Below, piece by piece: positions 1-53,020 of a stretch of 53,020 nucleotides of DNA (position 1 is its first letter; every line of letters begins with the position of its first letter). This stretch comes from Promicromonospora sp. MEB111. Lineage in GTDB: Bacteria > Actinomycetota > Actinomycetes > Actinomycetales > Cellulomonadaceae. The stretch covers positions 1 to 53,020 of the forward strand of contig NZ_JARVSD010000017.1 in assembly GCF_030209445.1 (NCBI RefSeq), given 5' to 3'. The notes beneath the pieces are model-generated. The model did no database searches. It worked only from the letters and a program-made list of their open reading frames with translations, and was not told the origin of the DNA. The position numbers and the translations under genes were made by a program.

Positions 1-355
1 CGGCCAGTCACGCTCTTCGCGCTCCCTGTCCGTCTCTCCCTGCCGGGCGAACAACGAGAACGTTACGTGAGCCCGCAGGGTCCGTCAAAGCCAGGGGGCG
101 TGACAGCGGACACAGAGGCGCTGTTCACCGCGTGTTTTTCCAAGAAGCCATCAGGCACGCCCGCGCCGGAGCCATGTCGGACCGGCCCAGCAGCCCCCGT
201 CCGCGGTTCGTTGGCCCGGCGTAGACCAAGAACTCCGCCCGTCGGCCATGTCTGCGTAATCTTTGGTTCAGATTTCGCCATCCGCCGTGCGGCAAGGCTC
301 CACAGCGCCGTCAGGCCCGACGTCCACGCGGCAGGACGCTGCGGGGGCCGGGCCC
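1..355. other. No recognisable gene at the window edge
   Basis: This stretch lies downstream of the last gene of the pca operon. Short reading frames exist on both strands, but none has a recognisable motif or a good ribosome binding site, and the plus-strand ones run into the 3' end of the CoA-transferase gene. I see no clear terminator hairpin, tRNA or repeat here. Confidence 0.4.
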
Positions 356-1036
356 CTAGGCCAGGCGGAGGCCGAGCAGCTCCTCGAGCTCCCCGTGGGT
401 CACCCCGTACGTCTCGACCACGTGCGCGGCGCCGTCGCCCGGGAGCGCCGGCCCGACGTCGATCACCGCGATGTCGCTGTAGATCCTGGACACGCAGCCC
501 ACGCCCGTGAGCGGCAGAGTGCACTCCTCGACGAGCTTGGGCTGACCGTCCTTGGTCAGCAGGGTCATCATGACGACGCTCCGCCTGGCGCCCACCGCGA
601 GGTCCATCGCCCCGCCCACCGCGGGCACCGCCCCCGGCCGGCCCGTGGACCAGTTCGCGAGGTCCCCCGACGTCGACACCTGGAACGCCCCCAGCACGCA
701 GACGTCGATGTGGCCGCCGCGCATCATGGCGAACGAGTCGGCCTGGTGGAAGTACGAGGCGCCGGGGAGCTCGGTCACGGGGATCTTGCCCGCGTTGATG
801 AGCTCGGGGTCCGCGGCGTCCGCCTCCGGCGACGGGCCCATCCCGAGCAGCCCGTTCTCCGTGTGCAGCGTGATGCCCGAGCCGGCAGGAAGGTGATCGG
901 CCACGAGCGTCGGCAGGCCGATGCCCAGGTTCACGTAGGAACCCGGCGCGATGTCGGCGGCCACGCGGGCCGCCAGCTCGGCTCGCGACAGAGGAGAGCC
1001 GCTCCGCGGGCCCGGCGGGACCGTCTCGGCGCTCAT
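356..1036 (-). CDS. pcaJ: 3-oxoacid (3-oxoadipate) CoA-transferase subunit B
   Basis: Beta subunit of a two-subunit CoA-transferase that moves CoA from succinyl-CoA to a 3-oxoacid. With a thiolase and an IclR regulator beside it, 3-oxoadipate from aromatic catabolism is the likely substrate. The protein has 226 residues, usual for the family. It shows the early NLGIGLP motif and [10 protein letters not shown], where the Glu is the family's catalytic glutamate that forms the CoA thioester. The ATG at 1034-1036 overlaps the stop of subunit A by ATGA, indicating translational coupling. The open frame continues upstream into the neighbouring gene, but the overlap and the family N-terminus favour this start. 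Acetoacetate transferase (ScoB) is the main alternative. Confidence 0.88.
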
Positions 1037-1746
1037 GAGGCCGAGCCCTGCGCGCCGGCCGGCGCACCCGCGAGCGTCGTCACGCTGTCGATCGCCACGA
1101 CGGCGTCGACGTAGATGCCGGGCGTCACCACCGCCTCCGGGTCGATCGACCCGGTCGGCACCACCTCCCGCACCTGCGCCACGGTCCGCCGGGCCGCCGT
1201 GGCCATGACGGGCCCGAAGTTCCGGGCCGTCCTGCGGTAGACGAGGTTCCCGACACCGTCGGCCCGGAAGGCCTTGACCAGCGCGACGTCGGCGGCGAGC
1301 GGCGCCTCGAAGACCATCGGGACGCCGTCGACCACGCGTGTCTCCTTGCCCTCCGCGAGGGGCGTGCCGAAGCCGGTGGGTGTGAAGAAGCCGCCCAGGC
1401 CGGCACCGGCCGCGCGGATCCGCTCGGCCAGGTTGCCCTGCGGCACCAGCTCCAGCTCGATCTCGCCCGCGCGGTACGCGGCGTCGAAGTGCCACGAGTC
1501 CACCTGTCGCGGGAACGAGCACACGATCTTGCGCACCCGACGCTCCAGGATCAGCCGGGCCAGCGCGTCCTCGCCGTTGCCCGCGTTGTTGGAGACGACG
1601 ACGAGGCCGGCGGCGCCCTGCTCCAGGAGCGCCTCGATGAGCTCCACCGGCTGCCCCGCCGGTCCGAACCCACCGATCATCACGGTCGAGCCGTCGACGA
1701 CGTCGCCCACCGCCTCCAGGGCGGTCCGTGCGACCTGGACGGTCAT
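1033..1746 (-). CDS. pcaI: 3-oxoacid (3-oxoadipate) CoA-transferase subunit A
   Basis: Alpha subunit of the same cytosolic CoA-transferase. The 237 residues carry the [11 protein letters not shown] glycine-rich motif near residue 22 and the [10 protein letters not shown] segment typical of subunit A. The start ATG at 1744-1746 overlaps the thiolase stop, and this gene's stop overlaps the pcaJ start. The three genes therefore form an ATGA-coupled chain that should give matched subunit amounts. Substrate choice, 3-oxoadipate rather than acetoacetate, rests on context (thiolase plus IclR) and not on residues I can see. Confidence 0.88.
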
Positions 1747-2936
1747 CCGGCGGCCCGCACGTTCTCCAGGACGACGGCCACACCCTGGCCGACGCCGATG
1801 CAGATCGCCGCCACGCCCCAGCGCTGGTGCTCCGCGAGCAGCCGGCGGGCGAGCGTGCCGAGGATCCGGGTGCCGGAGGCGCCGAGCGGGTGCCCGAGCG
1901 CCGTCGCACCGCCCCACGCGTTCACGATCGCCGGGTCGACGCCCCACGCGTCGACGCAGACGAGCGACTGCGCGGCGAACGCCTCGTTGAGCTCGACGGC
2001 GCCGACGTCGGCCCAGCCGATGCCGCTCTTCGCGAGCGCGCGCTCGGCGGCCGCCACGGGGGCGTAGCCGAAGTACTGCGGCTCGTTGGCGACCGCGGCG
2101 CGGCCCGCGATCCGGGCCAGCGGTTCGAGGCCGGTCAGGCCCGCCGCAGCCTCGGAGCCGATCAGGGCGGCGCTGGCGCCGTCAGTCAGCGGGGAGGCGT
2201 TGCCCGCCGTGATGGTGCCGCCGTCCGACCGGAAGGAGGGCTTGAGCGCGGCGAGCTTCTCCAGGGTGCCGTCCGGGCGGACGGGTTCGTCGCGGTGCAG
2301 GTCGGTCCCGGGCACCGCGGTGACCAGGTCGTCGTACCGGCCGGCCTCCCAGGCCTCGTGCGCCAGGCGGTGGCTGCGCAGGGCGAACTCGTCCTGCCGC
2401 TCCCGCGTGACGCCGTACTTCTCGCGCAGCCGCTCGGTCGCCTCGCCGAGGGAGACCGTCCAGTCCGGCTGCATCCGCGCGTTGACCAGGCGCCAGCCCA
2501 GCGTGGTGGACACCAGCTCGGCCCCGCCGGCCGGGTAGGCGCGCTCTGGCTTGGGCAGCACCCACGGCGCGCGGCTCATGGACTCGACCCCGCCGGCCAC
2601 GACGACGTCGGCGTCGCCGGTCTCCACGGCGCGGGCCGCCTGGACGGCGGCGTCGAGCGACGAGCCGCACAGCCGGTTGACCGTCACCCCGGGTACCGAC
2701 AGCGGCAGGCCCGCCAGCAGCACCGCCATCCGCGCCACGTCCCGGTTCTCCTCGCCGGCGCCGTTCGCGTTGCCGAGGATCACGTCGTCGATCCGGGCCG
2801 GGTCCAGCCCGGGTGCCCGGCGGGTCTGCTCGCCGACGACGAAGGCCGCCAGGTCGTCCGGCCGCACCCCCGCGAGCGCGCCGCCGTAGCGGCCGAAGGG
2901 TGTTCGCACGGCGTCGTAGACGAATGCCTGCCTCAT
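1743..2936 (-). CDS. pcaF: 3-oxoadipyl-CoA thiolase / acetyl-CoA C-acyltransferase
   Basis: Thiolase of 397 residues that would cleave 3-oxoadipyl-CoA to succinyl-CoA and acetyl-CoA, the last step of the beta-ketoadipate pathway. Motifs seen are the nucleophilic Cys90 in NRLCGSS, NEAFAAQ, the active-site His in GHPLGASG, and the second Cys in CIGVGQG near the C-terminus. The chosen ATG (2934-2936) gives the normal thiolase start [15 protein letters not shown]; the open frame extends 11 codons further but without family-like sequence. The gene follows the IclR regulator by 72 bases and is first in the thiolase-CoA-transferase chain. A general 3-ketoacyl-CoA thiolase is possible, though the pairing with CoA-transferase subunits favours PcaF. 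Confidence 0.85.
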
Positions 2937-3008
2937 CGATTCACACCTCTGCCTGTTCGCAGGGCGCACACAAGTTCCGTATGCGTACGCCCACCGTAAC
3001 AGCCGGGC

Positions 3009-3803
3009 TCAGGCGCGGGTACGGGCCAGATCCGCCTCGATCTCGCCGGCCGCACGGAGCAGCGCCGGCAGGAACTCGGACACCAGCTCGTCGACCGCGC
3101 CACGGCGCACGGGGGCGGACACGTTCACCGCGCCCACCACGCGGCCGGCCCGATCCCGCAACGGGGCCGCCAGGGACCGCAGGCCCTCCTCCAGCTCCTG
3201 GTCGACGAGCGCCCAGCCCTGACCACGTACCCGGTCCAGCTCCGCGCGCAGCAGGTCCCGGTCGACGATCGTGTGCGGGGTGAGCGGCTCCAGGGCGACG
3301 GCGCCGAGAAAGTCGTCGCGGTCGCCGTGAGGCAGGTGGGCCAGGACCGCGCGCCCCATCGAGGTGGCGGACGCCGGGAACCGCGTGCCCACCTGGATCG
3401 CCGCCGACATGATCCGGCGCGTGGCGACCCGGGCCACGTAGACGATCTCCGCGCCGTCGAGCACCGCGACCGAGGACGACTCACCGACGTCCTCCGCGAG
3501 GCGCTCCAGGTGCGGCTGGGCCACCTCCGGCAGGGTCAGGCTCGACAGGTAGGCGTAGCCGAGCTCGAGCACCTGGGGGCGCAGGGCGAACACCCGCCCG
3601 TCGGTGACGACGTAGCCGAGCTCCACCAGGGTGTGCAGGAAGCGTCGCGCCGACGCGCGGCTGAGCGCAGCCTCGCGGGCCACCTCGCTCAGGGTCATGC
3701 GTGCTCGGGCCGGGCCGAACGCGCGGATCACGGCCAGCCCGCGCTCGAGGGACTGCACGAACTCGCCCGACCGGGTTCCGGCGTCCTGCGCGGTCTCGCT
3801 CAT
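3009..3803 (-). CDS. pcaR: IclR-family transcriptional regulator of the pca genes (PcaR-like)
   Basis: DNA-binding regulator of 264 residues. An N-terminal winged helix-turn-helix (about residues 16-78, LSEVAREAALSRASARRFL) is followed by an IclR effector-binding domain (about 85-260, with RVATRRIMSAAIQVGTRFP and AVNVSAP). IclR proteins of the PcaR/PobR type commonly sense beta-ketoadipate pathway intermediates. It sits directly upstream of, and co-directional with, the thiolase and CoA-transferase genes, so both autoregulation and operon control are plausible. The start at 3801-3803 was chosen because GGAGGA lies 6 bases upstream; an in-frame ATG five codons earlier lacks this spacing. The long open frame upstream runs through a tRNA and is not coding. 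Confidence 0.82.
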   Translation of the reverse strand: MSETAQDAGTRSGEFVQSLERGLAVIRAFGPARARMTLSEVAREAALSRASARRFLHTLVELGYVVTDGRVFALRPQVLELGYAYLSSLTLPEVAQPHLERLAEDVGESSSVAVLDGAEIVYVARVATRRIMSAAIQVGTRFPASATSMGRAVLAHLPHGDRDDFLGAVALEPLTPHTIVDRDLLRAELDRVRGQGWALVDQELEEGLRSLAAPLRDRAGRVVGAVNVSAPVRRGAVDELVSEFLPALLRAAGEIEADLARTRA

Positions 3804-3981
3804 CTCGGGTTCCTCCATGCCGTCGGCGCGTCCGCTTCGCATCCTGGCCGAGCATCCGGTCGTCCGCACCAGGTCGCCCGCGTGCGTCCTGGGAGCCGCG
3901 CCTTTGGCAGCACGCCCGCCCGGGCCTCCCCTGGTCCGACGACGGAACGCACCGTTGAGCTCCGACGCCCGCGACCCTGGT

Positions 3982-3994
3982 CGTTCTCCGAACG
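3982..3994. promoter_or_regulatory. Candidate IclR operator, CGTTC-N3-GAACG
   Basis: A perfect 13-base inverted repeat lies just downstream of the predicted transcription start of the IclR gene. IclR dimers usually bind short inverted repeats of this kind. Its position would suit autorepression. Binding is inferred. Confidence 0.4.
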
Positions 3995-4009
3995 GGTGTG
4001 CCGCAGGTG

Positions 4010-4039
4010 AACGTAGCGATCGGCCGGAGGTCGGGTCAA
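4010..4039 (-). promoter_or_regulatory. Promoter of the pcaR-pcaFIJ operon
   Basis: On the minus strand a TTGACC -35 box (4034-4039) and a TACGTT -10 box (4010-4015) are separated by 18 bases, a good sigma-70 type match. It leaves a leader of about 200 bases before the pcaR start. Confidence 0.5.
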
Positions 4040-4093
4040 TGGTTCGGTGGCCCTGGTCGCAACCGTGACCGGATCGCGACGTGGACAAGAAGA

Positions 4094-4129
4094 AGAGCCC
4101 CTCACCGGCTGGTGCCGGTGAGGGGCTCT
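4094..4129 (-). terminator. Intrinsic terminator after tRNA-Arg
   Basis: A perfect 16-base-pair stem (4094-4109 with 4114-4129) and a 4-base loop lie 8 bases past the tRNA 3' end. On the minus strand the stem is followed by TTCTTCTTG, a U-rich tail. Confidence 0.85.
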
Positions 4130-4136
4130 GTCACTG

Positions 4137-4209
4137 TGCGCCCGAAGGGATTCGAACCCCCAACCTTCTGATCCGTAGTCAGATGCTCTATCCGTTGAGC
4201 TACGGGCGC
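4137..4209 (-). tRNA. tRNA-Arg (anticodon ACG)
   Basis: Read on the minus strand, a 73-base cloverleaf forms. The acceptor GCGCCCG pairs with CGGGCGC, the anticodon stem TCTGA/TCAGA encloses loop CTACGGA (anticodon ACG), and the T arm contains GGTTCGAATCC. The discriminator base is A and CCA is not encoded. The ACG anticodon is normally deaminated to ICG to read CGN codons. Confidence 0.95.
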
Positions 4210-4361
4210 TGGTCGTACTACGTGCTGCCTGCCTGCCGTTCACACGGCCGACCGACGAGAACATTACCGCCTGTTCGGCGCGGGCCCAAACTCAAATCCG
4301 CGCTTCCCGAGGAGAACTCCGTCACAGCCCTGAACCTGCGTGCCGAAGCCTCTCACAGAAA

Positions 4362-4392
4362 AGGCCCCGGGCGTCACGCGCGGCCGGGACCT
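4362..4392 (-). terminator. Intrinsic terminator after tRNA-Ser(GCT)
   Basis: A 9-base-pair GC-rich stem with one G-T pair (4362-4370 with 4384-4392) is followed on the minus strand by TTTTC, a few bases after the tRNA 3' end. It would separate this tRNA from tRNA-Arg. Confidence 0.55.
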
Positions 4393-4395
4393 TCC

Positions 4396-4487
4396 TGGCG
4401 GAGACGGAGGGATTTGAACCCTCGAACGGGTTGCCCCGTTACCACCTTAGCAGGGTGGCGCACTAGACCTGACTATGCGACGTCTCC
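4396..4487 (-). tRNA. tRNA-Ser (anticodon GCT)
   Basis: Class II tRNA with a long variable arm on the minus strand. The acceptor GGAGACG pairs with CGTCTCC, the anticodon stem CCACC/GGTGG encloses CTGCTAA (anticodon GCT), the variable arm contains ACGGGGCAACCCGT, and the T arm has GGTTCAAATCC. The 3' CCA is encoded at 4396-4398. It reads AGC/AGT codons. Confidence 0.95.
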
Positions 4488-4713
4488 TCGCGACAGCCTC
4501 TACCCAGGCAGGGCGATGCCGCGCGGCCCAGGCTACCTGCCGCATGGCGGCCTGAGCAAAGTGGGACGGTCGGCGGCCCGCCGGACCGTGCGACATCCGC
4601 GTGATCCTGCCGATTTTCCGTCCGGACCGAGGTGGTCCGGGACGCGCGCCGGACGCCCTCGCAGGGGCCTCGACGGCGTCCGGCAGCATATTTCATACAG
4701 CGTCAATAAGCGG

Positions 4714-4719
4714 TACATT
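4714..4719 (+). promoter_or_regulatory. -10 box of a leaderless promoter for the GMC oxidoreductase
   Basis: TACATT lies 7 bases before the ATG at 4727 and no Shine-Dalgarno sequence is present. This places the transcription start at or next to the start codon. A weak TTTCAT at 4691-4696 could be the -35 box (17-base spacer). Confidence 0.45.
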
Positions 4720-4726
4720 CGCGCAC

Positions 4727-6448
4727 ATGGACTACGACGTCTTGGTGATCGGCTCGGGTTTCGGCGGCAGTGTGGCTGCCCTCCGCCTCACGGAGAAGGG
4801 CTACAGGGTCGGTGTGCTCGAGGCGGGCCGCCGGTTCGAGGACGACGAGTTCGCCAAGAACTCCTGGCACCTCAAGCAGTTCCTGTGGGCGCCCGCCCTG
4901 GGGTGCTACGGGATCCAGCGGGTGCGCCTGCTGCGCAACGTGCTGTGCCTGACGGGGGCCGGTGTGGGCGGCGGGTCTCTGGTGTACGCCAACACCCTCT
5001 ACCGCCCGCTGGACCCGTTCTACGCCGACCCCGCCTGGTCCCACATCGCCGACTGGAAGTCCGAGCTCGCCCCGTACTACGACCAGGCGGAGCGCATGCT
5101 CGGCGTCGTCCAGTACCACGGCCGCTCCCCCGCGGACGACGTCGTCCGGGGCGTCGCGGACGACATGGGCGTGGGCGAGACGTTCCGGCCCACGCGGGTG
5201 GGCGTGTACTTCGGCCCGGGCGGCGCGGAGGCGCCGTCGCCGGGCTGCCGGGCCGCCGACCCGTTCTTCGGCGGGGCGGGGCCTGAGCGGACGGGCTGCA
5301 TCGAGTGCGGCGAGTGCATGACGGGCTGCCGGCACGGCGCCAAGAACACCCTGGTCAAGAACTACCTCTACCTCGCGGAGCGCGCGGGCGCCGTGGTGCA
5401 CCCGCTGACCACGGCCGACGTCGTCCGGCCGCGTCCTGACACGGAGGGTGGCGGCTACGAGATCCGTACCCACCGCACCGGCAAGAGGTGGGGCGGACGG
5501 CGGACCTTCACCGCCAGGCAGGTCGTGTTCGCCGCAGGCACCCTCGGCACGCAGCGCCTGCTGCACGCCATGAAGGACACCGGCACGCTGCCGTCGCTGT
5601 CGGACCGGCTCGGGCACCTCACCCGCACCAACTCCGAGGCCCTGCTGGGCGCGATGACGCACAAGGTCGGCTCGACGGACTACTCGCGTGGCCTCGCCAT
5701 CACGTCGTCGTTCTACCCGAACGAGAGCACCCACATCGAGCCCGTGCGCTACGGCCACGGCTCCAACGTCATGGCGGCGCTGCAGCACATCCTGGTCGAC
5801 GGCGGGCCGTACCGGTTCTTCCGCTGGTTCGGCGAGATGGGCAGGAACCTCAAGTGGCTGCCGGTGCTGATGGACTGGCGCCGCTGGTCCGAGCGGACGG
5901 TCATCGCCCTGGTCATGCAGGCCCACGACAACTCGCTGACCACGCTGACCCGGCGGTCGCCCTTCGGCCGGTACATGACCTCCCGGCAGGGCACCGGCGC
6001 GCCCAACCCGAGCTGGATCCCGGAGGGCCACGAGGCGGTGCGCCGCATGGCGGACAAGATGGGCGACGACGGCGTCGAGGGCATCGCGGGCGGCACGGTC
6101 GGCGACCCCTTCAACATCCCGCTGACCGCGCACATCCTCGGCGGCTGCGCCATCGGTTCCGATCCCGCGGACGGCGTCGTCGACCCGTACCTGCGGATGT
6201 TCGGCCACGCGGGCCTGCACGTCATGGACGGTTCCGCCGTGACCGCGAACCTCGGGGTGAACCCGTCGCTCACCATCACGGCGCAGGCCGAGCGGGCATG
6301 CGCGCTGTGGCCCAACGCCGGCGACCAGGACGGGCGGCCCGCCCTCGGGTCGGCCTACCGGCCGGTCGAGCCGGTGCGTCCCGTCGCCCCGGTGGTGCCC
6401 GAGGCAGCTCCCGCGGCGCTGCGCCTGCCCATCGTCGGGATCAGCTGA
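4727..6448 (+). CDS. GMC-family oxidoreductase, ChoD/cholesterol oxidase-like
   Basis: Predicted FAD-dependent oxidoreductase of 573 residues. The N-terminus has the dinucleotide-binding motif GSGFGG (residues 9-14) followed by LEAGRR, and the C-terminal half has the GMC-type end with HILGGCAIG and VNPSLTITAQAERA. An insertion at residues 191-201 contains CIECGECMTGC followed by RHGAKNTL. This four-cysteine spacing is also found in mycobacterial ChoD-like proteins and suggests a bound Fe-S cluster. No signal peptide is visible. The start is the ATG after a leaderless-type promoter; earlier in-frame starts give an N-terminus unlike the family. The substrate could be a sterol or another alcohol and cannot be decided from sequence. 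It stands alone between tRNA genes. Confidence 0.75.
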   Translation: MDYDVLVIGSGFGGSVAALRLTEKGYRVGVLEAGRRFEDDEFAKNSWHLKQFLWAPALGCYGIQRVRLLRNVLCLTGAGVGGGSLVYANTLYRPLDPFYADPAWSHIADWKSELAPYYDQAERMLGVVQYHGRSPADDVVRGVADDMGVGETFRPTRVGVYFGPGGAEAPSPGCRAADPFFGGAGPERTGCIECGECMTGCRHGAKNTLVKNYLYLAERAGAVVHPLTTADVVRPRPDTEGGGYEIRTHRTGKRWGGRRTFTARQVVFAAGTLGTQRLLHAMKDTGTLPSLSDRLGHLTRTNSEALLGAMTHKVGSTDYSRGLAITSSFYPNESTHIEPVRYGHGSNVMAALQHILVDGGPYRFFRWFGEMGRNLKWLPVLMDWRRWSERTVIALVMQAHDNSLTTLTRRSPFGRYMTSRQGTGAPNPSWIPEGHEAVRRMADKMGDDGVEGIAGGTVGDPFNIPLTAHILGGCAIGSDPADGVVDPYLRMFGHAGLHVMDGSAVTANLGVNPSLTITAQAERACALWPNAGDQDGRPALGSAYRPVEPVRPVAPVVPEAAPAALRLPIVGIS

Positions 6449-6463
6449 CCTCGGACGGCAAAA

Positions 6464-6499
6464 GACGACGGCCGGGATCCCTGGATCCCGGCCGTCGTC
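6464..6499. terminator. Bidirectional terminator
   Basis: A perfect 17-base-pair stem with a 2-base loop (6464-6480 with 6483-6499) lies between the end of the oxidoreductase gene (plus) and the 3' end of tRNA-Ser (minus). On the minus strand it is followed by TTTTGCC, so it fits the tRNA best. Confidence 0.75.
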
Positions 6500-6509
6500 C
6501 TGTGTGCTG

Positions 6510-6594
6510 CGGAGGGCGAGGGATTCGAACCCCCGGTGCGTTGCCGCACAACGGTTTTCAAGACCGTCACATTAGGCCGCTCTGTCAGCCCTCC
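6510..6594 (-). tRNA. tRNA-Ser (anticodon TGA)
   Basis: Class II tRNA on the minus strand, 85 bases. The acceptor GGAGGGC pairs with GCCCTCC, the anticodon stem ACGGT/ACCGT encloses CTTGAAA (anticodon TGA), the variable arm contains TGTGCGGCAACGCACC, and the T arm has GGTTCGAATCC. CCA is not encoded. Confidence 0.95.
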
Positions 6595-6659
6595 TCGCGC
6601 CGTTCACCCCTGCGGGCAGGGCCGGCGCGGCCCCACAGTCTATCGTCCGGCAAGACAGC

Positions 6660-6692
6660 GACGGCGGGCCGCCCCCAGGGTGGCCCGCCGTC
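6660..6692 (-). terminator. Terminator hairpin after the conservon operon
   Basis: An 11-base-pair GC stem (6660-6670 with 6682-6692) begins 22 bases after the cvnD stop on the minus strand. The following tail (GCTGTCTTGCC) is only weakly T-rich. Confidence 0.5.
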
Positions 6693-6713
6693 CGCGAGGT
6701 GCTGGAGAGCGAC

Positions 6714-7544
6714 TCAGCCCTGCGCCTGCGCGCCGGAGCGGAGCTGGCGCATCGCGAGCTGGACCAGCGCGATCAGCGTCTGCTTGGTCGCCGCACGCGA
6801 ACGTGCGTCCGTGTAGAGCATCGGCACGTGCGAGGGGATCTGCAGCGCCTCCCGCACGTCCTCGAGCCGGTGCTTGGCCACGCCGTCGAAGCAGTTCACG
6901 CCCACGACGAAGGGGATGTTGCGCGACTCGAAGTAGTCGATGGCCGGGAAGCACTGCTCCAGGCGGTCCGTGTCGACCAGGACGACGGCACCGATCGCAC
7001 CGCGCACCAGGTCGTCCCACATGAAGAGGAAGCGGTCCTGGCCCGGGGTACCGAACAGGTACAGCCACAGGTTGCCCGGCAGCTCCACGCGGCCGAAGTC
7101 CATGGCCACCGTGGTGGTGGTCTTGCGGTCGGTCACGCCACCGGCGTCGTCCACGCCGACCGAGTGCTCCGTCATGGCAGCCTCGGTGTTCAGGGGCTCG
7201 ACGTCGGAGATCGAGCCGATGAACGTGGTCTTGCCCACCGCGAAGCCACCGGCGACGACGATCTTGACGACGGTCGGCGCGGTGCGCTCGGCCGCGGGCT
7301 GCGCACCCGGAGCGGCCTGCGCGCCGGCGTTGGCCGCCGGCGCCTGCTGCATCACCGGCGGTGCGGGCTGAGCCTGCGCCGGACGGGACGCCTGCGCGGT
7401 GGGCGCCGAGGCGCCACCGCCGCCACCCAGCACGCTCTGGCGCGCGGGCGCGTTCGAGGAAGCGGTCGCAGTGCCGGCGTTACCCGACACCGGGGCCCAG
7501 TTGGGACCGCTGCGGGCCCCGCCGTCAGAGGGCGGAAATGCCAT
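6714..7544 (-). CDS. cvnD: Conservon GTPase-like protein CvnD
   Basis: Small Ras/Rab-like ATP/GTP-binding protein of the actinobacterial conservon, thought to act as a switch with a membrane-bound kinase-like partner. The P-loop GGFAVGKT is at residues 99-106, FGTPGQ (164-169) takes the place of the usual DxxG, and NCFD (217-220) that of NKxD. Residues 1-90 are a Pro/Ala/Gln-rich, probably disordered tail that ordinary CvnD proteins of about 200 residues lack. The ATG at 7542-7544 was chosen because GGAGA lies 9 bases upstream; a GTG three codons earlier abuts that site. It overlaps the end of cvnC by 20 bases and ends the cvnA-B-C-D order. Confidence 0.88.
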   Translation of the reverse strand: MAFPPSDGGARSGPNWAPVSGNAGTATASSNAPARQSVLGGGGGASAPTAQASRPAQAQPAPPVMQQAPAANAGAQAAPGAQPAAERTAPTVVKIVVAGGFAVGKTTFIGSISDVEPLNTEAAMTEHSVGVDDAGGVTDRKTTTTVAMDFGRVELPGNLWLYLFGTPGQDRFLFMWDDLVRGAIGAVVLVDTDRLEQCFPAIDYFESRNIPFVVGVNCFDGVAKHRLEDVREALQIPSHVPMLYTDARSRAATKQTLIALVQLAMRQLRSGAQAQG

Positions 7545-7935
7545 TAAGAACACTCTCCAAGACGCTCAGCGACAGGCCCGAGTTCGAGCTGCCGTGGCCT
7601 GTGTGGACGTTAACCGGTGTCGAGGTGTGCACGGTGACGTGCCCTTCCTCCTGCATGTCCGCCACAAGGATCCGGACGACACCCAGGGGCAGCCGCAGAA
7701 GGGCCGAGAGCTCGGCGATCGACACGTACGTGTGCGCGGCGTGCTGGAGGATCGCGCGCTTCTCGGGAGGCAGTCCGAAACTGCTGACTGCCCCGGGAAG
7801 AACCTCCACGAGGGCCTCGAGCGGCAGGTCGGACAGCTCCGACCGCACCCGGCCTCCGGTGACCGCATAGGGGCGCACGGTGGACGTCTCGCGGACGTCC
7901 CCCTGCCCCTGGGAACCGAAAGGTGCGTACGTCAT
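7525..7935 (-). CDS. cvnC: Conservon DUF742 protein CvnC
   Basis: DUF742 protein of 136 residues, third gene of the conservon. VRPYAVTGGR near residue 21, then LPLEALV and the segment SIAELSALLRLPLGVVRILV, which resembles a winged helix, identify the family. Its biochemical role is not settled; it is assumed to join a complex with CvnA, CvnB and CvnD. The ATG at 7933-7935 has GAGGA seven bases upstream. An earlier in-frame ATG at 7975-7977 would overlap cvnB by 32 bases and is less likely. Confidence 0.85.
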   Translation of the reverse strand: MTYAPFGSQGQGDVRETSTVRPYAVTGGRVRSELSDLPLEALVEVLPGAVSSFGLPPEKRAILQHAAHTYVSIAELSALLRLPLGVVRILVADMQEEGHVTVHTSTPVNVHTGHGSSNSGLSLSVLESVLNGISAL

Positions 7936-7945
7936 GGTCGAGTCC

Positions 7946-8395
7946 TCATCCCACGCTGGCGGCTCTGGTCTGCCCATCGACCGGGAGGCTGCCGCGCATC
8001 TCCGAGATGAGCTGCGGCGTGAGGGTGGCCTCGGTGCGCGACACCAGGAGAGCCATCTCGTAGCCGATGAGGCCGATGTCGCACGTGGCCTCCGCGACGA
8101 CGCCGAGCACGGACCCGTTCGAGACGTTCATCAGGAAGAGGAAGCCGTTGTCCATCTCGATGATCGCCTGACGGACGTTACCGCCGTTGAGCTGCCGAGA
8201 AGCTCCACGCGTGAGGCTTGACATACCGGAGACGATCGCCGCGAGCTGGTCGCCGCTGGTGCGGTCGAGCTGGTCGGACATCGCCATGAGCAGTCCGTCT
8301 GCCGACACGACGAGCGTGTGCCGACTGCCGGGAACGGTACGCACGAAGTTGTCGAGCAGCCAACCGAAATTGGTTGCTTCGGTGCTGAGGGTCAC
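7946..8395 (-). CDS. cvnB: Conservon roadblock/LC7 protein CvnB
   Basis: Roadblock/LC7-fold protein of 149 residues. The pattern FGWLLDNFVRTVPGSRHTLV, VSADGLLMAMS, QLAAIVSGMSSL and the C-terminal EMALLVSRTEATLTP is typical of bacterial roadblock proteins that regulate small GTPases, here CvnD. It starts with GTG at 8393-8395, with AGGAGGA six bases upstream, and follows cvnA by 36 bases, so the four genes form one operon. Confidence 0.9.
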   Translation of the reverse strand: MTLSTEATNFGWLLDNFVRTVPGSRHTLVVSADGLLMAMSDQLDRTSGDQLAAIVSGMSSLTRGASRQLNGGNVRQAIIEMDNGFLFLMNVSNGSVLGVVAEATCDIGLIGYEMALLVSRTEATLTPQLISEMRGSLPVDGQTRAASVG

Positions 8396-8431
8396 TCTGT
8401 TCCTCCTAGTCAGAATCCACAGACGCGCTTG

Positions 8432-11400
8432 TCACCGCGACTGCGGCGCTGAGTCAGGGACATGATTCACGGTCGAGGGTGCCCACGTCGAGTCCCCACC
8501 GCCGTTCTTGCCGTTCTCGTGCTCCGACTTGCCCTCGTCCACGGACTCCGACCGGCCACGTGCGGTGGCCGACTGGAACGCCGAGAGACGTGAGCGAAGC
8601 TGCTCGGGATCACGGTCGATGCGAGCCGAGAGCCGCTCGACAGCTGGGTCCGCACCGGTGCCGGAGGCACCGCGGGTACGGCGGGTCAGCCCACCGCTGG
8701 CAACCTCCGTGTTGACGGCTGCCGGACGGTACGAGTCGTTCTCTTTCACATCATCTTCCTGATAAGCCCCTCGACGGAGAAGGCTCGTCATCTCCTCGTA
8801 GAGCACTGCCGAGGCGGTCCATTCCGACCGTGCCTCCACCGAGTCACGCACGTACTCGGGGTCTAGTGGGTCCTTCCCGTCGCCGTCGGTCCCGGCGGCT
8901 CGCTTGGCGAGCGGGGCCGACGAACCGTACGACGGGTCGTACACGGCGCCCGTCGGGTACGGCTCGCTGAACTCGCGGGCGGGAGGCTCGAAGGCCTGCT
9001 GCTCGAAGGCCTGCTGCACGTCCGCCACGGGCACGGCCTGCGTGGCCGGTGCCGAGGCGAACGAGGTGGGCACCCGCTCGGGAGCCGGTGCGGCCGGGGC
9101 GGGAGCCGCCGGGGCCGGAGCCAGCGGTGCGGCGGCGGCGCGGGGCGCCGCGTCGACGAACGGGTTGGTGCCGGGAGCGAGGGCCGGGGCCTGCGCCTGT
9201 GCGGCGGGCAGGGGGACGGTGCCACCCGCGGGAGGGGCCGGCAGAGCCGGCAGCGCCGACGTCAGCGACTCCTGGACCGCCTTCTGGTAGCCCTCCTGGT
9301 AACCCCGCTGGTAGGTCGGGTCCGCGACGGGAGCCTCCGGGGCCTGAGCCGGGAAGGTCCCGGTCAGCGGAGCGGGGCTGCCCTGGGGCGGACCGCTCGG
9401 TGCCTGGAAGTTCTGCGCCGGGAGGTTCTGGGTCGGGAAGTTCTGCGTGGCGAAGCCCGACGTCTGGATGCCCTGCGTCGGGAAGCCCTGCGTCTCGACG
9501 TTCGGGGCGGGCACGACCGGGGCGCCGAAGGTCGGCGGACCGGCCACGGGGCTCGCGACGGTCTGGATCGGACGCGACGCCGGACGCTGCTCCTGGGGCT
9601 GGTAGGCCCGCAGCTCGCCGGTGGCGGGTTGCCCCGGGCGGCGGCCGAACAGGCCCCGCTTCTGGGCCGGCTTGCCACCCTGCTGGGCACCCGAGGCCGT
9701 CGAGCGACGGCTCGGGAGGTCCGCCATGAGCTCCTCGAACGCGGGCAGCGCCTCGAACGACGAGTCGGGACCCTCCGGGGCCTCGGCCCCGAAGCCCTGC
9801 GACTGCGGCTGGTCCTGGAACCCGCCGAACCGCTCCGGCTGTACACCGAAGCTCTGCGCCGGAGCAGGGGCGGCAGGGGGCCTGCCACCGCCCGCCGCCG
9901 GGAACCGCATCACGTCGGTGTCGGACATGCCGGGCAGTGCGGCCGGGTCCTGCGTGACCGGGTCGAGCTGCAGCGACTGCGTGCTGCCCTCGACGGGATC
10001 GATCGTGTTCAGCGAGCGGAAGCTCGAGAAGAGCGCGCTGCGCTGGTCCACGTCCACCGCGGCCGGCGTGGTGTCCTCGAAGACCGGGGCCACCGGCTCG
10101 ACCGGCTGCGGTGCGCGCTGGCGGCTCGGGAGCGAGCTGCCCTCGGACACGTTCGACGGCGGGGCCCAGGCGTTGTCGTCGGCCTGGTACTCCTGCGGGA
10201 GCGACGGCGTCTGGATCTCCGGCAGCACGATCGAGCCGGTCGGCGTCGTCTCCGCCACCGGGAGGGCCGCCGTCGAGCTGCGACGCCGGGCCAGGCCGAG
10301 CGCCGTCGTGCCGTCGGTGAGAGCGTTGAGGTCCACCGGCTGCGCGACCGGGGCCGGCTGGGCCGCGAACGCGGCCGCGGCGATCTGCGACGTGCCGGTC
10401 GGGACCGGCATGCCGCCCTGCTGCGGCACGGACGTGGTGGCCGGGGACGCCGCCGTCACGGCCGGCGAGCCGAAGCCGCTGGTGGGTGCACCCGCGCTCC
10501 GCATCGCGCCGGTGCCCGGACCGGTGGCCACGCCGCCGTTGAACTGCGAGGCGGCCGCCTGCGTGTTGGCCTCCAGCGGGTCGGTCGGCATCGGCAGCGG
10601 CATCGCGTTGTCCGGCATGAACAGCACCGCCGGGAAGCGGACCGTCACCTCGGTACCGGTACCGCCCTCGCCCGGACCGAACGCCACCTGGGCGCCGAGA
10701 CGGTCCGAGAGGCGGCCGACCACGTAGAGGCCGAGGCGCTGGGCGCCGACGGCGTCCGACGCGGCGTGGCTGGCGACCTTGCGGTTCGCCTCCGCGACCT
10801 CCTCGGGGTTCATGCCGAGGCCGTGGTCGCGGACCACGACGGTGACGAACTGCTCGTCGCGGGCCGTGGTGACCTCGACCGGCGTGTGCGGCTCGGAGAA
10901 CATCGTCGCGTTCTCCAGGAGCTCGGCCAGCAGGTGCGCCGCGTTGAGCGCGTTGTGGCCCAGCATCATCGGGTCGACGACGAGGTTCAGGCGGACCCGG
11001 TCGTACAGCTCGATCTCGGACGACGCGGTACGGATGACGTCGGAGACCGGCATCGGCTGGCGCACGCGACGACCGGAGTCGATCCCCGCGAGGACCAGCA
11101 GGGACTCCGCGTTGCGTCGCATACGGGTCGCGAGGTGGTCGAGGCGGAACAGGTTCGACAGCGTCGAGGGGTCCTCCTCGGACCGCTCGAGGTCGTCGAG
11201 GAACGCGAGCTGCCGGTTGAGAAGCACCTGGTCACGGCGGGCCACGTTGACGAACATCTCGGCGATCGACCCACGCAGGGCCGCCTGTTCGCGGGCGACG
11301 TCGATGGTCGTCCTGTTGACGTCGTTGAACGCCGCGGCGAGCTGGCCGATCTCGTCCGAGGACTCGACGGTGATCGGGTCGAGGTCGATGCTCGGCCCCT

Positions 11401-12583
11401 GGCCCGGCACCGACACCTGCTCCACCAGGGTGGGGAGGCGGTCACGGACCACACCGGCCGCCTGGGTGAGGCGGCGCAGCGGGGAGACCAGGCGGCGGGC
11501 GATGACGAGGGCCATGATGACCGAGAAGCCGAGGGCCGCGATGGCGACGCCACCGGTGAGGTAAGCGCGGTTCGCGGCGACGTCGGCGCGCTCCTGGGCG
11601 AAGCCCGCGGTGTCCTCGCGGACGGCGTCACGGACGATGCGGCTCTCCTCGACCCACTTCGCGGACTCGCCCTGGAACGCCTCGGCCTGGGCCGGCTGGA
11701 TGGACGTGAGGTCACCGCGTGCGACGTAGCCGCGCACCGTGCCGTAGACGCCGTCCATGCCCGGCACCTGGTACTCGCCGGGGATGCGGTCGAAGAGGTC
11801 CTGCGTGCTGTCCCACTCGCGGTCACCCAGGTTCACCAGGTCGGCGGCCCGGAGCGCGAGGGACCTGGCGGCGAGCTCGTGCTGCGGGTGGTTCGCCACG
11901 ACGCCGAGCGTCAGGCCGACGATCGGGCGCTCGTAGGTGTTCGTCAGCATGAGCTGGTCGATCGAGTAGTACGCCTCGAGGCGGGTACCCAGGTCGCGGT
12001 CCTCGGAGGTGTCCGCGATGGCGTCCATCACCTCGAGGGCGCCGTCGATGTACGTCCCGTAGGCGTCGGTCGCGACCTGCTCGGTGAGCCGGCCCTCGGC
12101 GACCTTCTTCTGCACGTCCGTGATGGCCGCGCGGTCCTCGATGGTCTGCGTGACGGCGTCCTTGACGCGCTGGTCCAGCATCGAGATGTCGATGTCCAGC
12201 AGCTCGTCGTCACGGGCGTCGAGGGCCGTGATCGTCTGCGCCTGGGCGGCAGGGGCGGTCCACTTCGGGTTGCCGTCCTTGTCCATGACCTGCTTGCCGT
12301 CTTCCCCGATCTCCGGGGTTCCCCGCAGCAGGGCGACGCGGGCCTGGTCACCCGTCGCGCTGCTGTCGATCATCGCGACGATGTTGTACGCCCGCTCCTG
12401 CGCGAACGCCGTGCCTGCCTGGTCCTGGTACTCGAGCGCTGCGACGAGATCAGCGGTCTGCTGCGCGCGCATCGCGTCGGCCACAGAGAGGCCGATGATG
12501 TACGCCGCAGCGATGACCAGGACGACGGCAGGCGTGACCAGTGTCGCAAGAACTTTCCCGCGCACTCCCAACCTGCGGAACAT
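8432..12583 (-). CDS. cvnA: Conservon sensor histidine kinase CvnA with very long C-terminal tail
   Basis: Membrane sensor kinase of 1383 residues. A first membrane helix (about 13-33) is followed by an extracytoplasmic nitrate/nitrite-sensor-like helical domain, a second helix (about 345-363), a HAMP segment (ARRLVSPLRRL), a dimerisation region with LDHLATRMRRNAESLLVLAG (about 475-498) and a HATPase_c domain with ELLENATMFSEPH (about 555-567), DHGLGM (about 582) and GTGTEVTV. The ATPase domain ends near residue 655. The remaining ~730 residues are Pro/Ala/Gln-rich and low in complexity, including a pentapeptide repeat near 1030-1060 and YQRGYQEGYQKA. The start ATG has GAGAGG five bases upstream. 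Phosphorylation of a classic response regulator is doubtful, since none is adjacent; signalling to CvnB-D is the family expectation. Confidence 0.88.
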   Translation of the reverse strand: MFRRLGVRGKVLATLVTPAVVLVIAAAYIIGLSVADAMRAQQTADLVAALEYQDQAGTAFAQERAYNIVAMIDSSATGDQARVALLRGTPEIGEDGKQVMDKDGNPKWTAPAAQAQTITALDARDDELLDIDISMLDQRVKDAVTQTIEDRAAITDVQKKVAEGRLTEQVATDAYGTYIDGALEVMDAIADTSEDRDLGTRLEAYYSIDQLMLTNTYERPIVGLTLGVVANHPQHELAARSLALRAADLVNLGDREWDSTQDLFDRIPGEYQVPGMDGVYGTVRGYVARGDLTSIQPAQAEAFQGESAKWVEESRIVRDAVREDTAGFAQERADVAANRAYLTGGVAIAALGFSVIMALVIARRLVSPLRRLTQAAGVVRDRLPTLVEQVSVPGQGPSIDLDPITVESSDEIGQLAAAFNDVNRTTIDVAREQAALRGSIAEMFVNVARRDQVLLNRQLAFLDDLERSEEDPSTLSNLFRLDHLATRMRRNAESLLVLAGIDSGRRVRQPMPVSDVIRTASSEIELYDRVRLNLVVDPMMLGHNALNAAHLLAELLENATMFSEPHTPVEVTTARDEQFVTVVVRDHGLGMNPEEVAEANRKVASHAASDAVGAQRLGLYVVGRLSDRLGAQVAFGPGEGGTGTEVTVRFPAVLFMPDNAMPLPMPTDPLEANTQAAASQFNGGVATGPGTGAMRSAGAPTSGFGSPAVTAASPATTSVPQQGGMPVPTGTSQIAAAAFAAQPAPVAQPVDLNALTDGTTALGLARRRSSTAALPVAETTPTGSIVLPEIQTPSLPQEYQADDNAWAPPSNVSEGSSLPSRQRAPQPVEPVAPVFEDTTPAAVDVDQRSALFSSFRSLNTIDPVEGSTQSLQLDPVTQDPAALPGMSDTDVMRFPAAGGGRPPAAPAPAQSFGVQPERFGGFQDQPQSQGFGAEAPEGPDSSFEALPAFEELMADLPSRRSTASGAQQGGKPAQKRGLFGRRPGQPATGELRAYQPQEQRPASRPIQTVASPVAGPPTFGAPVVPAPNVETQGFPTQGIQTSGFATQNFPTQNLPAQNFQAPSGPPQGSPAPLTGTFPAQAPEAPVADPTYQRGYQEGYQKAVQESLTSALPALPAPPAGGTVPLPAAQAQAPALAPGTNPFVDAAPRAAAAPLAPAPAAPAPAAPAPERVPTSFASAPATQAVPVADVQQAFEQQAFEPPAREFSEPYPTGAVYDPSYGSSAPLAKRAAGTDGDGKDPLDPEYVRDSVEARSEWTASAVLYEEMTSLLRRGAYQEDDVKENDSYRPAAVNTEVASGGLTRRTRGASGTGADPAVERLSARIDRDPEQLRSRLSAFQSATARGRSESVDEGKSEHENGKNGGGDSTWAPSTVNHVPDSAPQSR
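9406..9495 (-). repeat. Six tandem 15-base units in the cvnA tail (pentapeptide repeat)
   Basis: Six imperfect 15-base units run without gaps (for example GGAAGTTCTGCGCCG, GGAGGTTCTGGGTCG, GGAAGTTCTGCGTGG). They encode repeated pentapeptides of the form TQ-G/N-F-P at about residues 1030-1060 of CvnA. The unit keeps the reading frame. Confidence 0.75.
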
Positions 12584-12711
12584 GCGTACCTCTCTCCATC
12601 ACTGATCCGGAAGGGGTGGCGTGCGTGGTGCCCGCCGAACACCCCTCGGTGCTGCGTACAAGTTACCGGCACCCTGTTTCCGCTGGCGACCTTCGTGAGG
12701 CCACACGGAAG

Positions 12712-12717
12712 TAGGCT
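12712..12717 (+). promoter_or_regulatory. -10 box, possible leaderless start of the quinone oxidoreductase
   Basis: TAGGCT lies 8 bases before the GTG at 12726, and no Shine-Dalgarno sequence is visible. The 142-base gap is shared with the divergent conservon promoter, where TAACTT on the minus strand (12660-12665) may be the -10 box. Confidence 0.35.
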
Positions 12718-12725
12718 TCATCGAT

Positions 12726-13703
12726 GTGCGAGCCGTCACGATATCCGGACCGGGGCCATCAGGGAAACTCTCCATTTCATCCCTGAATCACCCGAATGCT
12801 GGCCAAAGCGACGTGGTGATCACCGTCGCCGCCGCCGGAGTGAACCGTGCTGACCTGCTACAACGGGCCGGATACTACCCCCCTCCGGCGAATGCCCCGG
12901 ACTGGCCAGGTCTTGAGATATCAGGAACTGTGAAGCGTGTCGGACTCGGCGTGTCGCGCTGGCGCGCCGGGGACCGGGTCGTCGCGCTCCTGGAGGGCGG
13001 CGGTTACGCGGAGGAGGTCGCGGTCCGGGAGACCCAGGTGCTCCCGGTGCCGGACGGCATGGACCTGGTCGACGCCGCCGCCCTCCCCGAGGCCGCGTGC
13101 ACGGTCTGGAACAACCTCGTCGACGTCGGCGGGCTGCGCGCCGGCGAGTGGGTGCTGGTCCACGGCGGGTCCGGCGGCATCGGCAGCATCGCGATCCAGG
13201 TCGCCAAGGCGCTCGGCGCGCACGTCGCCACGACGGCAGGCGGCCCGGAGCGCGCCGCGCGGTGCGCCGAGCTCGGTGCGGACGTCGTCGTCGACCACCG
13301 GCGGGAGGACTTCGTCGAGGCGGTCCGTGCCGCCACGGACGGCCGCGGGGCCGACGTGGTGCTCGACCTGCTCGGCGGGGGCGCCCTGGGCGACAACGTC
13401 CGCGTCCTGGCCCGCGGCGGCCGCCTGGTGGTCATCGGGATGCAGCAGGGGCGCCGCGGCGAGCTCGACCTCAGCGCGCTCCTGGCCCGGCGCGGCACCA
13501 TCGCCGGGACGCTGCTCCGGTCCCGGCCGCCGGAGGAGAAGGCGCGCATCGTCGCCGATACCGAACAACACCTCTGGCCACTGTTCGCCGCGGGCACTGT
13601 TCGGCCGGTCATTCACGCTCGCATACCGTTCGCGGAAGCGCAGTCGGCGCACGATCTGCTGGAGTCGGGAGAGGCCTTCGGCAAAGTGCTCCTGGTCCCC
13701 TGA
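12726..13703 (+). CDS. NAD(P)H:quinone oxidoreductase, zinc-independent MDR (PIG3-like)
   Basis: Medium-chain dehydrogenase/reductase of 325 residues, predicted to reduce quinones with NADPH in the cytosol. The catalytic domain shows AGVNRADLLQRAGYYPPP, specific to the PIG3/quinone oxidoreductase subgroup, and WPGLEISGTV. The nucleotide-binding motif is HGGSGGIGSIAIQVAKALGA. The zinc-binding residues of alcohol dehydrogenases are absent. It starts with GTG and is divergent from the conservon, followed by bpa 94 bases later. The physiological substrate is unknown. Confidence 0.85.
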   Translation: MRAVTISGPGPSGKLSISSLNHPNAGQSDVVITVAAAGVNRADLLQRAGYYPPPANAPDWPGLEISGTVKRVGLGVSRWRAGDRVVALLEGGGYAEEVAVRETQVLPVPDGMDLVDAAALPEAACTVWNNLVDVGGLRAGEWVLVHGGSGGIGSIAIQVAKALGAHVATTAGGPERAARCAELGADVVVDHRREDFVEAVRAATDGRGADVVLDLLGGGALGDNVRVLARGGRLVVIGMQQGRRGELDLSALLARRGTIAGTLLRSRPPEEKARIVADTEQHLWPLFAAGTVRPVIHARIPFAEAQSAHDLLESGEAFGKVLLVP

Positions 13704-13711
13704 TCAACGCG

Positions 13712-13727
13712 TGCCTATATATAGGCA
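13712..13727. promoter_or_regulatory. Perfect 16-base AT-centred palindrome between the oxidoreductase and bpa
   Basis: TGCCTATATATAGGCA is a perfect inverted repeat starting 9 bases after the oxidoreductase stop and 70 bases before the bpa start. An AT core of eight bases stands out in this GC-rich DNA. It looks like an operator; the cognate regulator is unknown. Confidence 0.5.
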
Positions 13728-13797
13728 TGGCCGACAATTTCGTTCCCCACCCGGTAATGCAATGCAGGCGACCGCCGATTCGGGCAAGACTGGACCC

Positions 13798-14430
13798 ATG
13801 AACGACGACCGATCCACCCCCCAGTCCGCCGAGCGGCCCGACGAGCGCCGTGACCAGACGCATGCCGTGCACCCCCAGGTGGTCACGCCCGACGGCGCGG
13901 CCGTGCCGCCGGAGCGCGAGCCCGAGAGCGCCGGCGACGAGCGCGAGGTCGACGAGGCCGAGGCCGTCGTGGGCCAGGTCGAGGAGCCGGCCAAGGTCAT
14001 GCGCATCGGCGGCATGATCAAGCGGCTGCTCGACGAGGTGCGGGACGCCCCGCTCGACGAGGCCGCCCGGACCCGCCTGGCCGAGATCCACGAGCGCTCG
14101 ATCCACGAGCTCGAGGACGGGCTCTCCCCCGACCTGGTCGACGAGCTCCACCGCATCACGCTGCCGTTCTCGGACGACTCCGCACCGTCCGACGCCGAGC
14201 TGCGCGTGGCGCAGGCGCAGCTCGTGGGCTGGCTCGAGGGCCTGTTCCACGGCATCCAGACGGCGCTCGTCGCGCAGCAGATGGCGGCGCAGGCGCAGCT
14301 GTCGCAGATGCGGCGCGCCCTGCCGCCCGGTACCGGCGCCTTCGGTCAGACCGGCCCCGGCGGGCCCACCCTGCCCGGCGCCGCGGACGACGAGTCGGGC
14401 GAGCGCCGCACCCCTGGCCAGTACCTCTGA
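13798..14430 (+). CDS. bpa: Bacterial proteasome activator (Bpa/PafE) family protein
   Basis: ATP-independent ring-shaped activator that opens the 20S proteasome gate in actinobacteria. The 210 residues have an acidic, disordered first ~60 residues, then the helical Bpa core beginning with VMRIGGMIKRLLDEVRDAPL and continuing through WLEGLFHGIQTALVAQQMAAQ. The protein ends in GQYL, the HbYX-like tail by which Bpa docks into the proteasome alpha ring. The ATG at 13798-13800 gives the natural N-terminus; the open frame upstream is a shadow of the preceding gene. Presence of Bpa implies a 20S proteasome elsewhere in the genome. Confidence 0.85.
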   Translation: MNDDRSTPQSAERPDERRDQTHAVHPQVVTPDGAAVPPEREPESAGDEREVDEAEAVVGQVEEPAKVMRIGGMIKRLLDEVRDAPLDEAARTRLAEIHERSIHELEDGLSPDLVDELHRITLPFSDDSAPSDAELRVAQAQLVGWLEGLFHGIQTALVAQQMAAQAQLSQMRRALPPGTGAFGQTGPGGPTLPGAADDESGERRTPGQYL

Positions 14431-14437
14431 CCTCGTC

Positions 14438-14469
14438 GCTGCCTCCGGGGTGCGACCTCCGGAGGCAGC
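14438..14469. terminator. Hairpin between convergent genes
   Basis: An 11-base-pair stem (14438-14448 with 14459-14469) and a 10-base loop lie between the bpa stop and the end of the opposite gene. No T-tract follows, so termination is likely but not certain. Confidence 0.5.
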
Positions 14470-14492
14470 GCGGCGGGTAAAGGCCCGGGCGC

Positions 14493-15614
14493 CTACAGGT
14501 CGACCGGGTCCACGAGGAAACCGTCCTCGTCGGCGATCTCGCCGCCGGCGGCACCGTGGATCGCGCTCGCGAGCCGGGCCACCAGCTCCGCGGCGCGCTT
14601 GCGTGCGATCCGCAGCTCCATGTTGGGGAACTCCCGCTGCGACTCCACGAGGTCCTGCGGCTCCCAGTGCACCCAGTAGCAGACCGCCCCCTGCTCGGCC
14701 CACGGCAGGCCGCGCAGCAGGCGCGGCAGCTTCTCCTCGCCGCTGATCTCGACCGAGACGATGCCGTCGACGCCGAGCTCCACCACCAGGCCGTACCCGT
14801 CCAGCACACGCGGCCCGGTGAGCGCCTTGATGTCGTACTCGTCGGCGGCCGCGTGCAGCTTCTTGCGCAGCTCGGGGTCCATGGTCTCGCCGCGGTAGAG
14901 CGGCTTGTCCGCGATGCCGTCCGGCGGCCCGCCCCACTCCTTGCCGTCCATGTGCAGCCGGGCGCGGGGGTGCACCTTCTGCAGGATGGTGTGCGCGGCC
15001 TGGGGGTCGAGCCAGACGTCGGAGTAGACGGTCATGTCGATCGCGGCCCCGGCGTCGGGAGTCAGCACGACGCCGGCGCCCGGACGCGTCGTCGGGCCGT
15101 CCGGGGCGGTGTCCCACAGACCGCCCACGTCCAGGCGGAGGGAGCCGCCCAGGCGCCGCGCGACGGCGACGAGCCACTCGACCAGACGGCGTTCCTCGCG
15201 CTCGGGCATGCCGGCGGCGAACGCCCGCCCGACGCCGTCGCGGTCACCCGCAGGGAACGGCGGCTCGCCGCGCTCCCGGTGGCAGACGATGTCGAAGGCC
15301 ATCTCGGCGCCCGGCGGCACGCCGAGGTCGAAGCCGTCGCCCACGGGCTGGTAGGGCCCGTTGATCACCGCGTGCCGCGAGACCCGCAGCACGCCCGGCT
15401 CCCGGCCCTGCGCGCGGCGGCCCTGCGGGGCGCCGGCCACGTTGCCCGGGAGGATCCCGGCCGGGACCACGTCCCAGCGGGTGGCGGAGAACCGGGAGAG
15501 CGCGAGGACCTCGATCTCGTCCAGCTCCACGTCACCGGGCACGGTCAGCACGTGCCGGGCCTGGTGCGCCTGCGCAACCGTGCGCGGCAGGAGAGGAAGC
15601 TGGGGAGCGGCCAT
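14493..15614 (-). CDS. Conserved hypothetical protein, paralogue of the gene at 24586-25596
   Basis: Soluble-looking protein of 373 residues with no signal peptide, membrane helix or motif I recognise. It shares ordered segments with the protein encoded at 24586-25596: DRDGVGRAF with DRDGIARAF, RRLVEWLVAVAR with LRIVQWMVAAAR, AAIDMTVYS with ASVNLSLYS, and GIVSVEIS with GSIVVNVE. Near the C-terminus both have a long helix (ELVARLASAIHG; LARLAVSLHG) followed by an acidic DGF/DGGF tail. These suggest one two-lobed family, probably actinobacterial. It lies convergent to bpa and downstream of dcd on the same strand, 106 bases away. No function is proposed. Confidence 0.75.
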   Translation of the reverse strand: MAAPQLPLLPRTVAQAHQARHVLTVPGDVELDEIEVLALSRFSATRWDVVPAGILPGNVAGAPQGRRAQGREPGVLRVSRHAVINGPYQPVGDGFDLGVPPGAEMAFDIVCHRERGEPPFPAGDRDGVGRAFAAGMPEREERRLVEWLVAVARRLGGSLRLDVGGLWDTAPDGPTTRPGAGVVLTPDAGAAIDMTVYSDVWLDPQAAHTILQKVHPRARLHMDGKEWGGPPDGIADKPLYRGETMDPELRKKLHAAADEYDIKALTGPRVLDGYGLVVELGVDGIVSVEISGEEKLPRLLRGLPWAEQGAVCYWVHWEPQDLVESQREFPNMELRIARKRAAELVARLASAIHGAAGGEIADEDGFLVDPVDL

Positions 15615-15631
15615 CGGGGTCCCTTCTCGGT

Positions 15632-15661
15632 CCGGGTGCCCGGTCCGCGCCGGGCACCCGG
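15632..15661 (-). terminator. Hairpin after dcd
   Basis: An 11-base-pair GC stem (15632-15642 with 15651-15661) lies about 60 bases past the dcd stop and before the next minus-strand gene. No T-tract, so it is tentative. Confidence 0.4.
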
Positions 15662-15720
15662 AGCCTACCTCCCGGCGAACGCCCGTCGGGGCGCCGGGAC
15701 CGCCCGTGGGCGAGCCCCGC

Positions 15721-16296
15721 TCACACCGTCGTGCGGTGGAAGTTCTTCGAGGAGCGGGACGCCGTCGGGCCGCGCTGACCCTGGTAGCGGGACCCGTACA
15801 GGTCCGAGCCGTACGGGTGCTCCGACGCCGACGAGAGCCGGAAGAAGCAGAGCTGGCCGATCTTCATGCCCGGCCACAGCTTGATCGGCAGCGTCGCGAC
15901 GTTGCTCAGCTCCAGCGTCACGTGCCCGCTGAAGCCCGGGTCGATGAAGCCGGCCGTCGAGTGCGTCAGCAGGCCGAGGCGGCCGAGGGAGGACTTGCCC
16001 TCGAGGCGGGCCGCGACGTCGTCGGGCAGCGTGACCGCCTCGAAGGTGCTCCCGAGCACGAACTCCCCCGGGTGCAGCACGAACGCCTCACCGTTCTCGG
16101 CCTCCACGAGGCGGGTCAGCTCCGGCTGGTCCGTCGCGGGGTCGATGAAGGGGTACTTGTGGTTGTCGAACAGCCGGAAGAACTTGTCGAGGCGCACGTC
16201 GATGCTCGACGGCTGCAGCATCGACGCGTCGTACGGGTCGAGGACGACGCGGTCGGCATCGAGCTCGGCACGGATATCGCGGTCGGAGAGGAGCAC
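15721..16296 (-). CDS. dcd: dCTP deaminase
   Basis: Converts dCTP to dUTP in dTMP synthesis; some actinobacterial Dcd proteins, such as the mycobacterial one, also hydrolyse dUTP to dUMP. The 191 residues match the usual length. Motifs are MLLSDRDI at the start, [29 protein letters not shown] with the catalytic-loop serines and arginine, [19 protein letters not shown] with the catalytic glutamate, and the C-terminal [11 protein letters not shown]. It starts with GTG, with TACCGT six bases upstream, which suggests a leaderless transcript. Confidence 0.95.
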
Positions 16297-16302
16297 CCGG
16301 AT

Positions 16303-16308
16303 ACGGTA
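16303..16308 (-). promoter_or_regulatory. -10 box of a leaderless dcd promoter
   Basis: TACCGT on the minus strand lies 6 bases before the dcd GTG, and no Shine-Dalgarno sequence is present. Confidence 0.45.
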
Positions 16309-16389
16309 CTGGCCACCGCGGGCCGGCGCCGCCCCGTCCGGGCGACGCCGTCCGCACCGGCAGCGACGGCGCGCGTCAGCGTGCGGCCG

Positions 16390-16845
16390 TCACCACTGCA
16401 GAGGACGGTGCTTCGCGTCCACCGACCAGTAGCCCTTGCGCATCACGAGGTACAGGATGCCCTCGATCGCGCCCCAGATCGCCGGCACGAACCACGCCTG
16501 CCCCAGCGAGACCGCAGTGATGAGGAGCATGATCCAGCCCAGGCCCTTGTAGCCCAGGTAGAACCGGTGCGCCCCGACGACGCCGAGCAGTATCCCGAGC
16601 AGGCCCGCGGTGATGCGCGACTTGCGGCCCGGTACGTGCTCCGGCGGCGGGGTGGGGCGGTCGTAGTCGTACTGCTGCTGGTAGTTCGCGGGGCCGGCCT
16701 TCGGCGTGGACCCGGCCGAGGACTTCGGCTTCTGCAGGGCACGCGTCTCGCGCGGCGGCTGCGGGGGCTGCGGCGGCCGCGGCGGCAGGGGTTTGGTCTC
16801 CTGGTAGATCGGCTCGGTCGGCTTCTCGCTGGGGTGCTCGCTCAC
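16390..16845 (-). CDS. TM2 domain-containing membrane protein
   Basis: Protein of 151 residues. The first ~75 are Pro-, Lys- and Gln-rich and probably cytosolic. They are followed by a TM2 domain with two membrane helices: KSRITAGLLGILLGVVGAHR, then FYLGYKGLGWIMLLI with the characteristic aromatic/glycine turn, and the segment VPAIWGAIEGILYLV. The function of bacterial TM2 proteins is not established. It begins with GTG at 16843-16845, with GGAG five or six bases upstream. It ends 93 bases before dcd on the same strand, where dcd appears to have its own promoter. Confidence 0.82.
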   Translation of the reverse strand: MSEHPSEKPTEPIYQETKPLPPRPPQPPQPPRETRALQKPKSSAGSTPKAGPANYQQQYDYDRPTPPPEHVPGRKSRITAGLLGILLGVVGAHRFYLGYKGLGWIMLLITAVSLGQAWFVPAIWGAIEGILYLVMRKGYWSVDAKHRPLQW

Positions 16846-17001
16846 TGCTGCTCCGGCTGCTCGGCGGCACTCGCGCGGAAACCGGTTCGGGCATCCGGGC
16901 GAGTTTGGGTATGATCGGGTCGCGCGCCAGGTTCAGGGGGCGCTGTTGCGGAACCCTAGCGGGATTCCGGAACGGCAGAAACCCGGTCAGAACCGGACGT
17001 T

Positions 17002-17075
17002 GCGGGTGTAGTTCAATGGTAGAACTTCAGCTTCCCAAGCTGATAGCGCGGGTTCGATTCCCGTCACCCGCTCCA
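17002..17075 (+). tRNA. tRNA-Gly (anticodon CCC)
   Basis: The 74-base sequence folds into a cloverleaf. The acceptor GCGGGTG pairs with CACCCGC, the anticodon stem TCAGC/GCTGA encloses TTCCCAA (anticodon CCC), and the T arm has GGTTCGATTCC. The 3' CCA is encoded at 17073-17075. It reads GGG codons. Confidence 0.95.
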
Positions 17076-17081
17076 GCACGA

Positions 17082-17117
17082 AGCCCCAGGTCAGAGGATG
17101 TTTTCTGACCTGGGGCT
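17082..17117 (+). terminator. Terminator after tRNA-Gly
   Basis: A perfect 14-base-pair stem (17082-17095 with 17104-17117) and an 8-base loop lie 7 bases after the tRNA. The tail (CCGTCGTTTCC) is only partly T-rich. Confidence 0.7.
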
Positions 17118-17168
17118 CCGTCGTTTCCGGCGCAGTGTCTCGCGCCGCGTGGATGCCTCCGCCCTGCC

Positions 17169-17984
17169 TCAGAGCCGCGCGAACCGGGCGCGGGCGAAGG
17201 AGTAGCCGCCGAACGCCGCGATGCCCAGCCCGACCACCAGGAGCAGCGCCGTGCCGTACGGCTGGTCGCGCATCGTGTGCAGCGCCTCGTCGAGACCACC
17301 GGCCTGCTCGGGGTCCGTGGTCACCGCGGCGGCGACCACGAGGCCGCCGACGACGCCGAGCGCGATCCCCTTGGCTATGTAGCCCGCCTGCCCCAGCCGC
17401 ACGACGACGGGCCGGACCGCGCTCCCGCCGGCGCCCGAGAGGTCCTCCAGGAACTTCTTCCGGATGCCCTTGACCACGTGGTACACACCGACGCCGACAA
17501 TGACCAGGCCGGCGGCGCCCACCAGCCAGGCGCCCCCGGGCACGGCCAGGACGCGGGCCGTCAGGCTCTCCTCGCCGCCGCTGCCGCCACCGGTTCCCTG
17601 CGCGTACCGGACGCCCGTGACCGCGAGCGCCCCGTAGAGCACGGCCTTGGCCACACTCTTGCCCCGCGCGGCCAGCTGGCTCTCCGCGTTGGGCACGCCG
17701 ACGACGGCCGTGGCGAGCTGCCAGAACGCGAGCGCGGCGAAGCCCACCGCGACCAGCCACAGGAGCACGTCCCCGCCCGGCATCCGGGCGACCGCGCGGA
17801 AGGCACCGGTCTGGTCCGCCTGGCCCTCGGACTGCCCGAGCGCGAGCTGGACGGCGAGCCAGCCGACCAACAGGTGCAGCACACCCGAGGCGACGTAGCC
17901 GCCTCGGGCCAGGCCGCGGACGGCACGGCTGTTCCTGGCCCGCCGGACGGCGTCGGCTCCAGGCGGAGAGGAGTTCTGGGACAT
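17169..17984 (-). CDS. DUF1206 membrane protein
   Basis: Integral membrane protein of 271 residues with about six predicted helices in three repeated pairs. Each repeat opens with a related signature, RGGYVASGVLHLLVGWLAVQ, then RGKSVAKAVLYGALAV, then QAGYIAKGIALGVVGGLV, which is the DUF1206 pattern. The function of the family is not known. The start ATG is at 17982-17984. A lipoprotein gene lies 74 bases upstream on the same strand, so the two could be co-transcribed. Confidence 0.85.
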   Translation of the reverse strand: MSQNSSPPGADAVRRARNSRAVRGLARGGYVASGVLHLLVGWLAVQLALGQSEGQADQTGAFRAVARMPGGDVLLWLVAVGFAALAFWQLATAVVGVPNAESQLAARGKSVAKAVLYGALAVTGVRYAQGTGGGSGGEESLTARVLAVPGGAWLVGAAGLVIVGVGVYHVVKGIRKKFLEDLSGAGGSAVRPVVVRLGQAGYIAKGIALGVVGGLVVAAAVTTDPEQAGGLDEALHTMRDQPYGTALLLVVGLGIAAFGGYSFARARFARL

Positions 17985-18058
17985 GTGCGCACCTCCGTCG
18001 GGCCGCGCGGATCGCGACGCTTACAGATTCGCGCATTTCGCCGTAATTCGCACGGCGG

Positions 18059-18598
18059 TCACGAACTGCCGGTGACCTCGTCGGGCAGCGTGGTCAGGAC
18101 CGTCAGCGGCACGTGCGTCTCCCCCGCCCTCGGTTCGAGGCCGACCAGCACGAGCGCGTCCCGCCCGTCGGCGCTGATCCAGCCCTCCGTCCAGGCGCCG
18201 TCCGCGGCCGGCAGGTCCGCGAGCGCGGACCAGCCTCGTTCGCCCGCGAGCTCGGTGTCGTAGGCGTCCCGCACCGCCGCCACGTCGGCGTCGACCTCCA
18301 GGACGAGCGGCAGGTTGCGCAGCCGTTCGTCGTCGACCTCCTGGGCGAGGGCGTCGTAGACGGGACCCGAGGCGCGCAGGTCACGCGAGGCGACGTCGTC
18401 CCCGAACGCATACTCGTCCGGGGCCGTCACCCCGGGTGGCATGCCGGGCAGCGCGCCTGCGGGTGGCGGCGTCGAGCAGGCGGCCACGAGGCCTACGGCC
18501 AGGACCGCGGTCACGAGGTGCGCGGCGTCGCGCGCACCAGGGCGCACACCAGTGCGCATGCCGCGAGGGAGGCCGGGACGGAACGACCGAGACGTCAT
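18059..18598 (-). CDS. Predicted lipoprotein of unknown function
   Basis: Protein of 179 residues with an Arg-rich N-terminus, a hydrophobic segment HLVTAVLAVGLVAAC and a lipobox (LVAAC) followed by STPPPAG. It should be lipid-anchored on the outer face of the membrane. The remaining ~140 acidic residues match no family I recognise. Two starts are possible: ATG at 18596-18598 (chosen, with CAGACT six bases upstream, resembling the leaderless pattern seen elsewhere here) and ATG at 18557-18559, which gives a shorter, more typical signal peptide. Neither has a Shine-Dalgarno sequence. Confidence 0.65.
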   Translation of the reverse strand: MTSRSFRPGLPRGMRTGVRPGARDAAHLVTAVLAVGLVAACSTPPPAGALPGMPPGVTAPDEYAFGDDVASRDLRASGPVYDALAQEVDDERLRNLPLVLEVDADVAAVRDAYDTELAGERGWSALADLPAADGAWTEGWISADGRDALVLVGLEPRAGETHVPLTVLTTLPDEVTGSS

Positions 18599-18640
18599 CG
18601 GCACAGTCTGCCGGGCCGGGATGAACACGGGGTGACGCAA

Positions 18641-18681
18641 GAACGCCGCGGGCCGGACCCACCGTCCGGCCCGCGGCGTTC
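18641..18681 (-). terminator. Strong hairpin after the unknown two-gene operon
   Basis: A perfect 18-base-pair GC stem (18641-18658 with 18664-18681) and a 5-base loop begin about 20 bases past the stop of the minus-strand gene ending at 18701. No long T-tract follows. Confidence 0.6.
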
Positions 18682-18700
18682 GTTCGTGGGGGGAGCACAC

Positions 18701-19075
18701 TCATCCCCGGACGGGCGCCGTCACGTGCAGCGACACCGGCAGTCCCTCCCCGGCGGCGGGAACCCAGCCGCTCCAGCACCGCCAGACCGTGCGCCCGTGC
18801 GCCTCGCCGTCGTGGTGCCCCAGCCGCTCGGTGAGGTGGAGCATCCGGGCGAGCCGCGCGGCGTCGGGCACGCGCGCGGCGACCACGTCCACCGTCAGCA
18901 CGCCCACGACGTCCTCCTCGAGGTCGAGGTGGTCCACGCCTGCCCGTACGTCGAGGGTGTGGATGTCGAAGATGTGGGCGATCAGCGCGGTGACCTCCAC
19001 GAGCTCCGCGAGGTGCGCACCCGGCGTCGGGCAGCCCTCCGGGCCGAGGCCCGCGTTGCACGATCCTGCCGTCAT
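18701..19075 (-). CDS. Small protein of unknown function, second gene of a GntR-linked pair
   Basis: Protein of 124 residues that I do not recognise. It looks soluble: a Gly/Cys-containing N-terminus, a helical middle (LAELVEVTALIAHIFDIHTL), an acidic stretch with DHLDLEEDVVGVL, and an aromatic segment TVWRCWSGW near residue 100. Its ATG at 19073-19075 overlaps the stop of the preceding gene by ATGA, so the two products are probably made together and may interact. The pair is divergent from a GntR-UTRA regulator. Confidence 0.6.
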   Translation of the reverse strand: MTAGSCNAGLGPEGCPTPGAHLAELVEVTALIAHIFDIHTLDVRAGVDHLDLEEDVVGVLTVDVVAARVPDAARLARMLHLTERLGHHDGEAHGRTVWRCWSGWVPAAGEGLPVSLHVTAPVRG

Positions 19076-19371
19076 GTGGGCCACGCCCTGACCTCGCCGA
19101 CGCTGCCGCGCAGGTCGCCGTAGACATACAGGTCCATGTCGTTCCAGCACCCGGTCCACATCGTGAAGCCCGGCCTGGTCGCCGGATAGTCCGTCGCCAC
19201 CGTGATGCCCAGCTGCGCCGCGATCGCGGCACCCTCCGAACGCCGCGTCGGATGCACCACCAGATGATCGCGGAACACCTCGATCCACTTGACCCGCGCA
19301 TCCCCGATCTCCGCCAGGAGGAGCGTCACACCCGTCGCAGAATCCGCCAGGTTGCCCGCAATCGTTGCCAT
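19072..19371 (-). CDS. Small protein of unknown function, first gene of a GntR-linked pair
   Basis: Protein of 99 residues without a recognised domain. It contains IEVFRDHLVVHPTRRSEGAA and then TRPGFTMWTGCWNDMDLYVY, a mix of beta-strand-like and aromatic segments suggesting a small alpha/beta fold. The ATG at 19369-19371 is preceded by GAGAGGTGGGAGAA, a good ribosome binding site; the longer open frame reaching 19440 runs into the regulatory region. The gap to the divergent GntR gene carries a palindrome and direct repeats that probably control both directions. Confidence 0.62.
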   Translation of the reverse strand: MATIAGNLADSATGVTLLLAEIGDARVKWIEVFRDHLVVHPTRRSEGAAIAAQLGITVATDYPATRPGFTMWTGCWNDMDLYVYGDLRGSVGEVRAWPT

Positions 19372-19417
19372 TTCTCCCACCTCTCTGCACCTACCTCTAG
19401 GCGCATAGACAGCCTGT

Positions 19418-19483
19418 TGCGGGTTAACTGGGGGTTGCAACCGCTACGCGGAAAAGTTGCGTATACGCACTGGCTGCGGGTTA
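19418..19483. repeat. Direct repeats TGCGGGTTA flanking the GntR-region palindrome
   Basis: TGCGGGTTA occurs at 19418-19426 and again at 19475-19483, 57 bases apart, one on each side of the palindrome at 19458-19469. Each is followed by a similar N2-TGGG. They may be additional regulator half-sites. Confidence 0.45.
19458..19469. promoter_or_regulatory. Candidate GntR operator TGCGTATACGCA
   Basis: A perfect 12-base palindrome lies midway between the two divergent transcription units, about 40 bases before the GntR start. GntR regulators commonly autoregulate through short palindromes with a GTATAC-like core. Binding is inferred. Confidence 0.5.
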
Positions 19484-19511
19484 GGTGGGTTCCGTGTCTA
19501 GAGAGGGACGT

Positions 19512-20231
19512 GTGACTGCCGCAAGCATCGCCAAGGATCTTCGTGCCGCGATCCGCTCCGGGACCTACAAACCGGGCGATCGTCTCCCGAGCGAAGCAGC
19601 GCTCATGTCGAACTACGGCGTGGCCCGCATGACCGCGCGCCACGGCCTGTCGATGCTCAAGGACGAGGGCCTGACCGTGACCCGGCACGGCTCCGGTGTG
19701 TTCGTGCGCGCCTTCGAGCCGATCGTCCGCGACAGCACGGGTGGCCAGGTCAGCGAGTCCACGGTGACCGCCGAGATCGACGAGACCGGCGCCGGCCTCA
19801 CGGTCCGCACGCTCGCCGTCACGGCGGAGGCCGAGCCCTCCGAGAAGATCCGCGCCACCCTCGGCCTCGCCGAGGGCGACAAGGTGACCGTGCGCGAGCG
19901 CCTCCACCTGCGGGAGCGCAAGCCCGTCCTGTTCGCGACGTCGTACCTGCCCGCGTCGATCGCGGCCGGTACGCCGATCGCGGACCAGGAGGTCGGGCCG
20001 GGCGGCACGCACGCCCGGCTGACCGAGGCGGGGCACGCGCCGGTGCGGTTCCGCGAGGACGTGGTGGGCCGCATGCCGACGATCGAGGAGATCGAGGAGC
20101 TGCGCATCGAGCCCGGCACACCGGTGCTCGCGGTCACGCGCACCGCGTTCACCAAGGACGGGTCGGCCGTCGAGGTGAGCCACGTGGTGCTGGACGCGGG
20201 CGAGTTCATGCTCCGCTACGACATCCCCTAG
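19512..20231 (+). CDS. GntR-family regulator with UTRA effector domain
   Basis: Regulator of 239 residues. The N-terminal winged helix has the HutC-type signature YKPGDRLPSEAALMSNYGVA followed by MTARHGLSMLKDEGLTVTRHGSGVFV. The C-terminal UTRA domain (about 90-235) includes VRERLHLRERKPVLFATSYL and the terminal GEFMLRYD. Such proteins respond to a small metabolite, unknown here. Start choice is uncertain: GTG at 19512 (chosen, with GAGAGG just upstream), 19494 or 19485. The divergent two-gene operon is the likely target. The stop overlaps the end of the convergent NAD kinase-like gene. Confidence 0.82.
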   Translation: MTAASIAKDLRAAIRSGTYKPGDRLPSEAALMSNYGVARMTARHGLSMLKDEGLTVTRHGSGVFVRAFEPIVRDSTGGQVSESTVTAEIDETGAGLTVRTLAVTAEAEPSEKIRATLGLAEGDKVTVRERLHLRERKPVLFATSYLPASIAAGTPIADQEVGPGGTHARLTEAGHAPVRFREDVVGRMPTIEEIEELRIEPGTPVLAVTRTAFTKDGSAVEVSHVVLDAGEFMLRYDIP

Positions 20232-21143
20232 ACGAGCCGGAGCCTCCGCTCAGCCACGCCGATCCGGACCTCCTGCCCCCAGGAGACCTCGAGCCGGTCC
20301 GCCTCCATCCCGTCCCCGAACACGACGAGCCGGTCGGACTGGACGGTCACCACGAGCTCGCCGTCGCCCCCCGAGCACGCCCTCCGTCATCGTGACGCCG
20401 GTGACGGGCGACGGCCAGGCCTCCCGGACGAACCAGGCCAGGGCCGGGTCCGTGGGCCCAGGCAGCCGGCGGCCACCCCGGTCGTGCGCGATCGAGGCGC
20501 ACCAGCCGGTGGCGCCGGTCCCGGTGCTGACGATCAGCCCCGACGACGACTGCCGCTCCGTACCGCCGTCGACCCCCAGCAGGTAGCGCGCCGACTGGTG
20601 GCTGGGGTGCCCCAGGAACAGCTCGTTCACGGCCTGGAGCTCCTGGCCGTCGTCGAGCCGCGCGTGGACCATCGTGAGCTCGTCGTGGAGCAGGGCTGCG
20701 AACGACGCCTCGTTCGCACCGCCCCGCGGCGCGGCCAGGCTGCCGATGATCTCCCCGACGTCGCCGACGTCGTGCCGCACGAGCACCCCGAGGTTGGTGC
20801 CCGGCTCGGGGTCGACGCCGATCACGAGCTGCCGGTCCAGGTACTTGGCCACGTTCGCGACCAGCCCGTCCTGCCCCACCACGAGGACGACGTCCTCGGG
20901 CGCGAAGAGGAACCGGTCCAGGTCCGCGCGCTCCACCTCCGCGAGCGCCCAGTCGGACGGCACGCTCGCCGCGACCACCTTGCGGGCGGTCGCGGCGGCG
21001 TCGTGCCGGGCCTCGACGTCGGCGAGGGTGCGGCCCCGGGTGCGGAGGAAGAACTCCGCCTGGCCGCGGGTCGCGTGCCGGTCGAGCAGCTCGTCGAGCT
21101 CCGTCCGCCGGTGCACCAGCACGGCGCGCGTACGGAGGGCCAT
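20228..21143 (-). pseudogene. NAD kinase-like gene with a +1 frameshift near its 3' end
   Basis: ATP-NAD kinase-fold protein. Seen are GQDG (residues 90-93, in place of the usual GGDG), AVNELFLG (171-178) and STGTGATGW (206-214), the hallmark NAD kinase loop. At codon ~258 a run of six G (C on the plus strand, 20367-20372) shifts the frame. As read, the protein ends at 20250 after an Arg/Gly-rich tail of 297 residues in total. Removing one G restores [20 protein letters not shown] and a natural end at 20228-20230, 304 residues, touching the GntR stop. Either a sequencing error or a recent mutation is possible. The gene starts one base after the SPFH stop, so the two form an operon. GQDG makes normal kinase activity uncertain. 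Confidence 0.75.
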
Positions 21144-21144
21144 G

Positions 21145-22200
21145 TCAGCGCTCCGCGGCCGGCGCGCCGTTCGCCGCGGCGGCGCCGTCCGACGTCGGCT
21201 CCCCCGCCCGGGCGGTCAGCGCGCCCAGGAGTCCGCTCACCAGGTCGGGCGTGACGGTCAGCGAGCCCACGTTCGGCAGGTGCGGCGCGGCGTCGCGCAG
21301 GGCGAGCGCGGTGAGCACGTCGCGTCCCACGTTCGCGTAGACCGCCATGAGCGCGGCCTCCTTGGCGGCCTCGGCCTCACCGAGCCGGCGCAGCGAGGCC
21401 GCCTGGGCGGTCGCCGCGATCTCGCGCCGCTCGGCGTCGGACTTCGCGGACACGAGGGCGGCGGCCGCGGCCTCCTCCGCCTCGCGACGCTTGTTCGCAC
21501 CCTCCTGGGCCACGAGCTGCTCGCGACGGGAGGCGAGCTCGATCTGGCTCGCGAGCTCGTTCTCCGCGATCTTGCGCTCCCGCTCGACGGCGACGGCGCG
21601 GCGCTCGTAGGTCGCGCGGTCGGCCTCGGCCTGGAGCCGCTCGCGCACGGGCGTGCGCAGGGCCTTCTCGACGTCGCCCTCAGGCCGGACGGCGAGCACC
21701 CGGACGCCCAGGATCTCGATACCGGTGGCGGCCAGGCGCGCGTCCTCGCCGAGCGCGCCGAGCGCCGTGCGCACGCGGCCGACGCCGGACTCCAGCGCCT
21801 CCGCGAGGTCCAGCGTGGCGATGAGGTCGACCGTGAGGCTCTGCGCGAGCTGGCCCACGATGGCCCCCACCTGCTGGCGACCGCTCGCCTCCTGCCCCTT
21901 GCCCGTGACGGGGAAGATGCCGAAGTCCAGGCGCTGGGACGCGAGCACCGGGTCGCCGAACCGGTAGGTCACGTTCGACTGCACGCTGACGTCCTGCTGG
22001 TCGCGCGTGACGGCGTGGAACAGGACGGGGAGCTCCTGGTCGGTCGCGGGCACCTCGCTGAGCACGGACGTGTCGGGGCGGAACCAGAACGCCTGGCCCA
22101 CACCTTCGTGCCGCACGGCGCCGTTGCTGAGGTGCACCACGTAGTCGCTCGCGGAGCCCAGGAACTGGCGGATCCCGGGGTAGCGCTTGATCGTCGCCAT
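21145..22200 (-). CDS. SPFH/band-7 domain protein
   Basis: Protein of 351 residues with an SPFH (stomatin/prohibitin/flotillin-type) domain over about residues 20-215, followed by a charged, Glu/Ala/Arg-rich helical stretch (about 215-280) likely to form coiled coil. It has no obvious N-terminal membrane helix, so membrane contact would be peripheral. SPFH proteins form large membrane-associated rings or scaffolds. The gene has AAGGAG upstream of its ATG and is followed at once by the NAD kinase-like gene. It is divergent from an NrtR-type regulator, with two matching operators between them, so NAD(P) status probably controls its expression. Its exact role is unknown. Confidence 0.8.
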
Positions 22201-22223
22201 CGTCGGCCTCTCCTTCGTTGTTG

Positions 22224-22238
22224 TCGTCAGATTGACGA
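22224..22238. promoter_or_regulatory. Candidate NrtR operator 1, TCGTCA-N3-TGACGA
   Basis: A perfect inverted repeat with a 3-base spacer lies 24 bases before the SPFH start, close to its predicted -10 box (TATCGT on the minus strand, 22235-22240). A repressor bound here would block that promoter. Confidence 0.65.
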
Positions 22239-22254
22239 TATCTACCTCCTCCGC

Positions 22255-22283
22255 TTTTCGTCAAGGTGACGAGAATGTACGGT
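22255..22283 (+). promoter_or_regulatory. Leaderless promoter of the NrtR-type gene
   Basis: TTTTCG (22255-22260) and TACGGT (22278-22283) are separated by 17 bases; the -10 box ends 7 bases before the ATG at 22291, with no Shine-Dalgarno sequence. Operator 2 occupies the -35 edge and spacer. Confidence 0.45.
22258..22272. promoter_or_regulatory. Candidate NrtR operator 2, TCGTCA-N3-TGACGA
   Basis: Second perfect copy of the same inverted repeat, with identical arms and a different spacer (AGG instead of GAT). Its centre is 34 bases from that of operator 1, about three helical turns, so both could be bound on one face of the DNA. Confidence 0.65.
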
Positions 22284-22290
22284 CGATGTC

Positions 22291-23067
22291 ATGGCCCGCA
22301 CCGCACCCGTCCCGTCCGCCGTACCCGACTCCGCGGGCGCCTTCCCCGTCACCGTCGACGTCGTGGCGCTCACGGTGCGCGACGGCGCCCTGCAGGCGCT
22401 CGTCGTCGACCGCCTCCTGGAGCCGTACCGCGGCCGGGCGGCGCTGCCGGGCGGGTTCGTGCTGCCGGACGAGACCCTGGAGCAGGCAGCGGGGCGGGAG
22501 CTGGAGGAGGAGACCCGGCTGACCGTGCCGGCCGGGGCGACCGGCACCGGCCCGTGGCACCTGGAACAGCTCCGCACGTACGGCCCCCTCGGCCGTGACC
22601 CGCGCGGCCCGGTGCTCTCCGTCGCCTACCTCCTGCTCGCGCCGGCGTTCGGGCTGCCGGCCGCGGGCGGCGACGCGGCGGAGGCCCGCTGGGTGCCCGT
22701 CGGCGAGCGGAGCGCCGGCCTCGCCTTCGACCACGACGGCATCCTGGCCGACGGCGTGGAGCGGGCCCGCGCGAAGATCGAGTACTCGCCCCTGGCGGCC
22801 GCGTTCTGCCCGCCCGAGTTCACGGTCGCGGAGCTGCGCGGCGTCTACGAGGCGGTGTGGGGCACGCAGCTCGACGCCCGCAACTTCCACCGCAAGGCCA
22901 CGGGCACCCCGGGCTTCCTCGAGCCGACGGGGCGCCTGGGCGGAGGAGGCCCCGGCCGCCCGGCCGAGCTGTTCCGGCTGGCGCCCGGTGTGGACCCGAC
23001 GGCGACCGTGCTGCACCCGCCGCTGCTGCGGCCGGTCAGCCCTGGCCCGGGCGCGCCCTCGGCTTGA
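22291..23067 (+). CDS. nrtR: NrtR-type NUDIX transcriptional regulator
   Basis: Protein of 258 residues: an N-terminal NUDIX domain and a C-terminal NrtR-type winged helix. The NUDIX box GFVLPDETLEQAAGRELEEETRL keeps the catalytic glutamates but has Thr where the last Gly is expected. The C-terminal part (PPEFTVAELRGVYEAVWG, then NFHRKATGTPGFLEPTG) is typical of NrtR, a regulator that in other bacteria senses ADP-ribose and represses NAD synthesis genes. Here it faces an SPFH/NAD kinase-like operon across two identical-arm operators. The last 32 bases overlap the convergent pirin gene. Whether it still hydrolyses a nucleotide is unclear. Confidence 0.83.
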   Translation: MARTAPVPSAVPDSAGAFPVTVDVVALTVRDGALQALVVDRLLEPYRGRAALPGGFVLPDETLEQAAGRELEEETRLTVPAGATGTGPWHLEQLRTYGPLGRDPRGPVLSVAYLLLAPAFGLPAAGGDAAEARWVPVGERSAGLAFDHDGILADGVERARAKIEYSPLAAAFCPPEFTVAELRGVYEAVWGTQLDARNFHRKATGTPGFLEPTGRLGGGGPGRPAELFRLAPGVDPTATVLHPPLLRPVSPGPGAPSA

Positions 23068-24076
23068 GCCGCAGGTCCGGCAGCGCGGGCGCGCGCAGCG
23101 GCCCGCTCGGATATCCGTGCACCCGGCCGAACAGCCGCCCCTCGGCGCCGGCCGCGTACCCGGTCGCGCCGCCGTCGAGCTCGGCGATCTGCGCCATCCA
23201 GCGGTCGCGGGCCCGCACGATGTCCTCGTGCGTGCGGCCCATGAAGTTCCACCACATGATGACGTCCTCGTCGAACGGCAGCCCGCCGATCAGGACCGCC
23301 CGCGCGGGCGCCCCCGCCCCGGCCCGCACCACGAGCGTGGACCGGCCCGGCGCCACGTAGCCGAGGTTCGACGGCGGCACGGCGCTGCCCTCGAACGTCA
23401 CGTCACCGGCGTCCACGAGCAGGGCGTGCTCGTGCTCCGCGTCGACGCCGATCCGCACCTCGGCGCCCGGTTCGAGGTCGATCTGCGCCCCCACGAGCGG
23501 CGTGTAGGTCGTCGCGGTTGACGCCAGCTCCTCCCTCGCCACGGTGAGCCGTCCCAGGAAGACCTGCACGACGGCGCCGTCGGCGCGCACGACCGGGAGG
23601 TCCCCGTGGTGCTCGAAGTGCGGGTCGACACCGAGCGCGGAGCCGGGCAGCGCCGTCCACAGCTGCACGCCGTGCAGCCGGGGCGGACGCACCCCGGCGG
23701 GCGACTCCTCCGAGTGCGAGATGCCCATGCCCGCCGTCATGAGGTTGAGCTCGCCCGGCCGGACCGTCTGCAGCGAGCCCACGGAGTCACGGTGCAGGAT
23801 CTCGCCCTCGAAGAGCCAGCTCACGGTCTGCAGCCCGGTGTGCGGGTGGGGCGGGACCTGCATGCCCTCGCTGCCGGAGACGTCGTCGGGGCCGTAGTGG
23901 TCGCTGAAGCACCACGCCCCCACGAGCGACCGCGCGCGCTGCGGGATGGTGCGCCGCACGTTCATCGCCCGCGGCCCGCCGAGCGGCACGTCGCGCGGCG
24001 TGAGGAGCTCGATGCCGTCGCCTTGCTCACCCGCGACGCAGACCTGCTCGGTCGGCCGGGTCTCGAGGTTGCTCAT
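23036..24076 (-). CDS. Pirin family protein
   Basis: Two-cupin protein of 346 residues. The N-terminal cupin has the pirin metal-site pattern HPHTGLQTVSWLFEGEILH and GISHSEESP, with the metal-binding histidines and glutamate present. The C-terminal half contains LLVDAGDVTFEG, VLIGGLPFDEDVIMWWNF and a C-terminal helix with RDRWMAQIAE. Some pirins act as quercetinases and others as regulators, so the role is open. The ATG is at 24074-24076. The gene is convergent with nrtR and their ends overlap by 32 bases. Confidence 0.85.
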   Translation of the reverse strand: MSNLETRPTEQVCVAGEQGDGIELLTPRDVPLGGPRAMNVRRTIPQRARSLVGAWCFSDHYGPDDVSGSEGMQVPPHPHTGLQTVSWLFEGEILHRDSVGSLQTVRPGELNLMTAGMGISHSEESPAGVRPPRLHGVQLWTALPGSALGVDPHFEHHGDLPVVRADGAVVQVFLGRLTVAREELASTATTYTPLVGAQIDLEPGAEVRIGVDAEHEHALLVDAGDVTFEGSAVPPSNLGYVAPGRSTLVVRAGAGAPARAVLIGGLPFDEDVIMWWNFMGRTHEDIVRARDRWMAQIAELDGGATGYAAGAEGRLFGRVHGYPSGPLRAPALPDLRLKPRARPGQG

Positions 24077-24509
24077 GCGCCGAGCCTAGATCCACCGGAC
24101 GCTCCCCGGGAGAGGGGCCAGGGCCCCCGGGGCAGGCCGGGGGCCCTGGCGAACCGCATACCCGTGGCCCGCGCTCGGCGCGTGCCAGGGGCGCCGTGTC
24201 GACGTCACGACTCCGATGCGCTCGTCAGACCCGGATCGCCAGGCCTGTTCTGCACGAACACCTCGAACGCGGGCGGTCTTCCGGCCCCGTACAGGCACCT
24301 GTGGCGTCATCCACAGCCCGCACCGCGGTACGGGACGTCCTGTCGTTCTCCGGTCGACCATGTGTCCGATGCCCGGGCCGGTCGGTACTGCTGCAGCGCA
24401 CCGCATCTGCACCCGGATCGTCGAACCATTGCCAACGTTTCTATCCGCGTGCCGCACAAGCGGCAACCGCTCCACCGTTGTAATTTTCACCCTGCGGTTC
24501 TCAACAGTT

Positions 24510-24518
24510 TTATCCACA
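24510..24518 (+). promoter_or_regulatory. DnaA-box-like site TTATCCACA
   Basis: Exact match to the classic DnaA box. With the site at 24568-24576 it forms an inverted pair whose 10-base arms are TTATCCACAG and CTGTGGATAA. A one-mismatch copy, TCATCCACA, is at 24307-24315. Confidence 0.5.
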
Positions 24519-24567
24519 GGAAGAGCCCTGGATTTCCCACACAACACACAGGGCTGTGGACCAAATC

Positions 24568-24576
24568 TGTGGATAA
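24568..24576 (-). promoter_or_regulatory. DnaA-box-like site TTATCCACA, opposite strand
   Basis: Reads TGTGGATAA on the plus strand. A weaker copy, TGTGGACCA (one mismatch to TTGTCCACA on the minus strand), lies just to its left. Confidence 0.5.
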
Positions 24577-24585
24577 CCAATTCCA

Positions 24586-25596
24586 TCAGACCCAGGCGCG
24601 AGATCCCGGAGCGCCGCCCGTGGCCGAGTCGTTGCGCCCGTCCAGCTCTTCGGGGGTGGCGATGAAGCCGCCGTCGTCCACGAGGATGCCGGCGATGCGG
24701 CCGTGCAGGGACACGGCGAGGCGGGCGAGCGAGACGCGCATGCGCGCCCGGGCGATGACGTGCAGCCCCGACCCGTGCTCGAGCTCCAGCTCGTAGGGGT
24801 CGGCCGGCATCCAGGTCAGGCGGTAGGCGAACGGTCCGTAGCTGCGCCAGTCCAGCGCCCCGAGGGCGCGCGGCACCCGGTCGACGCGCTCGACGTTGAC
24901 CACGATCGAGCCGTCGTACGCGGTGCTGCCCGCGAGCGTGTAGCGCGGGGACCCGTCCGGTGTGACCTGCTCGGCGGTCACGTCGGCGGTGGCGATGAAC
25001 GACCGGAGCATGGGCAGCACGTCCGCGGGCCGCAGCGCGTGCGCGGAGTAGAGCGACAGGTTGACCGAGGCAGCGGGGTCGGGGACCAGCGGCTGCCGGC
25101 CGTCGGCGAGCACGCCACCGGCGGTCTTGCGCGCCGCCGCGACCATCCACTGCACGATGCGCAGCTCCTCGCCCTGCGGGAGCGCGTGCGGGAAGGCGCG
25201 GGCGATCCCGTCCCGGTCGTCGTACGACGTCGGGGCGGCGCCGCGCACGTCGCGCAGGCCGTCGCTGCGCGCGATGGAGTACGCCTCCGCCTTGGCGGCG
25301 GGGATCGACAGCTCGGCGAGGTGCGCCTCGCCCACCTCGAAGGGGCCGGTCGCGACGTGCGCCTCCCCCAGACGCATGACACCAGGAACGAGCGAGTCGG
25401 GCTGCGCCATGCCCCGGAACCGGGACCCGGCCATGCGCCGCGTGCCCGAGGCGCGGGACGGTTCTCGGAGCCAGGTGATCTCCGAGAACCATGCGGCGGC
25501 GAGCTCGCTGACCGCCACGGGGCCATTCGTACTGGGCAGGATCAGAATGTGACCCGAGGCGTGTTCCGCAGGAATCACGCCCGCCAGAAATGTCAT
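24586..25596 (-). CDS. Conserved hypothetical protein, paralogue of the gene at 14493-15614
   Basis: Protein of 336 residues without signal peptide, membrane helix or known motif. It shares ordered segments with the product of 14493-15614 (see that entry), including DRDGIARAF, the WMVAAAR helix, VNLSLYS, the GSIVVNVE strand and a C-terminal LARLAVSLHG helix with an acidic DDGGF tail. It lacks the other protein's insert with HMDGKEWGGPPDG and adds an N-terminal SEITWLREPSR region. The ATG at 25594-25596 gives the longest frame. It is alone between AT-rich gaps. Function unknown. Confidence 0.72.
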   Translation of the reverse strand: MTFLAGVIPAEHASGHILILPSTNGPVAVSELAAAWFSEITWLREPSRASGTRRMAGSRFRGMAQPDSLVPGVMRLGEAHVATGPFEVGEAHLAELSIPAAKAEAYSIARSDGLRDVRGAAPTSYDDRDGIARAFPHALPQGEELRIVQWMVAAARKTAGGVLADGRQPLVPDPAASVNLSLYSAHALRPADVLPMLRSFIATADVTAEQVTPDGSPRYTLAGSTAYDGSIVVNVERVDRVPRALGALDWRSYGPFAYRLTWMPADPYELELEHGSGLHVIARARMRVSLARLAVSLHGRIAGILVDDGGFIATPEELDGRNDSATGGAPGSRAWV

Positions 25597-25906
25597 GCGG
25601 GCACCTTACTGCCGAGCACTTTCGCCCATGATGCGGGCATGTTACAGAGAGGAAACACGCTCGTGACGAAGGGCTCGCGTCATTAGGCGCACGGGACGGC
25701 GTATTTCAACCGCACCGTCACGGGCGCCCCTTGGGCATTTCTGGGCGACTGAGTCTCAGTGCAAATGCATGAAGGTGATCTCACCGCACCACACAAACAG
25801 GATCTATCCGAACTTAACGCTATCTGTCCGATGAAAGCGCATGCGGCCTCCGCACGCCGCCGATCCCGCGTTCCAGTTACTGACGACGCGGGCATATGAT
25901 GTCAGC
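25597..25906. other. Intergenic region between divergent genes, lower GC
   Basis: About 310 bases of lower-GC sequence without a credible gene. Small frames on the minus strand have no good start. It should hold the promoters of the unknown gene (minus) and the TetR gene (plus); only the TetR -10 box is convincing. Confidence 0.5.
25895..25900 (+). promoter_or_regulatory. -10 box of a leaderless TetR promoter
   Basis: TATGAT lies 6 bases before the ATG at 25907, with no Shine-Dalgarno sequence. GGCAT/ATGCC arms (25891-25895 and 25906-25910) surround the start and could be an autoregulatory site. Confidence 0.5.
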
Positions 25907-26518
25907 ATGCCCAAGATCATCGGCAAGAGCCTGCACGAGCACCGCCAGATGACGAGGCACAAGCTGTTCACCGCTCTGTCCACCCTCATGGCGGAGCGCG
26001 GGTTCGACACCATCACGCTGGCCGACATCGCCGCAGCGGCGAACGTCGGCCGCACCGCTGTCTACAACCACTTCCACGACAAGGAAGCGCTGCTCCTCGG
26101 GTTCATCACGCACGAGACGGAGCAGTACGCCCACACGCTGGAGCGGGCGCTGGACGGCGTCAGCGATCCCGTGGAACAGCTGCGTACCTACATCCGCCAG
26201 CAGGCTCAGCTCACCCGCGTCTTCCACCTCGCCCCCGGCCCGGACCTGCGGACGGTCCTGTCCCGCGCCACGCAGCAGCGCCTGCGGGAGCACGCCGACA
26301 TCGTGGAGGCGATCCTGCGCCGGATCCTCACCGCGGGGATCGAGGCGGGGACGTTCCCGCCCCAGGACATCGAGCCCACCGTGCACCTCGTCAACGCCTG
26401 CCTGTCGGGGCGCCTCATCCCGGACGAACCCGTGGCCCGCGAGCGCACGATCCGCGCGGCCGAGTCGTTCGTGCTCCGCGCGGTCGGTGCGCGGGTGCCG
26501 GAGCGCGTCCCCGCTTGA
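25907..26518 (+). CDS. TetR-family transcriptional regulator
   Basis: Regulator of 203 residues. The N-terminal helix-turn-helix is clear: KLFTALSTLMAERGFDTITL, ADIAAAANVGRTAVYNHFHD and KEALLLGFI. The C-terminal ligand domain is not diagnostic. The ATG at 25907 follows a leaderless-type -10 box and gives the usual TetR N-terminus; the frame open upstream is not family-like. The MFS exporter gene starts 171 bases downstream on the same strand, so the exporter may be its target, as is common for TetR-MFS neighbours. Confidence 0.85.
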   Translation: MPKIIGKSLHEHRQMTRHKLFTALSTLMAERGFDTITLADIAAAANVGRTAVYNHFHDKEALLLGFITHETEQYAHTLERALDGVSDPVEQLRTYIRQQAQLTRVFHLAPGPDLRTVLSRATQQRLREHADIVEAILRRILTAGIEAGTFPPQDIEPTVHLVNACLSGRLIPDEPVARERTIRAAESFVLRAVGARVPERVPA

Positions 26519-26522
26519 GCGG

Positions 26523-26626
26523 GCAGAGCCTGAGCCGGAGGTGCAGCGCAGGGTGCGGGCCGAGGAACGAGGCACGCGCCCGGAGCGGAACCGCGGGCTC
26601 AGGCGGCCGACAAGCAGAGCCTGAGC
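26523..26626. repeat. Direct repeat GCAGAGCCTGAGC (two copies)
   Basis: The 13-base sequence occurs at 26523-26535 and 26614-26626, between the TetR and MFS genes, spaced 91 bases apart. It could be a duplicated regulatory half-site or chance. Confidence 0.35.
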
Positions 26627-26676
26627 AGAACCTTCACCGTCGGAAGATCGGGTGAAAACCCCCGCCGCCGACGCGG

Positions 26677-26682
26677 TAGCCT
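26677..26682 (+). promoter_or_regulatory. -10 box of a leaderless MFS promoter
   Basis: TAGCCT lies 7 bases before the GTG at 26690, without a Shine-Dalgarno sequence. Confidence 0.4.
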
Positions 26683-26689
26683 CTGGCGC

Positions 26690-28036
26690 GTGTCCTCCAC
26701 CGCCGTGAACTCCGAGCCCGCGCCCGCGATGCGGCCGGCGCCGCTCGGCGGGGCGTTCACCCGGGTCGTCGCCGCCAACCTCAGCTCCAGCCTGGGTGAC
26801 GGCATCGCGCGCGTCGCCGCGCCGCTGCTGGCCGTGCAGCTCACGGACGACCCGCTGCTCGTGTCGCTCGTCGCGGTCGCCGCACTGCTGCCCTGGCTCC
26901 TGTTCGCCATCCCGGCCGGCGTGCTCGTGGACCGGATCGACCGCCGGCTCGCCCTCGCGCTGGCGGGCGGGGTCCGCGCCCTCGTGGCCGGCGGCCTCCT
27001 CGCCCTGCACCTCACGGGCGCGCTCACCATCTGGTGGCTGCTGCTGGTCGTGCTCCTGTACGGCGTGCTGGAGACGGTGTACGACGGCGCCATCCGCGCC
27101 GTGGTCCCGTCCCTCGTGGGCCGGGGGGACCTACCCCGTGCGAACTCGCGCATCGAGGCCACCGAGATCGTGGTGCAGCAGTTCCTCTCCCAGCCGCTCA
27201 CGTCCTGGTTGCTCGCGTTCTCCGCGGCCTGGGCGCTGGGGCTGAACGCCGCCGCGTACGCGGTGGCCGGCGGGCTGGCGCTGGCGTTGCCCGCCGTCGC
27301 CTCCGGGATCGCCGCGCGGCGGCGCCGCGCCGAGCCGGTTGCCGGGCCGACGGCGGTCGAGCCGGGCGCCGAGCCGACGACGGCCGAGCCGGGCCAGGGC
27401 GACGAGCCCGAACCCACCCCGGGCTGGCGGGCCGAGCTCGTCGCGGGATTCCGGTTCATCTGGGCCAGCGCGATGCTGCGGCCGCTGTGGATCGTGAGCG
27501 TGCTCATCGGCATCTGTCACGCCGCCGTCACATCCACGCTGGTGCTGTTCGTCCTGGAACGACTCGACGTGCCCGAGGCCTGGTTCGGCACCTTCATGCT
27601 GGCCGGCGCCCTGGGCGCCCTCACCGCCGCGGCCACCACGAACCGGCTCAAGGCGCGCTTCCGGACGGGGCCGGTGATGGCGGTCGCGAACGCCGTCGGG
27701 CTCGGGGCCTGGTTCCTGGCCGGCGCGTTCCCCTTGGTCTGGGTGGGCGCGGTCGCGATCTTCGTCTCGTTCGGCTGCACGACGACGTGGAACGTGCTGG
27801 TCATGTCCCTGCGTCAGGCCGCGGTGCCGAACCACCTGCTCGGCCGGGTGCACGGCACCTGGCGCACCGCGCTGTGGGGCGCGATGCCGCTCGGCTCGCT
27901 CGTCGGCGGCCTGCTGGCCCGTTCGGGCTACAGCACCCCGCTGCTCGTGGGGGCGACGGCCGGCCTGGTCGTCGCCGCCGTCGGGCACCGGTACATCGCC
28001 GGCCTGCCCGACCCGGAGACCCTCGACCCCGCCTGA
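26690..28036 (+). CDS. Major facilitator superfamily exporter (MFS_3, enterobactin exporter-like)
   Basis: Membrane transporter of 448 residues with about 12 helices. An N-terminal half (FTRVVAANLSSSLGDGIARV, IPAGVLVDRIDRRLAL with the MFS loop 2-3 motif) and a C-terminal half are joined by a Pro/Glu-rich cytosolic loop near residue 220. The pattern FTRVVAANLSSSLGDG fits the EntS/MFS_3 subfamily of siderophore and drug exporters. The substrate is unknown. It starts with GTG after a leaderless-type -10 box and follows a TetR gene. A hairpin follows the stop. Confidence 0.8.
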   Translation: MSSTAVNSEPAPAMRPAPLGGAFTRVVAANLSSSLGDGIARVAAPLLAVQLTDDPLLVSLVAVAALLPWLLFAIPAGVLVDRIDRRLALALAGGVRALVAGGLLALHLTGALTIWWLLLVVLLYGVLETVYDGAIRAVVPSLVGRGDLPRANSRIEATEIVVQQFLSQPLTSWLLAFSAAWALGLNAAAYAVAGGLALALPAVASGIAARRRRAEPVAGPTAVEPGAEPTTAEPGQGDEPEPTPGWRAELVAGFRFIWASAMLRPLWIVSVLIGICHAAVTSTLVLFVLERLDVPEAWFGTFMLAGALGALTAAATTNRLKARFRTGPVMAVANAVGLGAWFLAGAFPLVWVGAVAIFVSFGCTTTWNVLVMSLRQAAVPNHLLGRVHGTWRTALWGAMPLGSLVGGLLARSGYSTPLLVGATAGLVVAAVGHRYIAGLPDPETLDPA

Positions 28037-28053
28037 GCCCGGCGACGGGCCGC

Positions 28054-28075
28054 GGCCGGGCCCGTGGGCCCGGCC
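28054..28075. terminator. Bidirectional hairpin between MFS and corA
   Basis: A 10-base-pair GC stem (28054-28063 with 28066-28075) lies between two convergent genes. No T-tract on either side. Confidence 0.45.
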
Positions 28076-28088
28076 CCCGCGCGGCCGG

Positions 28089-29222
28089 TCAGATCCAGCG
28101 CTTCCAGCGGAAGACGCCGAACAGGCCCACGCTCACGGCGAGCATCGCGACCAGCGCCGCCGGGTACCCCCACGCCCAGCCGAGCTCCGGCATGGTGTCG
28201 AAGTTCATGCCGTAGACCGTGCCCACGAGGGTCGGGGCGAACAGGATGGCCGCCCAGCCGGAGATCTTCTTGACCTCCTCGCCCTGCCGGATGCTCACCT
28301 CCGAGAGGTGCTTCATCTCCTCGTTCTGCCGCTGCGCGACCAGCGTCGCGGCCACGGTGAGGATGTCGCGCAGCGCGGCCCGGAAGACCTCGATCCGGTC
28401 GGCGGCCTCGGTGAGGTGGTCCGCGACGTCGCGCAGGTAGGCCTGCAGCTCCGGGTCCACGCCGTACTTGTCGGCGCCCTTGGCGAGCGAGGCGCACAGC
28501 GCCTGCTCCGGCCGCACCGCCCGCTGGAAGTCGAGCACCTCGCGGGACAGCTCGTAGACGCGCCGCGACACGTCGGGAGCACCGCCCCAGACGTCCGACT
28601 CGATCTCGTCGATGTCGTGGTCCAGCCCGGCGACGACCGGCGCGTACCCGTCCACGACGCTGTCGAGGATGGCGTAGAGCACGGCCTCGGGGCCGCGGGC
28701 GAGCATCTCGGGGTCCGCCTCCAGCCGCGTGCGCACCGCGGCGAGGTCGGGCGAGGCGCCGTGCCGCACGGTCACCACGAAGTCGGGGCCCACGAACACG
28801 TGCAGCTCGCCGAACTCGACCTCCTCGGCGTCGTCCAGGTAGCGGGCGGCGCGCAGCACGACGAACAGGGTGTCGCCGTAGCGCTCGATCTTGGGGCGCT
28901 GGTGCGCCTGGATGGCGTCCTCGATCGCGAGCGGGTGCAGGTCGAACTCGCGCGCGAGCGAGGTCAGCTCGGTCTCCTCGGGACGCTCCAGCCCGATCCA
29001 GGCCATGCCGCCGGGGCGGGACCGGAGCGCGCTGAAGGTCTCGGCGAGGTTGTCGTAGCCGGCGGTGCGGACGCCGTCGTCGTAGATCGCGGCGGCGACC
29101 ACCGCCGAACGCGGCTCGGGCGCGACGGGGCGCGGGGCGACGTCGGGCACGCCGACGGTGCGGCGCTGGCGGAGCGCGCCCAGCAGGGGACGGGCAGGAC
29201 GGGAGGGCAGGAACGTGGCCAT
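28089..29222 (-). CDS. corA: CorA-family magnesium/divalent cation transporter
   Basis: Inner-membrane channel of 377 residues that passes Mg2+ (or Co2+) as a pentamer. The large N-terminal cytosolic domain includes LHPLAIEDAIQAHQRPKIER, a CorA hallmark, and a long stalk helix. The two C-terminal membrane helices are separated by the YGMNFDTMPEL loop, with the ion-selective GMN at residues 338-340. The protein ends RWKRW. The ATG at 29220-29222 has AGGAG six or seven bases upstream. The 315-base leader holds a 13-codon ORF with its own strong ribosome binding site, suggesting translational control. Confidence 0.93.
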   Translation of the reverse strand: MATFLPSRPARPLLGALRQRRTVGVPDVAPRPVAPEPRSAVVAAAIYDDGVRTAGYDNLAETFSALRSRPGGMAWIGLERPEETELTSLAREFDLHPLAIEDAIQAHQRPKIERYGDTLFVVLRAARYLDDAEEVEFGELHVFVGPDFVVTVRHGASPDLAAVRTRLEADPEMLARGPEAVLYAILDSVVDGYAPVVAGLDHDIDEIESDVWGGAPDVSRRVYELSREVLDFQRAVRPEQALCASLAKGADKYGVDPELQAYLRDVADHLTEAADRIEVFRAALRDILTVAATLVAQRQNEEMKHLSEVSIRQGEEVKKISGWAAILFAPTLVGTVYGMNFDTMPELGWAWGYPAALVAMLAVSVGLFGVFRWKRWI

Positions 29223-29375
29223 GGGGAACTCCTGGGGTCGAGCGCAGGAAAAGGACTGCGAACGCACACCGCAGCAGCGGACGGCCGGACGACCGGTGGA
29301 CCTCACGCCCCGGCAGGGGGCGGAGCGCACCGGCGCGCGAGAACCCGCGGACCCGCGGGCAGGGGAACCGTCAGC

Positions 29376-29417
29376 TCAGCTGCGGTTCGGACTACTCGGA
29401 GGCTCGCTACGGGTCAT
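29376..29417 (-). CDS. 13-residue upstream ORF in the corA leader
   Basis: The peptide MTRSEPPSSPNRS is encoded on the minus strand, starting at ATG 29415-29417 and ending at TGA 29376-29378. AAGGAGG lies 8 bases before the ATG, stronger than most sites in this window. The stop is 153 bases before the corA start. The peptide has Glu-Pro-Pro near its N-terminus, similar in kind to the acidic/proline leader peptides (MgtL, CorL) that control Mg2+ transporter genes in enterobacteria. A GC hairpin (29344-29350 with 29353-29359) follows the stop. Confidence 0.55.
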   Translation of the reverse strand: MTRSEPPSSPNRS

Positions 29418-29477
29418 GCGCGCCACCTCCTTCGTCCTGCGGCGGTCCGCCGCACCAGTACCTGCTCGACGGAGGCC

Positions 29478-29508
29478 AGTCTAGCCCCGTCCTCCCTCAG
29501 GATCGAAA
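29478..29508 (-). promoter_or_regulatory. Promoter upstream of the corA leader ORF
   Basis: On the minus strand TAGACT (29478-29483) is a good -10 box and TTTCGA (29503-29508) a weak -35 box. Transcription would start about 50 bases before the leader ORF. Confidence 0.4.
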
Positions 29509-29537
29509 CAGTTCGAGAGCAAGGTCACAGAAAGCCG

Positions 29538-30416
29538 TCACCATGCGTCATGGGGCCGGTGGTGCGCCCCCGGCGGCGTGTGGAACTCGTGCGGGGTGGG
29601 CGAGAGGTAGGCCCGTGCGAACTGCAGCGAGGCGGCCAGGTCGTCGTGCCGCTCGGCGGCCGTACGCGCCGCCCGGGTCGAGATCTCCACGCAGACGTCG
29701 CCGCTCCAGCGGCGCGCCACCAGCTCCTCCAGCACCTTCTCGGCGCGCATGCTGCCGCGGCCGGGGACCAGGTGCTCGTCCCGCGCGCCGTGGTTGCCGT
29801 CGGCGAGGTGCACGTGCCGCAGCCGGTCACCGAAGGTGTGCAGCAGCGTGAGCGCGTCCTGCTGGGCCACGCTCGCGTGCGACAGGTCGAGGGTCACGGC
29901 GTCGTAGTCGTGCTCGGCGGGGTCCCAGCCGGGCAGGTAGGCCTGGAACTCGCGCCGTCCGCCCCGCCAGGGGTACATGTTCTCGACGGCGATCGTGACG
30001 CCGGTGGTCTCGCTCAGCTCGCGGACCTGGTCCTGGAACTGCCGCGCGTACTTGTACTGCCAGCGGAACGGCGGGTGCACCACCACCGTGCCGGCGCCGA
30101 GCTCCAGCGCCATCTCCGTGGTCCGCTCCAGCTTCGCGTCCGGGGACCGGCCCCAGACCCGCTGGCTGACGAGGAGCGTCGGCGCGTGCACCGAGCGCAC
30201 CGGCATGCCGTTGTCGGCGGACAGCTTCGCGAGCGAGCGCGGGTTCTGGGTGACCTCCTCGGACCAGATCATCACCTCGATGCCGTCGTAGCCGAGCTCG
30301 GCCGCGGCCTCGAAGGCCAGCGGCACACGGCGAGGGAAGACCGACGCCGTCGAGAGCGTGACCTGCACATCGGGTGCGGCCGGCTCCTGCGGTTCGGTCC
30401 GGATCGGTTCGGGCAT
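29538..30416 (-). CDS. Sugar phosphate isomerase/epimerase-like TIM-barrel protein
   Basis: Protein of 292 residues of the xylose isomerase-like TIM-barrel superfamily (AP endonuclease 2 fold). It shows alternating strands and metal-ligand motifs: ELGYDGIEVMIWSEE, MPVRSVHAPTLL, GTVVVHPPF, IAVENMYPWRG with the Glu ligand, AVTLDLSHA, HVHLADG and DVCVEISTRAA near the end. The reaction could be isomerisation, epimerisation or hydrolysis and cannot be fixed. The ATG at 30414-30416 has AAGGTGG five bases upstream. It lies 58 bases downstream of ptsI on the same strand, so co-transcription is possible. Confidence 0.78.
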   Translation of the reverse strand: MPEPIRTEPQEPAAPDVQVTLSTASVFPRRVPLAFEAAAELGYDGIEVMIWSEEVTQNPRSLAKLSADNGMPVRSVHAPTLLVSQRVWGRSPDAKLERTTEMALELGAGTVVVHPPFRWQYKYARQFQDQVRELSETTGVTIAVENMYPWRGGRREFQAYLPGWDPAEHDYDAVTLDLSHASVAQQDALTLLHTFGDRLRHVHLADGNHGARDEHLVPGRGSMRAEKVLEELVARRWSGDVCVEISTRAARTAAERHDDLAASLQFARAYLSPTPHEFHTPPGAHHRPHDAW

Positions 30417-30474
30417 GCGGGCCACCTTAGAGCGCCTTCGTAACTGAGATGTGACCGAGGGGTTCAGATGAGGT

Positions 30475-32124
30475 TCACGTGAGGAGACGTTCCCGCGCCA
30501 GGTCGCGCGCCGCCTGGGCGGTCGAGCACTCGAGGACGTCCCGTGCGAGCTCCACGCACTCGTCACGGGACACGGTTGCGAGGGTACCTGCGACGTCCGC
30601 CAGGGCACGAGGTGTCATGGACAACGACGTTACGCCCAGCCCCACCAGGACGGGCGCGAGCAGGGGATCGGCCGCGGCCTCGCCGCACACCCCCACCGGA
30701 GCACCATGCAACGCCCCGCCCTCGCTCGCCACCCGGACGAGCTCGAGGACGGCGGGCTGCCACGGCGTCGACAGGACGGCCACCCCGGCCAGGTCCCGGT
30801 CGGCGGCCATCGTGTACTGCGTGAGGTCGTTGGTGCCCAGGCTCGCGAACGCCACCTCCGCCAGCAGGTGCCGTGCCTGCAGCGCGGCGGCCGGCGTCTC
30901 GATCATGATCCCCGGCTGCTCCAGGCCGTGCGCCGCGCACGCCGCCGCGAAGTCGCGGGACTCGTCCACGGTCGCGACCATCGGCGCCATCACCCAGACC
31001 TCGGCGGTCTCCGCGGCGGCTGCCCGGGCGATCGCGTCGAGCTGCCGGTCCAGCACGTCCGGGTGCGCGACTGCGGTGCGCAGGCCACGGACGCCGAGCG
31101 CCGGGTTGTCCTCGTGGTCCGGCGTGAGGAACCGCAGGGGCTTGTCGGCGCCCGCGTCGAGCGTGCGGACCACCACCCGACGGCCCGGGAAGTGGGACAG
31201 CACCGCCCGGTAGGCGGTCACCTGCTCCTCGACGCTGGGCTCCTCGCCCCGGCCCAGGAAGCAGAACTCGGTACGGAACAGGCCGACGCCGCGCGCACCC
31301 GCGGCCGCGGCCGCCTCCGCCGCCGCCGGGTCGGCGACGTTCGCCACGAGCTCCACCTCGGACCCGTCGCGGGTCACGCCCCGGCCGTCGAACGTGGCGG
31401 CGGTGACCCGGCGCCGGGCGCCGGCGACGTCGTCGGCGGACGGGCCGCGCAGGACCGTGCCGAGCGTGCCGTCGACCACGAGCTCCTCACCGTCGGCCAG
31501 CTCGTTCGCCCCGGGCAGCGCGACGACAGCCGGGATGCCGAGGGCACGCGCCAGGATGGCCATGTGCGAGGTGGGGCCGCCGCGCGCCGTGACGATCGCC
31601 GTGACCACGGCGGGGTCGAGCATCGCGGTGTCGGCGGGGGCAAGGTCGCTCGCGACGAGCACGAACGGGTGCCCCGGGTCGGGCACGCCGGGCGGGGCCG
31701 CACCGGTGAGCGCGGCGACGATGCGGTCGCGCACGTCGCGCACGTCCCGGGCGCGCTCCGACAGGGGCGGACCGAGCGACTCGAGCTGCGTGGCCACCGC
31801 CCCGGCGGCGTCCCAGACGGCGCGTTCCGGCGTGAGGTGGTCGTCGCGGACGCGGCGGGCGGCGGCGGCGGCGAGGGTCGGGTCGGCGGCCATGGCCGCG
31901 GTGACCGCGAGGACGTCGGCCGCGGTGCCCGACGCCCGGCCCGCGCGCTCCGCGAGATCGGCCTCCACCTGGGCCGCGGCGTCCTCGACGGCACGGACGG
32001 CGTCGTCCGCGGAACCCGACAGGCGGCTCGTGCTCGGCTCGGGCACCCGGGCCGGCATCCGGACCACGGTCCCCACCGCCCGGCCCGGGCTCGCCGGGAC
32101 TCCCGTGAGCCTCTCGCTCGTCAT
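30475..32124 (-). CDS. ptsI: Phosphoenolpyruvate-protein phosphotransferase (PTS enzyme I)
   Basis: General cytosolic enzyme that takes phosphate from phosphoenolpyruvate and passes it to HPr in sugar uptake. The 549 residues include the phosphohistidine site GGPTSHMAI (His187), GVGLFRTEFCFLGR, IMIETPAAAL, FASLGTNDLTQYTMAADR and the C-terminal GVCGEAAADP with the active-site Cys. The length is usual for EI. It is divergent from the EIIA-Glc gene crr across 132 bases holding two tandem 21-base repeats, so both are probably co-regulated. ptsH is not nearby. Confidence 0.95.
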   Translation of the reverse strand: MTSERLTGVPASPGRAVGTVVRMPARVPEPSTSRLSGSADDAVRAVEDAAAQVEADLAERAGRASGTAADVLAVTAAMAADPTLAAAAARRVRDDHLTPERAVWDAAGAVATQLESLGPPLSERARDVRDVRDRIVAALTGAAPPGVPDPGHPFVLVASDLAPADTAMLDPAVVTAIVTARGGPTSHMAILARALGIPAVVALPGANELADGEELVVDGTLGTVLRGPSADDVAGARRRVTAATFDGRGVTRDGSEVELVANVADPAAAEAAAAAGARGVGLFRTEFCFLGRGEEPSVEEQVTAYRAVLSHFPGRRVVVRTLDAGADKPLRFLTPDHEDNPALGVRGLRTAVAHPDVLDRQLDAIARAAAAETAEVWVMAPMVATVDESRDFAAACAAHGLEQPGIMIETPAAALQARHLLAEVAFASLGTNDLTQYTMAADRDLAGVAVLSTPWQPAVLELVRVASEGGALHGAPVGVCGEAAADPLLAPVLVGLGVTSLSMTPRALADVAGTLATVSRDECVELARDVLECSTAQAARDLARERLLT

Positions 32125-32199
32125 CCGTACGCTCCCTCGGGCTCGTCGTCGAGTGTCCTCGGAACGTTACACGCGACCGACGGGCCGAGCGAGACCCGG

Positions 32200-32244
32200 T
32201 CGCCCGGTGCGGCGATCCGACGATCGCCCGGTGCGGCGGTCTGA
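32200..32244. repeat. Two tandem 21-base repeats in the ptsI-crr divergon
   Basis: Copies at 32200-32220 and 32224-32244 share TCGCCCGGTGCGGCG and agree at 19 of 21 positions, with a 24-base period. They end 12 bases before the crr start, overlapping the region where the crr promoter should be. Confidence 0.6.
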
Positions 32245-32256
32245 CAAGATGACCGC

Positions 32257-32742
32257 ATGGCCGAGGCCCTGAACGTCGGATCTCCCGTCGCCGGACGTGT
32301 GGTCGCCATGCGCGACGTGCCGGATCCCGTCTTCGCCGAGAGCATCGTCGGGCCGGGCCTCGCGGTCGAGCCCGACCCCGAGACCGGCGGGCGCGTCGTG
32401 GCGCCGTGCGCCGGCGTCGTGGTCAAGCTGCACCCGCACGCCTTCGTGCTGCTGGCACCCTCCGGGGGCGCAGAGCCCGCCGGGGGCCGGGGCGTCCTGG
32501 TGCACCTCGGCATCGACACCGTCCAGCTGGGGGGCGAGGGCTTCACCCTGCTGGTCGAGGAGGGCGACACCGTCGCGGCGGGCCAGGAGCTCGTCGCGTG
32601 GTCCCCCGCCACGGTGGCCGACGGGGGCCGGTCGCCCCTCGTGCCCGTCGTCGCCCTGGACCTGGGTACCGGGGCGCTCGACGAGCTGGTCCGGCCGGGC
32701 GCCGTCGTCCGGGCGGGCGACCCGCTGTTCCGCCTGGCGTGA
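32257..32742 (+). CDS. crr: PTS glucose-type EIIA component (Crr)
   Basis: Soluble EIIA-Glc domain protein of 161 residues. It has LNVGSPVAGRVV at the start, GFTLLVEEGDTVAAGQELV in the C-terminal half, and the phosphorylation region VLVHLGIDTVQL, whose His is the expected phospho-acceptor. As a free-standing EIIA it would pass phosphate to an EIIBC permease encoded elsewhere and may regulate other transport. It is divergent from ptsI. No Shine-Dalgarno sequence is seen; CAAGAT lies 6 bases before the ATG, a near match to the leaderless pattern. Confidence 0.88.
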   Translation: MAEALNVGSPVAGRVVAMRDVPDPVFAESIVGPGLAVEPDPETGGRVVAPCAGVVVKLHPHAFVLLAPSGGAEPAGGRGVLVHLGIDTVQLGGEGFTLLVEEGDTVAAGQELVAWSPATVADGGRSPLVPVVALDLGTGALDELVRPGAVVRAGDPLFRLA

Positions 32743-32772
32743 CCCGCCAGCCCCGCACCCCCGTGCGTGTCC

Positions 32773-32778
32773 TAGGGT
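32773..32778 (+). promoter_or_regulatory. -10 box of a leaderless HAD-gene promoter
   Basis: TAGGGT lies 7 bases before the ATG at 32786; no Shine-Dalgarno sequence. Confidence 0.4.
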
Positions 32779-32785
32779 CGGGGCC

Positions 32786-33430
32786 ATGGTGCGCACCGTG
32801 GTGTTCGACGTCGGCGAGACTCTGATCGACGAGTCCCGGATCTGGCTCCGGTGGGCCGAGCGGCTCGGGGTCCCGCCGCTCACGTTCCTGGGCGTGCTCG
32901 GCGGCTGCGCCGCCCTCGACCTCTCGCACCGGGAGGCCTTCGAGCTGCTGCGACCCGGGCTGGACTACCAGGCCGAGGCCGCCGCCTGGGCGCTGGACGA
33001 CCCGGACGGGCTGCGCACGGGGTTCGACGCCGACGACCTCTATCCCGACGTCCGCCCCGCGCTGGCGGCTCTGCGCGAGGCCGGCTTCGACGTCGTCATC
33101 GCGGGGAACCAGCCACCCGAGGCGCGCGCCGCCCTGGAGGCGATGGACCTGCCGGCGAGCGCGATCCGCACCTCCGACGAGTGGGGCGTGCAGAAGCCGG
33201 AGCCGGAGTTCTTCGCCCGGGTCGCGGAGCTGTCGGGGGTCGCGCCGTCGGAGATCGCCTATGTGGGCGACCGGCTGGACAACGACGTGCTCCCCGCTGC
33301 CGACGCCGGGATGCGACCCGTCCTGCTCCGCCGCGGACCGTGGGGATACCTGCACGCGCTGCGTCCCGAGGCGGCGCGCACGACCGTGATCGACTCGCTG
33401 ACCGAGCTGCCGGCGGTGCTGGCCGGCTGA
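32786..33430 (+). CDS. HAD-superfamily hydrolase
   Basis: Protein of 214 residues with a HAD core and a helical cap (about residues 15-80). Motif I is FDVGETLID, with the nucleophile Asp8, but the usual second Asp (position 10) is Gly. Motif II is represented by VIAGNQ, motif III by the Lys in GVQKPEPEFF and motif IV by GDRLDND. The missing D+2 residue, the usual acid/base of HAD phosphatases, leaves the reaction uncertain; dehalogenase-like or non-phosphatase roles are possible. It lies 43 bases after crr but seems to have its own promoter. Its stop is 4 bases from the end of the convergent NHL gene. Confidence 0.8.
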   Translation: MVRTVVFDVGETLIDESRIWLRWAERLGVPPLTFLGVLGGCAALDLSHREAFELLRPGLDYQAEAAAWALDDPDGLRTGFDADDLYPDVRPALAALREAGFDVVIAGNQPPEARAALEAMDLPASAIRTSDEWGVQKPEPEFFARVAELSGVAPSEIAYVGDRLDNDVLPAADAGMRPVLLRRGPWGYLHALRPEAARTTVIDSLTELPAVLAG

Positions 33431-33434
33431 CCTG

Positions 33435-35369
33435 TCAGCCGCGCAGCGGCAGGGTCAGCTCCGCGGTGCCGTCCGGGGCCACGCGCACCGGCACGCCCCA
33501 GTCCTGCTGGGCCAGGTGGCAGGCGGGGAAGACGTCGGGGTCCGGCTCGCCGTTCGGCAGCAGCGGCACCTGGTCGCACGACGCCGCCTTCGCGGTCACG
33601 TGCAGCACGCCCTCGGTCACCTCGGGGTTGATCACCAGGTCACGGAACAGGTCCGTCCCGTTCCCGGCCCCTGACAGCAGCAGCTCCGGCGGGGTCGCGC
33701 TGACCTGGAGCGACGTCGACGGGCCCCAGCGGTCGTCGAGCTTCTGGCCCGGAGCGGGCGCGAACGGCACGTCGAGCCGGAGCGCACCCGCGGCCACGTC
33801 GGTGGCGGGCCGGGCGACCTTGTGCGCGCCGCCGTCGAGCACCTCGCCCGCGAGGCCCGCCGGGAGCGCCACCCGCGTGAGCCGGTGCGCCGCCGACTCC
33901 ACCACGAGCAGGTGCACGGCGTCGTCCGCTACCTCGACGAGCACGTCGGACGGCTCGGCCAGGTCCTTCGCGAGGGTCGTCACCTCGCCCGAGGCCGGGT
34001 CGTACCGGCGCACCGCCCCGTTGTACGTGTCGGCGACGACGACGCTGCCGTCCGGCAGCACCGCCACCCCGAGCGGGTGCTGCAGCAGGGCCTGGCCGGC
34101 CGCGCCGTCACGGTGCCCGAAGTCGAAGAGGCCCTGCCCGACGGCGGTCTCGAGGGTCACCTCGGTCTCGCTCACCGGCACCACGCGGCGCAGGGCGGAC
34201 GTCTCGGCGTCGGCGAGCCAGAGCACGCCGTCGGGCGCCGCCGCGAGGCCCGAGGGCTGTGCGAACCAGGCACCCTCGCCCGGGCCGTCCTCCAGGCCCT
34301 CGTTCATGGTGCCCGCGAGCAGCGAGACCTGGTCGAGGTGCGGGCCGGGGTGGAAGTCCCACAGGGTGTGGTTCCCGGCCATCGCGACGACGAACACGCC
34401 GCGCTCGGCGGACCACTCCACGTCCCACGGCGAGGAGAGCCGGACGCTCAGCGCGTCGTACGCGTCCTCGGCGTCGAACGCGCCGACGGTGCCGGCCACG
34501 TTCTCCTGGCCACCCACCATGAACTGCTGGCCGGTGCCCGCGACGGTGTGCACGGCGCCGTCGGACAGCCGCACGCCGCGCAGCGCGTGGTTGACCGTGT
34601 CGGCGACGACGACGTCGTACCCGAGCGACGACCGCAGGTCCTCCGGCACCAGGCACAGCCCGTTCGGCTCCGAGAACCGCGCCTCGTCGGGGCCGCCGTC
34701 CACCAGGCCGCGCTCGCCCGACCCGATGCGCCGCACGAGGGTCTCGCCGTCGGGCGCGAGCTCCGCGAGGGAGTGGTGCCCGGCGTCCGCGACCAGGAGG
34801 TTGCCGTTCGGCAGGGCGAGCGCCTTGGCGGGGAACCGCAGTGTGCCCGACGCCGGGGCGGGCGGCACGTACGGGCCCGAGCCGCGGTGCAGGGTGCCCT
34901 TCAGCGCGTGCTCGGCCACCAGGTCGTCCACCAGCGCCGCGATCGCGGAGCCGTGCCCCTCCCCCGCCATCTGCGCCACGATGTAGCCCTCGGGGTCGAT
35001 GACCACGAGCGTGGGCCAGGCCCGCGCGGTGTACGCGCCCCAGGTGACCAGCTCGGGGTCGTCGAGCACGGGGTGCCGCACCTCGTACCGCTCGACGGCG
35101 GCCGCGAGCGCGTCGGGGTCGGCCTCGTGCTCGAACTTCGGTGAGTGCACCCCGATGATCACGAGCTCGTCGCGGTGCCGCTCCTCGACCTCGCGCAGCT
35201 CGTCCAGGACGTGCAGGCAGTTGATGCAGCAGAAGGTCCAGAAGTCGAGCACCACGACCTTGCCGCGCAGCTCGGAGAGCGTGACGGTACGGCCTCCGGT
35301 GTTCAGCCAGCCGCGCCCGACGAGCTCGGACGCACGGACCCGGGGAAAGTTCTGGACGGTGGTGCTCAC
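33435..35369 (-). CDS. Thioredoxin-like and NHL-repeat protein (NHLRC2-like)
   Basis: Protein of 644 residues. The N-terminal thioredoxin fold carries WTFCCINC (residues 44-51; Cys48 and Cys51 form CxxC) and TLVVIDPEG. It is followed by a beta-propeller of NHL repeats (for example NGNLLVADAGHHSLAEL, YDVVVADTVNHALRGVR, DGSVVVADTYNGAVRRYDP) and a C-terminal beta-rich domain. This order matches NHLRC2-type proteins. No signal peptide is seen, so a cytosolic redox or scaffold role is likely but unproven. It starts with GTG at 35367-35369, 10 bases after a small upstream gene, with GACAAT six bases before the start. Confidence 0.85.
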   Translation of the reverse strand: MSTTVQNFPRVRASELVGRGWLNTGGRTVTLSELRGKVVVLDFWTFCCINCLHVLDELREVEERHRDELVIIGVHSPKFEHEADPDALAAAVERYEVRHPVLDDPELVTWGAYTARAWPTLVVIDPEGYIVAQMAGEGHGSAIAALVDDLVAEHALKGTLHRGSGPYVPPAPASGTLRFPAKALALPNGNLLVADAGHHSLAELAPDGETLVRRIGSGERGLVDGGPDEARFSEPNGLCLVPEDLRSSLGYDVVVADTVNHALRGVRLSDGAVHTVAGTGQQFMVGGQENVAGTVGAFDAEDAYDALSVRLSSPWDVEWSAERGVFVVAMAGNHTLWDFHPGPHLDQVSLLAGTMNEGLEDGPGEGAWFAQPSGLAAAPDGVLWLADAETSALRRVVPVSETEVTLETAVGQGLFDFGHRDGAAGQALLQHPLGVAVLPDGSVVVADTYNGAVRRYDPASGEVTTLAKDLAEPSDVLVEVADDAVHLLVVESAAHRLTRVALPAGLAGEVLDGGAHKVARPATDVAAGALRLDVPFAPAPGQKLDDRWGPSTSLQVSATPPELLLSGAGNGTDLFRDLVINPEVTEGVLHVTAKAASCDQVPLLPNGEPDPDVFPACHLAQQDWGVPVRVAPDGTAELTLPLRG

Positions 35370-35379
35370 CCGCCCATTG

Positions 35380-35595
35380 TCACTCCCGGGGCGAGGCGTC
35401 CTTGCCGCCGTCCGCCCTGCGGGCACGCCACTGCTCGACCAGCGCCTTGTCGGCCCGGCGGCGGGTGAGCTCGCTCTTGCTGGAGTGCACGGCAGCACGG
35501 TGCGCGAGCAGGGCAGCGCGGTCCCGCTCGAGGGCCCACATGAGGGCCTCCCGCACGTCGGCGCGGGTCACCCGCGCGCTCCGCGTCTCGTCCAT
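35380..35595 (-). CDS. Small basic helical protein of unknown function
   Basis: Protein of 71 residues, rich in Arg and Ala, probably one or two helices (RADVREALMWALERDRAALL, then SSKSELTRRRADKALVEQW). I do not recognise it. It lies 10 bases upstream of the NHL/thioredoxin gene on the same strand, so they are probably co-transcribed. Start choice is uncertain: ATG 35593-35595 (chosen, with AATGAT seven bases upstream) or ATG 35605-35607, which adds four residues. Confidence 0.5.
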   Translation of the reverse strand: MDETRSARVTRADVREALMWALERDRAALLAHRAAVHSSKSELTRRRADKALVEQWRARRADGGKDASPRE

Positions 35596-35764
35596 CGTCC
35601 CGATCATTCTCGCCGTTTCGTGTCCTTCGGCGTCCGGTGCGGGCGCCGCCAACGTTTCAAGAGGCTGTCGAGGATCTTTTGTGACACCTCGGGGCTTCCT
35701 GGCTTTCACCCGGCCATGGTTGGGTGTAGCAGAGGAACGTACCGCGCAAACCTGGCAGGGCGAT

Positions 35765-35779
35765 ATCCGTCTATCGGAT
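35765..35779. promoter_or_regulatory. Inverted repeat ATCCG-N5-CGGAT before the protease gene
   Basis: A short inverted repeat about 75 bases before the protease start, in a lower-GC stretch that probably contains its promoter. Function is a guess. Confidence 0.25.
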
Positions 35780-35853
35780 GACTTTCCTGGGCAGATCGGC
35801 GTGTCGCCATCTTGCTGCCGTGTCGTGTTGGTGGGTGAGGAGAGGATCAGGGC

Positions 35854-36909
35854 ATGGACCGCGACCAGGCCAGGAAGATGAAGGAGCAGCTCACAGCCTT
35901 CGCCCGAGAGCTAGCCGAGAAGCACGGGGCCGTGGCGACACCGCGGTCGCCGGGTGCGCGGACGGAGGCCGACGCCGCGGACGCCGTGCGGGCGCCCACC
36001 CTGGCGCTCGGCCTGGTGCCGCAGGGGGACGGCGAGTTCGGCATCGCGGTCCGCTACCGGCTCGGGATACCCCGGGCCCGCTCGATCGTGCGCAAGGTCT
36101 CGGCAGAGATCGGGCCCACGGCCGACGTCCGCCGCACCGGCCGCATCCGCCCGGTGAGCGAGCTCGGCCCACGTCCGCCCGCGCCGACGTCGCAGGCGGA
36201 CGGCGACACCGACCGGCGGCGTCCGCTGCGGCCCGGCATCTCCATCGGCCACGTGGGCGTCACGGCGGGCACGCTCGGTGCCTTCGTGACCCGCGCCGTG
36301 CCCGGCGACGGCCACCTGTACGCGCTGTCGAACTACCACGTGCTGGCCGGGTCCCCGGAGGCGCGGCCCGGCGACGTCGTCCTGCAGCCGGGGCCGGCGG
36401 ACGGCGGGCTGGCGCCAGGAGACCGGATCGGCGAGCTCACGCAGGTGGTGGACCTGGACTCGACCGAACCGTCGTACACGGACGCCGCGATCGCGCGCCT
36501 CGACCGGGTCCCGGTCAGCTTCGACTACCCCGTGGGGCGCGTGGTCAAGACCGCCCGCGCCCTGGGCGGTGAGATCGTCGGCAAGGTGGGCCGCACGACG
36601 GCGACCACGCGCGGGCGCGTCACGGCCATCGAGCTCGACGACGTCGTCGTCGGCTACGAGGACCTCGGCGCCCTCAACTTCGACGACCAGATCGAGATCG
36701 AGAGCCTCGACGACGGGCCGTTCTCCCGCGGCGGGGACTCGGGCGCGCTCGTCTACCGGGAGGACGGCGTGGCCGTCGGTCTGCTCTTCGCCGGGTCGGA
36801 GTCCGGCGGGCGCAGCGGCAAGGGACTCACCTACGCCAACCCGATCGACCAGGTCCTTGAGATACTGGGCGTGGAGCTGGCGAGGGAGCAGGCGCATCCG
36901 TTCGCATGA
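35854..36909 (+). CDS. Trypsin-like serine protease with N-terminal regulatory domain
   Basis: Protein of 351 residues. The C-terminal two-thirds is a chymotrypsin-fold protease with the triad His162 (LSNYHVLAG), Asp210 (YTDAAIARL) and Ser296 (RGGDSGALV). Residues 1-105 form a separate domain with LALGLVPQGDGEFGIAVRY and an Arg/Ile-rich segment, joined by a Pro-rich linker. There is no signal peptide or membrane helix, unusual for a trypsin-like enzyme, so it is probably cytosolic. A ribosome-binding stretch (GAGGAGAGGATC) precedes the ATG. The small gene at 37171 encodes a protein resembling its N-terminal domain. Substrate unknown. Confidence 0.8.
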   Translation: MDRDQARKMKEQLTAFARELAEKHGAVATPRSPGARTEADAADAVRAPTLALGLVPQGDGEFGIAVRYRLGIPRARSIVRKVSAEIGPTADVRRTGRIRPVSELGPRPPAPTSQADGDTDRRRPLRPGISIGHVGVTAGTLGAFVTRAVPGDGHLYALSNYHVLAGSPEARPGDVVLQPGPADGGLAPGDRIGELTQVVDLDSTEPSYTDAAIARLDRVPVSFDYPVGRVVKTARALGGEIVGKVGRTTATTRGRVTAIELDDVVVGYEDLGALNFDDQIEIESLDDGPFSRGGDSGALVYREDGVAVGLLFAGSESGGRSGKGLTYANPIDQVLEILGVELAREQAHPFA

Positions 36910-37170
36910 GGTCCGCGACGGCCCGCATCCACCCCGGACGAGCCCGGGCGTCTCGGGTGATGTTCGGCATGCGCACCAGCGTTTCCCCCGTCGGGCGTGT
37001 CGCGTTCGGCGGCCGGGGCGATGGGCGTGTCCGCACGGCGCGTCGCGGCCTGCAACCCTGCTGACCTGCGGCGCTGCCCAGGGTGCCCCGGTGTGCCCCG
37101 CGGCCCCTTCCGGCCCCGGTGGAAGGGGGTAGACACGGGGGACACAATGGATGACCAGGAGGTGATCGGG

Positions 37171-37515
37171 ATGGCAACACTCGACGAGGCTCGGTCGGCA
37201 AAAGCCGCATTGCGGAAAAACGTCGCCGGGCTCGACGGTGTGATCGGGGTTGGCGTCGCCCCAGAGTTCACGGCGTCAATCGGCCAGCCACCACGTGAGA
37301 ATCTCGCTCGAAAGCAAGCGCAGCCCGGCACGTCCGGCAGGTCGCCGGTCGAAGTGCTCTCCGAGGACGAGCTGGTCGAACAGGTGGCAGGACCCGGCGG
37401 TAGCTGGGTGCTGCAGGTCAACGTGACGGACGCCCGTCTCGTGGACAAGATCCCCGAGGAGATCGACGACGTCGCGGTGCGCGTGCGCGTCGTGGGCGCC
37501 GTTCGGGCGGGCTGA
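37171..37515 (+). CDS. Small protein resembling the N-terminal domain of the upstream protease
   Basis: Protein of 114 residues without known motif. The pattern VIGVGVAPE, then WVLQVNVTDARLVDKIPEEI and VAVRVRVVGAV resembles the protease segment LALGLVP, FGIAVRYR, RSIVRKVSAEIG and DVRRTGRI in order and character. The ATG at 37171 was chosen because AGGAGG lies 8 bases upstream; an earlier in-frame ATG at 37147 has no such site. It follows the protease by 261 bases. It could be a partner, inhibitor or substrate of the protease, or an unrelated domain; this is inference. Confidence 0.6.
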   Translation: MATLDEARSAKAALRKNVAGLDGVIGVGVAPEFTASIGQPPRENLARKQAQPGTSGRSPVEVLSEDELVEQVAGPGGSWVLQVNVTDARLVDKIPEEIDDVAVRVRVVGAVRAG

Positions 37516-37584
37516 CGCCCGGAGCCGGCCCGGCGCCGGAGCAGAGCGGACGCATCACCCGCTCCACCCCGGCGCAACGTTCGG

Positions 37585-39762
37585 TCAGCCGAGCGTCGCC
37601 GGCAGCTCGGGCGTCTCGCCGAGCACCCGCTCGGCGAGGAAGGCGGACACCACCTGGTACCAGACCTTGGCGTTCTGCGGGGTCAGGATCCAGTGGTTCT
37701 CGTCCGGGTAGTACAGGAACCGGTGCACGGTCTCGCCGTCGTCGGACGCCGGGAGGCCCGACTTCGTGAGCAGCTCGAACCACAGGCGCAGGCCCTCGCC
37801 CACCGGGACCCGGTAGTCCTTGTCCCCGTGGATCACGAGCATCGGGGTCCGGATGTCACCCACCGCCAGGTGCGGGCTGTTCTCCAGCGCCATCTCCGGC
37901 GTCATCTCGCGCGCCCAGTAGAACGAGGCGTCCGTGGTGGGGCCGAACTGGTCCAGCGCCCACAGGCTCGCGTGCGTCACGACGGCCTGGAACCGGTCGG
38001 TGTGCCCGGCCACCCAGTTGGCCATGTACCCGCCGAACGAGCCTCCCATCGCGGCCGTGCGGGTCTCGTCGATCTCGGGCAGCGCCTCCGCGGCGTCCGT
38101 GATCGCCATCAGGTCCGTGAACGGCGCCCTGCCCCAGGCACCCCAGCCGCGCTGCACGAACTCCTGGCCGTACCCGGTCGACAGCGCGGGGTCCGGCAGC
38201 AGCACGGCGTAGCCCTGGGCGACCATCAGCCAGGGGTTCCAGCGCCAGCTCCACGCGTTCCACGAGCCCAGCGGGCCGCCGTGGATCCACAGCAGGAGCG
38301 GGGCCTTGGCCTCCGGGCCGACGTCGGCGGGCAGCGCGAGCCAGGCGCGCACGCGCGTGCCGTCCTCGGCGGTGGTCTCGACCTCCGTCAGCGTGCCCGG
38401 CAGGGCCGGGGCCGGAACGGGCGAGCGCAGGAGGGTCGCCGCGACCGGCGTCCGCTCCCCCGCGGCACCCGACGCGGCGAACGCCGCCAGGTCGACGCGG
38501 ACCGGCTCCGCGGGAGCCGCGTAGGAGCTCCGCAGCGCGAAGAGGGTCGCGCCGTCGGGGGTGACGGAGAGGTCCGAGAAGACCGCGTCGTCCGACGTCA
38601 CCTTCTCGACGACCACGTCGGCGCCGGGCAGCGACCCCGAGAACGTGAGCAGGAAGACCGGGCCGCGGCCGTCGTCGTCGGCCTGGACCAGCAGGCCGCT
38701 CCCGTCCGGGAGCCAGGTGGGGCGACCGGGCCAGCGGTCCCAGTCGTCCGCGAGGACCACGGGCTCCGCGGAGCCGTCCGTCGGCACCAGGGCGAGCCGG
38801 ACCACGGGCGCCTCGTCCGGGGACGAGATCGACTCGGTCACGTAGGCCACCCAGGCGCCGTCGGGCGAGATGCGCGGGGCGCCGGTGTCCGCGTCCGGGT
38901 CGTCCACCAGGACGCGCCGCTCGCCGGTGCTGGTGTCGTGCACGACCAGGGTGCCGCGTACGGCCGCGCCGGGGTCGCTCACGTTCCAGGTGGTGACGAG
39001 GGTCGTACCGTCGGCGGACAGGTCCGCGGCGTGGTCCGTCAGGTGCCGCCCCGCGCCGGTGAGGTCGCGCAGGTGGAGGTGCTTGCCCGGCGTCTCCTCG
39101 TCGGCCGCCGGGGTGGCTCCCTCGGCACGCGGGGCCTTCGGCAGCGGGGCCGCGGGCTCGTCCACGAGCGACGCGAGGTCGCCGACCAGGCGCCGCTCCT
39201 CGTCCGGGCCCAGGTCGTGGTCCCAGAGCCGCACCGGGTAACCGCTGTGCAGGATCGCCGAGACCTTCTGGTCCTTGCGGGCCTTCCGGAGCTCGGCGTC
39301 CTGTGCCAGGTCCTTCGCGGAGGGCAGGAGGCTCGCGCCGACGCTCACCGTGTCGGCGTCACGCGCCACGAGCGGGCCGGAGACGCCACCCTGCGGGGAC
39401 GCGATCACGCGGGCCTCGCCGCCGCCCGCCGGCAGGAGCCAGAGCGCCGACCTGGGCTCGTCGGCGCCCTTGCCGTCGGGGTCGGGCCGGGCCGAGGTGA
39501 ACAGGAGGTCGCCGGACCGCGTGAAGACGGCGGACGACTCACCCTTCGCGGACCGGGTCAGCCGCCGTGCCGGTGCCTCGCCCGCCGGGTCCACCTCCCA
39601 GAGGGCGGTGCGGTAGGCCGTGCGCTCGCCGTCGAGCGTCTGCAGGGTGGCGACGAGCCGGGTGCCGTCCGGACTGGCGGTGAGGCCGGTGAGGCGCGGG
39701 ATCGCCACGTACTGGTCGAGGTCGTGGAACGGGGTCTGCGGGGTCTGCGGAGATTCGCTCAC
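37585..39762 (-). CDS. S9-family peptidase (prolyl oligopeptidase / acylaminoacyl-peptidase type)
   Basis: Protein of 725 residues: an N-terminal beta-propeller with PD40-type repeats (DGTRLVAT, SPDGAWVAYV, TPDGATLFAL) and a C-terminal alpha/beta hydrolase domain. The triad is Ser575 (GGSFGGYMANW), Asp649 (HGDKDYRVP) and His690 (PDENHW). It would cleave short peptides in the cytosol; no signal peptide is visible. It starts with GTG at 39760-39762, in the same direction as the CopD-CtaG gene, which ends 48 bases upstream. It is convergent with the small protease-linked gene. Confidence 0.92.
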   Translation of the reverse strand: MSESPQTPQTPFHDLDQYVAIPRLTGLTASPDGTRLVATLQTLDGERTAYRTALWEVDPAGEAPARRLTRSAKGESSAVFTRSGDLLFTSARPDPDGKGADEPRSALWLLPAGGGEARVIASPQGGVSGPLVARDADTVSVGASLLPSAKDLAQDAELRKARKDQKVSAILHSGYPVRLWDHDLGPDEERRLVGDLASLVDEPAAPLPKAPRAEGATPAADEETPGKHLHLRDLTGAGRHLTDHAADLSADGTTLVTTWNVSDPGAAVRGTLVVHDTSTGERRVLVDDPDADTGAPRISPDGAWVAYVTESISSPDEAPVVRLALVPTDGSAEPVVLADDWDRWPGRPTWLPDGSGLLVQADDDGRGPVFLLTFSGSLPGADVVVEKVTSDDAVFSDLSVTPDGATLFALRSSYAAPAEPVRVDLAAFAASGAAGERTPVAATLLRSPVPAPALPGTLTEVETTAEDGTRVRAWLALPADVGPEAKAPLLLWIHGGPLGSWNAWSWRWNPWLMVAQGYAVLLPDPALSTGYGQEFVQRGWGAWGRAPFTDLMAITDAAEALPEIDETRTAAMGGSFGGYMANWVAGHTDRFQAVVTHASLWALDQFGPTTDASFYWAREMTPEMALENSPHLAVGDIRTPMLVIHGDKDYRVPVGEGLRLWFELLTKSGLPASDDGETVHRFLYYPDENHWILTPQNAKVWYQVVSAFLAERVLGETPELPATLG

Positions 39763-39810
39763 GCGGCCGTCCTATCACGCCGGAACGAGGCCGGGCACGG
39801 ATTTACGTCG

Positions 39811-41856
39811 TCAGCCCTCCCCGCGCCGCGCCGCCTGCTCCGCCTTCTTGGCGAGCATCTCGTTGTACGCCTCCAGCTCGGCGTCGCCGTCCCGCTCCGC
39901 CTTGCGGTCGGTGCGCCGGGCCTCGCGCGCGTCGGACCGGGTCCAGGAGATCGCGACGCCGACGGCGAGCAGCAGGGTCGGCAGCTCGCCGATGCCCCAC
40001 GCGACGGCGCCGCCCTTCTGCTGGTCCACGATCGCGCTCGGTCCCCACGGGCGGCCCATGAGCCCGAACCAGTCGGGGACGAGCAGGGCCGTGCCCGACG
40101 TCAGCGTGACGCCGAAGAACGCGTGGAAGGCCATCGTGGCGAACAGCAGCACGAGCCGCATCGGGTACCCCGGCCGGGACGGGCCCGGGTCGACGCCGAT
40201 CAGCGCGTTCGCGAAGAGGTATCCGACGAGCGTGAAGTGCAGGATCATCCACAGGTGGCCGGCGTAGGTGGTCAGGGCCAGCTCGAACAGGGGCGTGAAG
40301 TAGAAGACGACCATCCCGCCGGCGAACAGGACGGCGGCCACGATCGGGTTCGCGAGGAACCGGCCCCAGGCCGAGTGCACCAGCAGCAGGATCCACTCGC
40401 GAGGCCCGCGGGAGTCGTCCTTGCGCGAGGGGACGGCCCGGGCGAGCAGGGTGACCGGCGCGGCCAGCACGAGGAAGATCGGCACCACCATGGCCAGGAT
40501 CATGTGCTGGACCATGTGGGCGCTGAACAGCACGTGGCCGTAGACGGCCGCGCCGCCGTTCGTGGCCCAGAAGAGCACCACGATCCCCAGGCACCAGGAG
40601 ACGGTGCGGCCCACCGGCCACGCGTCCCCGCGCTTGCGCAGCCGGAGCGCCCACCGGACGTACACGATCAGGGCGGCCGCGCACGCGAACGCCACGATGA
40701 CGTCCCACTGGAACTCGGTGAGCCACCGCAGCGCCGTCGGCTCGGGCGGCAACGGGTGGCCGGTGACGATCTCGGCCGGGGTCGGGTCTGTGATCGCGTC
40801 GTCGGGCACAGGAGGCGCCGTGGAGCCGAGGGCGACCGCCACGCCGGACACCGCGCCCATCACCCCGACCTCCACCGCGGCGAGGCGCCAGAACAGGCCG
40901 ACCGCCGCGTTCCTCGTGGTGCCGGCGGACAGGCGCGCGACGACGGTGCTGCGGTGCAGCCAGCCCAGGCCGCCCAGCACGATCAGCAGCACGGCCTTGA
41001 CCACGATCAGGATGCCGTAGTCGGTGCCGAGCTGGTCGAGCGACCCGATCCGGATCCAGGCACTGACCAGGCCGGAGACGGCGACGGCGGCGAAGCACCA
41101 GATCGCGATCGCGGAGTACCGCCGGATCACGTCGGCGGTCGCGGCGTACCGCAGCCCGACGAGGACGATCGCGGCCAGCCCACCGATCCAGAGGGCGGCG
41201 CCGCCCAGGTGCAGGAACAGGGCCGAGATCGCGAGGTCGTGGCTGGCGGCGCCGGCGGCGTGGCCCGTGGACGACTGCATGCCGAGGGCGACCAGCGGCA
41301 GCGCCATCGTGCACAGGGCGCCGACCGAGCCCCGCACGAGGAGTGCGACGGCGGCGGTGAGCGCGGCGACGATCACGATCCCCAGGTAGGTACGGCCCAC
41401 CGGTATGGTCGAGACGTACTCCATCAGGGCCGGGCCGAACGTCGGCGAGTCCAGGGGCAGGTACGTGGACCACGAGAACCGCAGCACGAGCTGCACCAGC
41501 GCGGCGACGGTCCACACTCCGGCGGCCACGCCCGCGACCCCGATCGCGCGGTCCACGAGCGGCCCGCGCGGCAGCACCCAGGCCGCCAGCGCGAGCGTGC
41601 CGACGGTCACGGCCACGGCCAGCTCGGTGGTCACGGTGGCGACGGGCACGCCCCAGCGCACCAGCACACCCGGGTCCGCGAAGTTGGCGAACGCGGTGAA
41701 CGCCCCGGAGAACGCGCCGGCCGCGAAGAGGGCGGCCAGCGCCACGAGCCCCGCGACGGGCAGGGCCACGCCGAGCCACGAGGGGCTGGTCGGGCCGCTC
41801 TCGGTGCTCTTCCGGGCGGTTCTGCTGGTCCCGTTCCGGGCGTCGGTGGGTGTCAC
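39811..41856 (-). CDS. Membrane fusion protein: CopD-like plus CtaG-like domains
   Basis: Integral membrane protein of 681 residues with about 15 helices. The N-terminal half is a copper-resistance D (CopD) domain (HDLAISALFLHLGGAALWIGG, then AVAVSGLVSAWIR). The C-terminal half is a caa3-type CtaG domain (FSAHMVQHMILAMVVPIFLV, with conserved His residues). CtaG assists copper insertion into cytochrome oxidase; the fusion implies copper uptake and delivery at the membrane. The C-terminal tail is charged. It starts with GTG at 41854-41856 with TAGGCT seven bases upstream; the frame open 27 codons further is out of character. Confidence 0.88.
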   Translation of the reverse strand: MTPTDARNGTSRTARKSTESGPTSPSWLGVALPVAGLVALAALFAAGAFSGAFTAFANFADPGVLVRWGVPVATVTTELAVAVTVGTLALAAWVLPRGPLVDRAIGVAGVAAGVWTVAALVQLVLRFSWSTYLPLDSPTFGPALMEYVSTIPVGRTYLGIVIVAALTAAVALLVRGSVGALCTMALPLVALGMQSSTGHAAGAASHDLAISALFLHLGGAALWIGGLAAIVLVGLRYAATADVIRRYSAIAIWCFAAVAVSGLVSAWIRIGSLDQLGTDYGILIVVKAVLLIVLGGLGWLHRSTVVARLSAGTTRNAAVGLFWRLAAVEVGVMGAVSGVAVALGSTAPPVPDDAITDPTPAEIVTGHPLPPEPTALRWLTEFQWDVIVAFACAAALIVYVRWALRLRKRGDAWPVGRTVSWCLGIVVLFWATNGGAAVYGHVLFSAHMVQHMILAMVVPIFLVLAAPVTLLARAVPSRKDDSRGPREWILLLVHSAWGRFLANPIVAAVLFAGGMVVFYFTPLFELALTTYAGHLWMILHFTLVGYLFANALIGVDPGPSRPGYPMRLVLLFATMAFHAFFGVTLTSGTALLVPDWFGLMGRPWGPSAIVDQQKGGAVAWGIGELPTLLLAVGVAISWTRSDAREARRTDRKAERDGDAELEAYNEMLAKKAEQAARRGEG

Positions 41857-41863
41857 ACGGTCC

Positions 41864-41869
41864 AGCCTA
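41864..41869 (-). promoter_or_regulatory. -10 box of a leaderless CopD-CtaG promoter
   Basis: TAGGCT on the minus strand ends 7 bases before the GTG start; no Shine-Dalgarno sequence. Confidence 0.45.
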
Positions 41870-42014
41870 GGCGCGCCGGGCAGCGGTTCTGACCGCCCGC
41901 GGACGTCCCGTTGACCACACCGCGGGCATACCGCCACCGGGACTTTCGAAGAAATTCAGGAAAAGTTGGGAGGGATTATGCACCAAACCCAACCCTTTAG
42001 CCCTCTTCTGCGTT

Positions 42015-42296
42015 GTGACCAGTGTGGACCTCGCGAACATCATCACCGAGACCGACGACTCCGTGCCGTGCTCGGAACAGCCCGAGCTCTGGTTCGCGGA
42101 GCATCCGGCGGACCTCGAGGAGGCGAAGCGCGCCTGCGCCGCCTGCCCGCTCAAGGCGCAGTGCCTGGCGGGCGCACTCGCACGCCGCGAGCCGTGGGGC
42201 GTGTGGGGCGGAGAGATCGTCGTGGACGGCACCGTACGCAGCCGCAAGCGTCGTCGTGGACGCCCGCGCTCGATCGGCGGCATGCGCGTGGCGTGA
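42015..42296 (+). CDS. whiB7: WhiB-family regulator, WhiB7-like
   Basis: Fe-S transcription factor of 93 residues. Four cysteines (19, 41, 44 and 50, C-X21-C-X2-C-X5-C) bind a 4Fe-4S cluster, followed by GVWGGE (62-67), the sigma-factor contact motif. The tail has RRGRPR (80-85), an AT-hook that distinguishes WhiB7 among WhiB proteins. WhiB7 activates intrinsic antibiotic resistance genes with SigA in mycobacteria. The GTG at 42015 gives the family length; GTG at 42024 is an alternative. No ribosome binding site or leaderless box is clear, so a longer leader is likely. Confidence 0.88.
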   Translation: MTSVDLANIITETDDSVPCSEQPELWFAEHPADLEEAKRACAACPLKAQCLAGALARREPWGVWGGEIVVDGTVRSRKRRRGRPRSIGGMRVA

Positions 42297-42476
42297 CGGC
42301 CGTGTGAGCACCAGACGTCGCCCGGGGCACGGTGGCCGAGTCCGGCTGCCGTGAATGTCGGAGCAGTGCGCCCGTCCGTACCGCGGATCGCCCAGACCGA
42401 TCCGGACAGGCGCGCTGCTCCGGCCGTCCCGCGTCTTGGATCGTTCCAGAGTCCCGGCCCGCCGAGGAGCCCGTAG

Positions 42477-42524
42477 ACGTGTCAGACCCCCAGGTCACCC
42501 GGGTGACCTGGGGGTCTGACACGT
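42477..42524. terminator. Perfect 48-base palindrome between whiB7 and the E2 gene
   Basis: The two 24-base halves are exact reverse complements with no spacer, so a hairpin would have a loop of about 4 bases. It ends 15 bases before the end of the convergent E2 gene, suiting a bidirectional terminator; TTTCTGG follows on the plus strand. It is unusually long and symmetric for one. Confidence 0.65.
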
Positions 42525-42539
42525 TTCTGGTGGAGCGGC

Positions 42540-43997
42540 TCAGCTCCAGACGAGGCCGCGCGAGGGGTCCTCGAGGACCCGCGCGACGTCGGACAGGAAC
42601 CGGGCGCCCAGCTCGCCGTCGGCCAGCCGGTGGTCGAAGCTGAAGCTCAGCGTGGTCACCCAGCGCGGCTTCACCTTGCCCTTGTGCACCCACGGCTGCT
42701 TGCGGATCGCACCGAAGGCGAGGATGCCCGACTCGCCCGGGTTGAGGATCGGCGTACCCGTGTCGATGCCGAAGACACCCAGGTTGGTGATGGTGATGGT
42801 GCCGTCGGACATGTCCGTGACCGAGGTGCGCCCGGCCCGCGCGGTCGCCGTCAGCCCCGCGAGCGCCTTGGCGATGCCGAGCAGGTCGAGCGTGTGCGCG
42901 TCCTTGATGTTCGGCACCACGAGGCCCCGCGGCGTCGCCGCGGCGATGCCCAGGTTCACGTAGTGCTTGTAGACGATCTCCTGGGCGGCGTCGTCCCACG
43001 AGGCGTTGATCTGCGGGTGCCGCTTCACGGCGAGCAGCACCGTCTTGGCCGCCACGAGCAGGGGCGTCACCTTGACGTCCGTGAAGTCACGGTCCTCCTT
43101 GAGCGCGGCCACGAGCTTCATGGTCCTGCTGACGTCGACGGTGTGCAGCACCGTCACGTGCGGCGCGGTGAAGGCGCTGGCCACCATGGCCTCGGCCGTG
43201 CGCTTGCGCACGGACCGCACCGGGACGCGCGTCTGACGCCCGTCCGGTGAGACGACGCCCTGGGCGAGCCACGGTTCGTCGTCCGGGTAGCTGGTCAGCT
43301 TCTGCACCGAGGAGCGCTCGGCGTGGGCGACCACGTCCTCGCGCGTCACGATGCCGCCGGGACCCGACGCGTGCACGCCCGCCAGGTCCACACCGAGGTC
43401 CTTGGCGAGCTTGCGGACGGGCGGCTTGGCGAGCACGCGGGCGCGTGCGGCCGTCGTCGTCCCGGTGTCCGACGGCGGGGCCGCCACCGGGGCGGGTGCC
43501 GGAGCCGGCGGGGCCGCCACGGGGGCGGGTGCCGGAGCCGGGGCGGGCGGGGCGGCCACGACCGCGGCCGGAGCCGTCGTCGTGGCGACCGCCGCCTGGT
43601 GCCGGCGACGCCGTCCGCTCGCCTTCGCCTCGGCGGTGCCGTAGCCGACGAGCACGGACCCGGAGCTCTCCTCCTGGGCGCCCGGGGCGGCCGCCGCGGG
43701 TGCCGCGGAGGAGGTGCCGTTCGACGCGGGGGCGGGCGCGCCACCGCCGTCGGACACGGTGATCTCGATGATCGGGGTGCCGACGTCGACGGTGGTGCCC
43801 GACTCCACGAGGAGTGCGGAGACGGTCCCGTTCCAGGGCGACGGCAGGTCGACGAGCGACTTCGCCGTCTCGATCTCGACGATCGTCTGGTTCACCTCGA
43901 CGGTGTCGCCCACGGCGACCTGCCACTCGACGATCTCGGCCTCGGTGAGCCCCTCGCCGACGTCGGGGAGCGGGAACCTCTGGATGTTCAAGCTCAC
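42540..43997 (-). CDS. bkdC: 2-oxoacid dehydrogenase E2 (dihydrolipoyl acyltransferase)
   Basis: Core subunit of 485 residues. The N-terminal lipoyl domain has EIETAKSLVDL with the lipoylated Lys46. A Pro/Ala linker with repeated PAPAP follows, then the E3/E1-binding domain (VRKLAKDLGVDLAGVHASGP) and the catalytic domain with SFSFDHRLADG containing the active His. It transfers branched acyl groups to CoA. The order E1alpha, E1beta, E2 and the TAKSLVDL lipoyl sequence favour branched-chain 2-oxoacid dehydrogenase over pyruvate dehydrogenase. It starts with GTG 18 bases after E1beta. Confidence 0.9.
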   Translation of the reverse strand: MSLNIQRFPLPDVGEGLTEAEIVEWQVAVGDTVEVNQTIVEIETAKSLVDLPSPWNGTVSALLVESGTTVDVGTPIIEITVSDGGGAPAPASNGTSSAAPAAAAPGAQEESSGSVLVGYGTAEAKASGRRRRHQAAVATTTAPAAVVAAPPAPAPAPAPVAAPPAPAPAPVAAPPSDTGTTTAARARVLAKPPVRKLAKDLGVDLAGVHASGPGGIVTREDVVAHAERSSVQKLTSYPDDEPWLAQGVVSPDGRQTRVPVRSVRKRTAEAMVASAFTAPHVTVLHTVDVSRTMKLVAALKEDRDFTDVKVTPLLVAAKTVLLAVKRHPQINASWDDAAQEIVYKHYVNLGIAAATPRGLVVPNIKDAHTLDLLGIAKALAGLTATARAGRTSVTDMSDGTITITNLGVFGIDTGTPILNPGESGILAFGAIRKQPWVHKGKVKPRWVTTLSFSFDHRLADGELGARFLSDVARVLEDPSRGLVWS

Positions 43998-44015
43998 TCT
44001 CGGTTCACTCCTGGG

Positions 44016-45056
44016 TCAGTGCGCGAAGGCACGGTCGACGGCGTCGAGCACACGGTCCACGCTGGGCAGGTACTCGTGCTCGTGCTTGGCCACGGGATAC
44101 GGGGTGTGGAAGCCGCCCACGCGGAGCACGGGCGCCTCCAGCGCGTAGAAGCACTCCTCCGTGACCCGGGCCGCGATCTCGGCGCCGGCGCCGAAGAACA
44201 CGGGGGCCTCGTGGATCACGACGCAGCGGCCGGTCTTGCGCACGCTCGCCACCACGGCCGCGGTGTCGATCGGCGAGATGGCGCGCAGGTCGATCACCTC
44301 GGCGGACCGGCCCTCCTCCGCGAGCGCGTCGGCGGTCTTGAGCGCGGTCACGACGGACGGCCCGTAGGCGACGAGCGTGACGTCGGTGCCCTGGCGGACC
44401 ACCTGAGCGGCGTTGAGCGTGTCGGTGCCGAGCGGGGTGTCGAGGTCGACCGCGCCCTTGCCCCAGTAGCGGCTCTTCGGCTCGAAGAACAGCACGGGGT
44501 CCGGGGAGGCGATGGCCTCCTGGATCATCGTGTACGCGTCCTGCGGGGTGCTCGGCGAGACCACGCGCAGTCCGGCGGTGTGCGCGAACAGCGCCTCGGG
44601 GCTCTCGCCGTGGTGCTCGACGCCGCCGATGCCGCCGCCGTACGGGATGCGGATGACGACGGGCATCTGCACCGCGCCGCGCGTCCGGTTGTGGATCTTG
44701 GACAGCTGCGTGGTGATCTGGTTGAACGCCGGGAAGACGAATCCGTCGAACTGGATCTCGCAGACCGGCCGGTAGCCGCGCATGGCCAGGCCGATGGCGG
44801 TGCCGACGATGCCGGACTCCGCCAGCGGGGTGTCGACGACCCGCTGCTCGCCGAACTCGGCCTGCAGCCCGTCGGTCACGCGGAAGACGCCGCCGAGCGG
44901 GCCGATGTCCTCGCCCATGAGCATGACCTTGTCGTCGCGCCGCATCGCGGCGCGCAGGCCCTCGTTGATCGCCTTGCCCAGCGACAGCGTCTGGGTGCCC
45001 GACGCCGGTTCCGCGGCGCCGCCGGTGGTGTGCGTTCGTTCCGCCATGGTTGTCAT
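44016..45056 (-). CDS. bkdB: 2-oxoacid dehydrogenase E1 component, beta subunit
   Basis: Beta subunit of the thiamine-diphosphate-dependent decarboxylase. The 346 residues include VMLMGEDIGPLGGVFRVTDG, TPLAESGIVGTAIGLAMRG, EIQFDGFVFPAFNQI, IPYGGGIGGVEHHGESPEA and PFRT-like FFEPKSRYW, all typical of the branched-chain type. Its ATG overlaps the E1alpha stop by ATGA, so the two subunits are translationally coupled; a second ATG three codons in is possible. E3 is not encoded here. Confidence 0.92.
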   Translation of the reverse strand: MTTMAERTHTTGGAAEPASGTQTLSLGKAINEGLRAAMRRDDKVMLMGEDIGPLGGVFRVTDGLQAEFGEQRVVDTPLAESGIVGTAIGLAMRGYRPVCEIQFDGFVFPAFNQITTQLSKIHNRTRGAVQMPVVIRIPYGGGIGGVEHHGESPEALFAHTAGLRVVSPSTPQDAYTMIQEAIASPDPVLFFEPKSRYWGKGAVDLDTPLGTDTLNAAQVVRQGTDVTLVAYGPSVVTALKTADALAEEGRSAEVIDLRAISPIDTAAVVASVRKTGRCVVIHEAPVFFGAGAEIAARVTEECFYALEAPVLRVGGFHTPYPVAKHEHEYLPSVDRVLDAVDRAFAH

Positions 45057-46222
45057 CGTGCGCCTCCCTGCGCTGAGTCCGCGATCGCGTACTGGGGGGC
45101 CGGCGGGTCACCGGCGTCGTAGGCCTCGTACCAGGCCCGCTCGGCGGCGACGACGCCGTGCGGGGTGGCGTAGACGTCGTCGAACGTGCTGGAGACGGCG
45201 GGGCCGCCGTCGAGGGCGCGGACGCCGGTGCGCAGCTTTGCGCCCAGCTCGTCCCCCGCGGCCTTGATCTCGGCCTCGAAGTCGTCGTCGAGCCCGCCCT
45301 CGGCCCGCAGCAGGGCGCCGAGGCGGTCGATCGGGTCGCGGCGCCGCCACTGCTCCTCCTGCTCGGAGGTGCGGTAGCGGGTCGGGTCGTCCGACGTCGT
45401 GTGCGCGCCCATGCGGTAGGTGAACGCCTCGATGAAGCTCGGGCCCTCGCCCAGGCGGGCGCGCTCGAGCGCCTCCTGCGTCGCCGCGTACACGGCGAGC
45501 ACGTCGTTGCCGTCGACGCGCAGGCTCGGCATGCCGAACGCCTCGCCGCGCTTGTAGAGCGGACCCTTGGTCTGGCGGGTCGTCGGCTCGGAGATCGCCC
45601 ACTGGTTGTTCTGCAGGAAGAAGACGACCGGGGCGTTGTTCACCGCCGCGTAGACCATGGCCTCGTTGACGTCGCCCTGCGAGGTGGCGCCGTCGCCGAA
45701 GTACGTGATCACCGCGGTGCCGTCGCGCTTGTCGAGCGGGGTGTCGTCCCGCTGGACGCCCATCGCGTAGCCGGCGGCGTGCAGCGTGTGCGCGCCGATC
45801 ACGATGGTGTAGACGGCCGTGTTGTGCTCGGTGGGGTTCCACCCACCGTGGTCCGAACCGCGGAAGAACCGCAGCCGGTCGACAGGGTCAAGCCCACGGA
45901 CGTGCAGCACACCGTGCTCCCGGTAGGACGGGAAGACGTAGTCCTGCGGCCGCAGGGCGTAGGCACTGCCGACCTGCGCGGCCTCCTGGCCACGAGCGGG
46001 CGCGAACAGGGCGAGCTCGCCCTGCCGCTGGAGCGAGGTCGCCTCGTCGTCGAAACGGCGAGTCAGGACCATGTCGCGGTACATGCCACGGAGGTCTTCC
46101 GTGGTCAGGGTCGCGGCGCGGTCGCGATAGCCCTTGGTCCCGCGCGTCGTGACGCGGTTCCCTTGGGGATCGAGTAGCTGCAACGTCGGGATCGCCTCGT
46201 TGGAGCCGTTGGTGGTAGTCAC
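45053..46222 (-). CDS. bkdA: 2-oxoacid dehydrogenase E1 component, alpha subunit
   Basis: Alpha subunit of 389 residues. The thiamine diphosphate motif GDGATSQGDVNEAMVYAAV and NNQWAISEPTTRQT are clear, as are RRFDDEATSLQRQGEL and the phosphorylation-loop-like YRMGAHTTSDDPTRYR. It starts with GTG at 46220-46222, with AAGGAGG five bases upstream; a much longer open frame upstream is spurious. It is first in a three-gene operon whose control region contains three phased palindromes (46338-46381). Confidence 0.92.
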   Translation of the reverse strand: MTTTNGSNEAIPTLQLLDPQGNRVTTRGTKGYRDRAATLTTEDLRGMYRDMVLTRRFDDEATSLQRQGELALFAPARGQEAAQVGSAYALRPQDYVFPSYREHGVLHVRGLDPVDRLRFFRGSDHGGWNPTEHNTAVYTIVIGAHTLHAAGYAMGVQRDDTPLDKRDGTAVITYFGDGATSQGDVNEAMVYAAVNNAPVVFFLQNNQWAISEPTTRQTKGPLYKRGEAFGMPSLRVDGNDVLAVYAATQEALERARLGEGPSFIEAFTYRMGAHTTSDDPTRYRTSEQEEQWRRRDPIDRLGALLRAEGGLDDDFEAEIKAAGDELGAKLRTGVRALDGGPAVSSTFDDVYATPHGVVAAERAWYEAYDAGDPPAPQYAIADSAQGGAR

Positions 46223-46337
46223 ACTTTCCTCCTTCACCTGCGGACGCGAGCGCCCGCACATGCGGAGACGCCCGGTCCGTTCCGGGGACCTTTCCATCCT
46301 GGCACGGGTCCAGCCGGAAATTTGGCCGATCCGCAAC

Positions 46338-46381
46338 CTACGCTCTCGTAGCCTACGCAAGCGTAGGCTACGGCTCCGTAG
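46338..46381. promoter_or_regulatory. Array of three CTACG-N4-CGTAG palindromes
   Basis: Three perfect 14-base palindromes lie at 46338-46351, 46353-46366 and 46368-46381, with centres exactly 15 bases apart. Spacers are CTCT, CAAG and GCTC, the arms identical. They sit in the 303-base gap between the dehydrogenase operon and the divergent esterase, 116-159 bases from the former. The form suits cooperative binding by a TetR-type dimer. No other gene lies in this gap. Confidence 0.65.
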
Positions 46382-46525
46382 GTAGGTCTGCCGCGATGTC
46401 CCCCAATCTCTCCCGGGACCGTTTGTCGGAACCCACCAAGGGTGCGACCGGGTATCGGCGACCAGGCCGCGGCGTGCTCCGCGCGGCGTCCGCGTCTCGG
46501 CGGGCCCCACGCCGATACTGGTCCG

Positions 46526-47536
46526 ATGCCGCTGCCCGAGCCGTACGACGCCTGGTTTCCCGACGCCGCGATCGACGGCACCTACGGCTACGACCTGGAC
46601 GCGCTGCTCGCCGTCGAGCCGGTCCCGGCGCCCGCGGGCTTCGCCGAGCTGTGGCACGGGTGGTTCGTGGCCTCGCGCGCCGTTCGTCCCGAGCCGCGGC
46701 TGACGTCGCTCGGCCGGCAGGGCGCGCACGACCTCTACGAGCTGGAGCACACGGGCGCGGGCGGGCTGCGGCTGCGGGGCTGGCTCGCCCTCCCGTCCGA
46801 CGGCGCGGCCCGGGTCGGCGTGGTGCACGGCCACGGGTACGGCGGCCGGGACGCGCCGGACCTCGCCCGCGTGCCCGACGACGCCGCCGTCGTCTTCCCC
46901 GTGGCGCGCGGGCTCGGGGCGCTCAACGTCGGTGTGGGCGCCCCGGACAACGCCGCCGAGCACGTGGTGCACGGCATCGGCTCGGTGGAGACCTACGCGC
47001 TGGGCCGCTGCGCCGTCGACCTGTGGCACGCGGCCGACGCCCTCGTCGAGATCGCCGGGGACCTGCCGCTCTACTACGTGGGCGCGAGCTTCGGCGGGAT
47101 CGGGGCGCTGGCCGTGCCCTGGGACCGCCGGTTCGTGGGCGCGACCTTCGTGGTGCCGAGCTTCGGGCAGTACGACGTGCGCCTCGGCCTGGAGTGCACG
47201 GGCAGCGGCGAGGCCGTGCGCCGGTACGTCGCCGAGCACCCGGAGGCGCGGGACGTGCTGCGCTACTTCGACACGTCGACGGCGGCCGGGTACCTGCGCA
47301 TCCCCGTGCGCTGCGAGTGCGCCCTGTGGGACGCGGCCGTGCCGCCGCCCGGGCAGTTCGCCGTGGCGAACGCGGTGACGGCGGTGGCCGCGACCCGGGC
47401 CGGCGGACCGGCCTGCCCCACGCTGGAGCTGGAGACCCTGCCGGCGGGGCACGCCGACTACCCCGGCGACCAGGACCTCGACGCCCGGGCGGCCGCGGCG
47501 ACCCGGGCCCACATCGCGCGCTGCCTGGCGGGCTGA
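46526..47536 (+). CDS. Acetyl esterase, CE7 / acetylxylan esterase (AXE1) family
   Basis: Alpha/beta hydrolase of 336 residues. The AXE1-type layout is visible: LRLRGWLALPSDG, HGHGYGGRD as oxyanion-hole region, nucleophile Ser188 in YVGASFGGIGAL, an Asp in the ECALWDAAVPP segment and His in PAGHADYPG. CE7 enzymes remove acetyl groups from xylo-oligosaccharides or cephalosporins; no signal peptide, so the substrate is probably an imported oligosaccharide. The ATG at 46526 follows GATACT by six bases, a near match to the leaderless pattern. Confidence 0.82.
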   Translation: MPLPEPYDAWFPDAAIDGTYGYDLDALLAVEPVPAPAGFAELWHGWFVASRAVRPEPRLTSLGRQGAHDLYELEHTGAGGLRLRGWLALPSDGAARVGVVHGHGYGGRDAPDLARVPDDAAVVFPVARGLGALNVGVGAPDNAAEHVVHGIGSVETYALGRCAVDLWHAADALVEIAGDLPLYYVGASFGGIGALAVPWDRRFVGATFVVPSFGQYDVRLGLECTGSGEAVRRYVAEHPEARDVLRYFDTSTAAGYLRIPVRCECALWDAAVPPPGQFAVANAVTAVAATRAGGPACPTLELETLPAGHADYPGDQDLDARAAAATRAHIARCLAG

Positions 47537-47580
47537 CCCGGGCGCCGGCCAGGCCTCCGGGCCTCCGGGCGTCGCACCGG

Positions 47581-49101
47581 TCAGCCCGCGGCGCTGTGGT
47601 GCGCGACGCGGTGCGCCAGCAGGGCGAACAAGACGGCGCACCCGGCCTGGACGGCCAGGGCGGTGACCAGGCCGACGGTGAGACCCGACCCGGTCCCGGT
47701 GGCGTCCGCCGCGGCGGTACCGCCGGCGGCCCCACCCGCCAGGCCGGCCACGGCGTGGAAGAGGCCGCCCAGCAGCGCCACGCCCAGCCCGATCCCGAGC
47801 TGTTGCAGCGTGGTCAGCAGCCCGCCCGCGACGCCGGCCGCCCAGCCGGGGGTACGCGAGAGCACGGTCTGCAGCGCGGGCCCGTACATGAACGCCTGCG
47901 CGGCACCGAGCCCGACGAGCAGCGGCTGCAGCGCCAGCGGGGCGGTCCGGCCGTCGTCGAGCCCGATGACCAGCGCGATGGCGAGCAGCGCCGCCGCCTG
48001 ACCGGTGGCGGCGTAGACCATGATGCGCGCCCCCACCCGGCGCAGGACGCCCGGCAGCAGCAGCGCGGCGACGAAGAATCCTCCGCCGAAGCCGAGCGTC
48101 AGCATCGCGACGTCCCAGCCGTCGGCGCCCCAGGCGGTCTGCGAGTACTCCGAGACCTCGTAGAGGAACGCACCGTAGGAGACGAAGAACAGCAGCGTCA
48201 TGGTCAGGCCGATCCGCACCACCGGGACCCGCAGCACGCTCGGCGGCGCCACGGGCAGCCCGCCCCGTCGCTCGGTGGCGCGCTGGGCGAGGCCGAAGGC
48301 CGTCAGGGTGACCGCGGCGACGGCCAGGAGGCCGAGCGACCAGGCCGGCCACCCCGCCGTCGGGCCGAGGGTCAGCGGTACGACCAGCGCCACGAGCCCG
48401 CCCCCGAGCAGCGCCGCGCCCCGCAGGTCGAGTCCGAGCGGCGCCGGCGAGCGGGACTCCGGGACGGCGCGCAGGCCGGGCAGCGCCAGCAGGGCGATCA
48501 GACCCGTGATCGCCTGGACCGCACGCCAGGCCAGGTGCTCCGGCAGCGCGACGGTTGTCGCACCCGCCACGACCTGGCCGGCAATCGAGGCGATCGCGCC
48601 GGCCGCCGTGAACAGGATGATCCCGCGGGTGCGGAGCCTGTCGGGCGCCGTGGCCTGGATGCTCGTCAGCACCTGGGGCGTGAACAGCCCGGCGGCCAGG
48701 CCCAGTGCCGCGCGCAGGGCCACGAGGGAGACCACGTCCTGGGCGAGCCCGGTCAGGACGGCCAGCGCCCCGAAGGCGATCAGCCCGATCCTGAGCAGCC
48801 TCCGGCGGCCGTAGCGGTCACCCAGCCGTCCCGAGACCACCAGTCCGGCGGCGAAGGTGGTGGTGTAGGCGGACAGCACGAGCGCCCCACCGGACGGGCC
48901 GGCGCCCAGGTCCGCCGCGATCGCGGGGACCAGCAGGTTCACCGCGCCGAACGTGAAGTTCACGGGCAGGAAGGCGAGCAGCAGCACGGCGAGGCCGCCG
49001 GCGGTCAGCGCCGGCGCCGCGGCGGGGAGGGGCCGGGCCGGAACTCCCGGGTGGTCCAGCAGCGCACCGTGGTCGACCGCCGCGCGGAGGGATGTCGTCA
49101 T
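47581..49101 (-). CDS. MFS multidrug transporter, 14-helix DHA2-like
   Basis: Membrane exporter of 506 residues with about 14 helices. Motif A is GRLGDRYGRRRLLRIG and motif C-like GLAAGLFTPQVLTSIQATAP follows, with DHA2-type helices in the second half. It would export drugs or metabolites by proton exchange. The start ATG at 49099-49101 gives a Pro-rich cytosolic N-terminus of about 30 residues. It is divergent from an XRE/MmyB-type regulator across 102 bases that hold a perfect palindrome, so that regulator probably controls it. Confidence 0.85.
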   Translation of the reverse strand: MTTSLRAAVDHGALLDHPGVPARPLPAAAPALTAGGLAVLLLAFLPVNFTFGAVNLLVPAIAADLGAGPSGGALVLSAYTTTFAAGLVVSGRLGDRYGRRRLLRIGLIAFGALAVLTGLAQDVVSLVALRAALGLAAGLFTPQVLTSIQATAPDRLRTRGIILFTAAGAIASIAGQVVAGATTVALPEHLAWRAVQAITGLIALLALPGLRAVPESRSPAPLGLDLRGAALLGGGLVALVVPLTLGPTAGWPAWSLGLLAVAAVTLTAFGLAQRATERRGGLPVAPPSVLRVPVVRIGLTMTLLFFVSYGAFLYEVSEYSQTAWGADGWDVAMLTLGFGGGFFVAALLLPGVLRRVGARIMVYAATGQAAALLAIALVIGLDDGRTAPLALQPLLVGLGAAQAFMYGPALQTVLSRTPGWAAGVAGGLLTTLQQLGIGLGVALLGGLFHAVAGLAGGAAGGTAAADATGTGSGLTVGLVTALAVQAGCAVLFALLAHRVAHHSAAG

Positions 49102-49126
49102 GTCCTCGACCGTGCGCCGTTCGACA

Positions 49127-49140
49127 TCCTGGTACCAGGA
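49127..49140. promoter_or_regulatory. Palindrome TCCTGGTACCAGGA between MFS and XRE genes
   Basis: A perfect 14-base palindrome in the 102-base divergent gap, 25 bases before the MFS start. Related half-sites (CCTGG, CTGGT) recur to its right. Likely operator of the adjacent regulator. Confidence 0.5.
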
Positions 49141-49203
49141 GCCTGTTCATACGGGTACTGACACCACCTGGTTGCCCGCGCCCTGCGGGGTGACACTGGT
49201 CCG

Positions 49204-50103
49204 GTGACGAGTACCGCACCGGACCACAAGGCGCTCGGGGCCTTCCTGCGGGAGCGCCGCGGCCGCGTGACCCCGGCCGACGTCGGGCTGCCGCAGGCCG
49301 GCCGGCGCCGGACCCCCGGACTGCGCCGCGAGGAGGTGGCCCAGCTCGCCGGGGTGGGCGTCACCTGGTACACGTGGCTCGAACAGGGGCGGGCGCCCAA
49401 CCCGTCGGACCAGGTGCTCGACGCCGTCGCACGGACGCTGCGCCTGCGCCCCGAGGAGCGGCGGCACCTCATGATCCTGGCCGGCCGGGCAGCTGACACC
49501 AGGGCCGACGCGCCGAACCCGCTCATGGTTGTCCGCCCCGAGCACATCGCGCTCCTGGAGCGGCTGCTGCCTTTTCCCGCCGCCATCCAGACCGCGACGT
49601 ACGACCTGGTCGCGGCCAACCGCAGCTACCGGTTCCTGTTCGGCGACCTCGACGCGGTCGATCCTGCCGACCGGAACTGCGCCTGGCTCCTGTTCATGAA
49701 CGACGAGTGGCGCGACAGCCTCGTGGAGCCAGACGTTGTGCTCCGCGACCTCGCTGGCCGGCTGCGCGCCCGGGAGGCCGAGTTCCGGGACCACCCGAGG
49801 TGGAGCGGGCTGCTGGGCGGCCTGCGCGAGCACTCGCCCGAGTTCGTGCGGTACTGGGACGAGCACGAGGTGCGCGGCGACCGGCCCGGACAGCTGCGCC
49901 GCTACCTGTCCTCCCGGGTGGGCAGGCTCGACACGGTCTTCCAGAGCCTGTGGCTCGACCGCGACCGGGGCGAGCGCATGGTCGTGCTCACCCCCGCCGA
50001 CGCCGACTCGGCCCGCCGGCTGGAGCGCCTCGACTCCCTGGTGGGCGCCGCGCCCGCCTGGACCGCCCGGGACGGTGTGCTGGCGGACGCGCTGATCGGC
50101 TGA
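49204..50103 (+). CDS. XRE-family regulator with MmyB-like ligand domain
   Basis: Regulator of 299 residues. The N-terminal helix-turn-helix is of the MmyB type: GAFLRERRGRVTPADVGLP, RRRTPGLRREEVAQLAGVGV and TWYTWLEQGRAPNPS. The C-terminal part (about 105-280) with AANRSYRFLFG, CAWLLFMNDEWRD and EHEVRG matches the MmyB-like ligand-binding domain, a PAS-like fold. It starts with GTG at 49204; GACACT lies six bases upstream. It faces the MFS gene across a palindrome and probably represses it. Confidence 0.87.
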   Translation: MTSTAPDHKALGAFLRERRGRVTPADVGLPQAGRRRTPGLRREEVAQLAGVGVTWYTWLEQGRAPNPSDQVLDAVARTLRLRPEERRHLMILAGRAADTRADAPNPLMVVRPEHIALLERLLPFPAAIQTATYDLVAANRSYRFLFGDLDAVDPADRNCAWLLFMNDEWRDSLVEPDVVLRDLAGRLRAREAEFRDHPRWSGLLGGLREHSPEFVRYWDEHEVRGDRPGQLRRYLSSRVGRLDTVFQSLWLDRDRGERMVVLTPADADSARRLERLDSLVGAAPAWTARDGVLADALIG

Positions 50104-50126
50104 GCCGGCTCAGTTCGTCCGGCAGC

Positions 50127-50165
50127 GTCGTCCGTCAGGGTCGTCCGTCAGGGTCGTCCGTCAGC
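50127..50165. repeat. Three tandem copies of GTCGTCCGTCAGG
   Basis: Three 13-base units run without gaps at 50127-50139, 50140-50152 and 50153-50165 (last base differs). The third overlaps the stop codon of the minus-strand aminotransferase gene, so the repeat arose at that gene's end. Too short and regular to be a CRISPR array. Confidence 0.75.
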
Positions 50166-51249
50166 GCCAGGTCGCCGCGATCTCGAGGAACGCGTCGTTC
50201 GCCTCGGTCTCGCCGATGCTCACGCGGAGCCCGTCGCCCGCGAACGGGCGCACCAGGACGCCCGCTTCCTTCGCCTCCGCGGCGCGCTGCACCGTCGCCT
50301 CGCCGAGCCCGAACCAGACGAAGTTCGCCTGCGTGTCCGGGAGGTCCCAGCCCTGCTCCCGCAGGGTGCCGGTGACCCGCGTGCGCTCGGTGACCAGCGC
50401 GTCGACCCGCTCCATCAGCTCGCTCTGCGCGGCGGGCGCGAGCGAGGCCAGCGCGGCGACCTGGGCCAGGTGCGAGACGCCGAACGGCGTGGACACCGCG
50501 CGGATGCCCGCGGCGAGCCGGGGCTCGGCGACGGCGTAGCCCACGCGGAGACCCGCCAGCCCGTAGGCCTTGGACAGGGTGCGCAGCAGCACCACGTTCG
50601 GGTGGCGGCGCAGCAGGTCGACGCCGTCGGCCACCTGGGGGTCACGGACGAACTCCAGGTAGGCCTCGTCCACGACGACGAGCACGTCCCGGGGCACGGC
50701 CGCGAGGAAGGTCTCGAGCTCGGCGGCGTGCACCGCGGGGCCGGTCGGGTTGTTCGGCGTGCAGACGAGCACCACGCGGGTGGCGGGCGTGACGGCGGCC
50801 GCCATCGCGGGCAGGTCGAGCCGGCCGGTGTCCTCCTGCACGGGGACGGTGACCGCCCTGCCGCCTGCCACGGCGACCGCGATCGGGTACGCCTCGAAGG
50901 ACCGCCACGGGAACACTACCTCGTCCCCGTGCTCGACGACGGCCTGCAGCACGTGCGCGAGCACGGCGACCGAGCCGTTGCCGACCACCACGTTCTCGGG
51001 CGCCACACCGGTGTGGGCCGCGAGCGCCTCGACGAGCTCGCCGGCGTACATGTCCGGGTAACGGTTCACCTCGGCCGCGCCACGCGCGATGGCGTCCAGC
51101 ACGGACGGCAGCGGCGGATACGGGTTCTCGTTGGACGAGAGCTTCCAGGCCTGGGCGCCGGCGGCGACCCGGGCGCCGGGAACGTAGGCGGGGAGGGCCG
51201 ACACGGCCGCGCGGAGCGGTACGAATGCTTCTTCCACGGGGGTCAGCAT
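50161..51249 (-). CDS. Histidinol-phosphate / aromatic aminotransferase, HisC-Pat type
   Basis: PLP-dependent class I/II aminotransferase of 362 residues. Seen are KLSSNENPYPPLPSV, the substrate loop VNRYPD, CTPNNPTGP, VVVDEAYLEF and the PLP Schiff-base Lys227 in LRTLSKAYGLAGLRVGY. It could serve histidine synthesis (HisC) or phenylalanine/tyrosine synthesis (Pat); no histidine genes are adjacent, which favours the aromatic role. The ATG at 51247-51249 is used; a GTG three codons in is an alternative. Confidence 0.88.
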   Translation of the reverse strand: MLTPVEEAFVPLRAAVSALPAYVPGARVAAGAQAWKLSSNENPYPPLPSVLDAIARGAAEVNRYPDMYAGELVEALAAHTGVAPENVVVGNGSVAVLAHVLQAVVEHGDEVVFPWRSFEAYPIAVAVAGGRAVTVPVQEDTGRLDLPAMAAAVTPATRVVLVCTPNNPTGPAVHAAELETFLAAVPRDVLVVVDEAYLEFVRDPQVADGVDLLRRHPNVVLLRTLSKAYGLAGLRVGYAVAEPRLAAGIRAVSTPFGVSHLAQVAALASLAPAAQSELMERVDALVTERTRVTGTLREQGWDLPDTQANFVWFGLGEATVQRAAEAKEAGVLVRPFAGDGLRVSIGETEANDAFLEIAATWR

Positions 51250-51263
51250 GCCACGATGACCGG

Positions 51264-51671
51264 ATGAAGCTCGTGGCCAGCATCCTCATCACCGCACTCG
51301 CGATCGGGCTGTCGGCCCTGATCCTCGGCTCTCACATGGACGTCGTGAGCAACGGGACCACACTCGGCACGACCCTCGCCGTGATCGTGGTCGCCATCGT
51401 CTACGGCCTGGTCCACATGATCGTGAAGCCGATCGTCCAGCTCATCTCGCTCCCGCTCTACATCCTGACCCTCGGCCTGGTGTCGGTGCTGATCAACGCG
51501 CTGATGCTGTGGATCACCACGCTCATCACGAACCAGACCTGGTTCTCGGACACCCCCAACTGGGGCCTCGAGGTGAACGGCGGCTTCTGGTGGTACGTGC
51601 TGGCGGCCATCGTGATCTCGGTGGTGCAGACCATCCTGCTGGCCCTCCTGCCCAAGCGGATCTCGGACTGA
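51264..51671 (+). CDS. Phage holin family (4-TM, superfamily IV) membrane protein
   Basis: Membrane protein of 135 residues with four predicted helices: MKLVASILITALAIGLSALI, TTLAVIVVAIVYGLVHMIV, QLISLPLYILTLGLVSVLIN and WWYVLAAIVISVVQTILLAL. The length and the KPIVQLISLPLYILTLG signature fit the mycobacterial-type 4-TM holin-like family, common in actinobacterial chromosomes. Despite the name no phage gene is nearby, so lysis is not implied. Divergent from the aminotransferase by 14 bases. Confidence 0.83.
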   Translation: MKLVASILITALAIGLSALILGSHMDVVSNGTTLGTTLAVIVVAIVYGLVHMIVKPIVQLISLPLYILTLGLVSVLINALMLWITTLITNQTWFSDTPNWGLEVNGGFWWYVLAAIVISVVQTILLALLPKRISD

Positions 51672-51682
51672 TCCGTCCCGGG

Positions 51683-53020
51683 TCACGACCCGGTCCGTTC
51701 CGCGCGGTAGAACACGGTGCTCGCGGCCGGCCCGTCCAGCCGTGCGCCGATCCGGTCGGCCGTCTCCGTCACCCGGGGATCGCCCGACGCGACGGCGAGG
51801 TCCAGGGTCCGGACGTGCGTTGAGACAGCGTGTGCCTGCGGCAGGCTGCCCGACGCCGCCCGGTCGCCCGCCGCTGCCGAGTCCCGCAGCGACCGGACCA
51901 CGGTGAGGCGGTCGCGCGTGCGGGGGTTCTCCACGGCGGACCGGCCGTCGGTGTGCGAGACCAGCTCCTCCGGGGTCTCCAGGTGCAGCACGGGGACGCC
52001 GGGCGGGGTGGTCAGCAGGCCCGTCGGCGCACCGGCGGTGACGAGCCCGCCCACCCGGTAGCGCTCGGCGAACCCCGCCCGCGACACCAGCGCGGTGGCC
52101 GCGATCCCGCCGAGGCTGTGGCCCACGAGGGTGACGGGCTCGTCGGACCCGACGCCGGAGTCCGCCAGCGCGCTCTCGATCGCGGCCGTGGCGCCGTCGA
52201 GCTCGCCCGCGACCAGCTCGAGGTCGGTCCGACCGTCCCAGGGGTGGTCGGCGGGCAGCGCGGACTGGGTGCCCGGTACCAGCACCGTCCAGGACACCGC
52301 GCCGTCCGCCGCCGTCACGCGCTGGACCGCGATCGTGGCCGTGGGCGCGCCGCCGGGGCCCGGGTAGAGGTCGTCGATCCTGGCCAGCGCCTCCTGCACC
52401 GACCGCGCCCCGCTCGTCGACCACGCCGGGACGGCGCCGTGCGCGAAGTCCTGGGGCCCGAGCCGCGTGAGCCGGAGCCCCTCACCGTCGTTGCCGAGCA
52501 CCGGCACCTCGCGCGCCACGTGCGCGAGCACACCGGCCCCTCCGGCGACGCCCGGACGGTCCCGGGCGAGCCCTGGCCTGGTGAGCGCGACGCCGCCGCC
52601 CAGACCCGCGAACACCTCGTCCGACCAGGGCGCCAGACCACGGGTCGCACCCGCCCCGGCCCACCCCGTGACCGAGGTGGAGAGGCCTCGGGTGACCGCA
52701 CCGCCGGCGATGCGCACCGCGACCTCCGCCCCGCCCGCGGCGCCGACCCCCACGAGGGCCGCCCAGCCCAGGCTGCCGAACGCCACCCCGGTACCGAACG
52801 CGCCGGCCGTGACGAGCGCACCGACCAGGCGGTGCGCGGTCGACTCCGCCTCCTCGTACAGGCCCGCCGCGCGCAGCAGCCGCCAGCCCAGGAGGTCGCA
52901 CCGGTCGGCCCGCTCCGCCAGGGAGCGTGCCGCATCCCGCACCGCCTCGTCCAGGGCCAGTGCCGCCGGCGCCGCCGGCGCGGGGGCGCCGGGCGCGCAC
53001 CCGGTCGCGCCCGGCCAGGC
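51683..53020 (-). CDS. Alpha/beta hydrolase-fold protein, 5' end outside the window
   Basis: Partial gene: the frame is open to the window edge without a start of its own. The last ~446 residues are visible. An N-terminal helical part contains LAERADRCDLLGWRLLRAAGLYEEAES, followed by a glycine-rich hydrophobic region. The C-terminal half has the lipase-type motif VTLVGHSLGGIAATALVS with the nucleophile Ser and TVLVPGTQSA before it. The best guess is a PGAP1-like or secreted-type esterase; the missing N-terminus prevents a better call. It is convergent with the holin-like gene. Confidence 0.75.
   Translation of the reverse strand, partial: AWPGATGCAPGAPAPAAPAALALDEAVRDAARSLAERADRCDLLGWRLLRAAGLYEEAESTAHRLVGALVTAGAFGTGVAFGSLGWAALVGVGAAGGAEVAVRIAGGAVTRGLSTSVTGWAGAGATRGLAPWSDEVFAGLGGGVALTRPGLARDRPGVAGGAGVLAHVAREVPVLGNDGEGLRLTRLGPQDFAHGAVPAWSTSGARSVQEALARIDDLYPGPGGAPTATIAVQRVTAADGAVSWTVLVPGTQSALPADHPWDGRTDLELVAGELDGATAAIESALADSGVGSDEPVTLVGHSLGGIAATALVSRAGFAERYRVGGLVTAGAPTGLLTTPPGVPVLHLETPEELVSHTDGRSAVENPRTRDRLTVVRSLRDSAAAGDRAASGSLPQAHAVSTHVRTLDLAVASGDPRVTETADRIGARLDGPAASTVFYRAERTGS

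Follow-up and report, generated by a model that had tools for sequence, protein, structure and literature searches.

What brings together a Nudix-type regulator, an SPFH protein and a NAD kinase-like protein around two identical operators is the question raised by this locus of Promicromonospora sp. MEB111, which lies in the window analysed here (the whole stretch of 53,020 nucleotides). The answer we favour, with a probability of about 0.6, is a self-regulated redox-cofactor module, in which a ligand-released NrtR-family repressor governs an SPFH oligomer and a coupled NADK2-type kinase converting NAD(H) to NADP(H). No published description of the trio was found in our literature searches, the scope of which left out the NrtR founding paper (Rodionov 2008b). 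Existing annotations are vague ("hypothetical protein" or "sugar kinase" adjoining an SPFH protein), and one record reads "ATP-NAD kinase PpnK-type".

Organization of the locus

The initial annotation had placed an SPFH gene and a NAD kinase-like gene one base apart on the minus strand, divergent from a Nudix-winged helix regulator on the plus strand. This gene order was correct (Table 1), with the kinase start 1 base from the SPFH stop and a regulator that matches both Pfam NUDIX (4.3e-15, 56.3 bits, cut-off 21.1) and NrtR_WHD (9.3e-14, 51.8 bits, cut-off 27). Close to its 3' end the kinase frame is interrupted where six C follow one another (20367-20372), and the kinase profile match falls into two pieces in different frames, 20361-21143 (E 2.9e-126) and 20231-20371; intact copies are present in relatives. 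The end point near 20228 given earlier falls in the second of these frames. A profile match in two pieces was also seen in genome G259, at a locus outside those examined, and two SPFH frames of the family contain a TGA.

Table 1. Features of the regulator-SPFH-kinase locus (positions in the window)
Feature	Position	Strand	Remarks
NrtR-family regulator	22291..23067	+	N-terminal Nudix domain, C-terminal winged helix
Operator I, TCGTCAAGGTGACGA	22258..22272	.	exact match, conserved; holds the -35 of the likely SPFH promoter (minus strand)
Operator II, TCGTCAGATTGACGA	22224..22238	.	exact match, conserved; overlaps the -10 of the likely SPFH promoter (minus strand)
Likely SPFH-kinase operon promoter, sigma-70-like, TTGACG-18-TATCGT	22235..22264	-	promoter scan
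SPFH / Band 7 protein, long C-terminal helix, no clear transmembrane segment	21145..22200	-	
NADK2-type kinase-like frame with GQDG	20250..21143	-	out of frame after about 20371
Kinase C-terminal piece, other frame	20231..20371	-	profile match E 4.1e-16

Conservation of the trio

The SPFH gene was found in 50 of 150 family genomes, the kinase in 50 and both in 49, with a divergent regulator at all 50 SPFH loci, so that the co-occurrence for which the initial annotation had suggested a search is indeed there. SPFH-kinase co-occurrence together with the constant divergent regulator rules out a chance neighbourhood. In one genome (G423) the kinase is partial and SPFH is absent.

The trio also occurs on a Rhizobium plasmid (among the Rhizobium plasmid records, 43 had a regulator match and 42 a kinase match, and one was inspected) and in another phylum, the sampling of other phyla covering one phylum. 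Across the phylum of locus L016 and the genome of locus L014, strong kinase loci numbered 27, an SPFH gene standing at 26 and a regulator, within the flanks covered, at 11. Weak, stand-alone kinase relatives (10 of the 19 weak matches in one other phylum plus one from the genome of L014) had neither an SPFH gene nor the regulator in any of the 11 cases, and 15 of 22 regulator relatives were without SPFH or kinase in their flanks.

Paired operators and promoter geometry

The two TCGTCA-N3-TGACGA repeats reported earlier, with centres 34 bases apart, were both recovered by exact match. With up to two mismatches the window holds 11 matches against 2.7 expected. The 6.2 Mb genome contains three exact copies, namely the operator pair and one within an open frame elsewhere, and at up to one mismatch 56 places compared with 9 for the reversed pattern, so weaker single sites may exist elsewhere.

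In 20150-22400 the scan gave a single promoter-like match (shuffles: mean 0.0, sd 0.2), the likely SPFH promoter on the minus strand (TTGACG at 22264-22259, 18 nt, TATCGT at 22240-22235). Hence, overlap with this promoter, previously claimed for one site, applies to both, one holding the -35 and the other overlapping the -10. The second site had instead been assigned to the spacer of the regulator's own promoter, which was not confirmed, as the scan of the same region gave no regulator promoter. This geometry recurs in 57 of 58 pairs, in which 17-18 nt separate the upstream site's TTGACG-like end from a -10-like hexamer (TA...T) that follows it.

Conservation of the paired repeats, likewise proposed as a check on the locus, also held: the pair precedes the SPFH gene at 48 of 50 family loci and at 10 of 10 Streptomyces/Kitasatospora-type loci (0/12,000 shuffles). 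Neither a lack of trio conservation nor a lack of repeat conservation, both named initially as refuting outcomes, was thus observed. Loci L005-L009, which have gap sequences identical to those of G412, G343, G418, G372 and G322 and are very probably the same, are outside the counts of 50. The exact double pattern occurred in eight of 150 family genomes, once each and always adjoining the SPFH gene, with a spacer of 19 bases in all eight even though 5-34 were permitted. A looser double pattern matched in 6 of 11 genomes, at one place each, the SPFH promoter. A chance origin of the repeats is ruled out by the shuffles and by the exact pair never lying away from an SPFH gene.

Site spacings are mainly 33-34, with others at 42-44 and 55-56 and single cases of 22 and 46. 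The longer classes correspond to about one and two additional helical turns. Promoter geometry accounts equally for the main spacing, so we make no claim for a cooperative loop governed by helical phase. Five of six more distant loci gave no match to the paired motif, among them L032, which retains the divergent trio; TTAGTGT/TAAGTGT- and ACACTA-type elements were seen instead, on visual inspection, at the distant loci L016, L032, L154 and L155. In many actinobacteria the trio comes with its paired switch, and elsewhere some bacteria have the gene set without the switch.

A bacterial relative of mitochondrial NADK2

The kinase-like frame of the window matched no Pfam family at E 0.01 and the NCBIfam NAD kinase models weakly, and five relatives stayed below the gathering score of Pfam NAD_kinase (best 15.4 bits vs 25.5). 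The GQDG noted earlier in place of GGDG is real: among 52 copies found by motif pattern, duplicates included, GQDG was present in 48 and GPDG in four, a change that may alter or abolish the binding of the phosphate donor. Region II shows Asp to Ser and Tyr to Trp replacements. The catalytic Asp, the NE/D Asn and the region II Thr are retained, and the structure model, made from the intact relative in L008, has a predicted NAD kinase fold. Foldseek placed NADK2 first four times, with P. aeruginosa NADK just behind (9e-17 vs 1.4e-16). The family stands nearer to NADK2 than to canonical NadK, as the profile ranks cross over and the VIA ranks agree, and in a tree that includes an NADK2 fragment and was built without cytosolic eukaryotic NADK, a 100/100 branch parts the trio kinases and NADK2 from canonical NadK. 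Sequence, fold and tree agree in relating the bacterial trio kinase to mitochondrial NADK2. The "modified NAD kinase" of the initial annotation therefore survives as to fold and fails as to kind, since the protein sits on the mitochondrial NADK2-type branch and is not an altered ordinary NadK.

Among solved structures, human NADK2 comes nearest in both profile and fold, and the two have the SSG and TGTGS...W features in common; unlike the trio kinase, NADK2 keeps GGDG and has an insertion. Canonical NadK/PpnK differs in its GGDG and its place across the 100/100 branch, and from human NADK2 and plant NADK3 (the "mito clade") the trio group is set apart by its genetic link to an SPFH gene.

Possible, if on the unlikely side, is that the protein is not a NAD kinase in the cell and either acts on another nucleotide (e.g. 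ADP-ribose or a nucleoside) or serves as an inactive SPFH sensor subunit. The altered GGDG and region II residues, the sub-threshold Pfam scores and the canonical NadK encoded elsewhere in the window genome speak for this; against it stand the retained catalytic residues (Asp, Asn, Thr) and the case of human NADK2, which has the same SSG and TGTGS...W features and whose NAD kinase activity is described in the literature (PMC8553519). The trio kinase may produce NADP(H).

The canonical profile matched human cytosolic NADK at 7e-36 and NADK2 at 4e-7, and the stand-alone profile the same two at 3.9e-12 and 1.5e-29. These ranks would point toward a separate bacterial root for NADK2, opposite to the published phylogeny. 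In that 2019 phylogeny, the eukaryotic NAD kinases are without a consistent prokaryotic sister clade, and the cytosolic and mitochondrial clades are sisters (PMC6675116), which argues against such a root.

The SPFH protein

The SPFH protein matches Pfam Band_7 (1.4e-11, 45.2 bits, cut-off 23.6), and its AlphaFold2 model (pLDDT 69.8) finds HflK/HflC, stomatin, erlin and prohibitin as Foldseek relatives, with which it shares the SPFH core and a long C-terminal helix. In eight SPFH proteins the highest 19-residue Kyte-Doolittle mean was 1.16-1.61, and an N-terminal hydrophobic anchor of the stomatin/HflK type was not seen (N-terminal part at most 1.37). With no clear transmembrane segment in these eight proteins, the "membrane scaffold" proposed initially is unproven. 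The trio protein differs from these known SPFH proteins, for which FtsH or NfeD-family partners appear in the titles of solved complexes, in showing no clear segment of this kind and in having a kinase as its constant partner gene.

The regulator and its ligand

With 91.6 bits against 400 for the NCBIfam equivalog "ADPR responsive transcriptional repressor NtrR", the regulator is a relative of that equivalog, outside the equivalog itself. The nearest solved relatives of its profile are BtAraR (4e-64) and then SoNrtR (9.5e-53). In seven genomes of one genus, an unlinked regulator paralog has at its own promoter a site of the trio's operator type, one mismatch away; this genus was taken as Streptomyces from the grouping of its regulators with Streptomyces rows L010, L011 and L028 and from the Kitasatospora query being the best match of its SPFH genes. 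The unlinked paralogs join the linked regulators in the regulator tree (SH-aLRT 87, plus four other rows), and a separate group (97) includes genes with a TATAGTC-type palindrome, the operators being labelled by eye. Operators, as far as their motifs tell, follow the regulator phylogeny, and, as is characteristic of NrtR, predicted palindromic operators are present at both the regulator's own and its target promoters. The earlier view of an NrtR-family regulator that would act on the SPFH-kinase operon is thereby well supported by gene order, promoter overlap and the match of operators to phylogeny.

Like SoNrtR of Shewanella and MsNrtR of M. smegmatis, the trio regulator combines a Nudix domain and a winged helix with a palindromic operator and, probably, autoregulation, and in M. 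smegmatis the target operon of MsNrtR is described on the opposite strand with the site in between (PMC6800001). In contrast, the targets of those regulators are NAD biosynthesis genes, and the MsNrtR palindrome is given as GTTTTCGA-N7-TCGAAAAC (PMC6800001), compared with TCGTCA-N3-TGACGA here. A further point of difference is that most of the Nudix boxes compared here are well preserved. BtAraR resembles the trio regulator in a promoter described with two tandem sites and differs in responding to L-arabinose and controlling arabinose genes (PMC4666351).

By analogy with characterized NrtR proteins, the regulator may sense ADP-ribose or NAD. BtAraR and SoNrtR have most of their ligand residues in common (PMC4666351), so that sequence does not fix the ligand and the pocket does not separate ADP-ribose from arabinose. 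A different ligand, e.g. a sugar as in BtAraR, would make the operon an envelope or carbon stress response. BtAraR being the closest solved relative, the additional match to Pfam AraR_C, the differing ligands reported across the NrtR family (PMC4666351, PMC6800001) and the sugar transporter genes and LacI regulator flanking the Rhizobium trio all favour such a response; we consider it unlikely, given that NrtR_WHD outscores AraR_C, that the constant partner gene belongs to the NAD kinase family and that the other three annotated neighbourhoods have no sugar genes beside the SPFH-kinase pair.

Distribution and possible roles in defence

Patchy occurrence (12 of the 296 phylum genomes sampled, 50 of 150 family genomes) and the 62 plasmid records, among 72,556, with a kinase match would suit a stress or defence module that answers NAD breakdown (e.g. 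by phage-triggered NADases), being induced by ADP-ribose and restoring NADP(H) or protecting membranes, a role made quite improbable by PADLOC families that match neither kinase nor SPFH protein and only weakly the Nudix part of the regulator (16.5 bits), by 50,697 phage records without a kinase match and by the four neighbourhoods examined, in which no gene is annotated as defence. On the same PADLOC and phage searches, a defence system and a phage origin were rejected. No SPFH relative was found in a close-relative search of viral contigs.

Proposed mechanism and implications

In the redox-cofactor module that we favour, the repressor would bind both 15-bp palindromes, covering the -35 and reaching the -10 of the SPFH-kinase promoter, which would switch off the operon and probably also the repressor's own gene. 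An NAD-derived ligand, most likely ADP-ribose to judge from NrtR biochemistry, would occupy the Nudix pocket and release the repressor. The freed operon would then yield an SPFH oligomer and the coupled NADK2-type kinase, which, docked on the oligomer or next to it, would convert NAD(H) to NADP(H); the kinase's fold and residues come from prediction and alignment, and its activity and docking are presumed.

A wider reading, which we hold tentatively and regard as doubtful, is a widespread bacterial NADP(H)-making body, with a mitochondrial-type kinase on a soluble SPFH cage induced by a product of NAD breakdown. Mitochondria, where "mito clade" NAD kinases work, are rich in SPFH cages (prohibitins). 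If true, the NADP(H) body would correspond, in prokaryotes, to the eukaryotic "mito clade" NAD kinases, whose root is poorly placed. The trio and its paired operator turn a vague annotation into a testable pathway with a candidate maker of NADP(H), a place and a signal, in which an SPFH protein would gain a metabolic partner and bacterial relatives of human NADK2 are revealed.

Organization of the locus

The genes and sites proposed in the initial annotation were recovered in the window, with Pfam matching the domains and exact matching confirming two perfect TCGTCA-N3-TGACGA repeats, 34 bases apart. A single base separates the SPFH stop from the start of the kinase-like gene. The kinase profile falls into two pieces in different frames. 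Relatives carry intact copies, and of the 50 kinase-matching genomes in the family only the window's is split in this way, the match in genome G423 being partial. The assembly is a 35-contig draft, and the split may be either genuine or an artefact of assembly.

Features of the regulator-SPFH-kinase locus and its immediate neighbors
Feature	Position	Strand	Observation
NrtR-family regulator	22291-23067	+	Pfam NUDIX and NrtR_WHD domains
SPFH gene	21145-22200	-	Band_7 domain
Kinase-like frame	20250-21143	-	NAD kinase models matched weakly
Kinase profile piece	20361-21143		
Kinase profile piece, other frame	20231-20371		
Run of six C	20367-20372		Frame split of the kinase
Operator site	22224-22238		Exact
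Operator site	22258-22272		Exact
Pirin-family frame	23036-24076	-	Ends within regulator 3' end; 32-base convergent overlap
GntR/UTRA regulator	19485-20231	+	Ends against kinase gene 3' end

Conservation of the trio

The trio is kept in related genomes: across 150 genomes of the family, the SPFH gene was found in 50, the kinase in 50 and both in 49, with a divergent regulator at 50/50 SPFH loci (~830 bases distant in locus L091). Exceptions to the pairing were G437, where the contig ends, and G423, with its partial kinase and no SPFH match. Two loci, L083 (genome G434, contig C44) and L085 (G426, C1), have one TGA inside the matched SPFH frame. Phylum-wide the kinase is rare (12/296 sampled genomes). 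Streptomyces, Kitasatospora and Roseomonas plasmids carry the SPFH gene and kinase with no regulator match within ~12.9 kb, and a Rhizobium plasmid holds the full trio with the divergent order kept.

Outside actinobacteria, in the phylum of locus L016, strong (26/199 genomes) and weak (17/199) kinase matches form two clearly separate classes. An SPFH gene was present at 26 of the 27 strong loci examined (26 from this phylum and one from the genome of L014), the remaining one, L146, stopping at a contig edge; the regulator occurred at 11 of the 27 within the flanks examined, always co-oriented with the SPFH gene. Neither gene was found at any of 11 weak loci examined. Since 15 of the first 22 regulator relatives had neither SPFH gene nor kinase in their flanks, the regulator family is broader than the trio.

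The paired operator and its promoter

The paired repeats are likewise conserved. All five gaps from the close named relatives (Promicromonospora and Antribacter) contain both exact sites at identical spacing, and in the window's genus the double site occurs in the same 6 of 13 sampled genomes that possess the SPFH gene. When any spacer of 5-34 was allowed, the exact double pattern appeared in 8/150 family genomes, always adjoining the SPFH gene and always with a spacer of 19. With mismatches allowed, the pair was detected at 48/50 family loci and 10/10 Streptomyces/Kitasatospora-type loci versus 0/12,000 dinucleotide shuffles, with a spacing of 33 or 34 at 32 of the former and 8 of the latter. 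Among distant loci, it was detected in one of six. Four non-actinobacterial loci (L016, L032, L154, L155) have promoter regions with TTAGTGT/TAAGTGT- and ACACTA-type elements and without TCGTCA-N3-TGACGA.

The exact single site has three copies in the window's genome, the third within an open frame elsewhere. Allowing up to one mismatch yielded 56 sites genome-wide versus 9 for the reversed pattern; this excess may thus reflect a larger set of weak sites, or it may stem from composition.

In 57/58 pairs the upstream site's TTGACG-like end is followed 17-18 nt later by a -10-like hexamer (TA...T), and the SPFH promoter was the sole promoter-like match when 20150-22400 of the window was scanned. 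The simplest reading is therefore repression, predicted from sequence, in which the sites would cover the -35 and extend partly over the -10.

Properties of the encoded proteins

The predicted structure of the SPFH protein (pLDDT 69.8) is similar to those of HflK/HflC, stomatin, erlin, prohibitin and flotillin. No clear transmembrane segment was found in the 8 SPFH proteins examined (highest hydropathy window 1.61), which favors a soluble or peripherally attached oligomer over the classical anchored "membrane-scaffold protein" proposed in the initial annotation. The constant gene pair suggests that the kinase might dock on this protein.

On plasmids the kinase is annotated as "hypothetical protein" or "sugar kinase", and once as "ATP-NAD kinase PpnK-type protein". 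By profile rank alone, NADK2 is nearer than human cytosolic NADK to the bacterial NADK2-like groups. A second such group (L135, L136, L156-L164; GGDG in 10/11, GGDN in 1/11) is even closer to human NADK2 by profile, with no SPFH gene or regulator nearby. Vickman and Erives recover the cytosolic and mitochondrial NAD kinases of eukaryotes as sister clades (PMC6675116), which counts against rooting NADK2 separately among bacteria.

Most of the Nudix box is preserved in the regulator (RELEEET in the window), unlike in MsNrtR, for which a less conserved motif and no detected hydrolase activity are reported (PMC6800001). The known ligand residues fail to discriminate between ADP-ribose and arabinose (PMC4666351), so any ligand assigned here would be putative.

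The individual parts are of known kinds. The full-text literature searched, with the founding NrtR paper outside its scope, contained nothing joining SPFH with NAD kinase and Nudix, with NAD kinase in an operon or with NrtR; SPFH was also absent among the matches listed in a broader search. No description of the module, the paired operator or the NADK2-type identity of the kinase was found in the literature searched. For S. coelicolor, a proteomic paper gives only one gene with a polyphosphate/ATP NAD kinase annotation (PMC8981147), while another source counts a nadK pair (PMC6675116).

Matching of regulator and operator

Seven genomes, whose genus we take to be Streptomyces, carry the SPFH-kinase pair with no regulator match in the flanks examined. 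An unlinked paralog of the regulator is present in every one of them, with one TCGTC-N5-GACGA site in its own promoter. In the tree these paralogs cluster with the linked regulators, together with four further rows (SH-aLRT 87). A second paralog group is separate (SH-aLRT 97), with a TATAGTC-type palindrome, labelled by eye, in 7/9 rows. NrtR-like paralogs of Streptomyces-type genomes at L101, L105, L107, L010 and L011 have a TATAGTC-type palindrome just upstream of the start. A looser double pattern sought in 11 genomes matched in 6, exclusively at the SPFH promoter. The unlinked paralogs' own sites, their grouping in the tree and the confinement of the double pattern to the SPFH promoter together indicate that operator and regulator, as judged from these sequence comparisons, remain matched where the gene order is broken.
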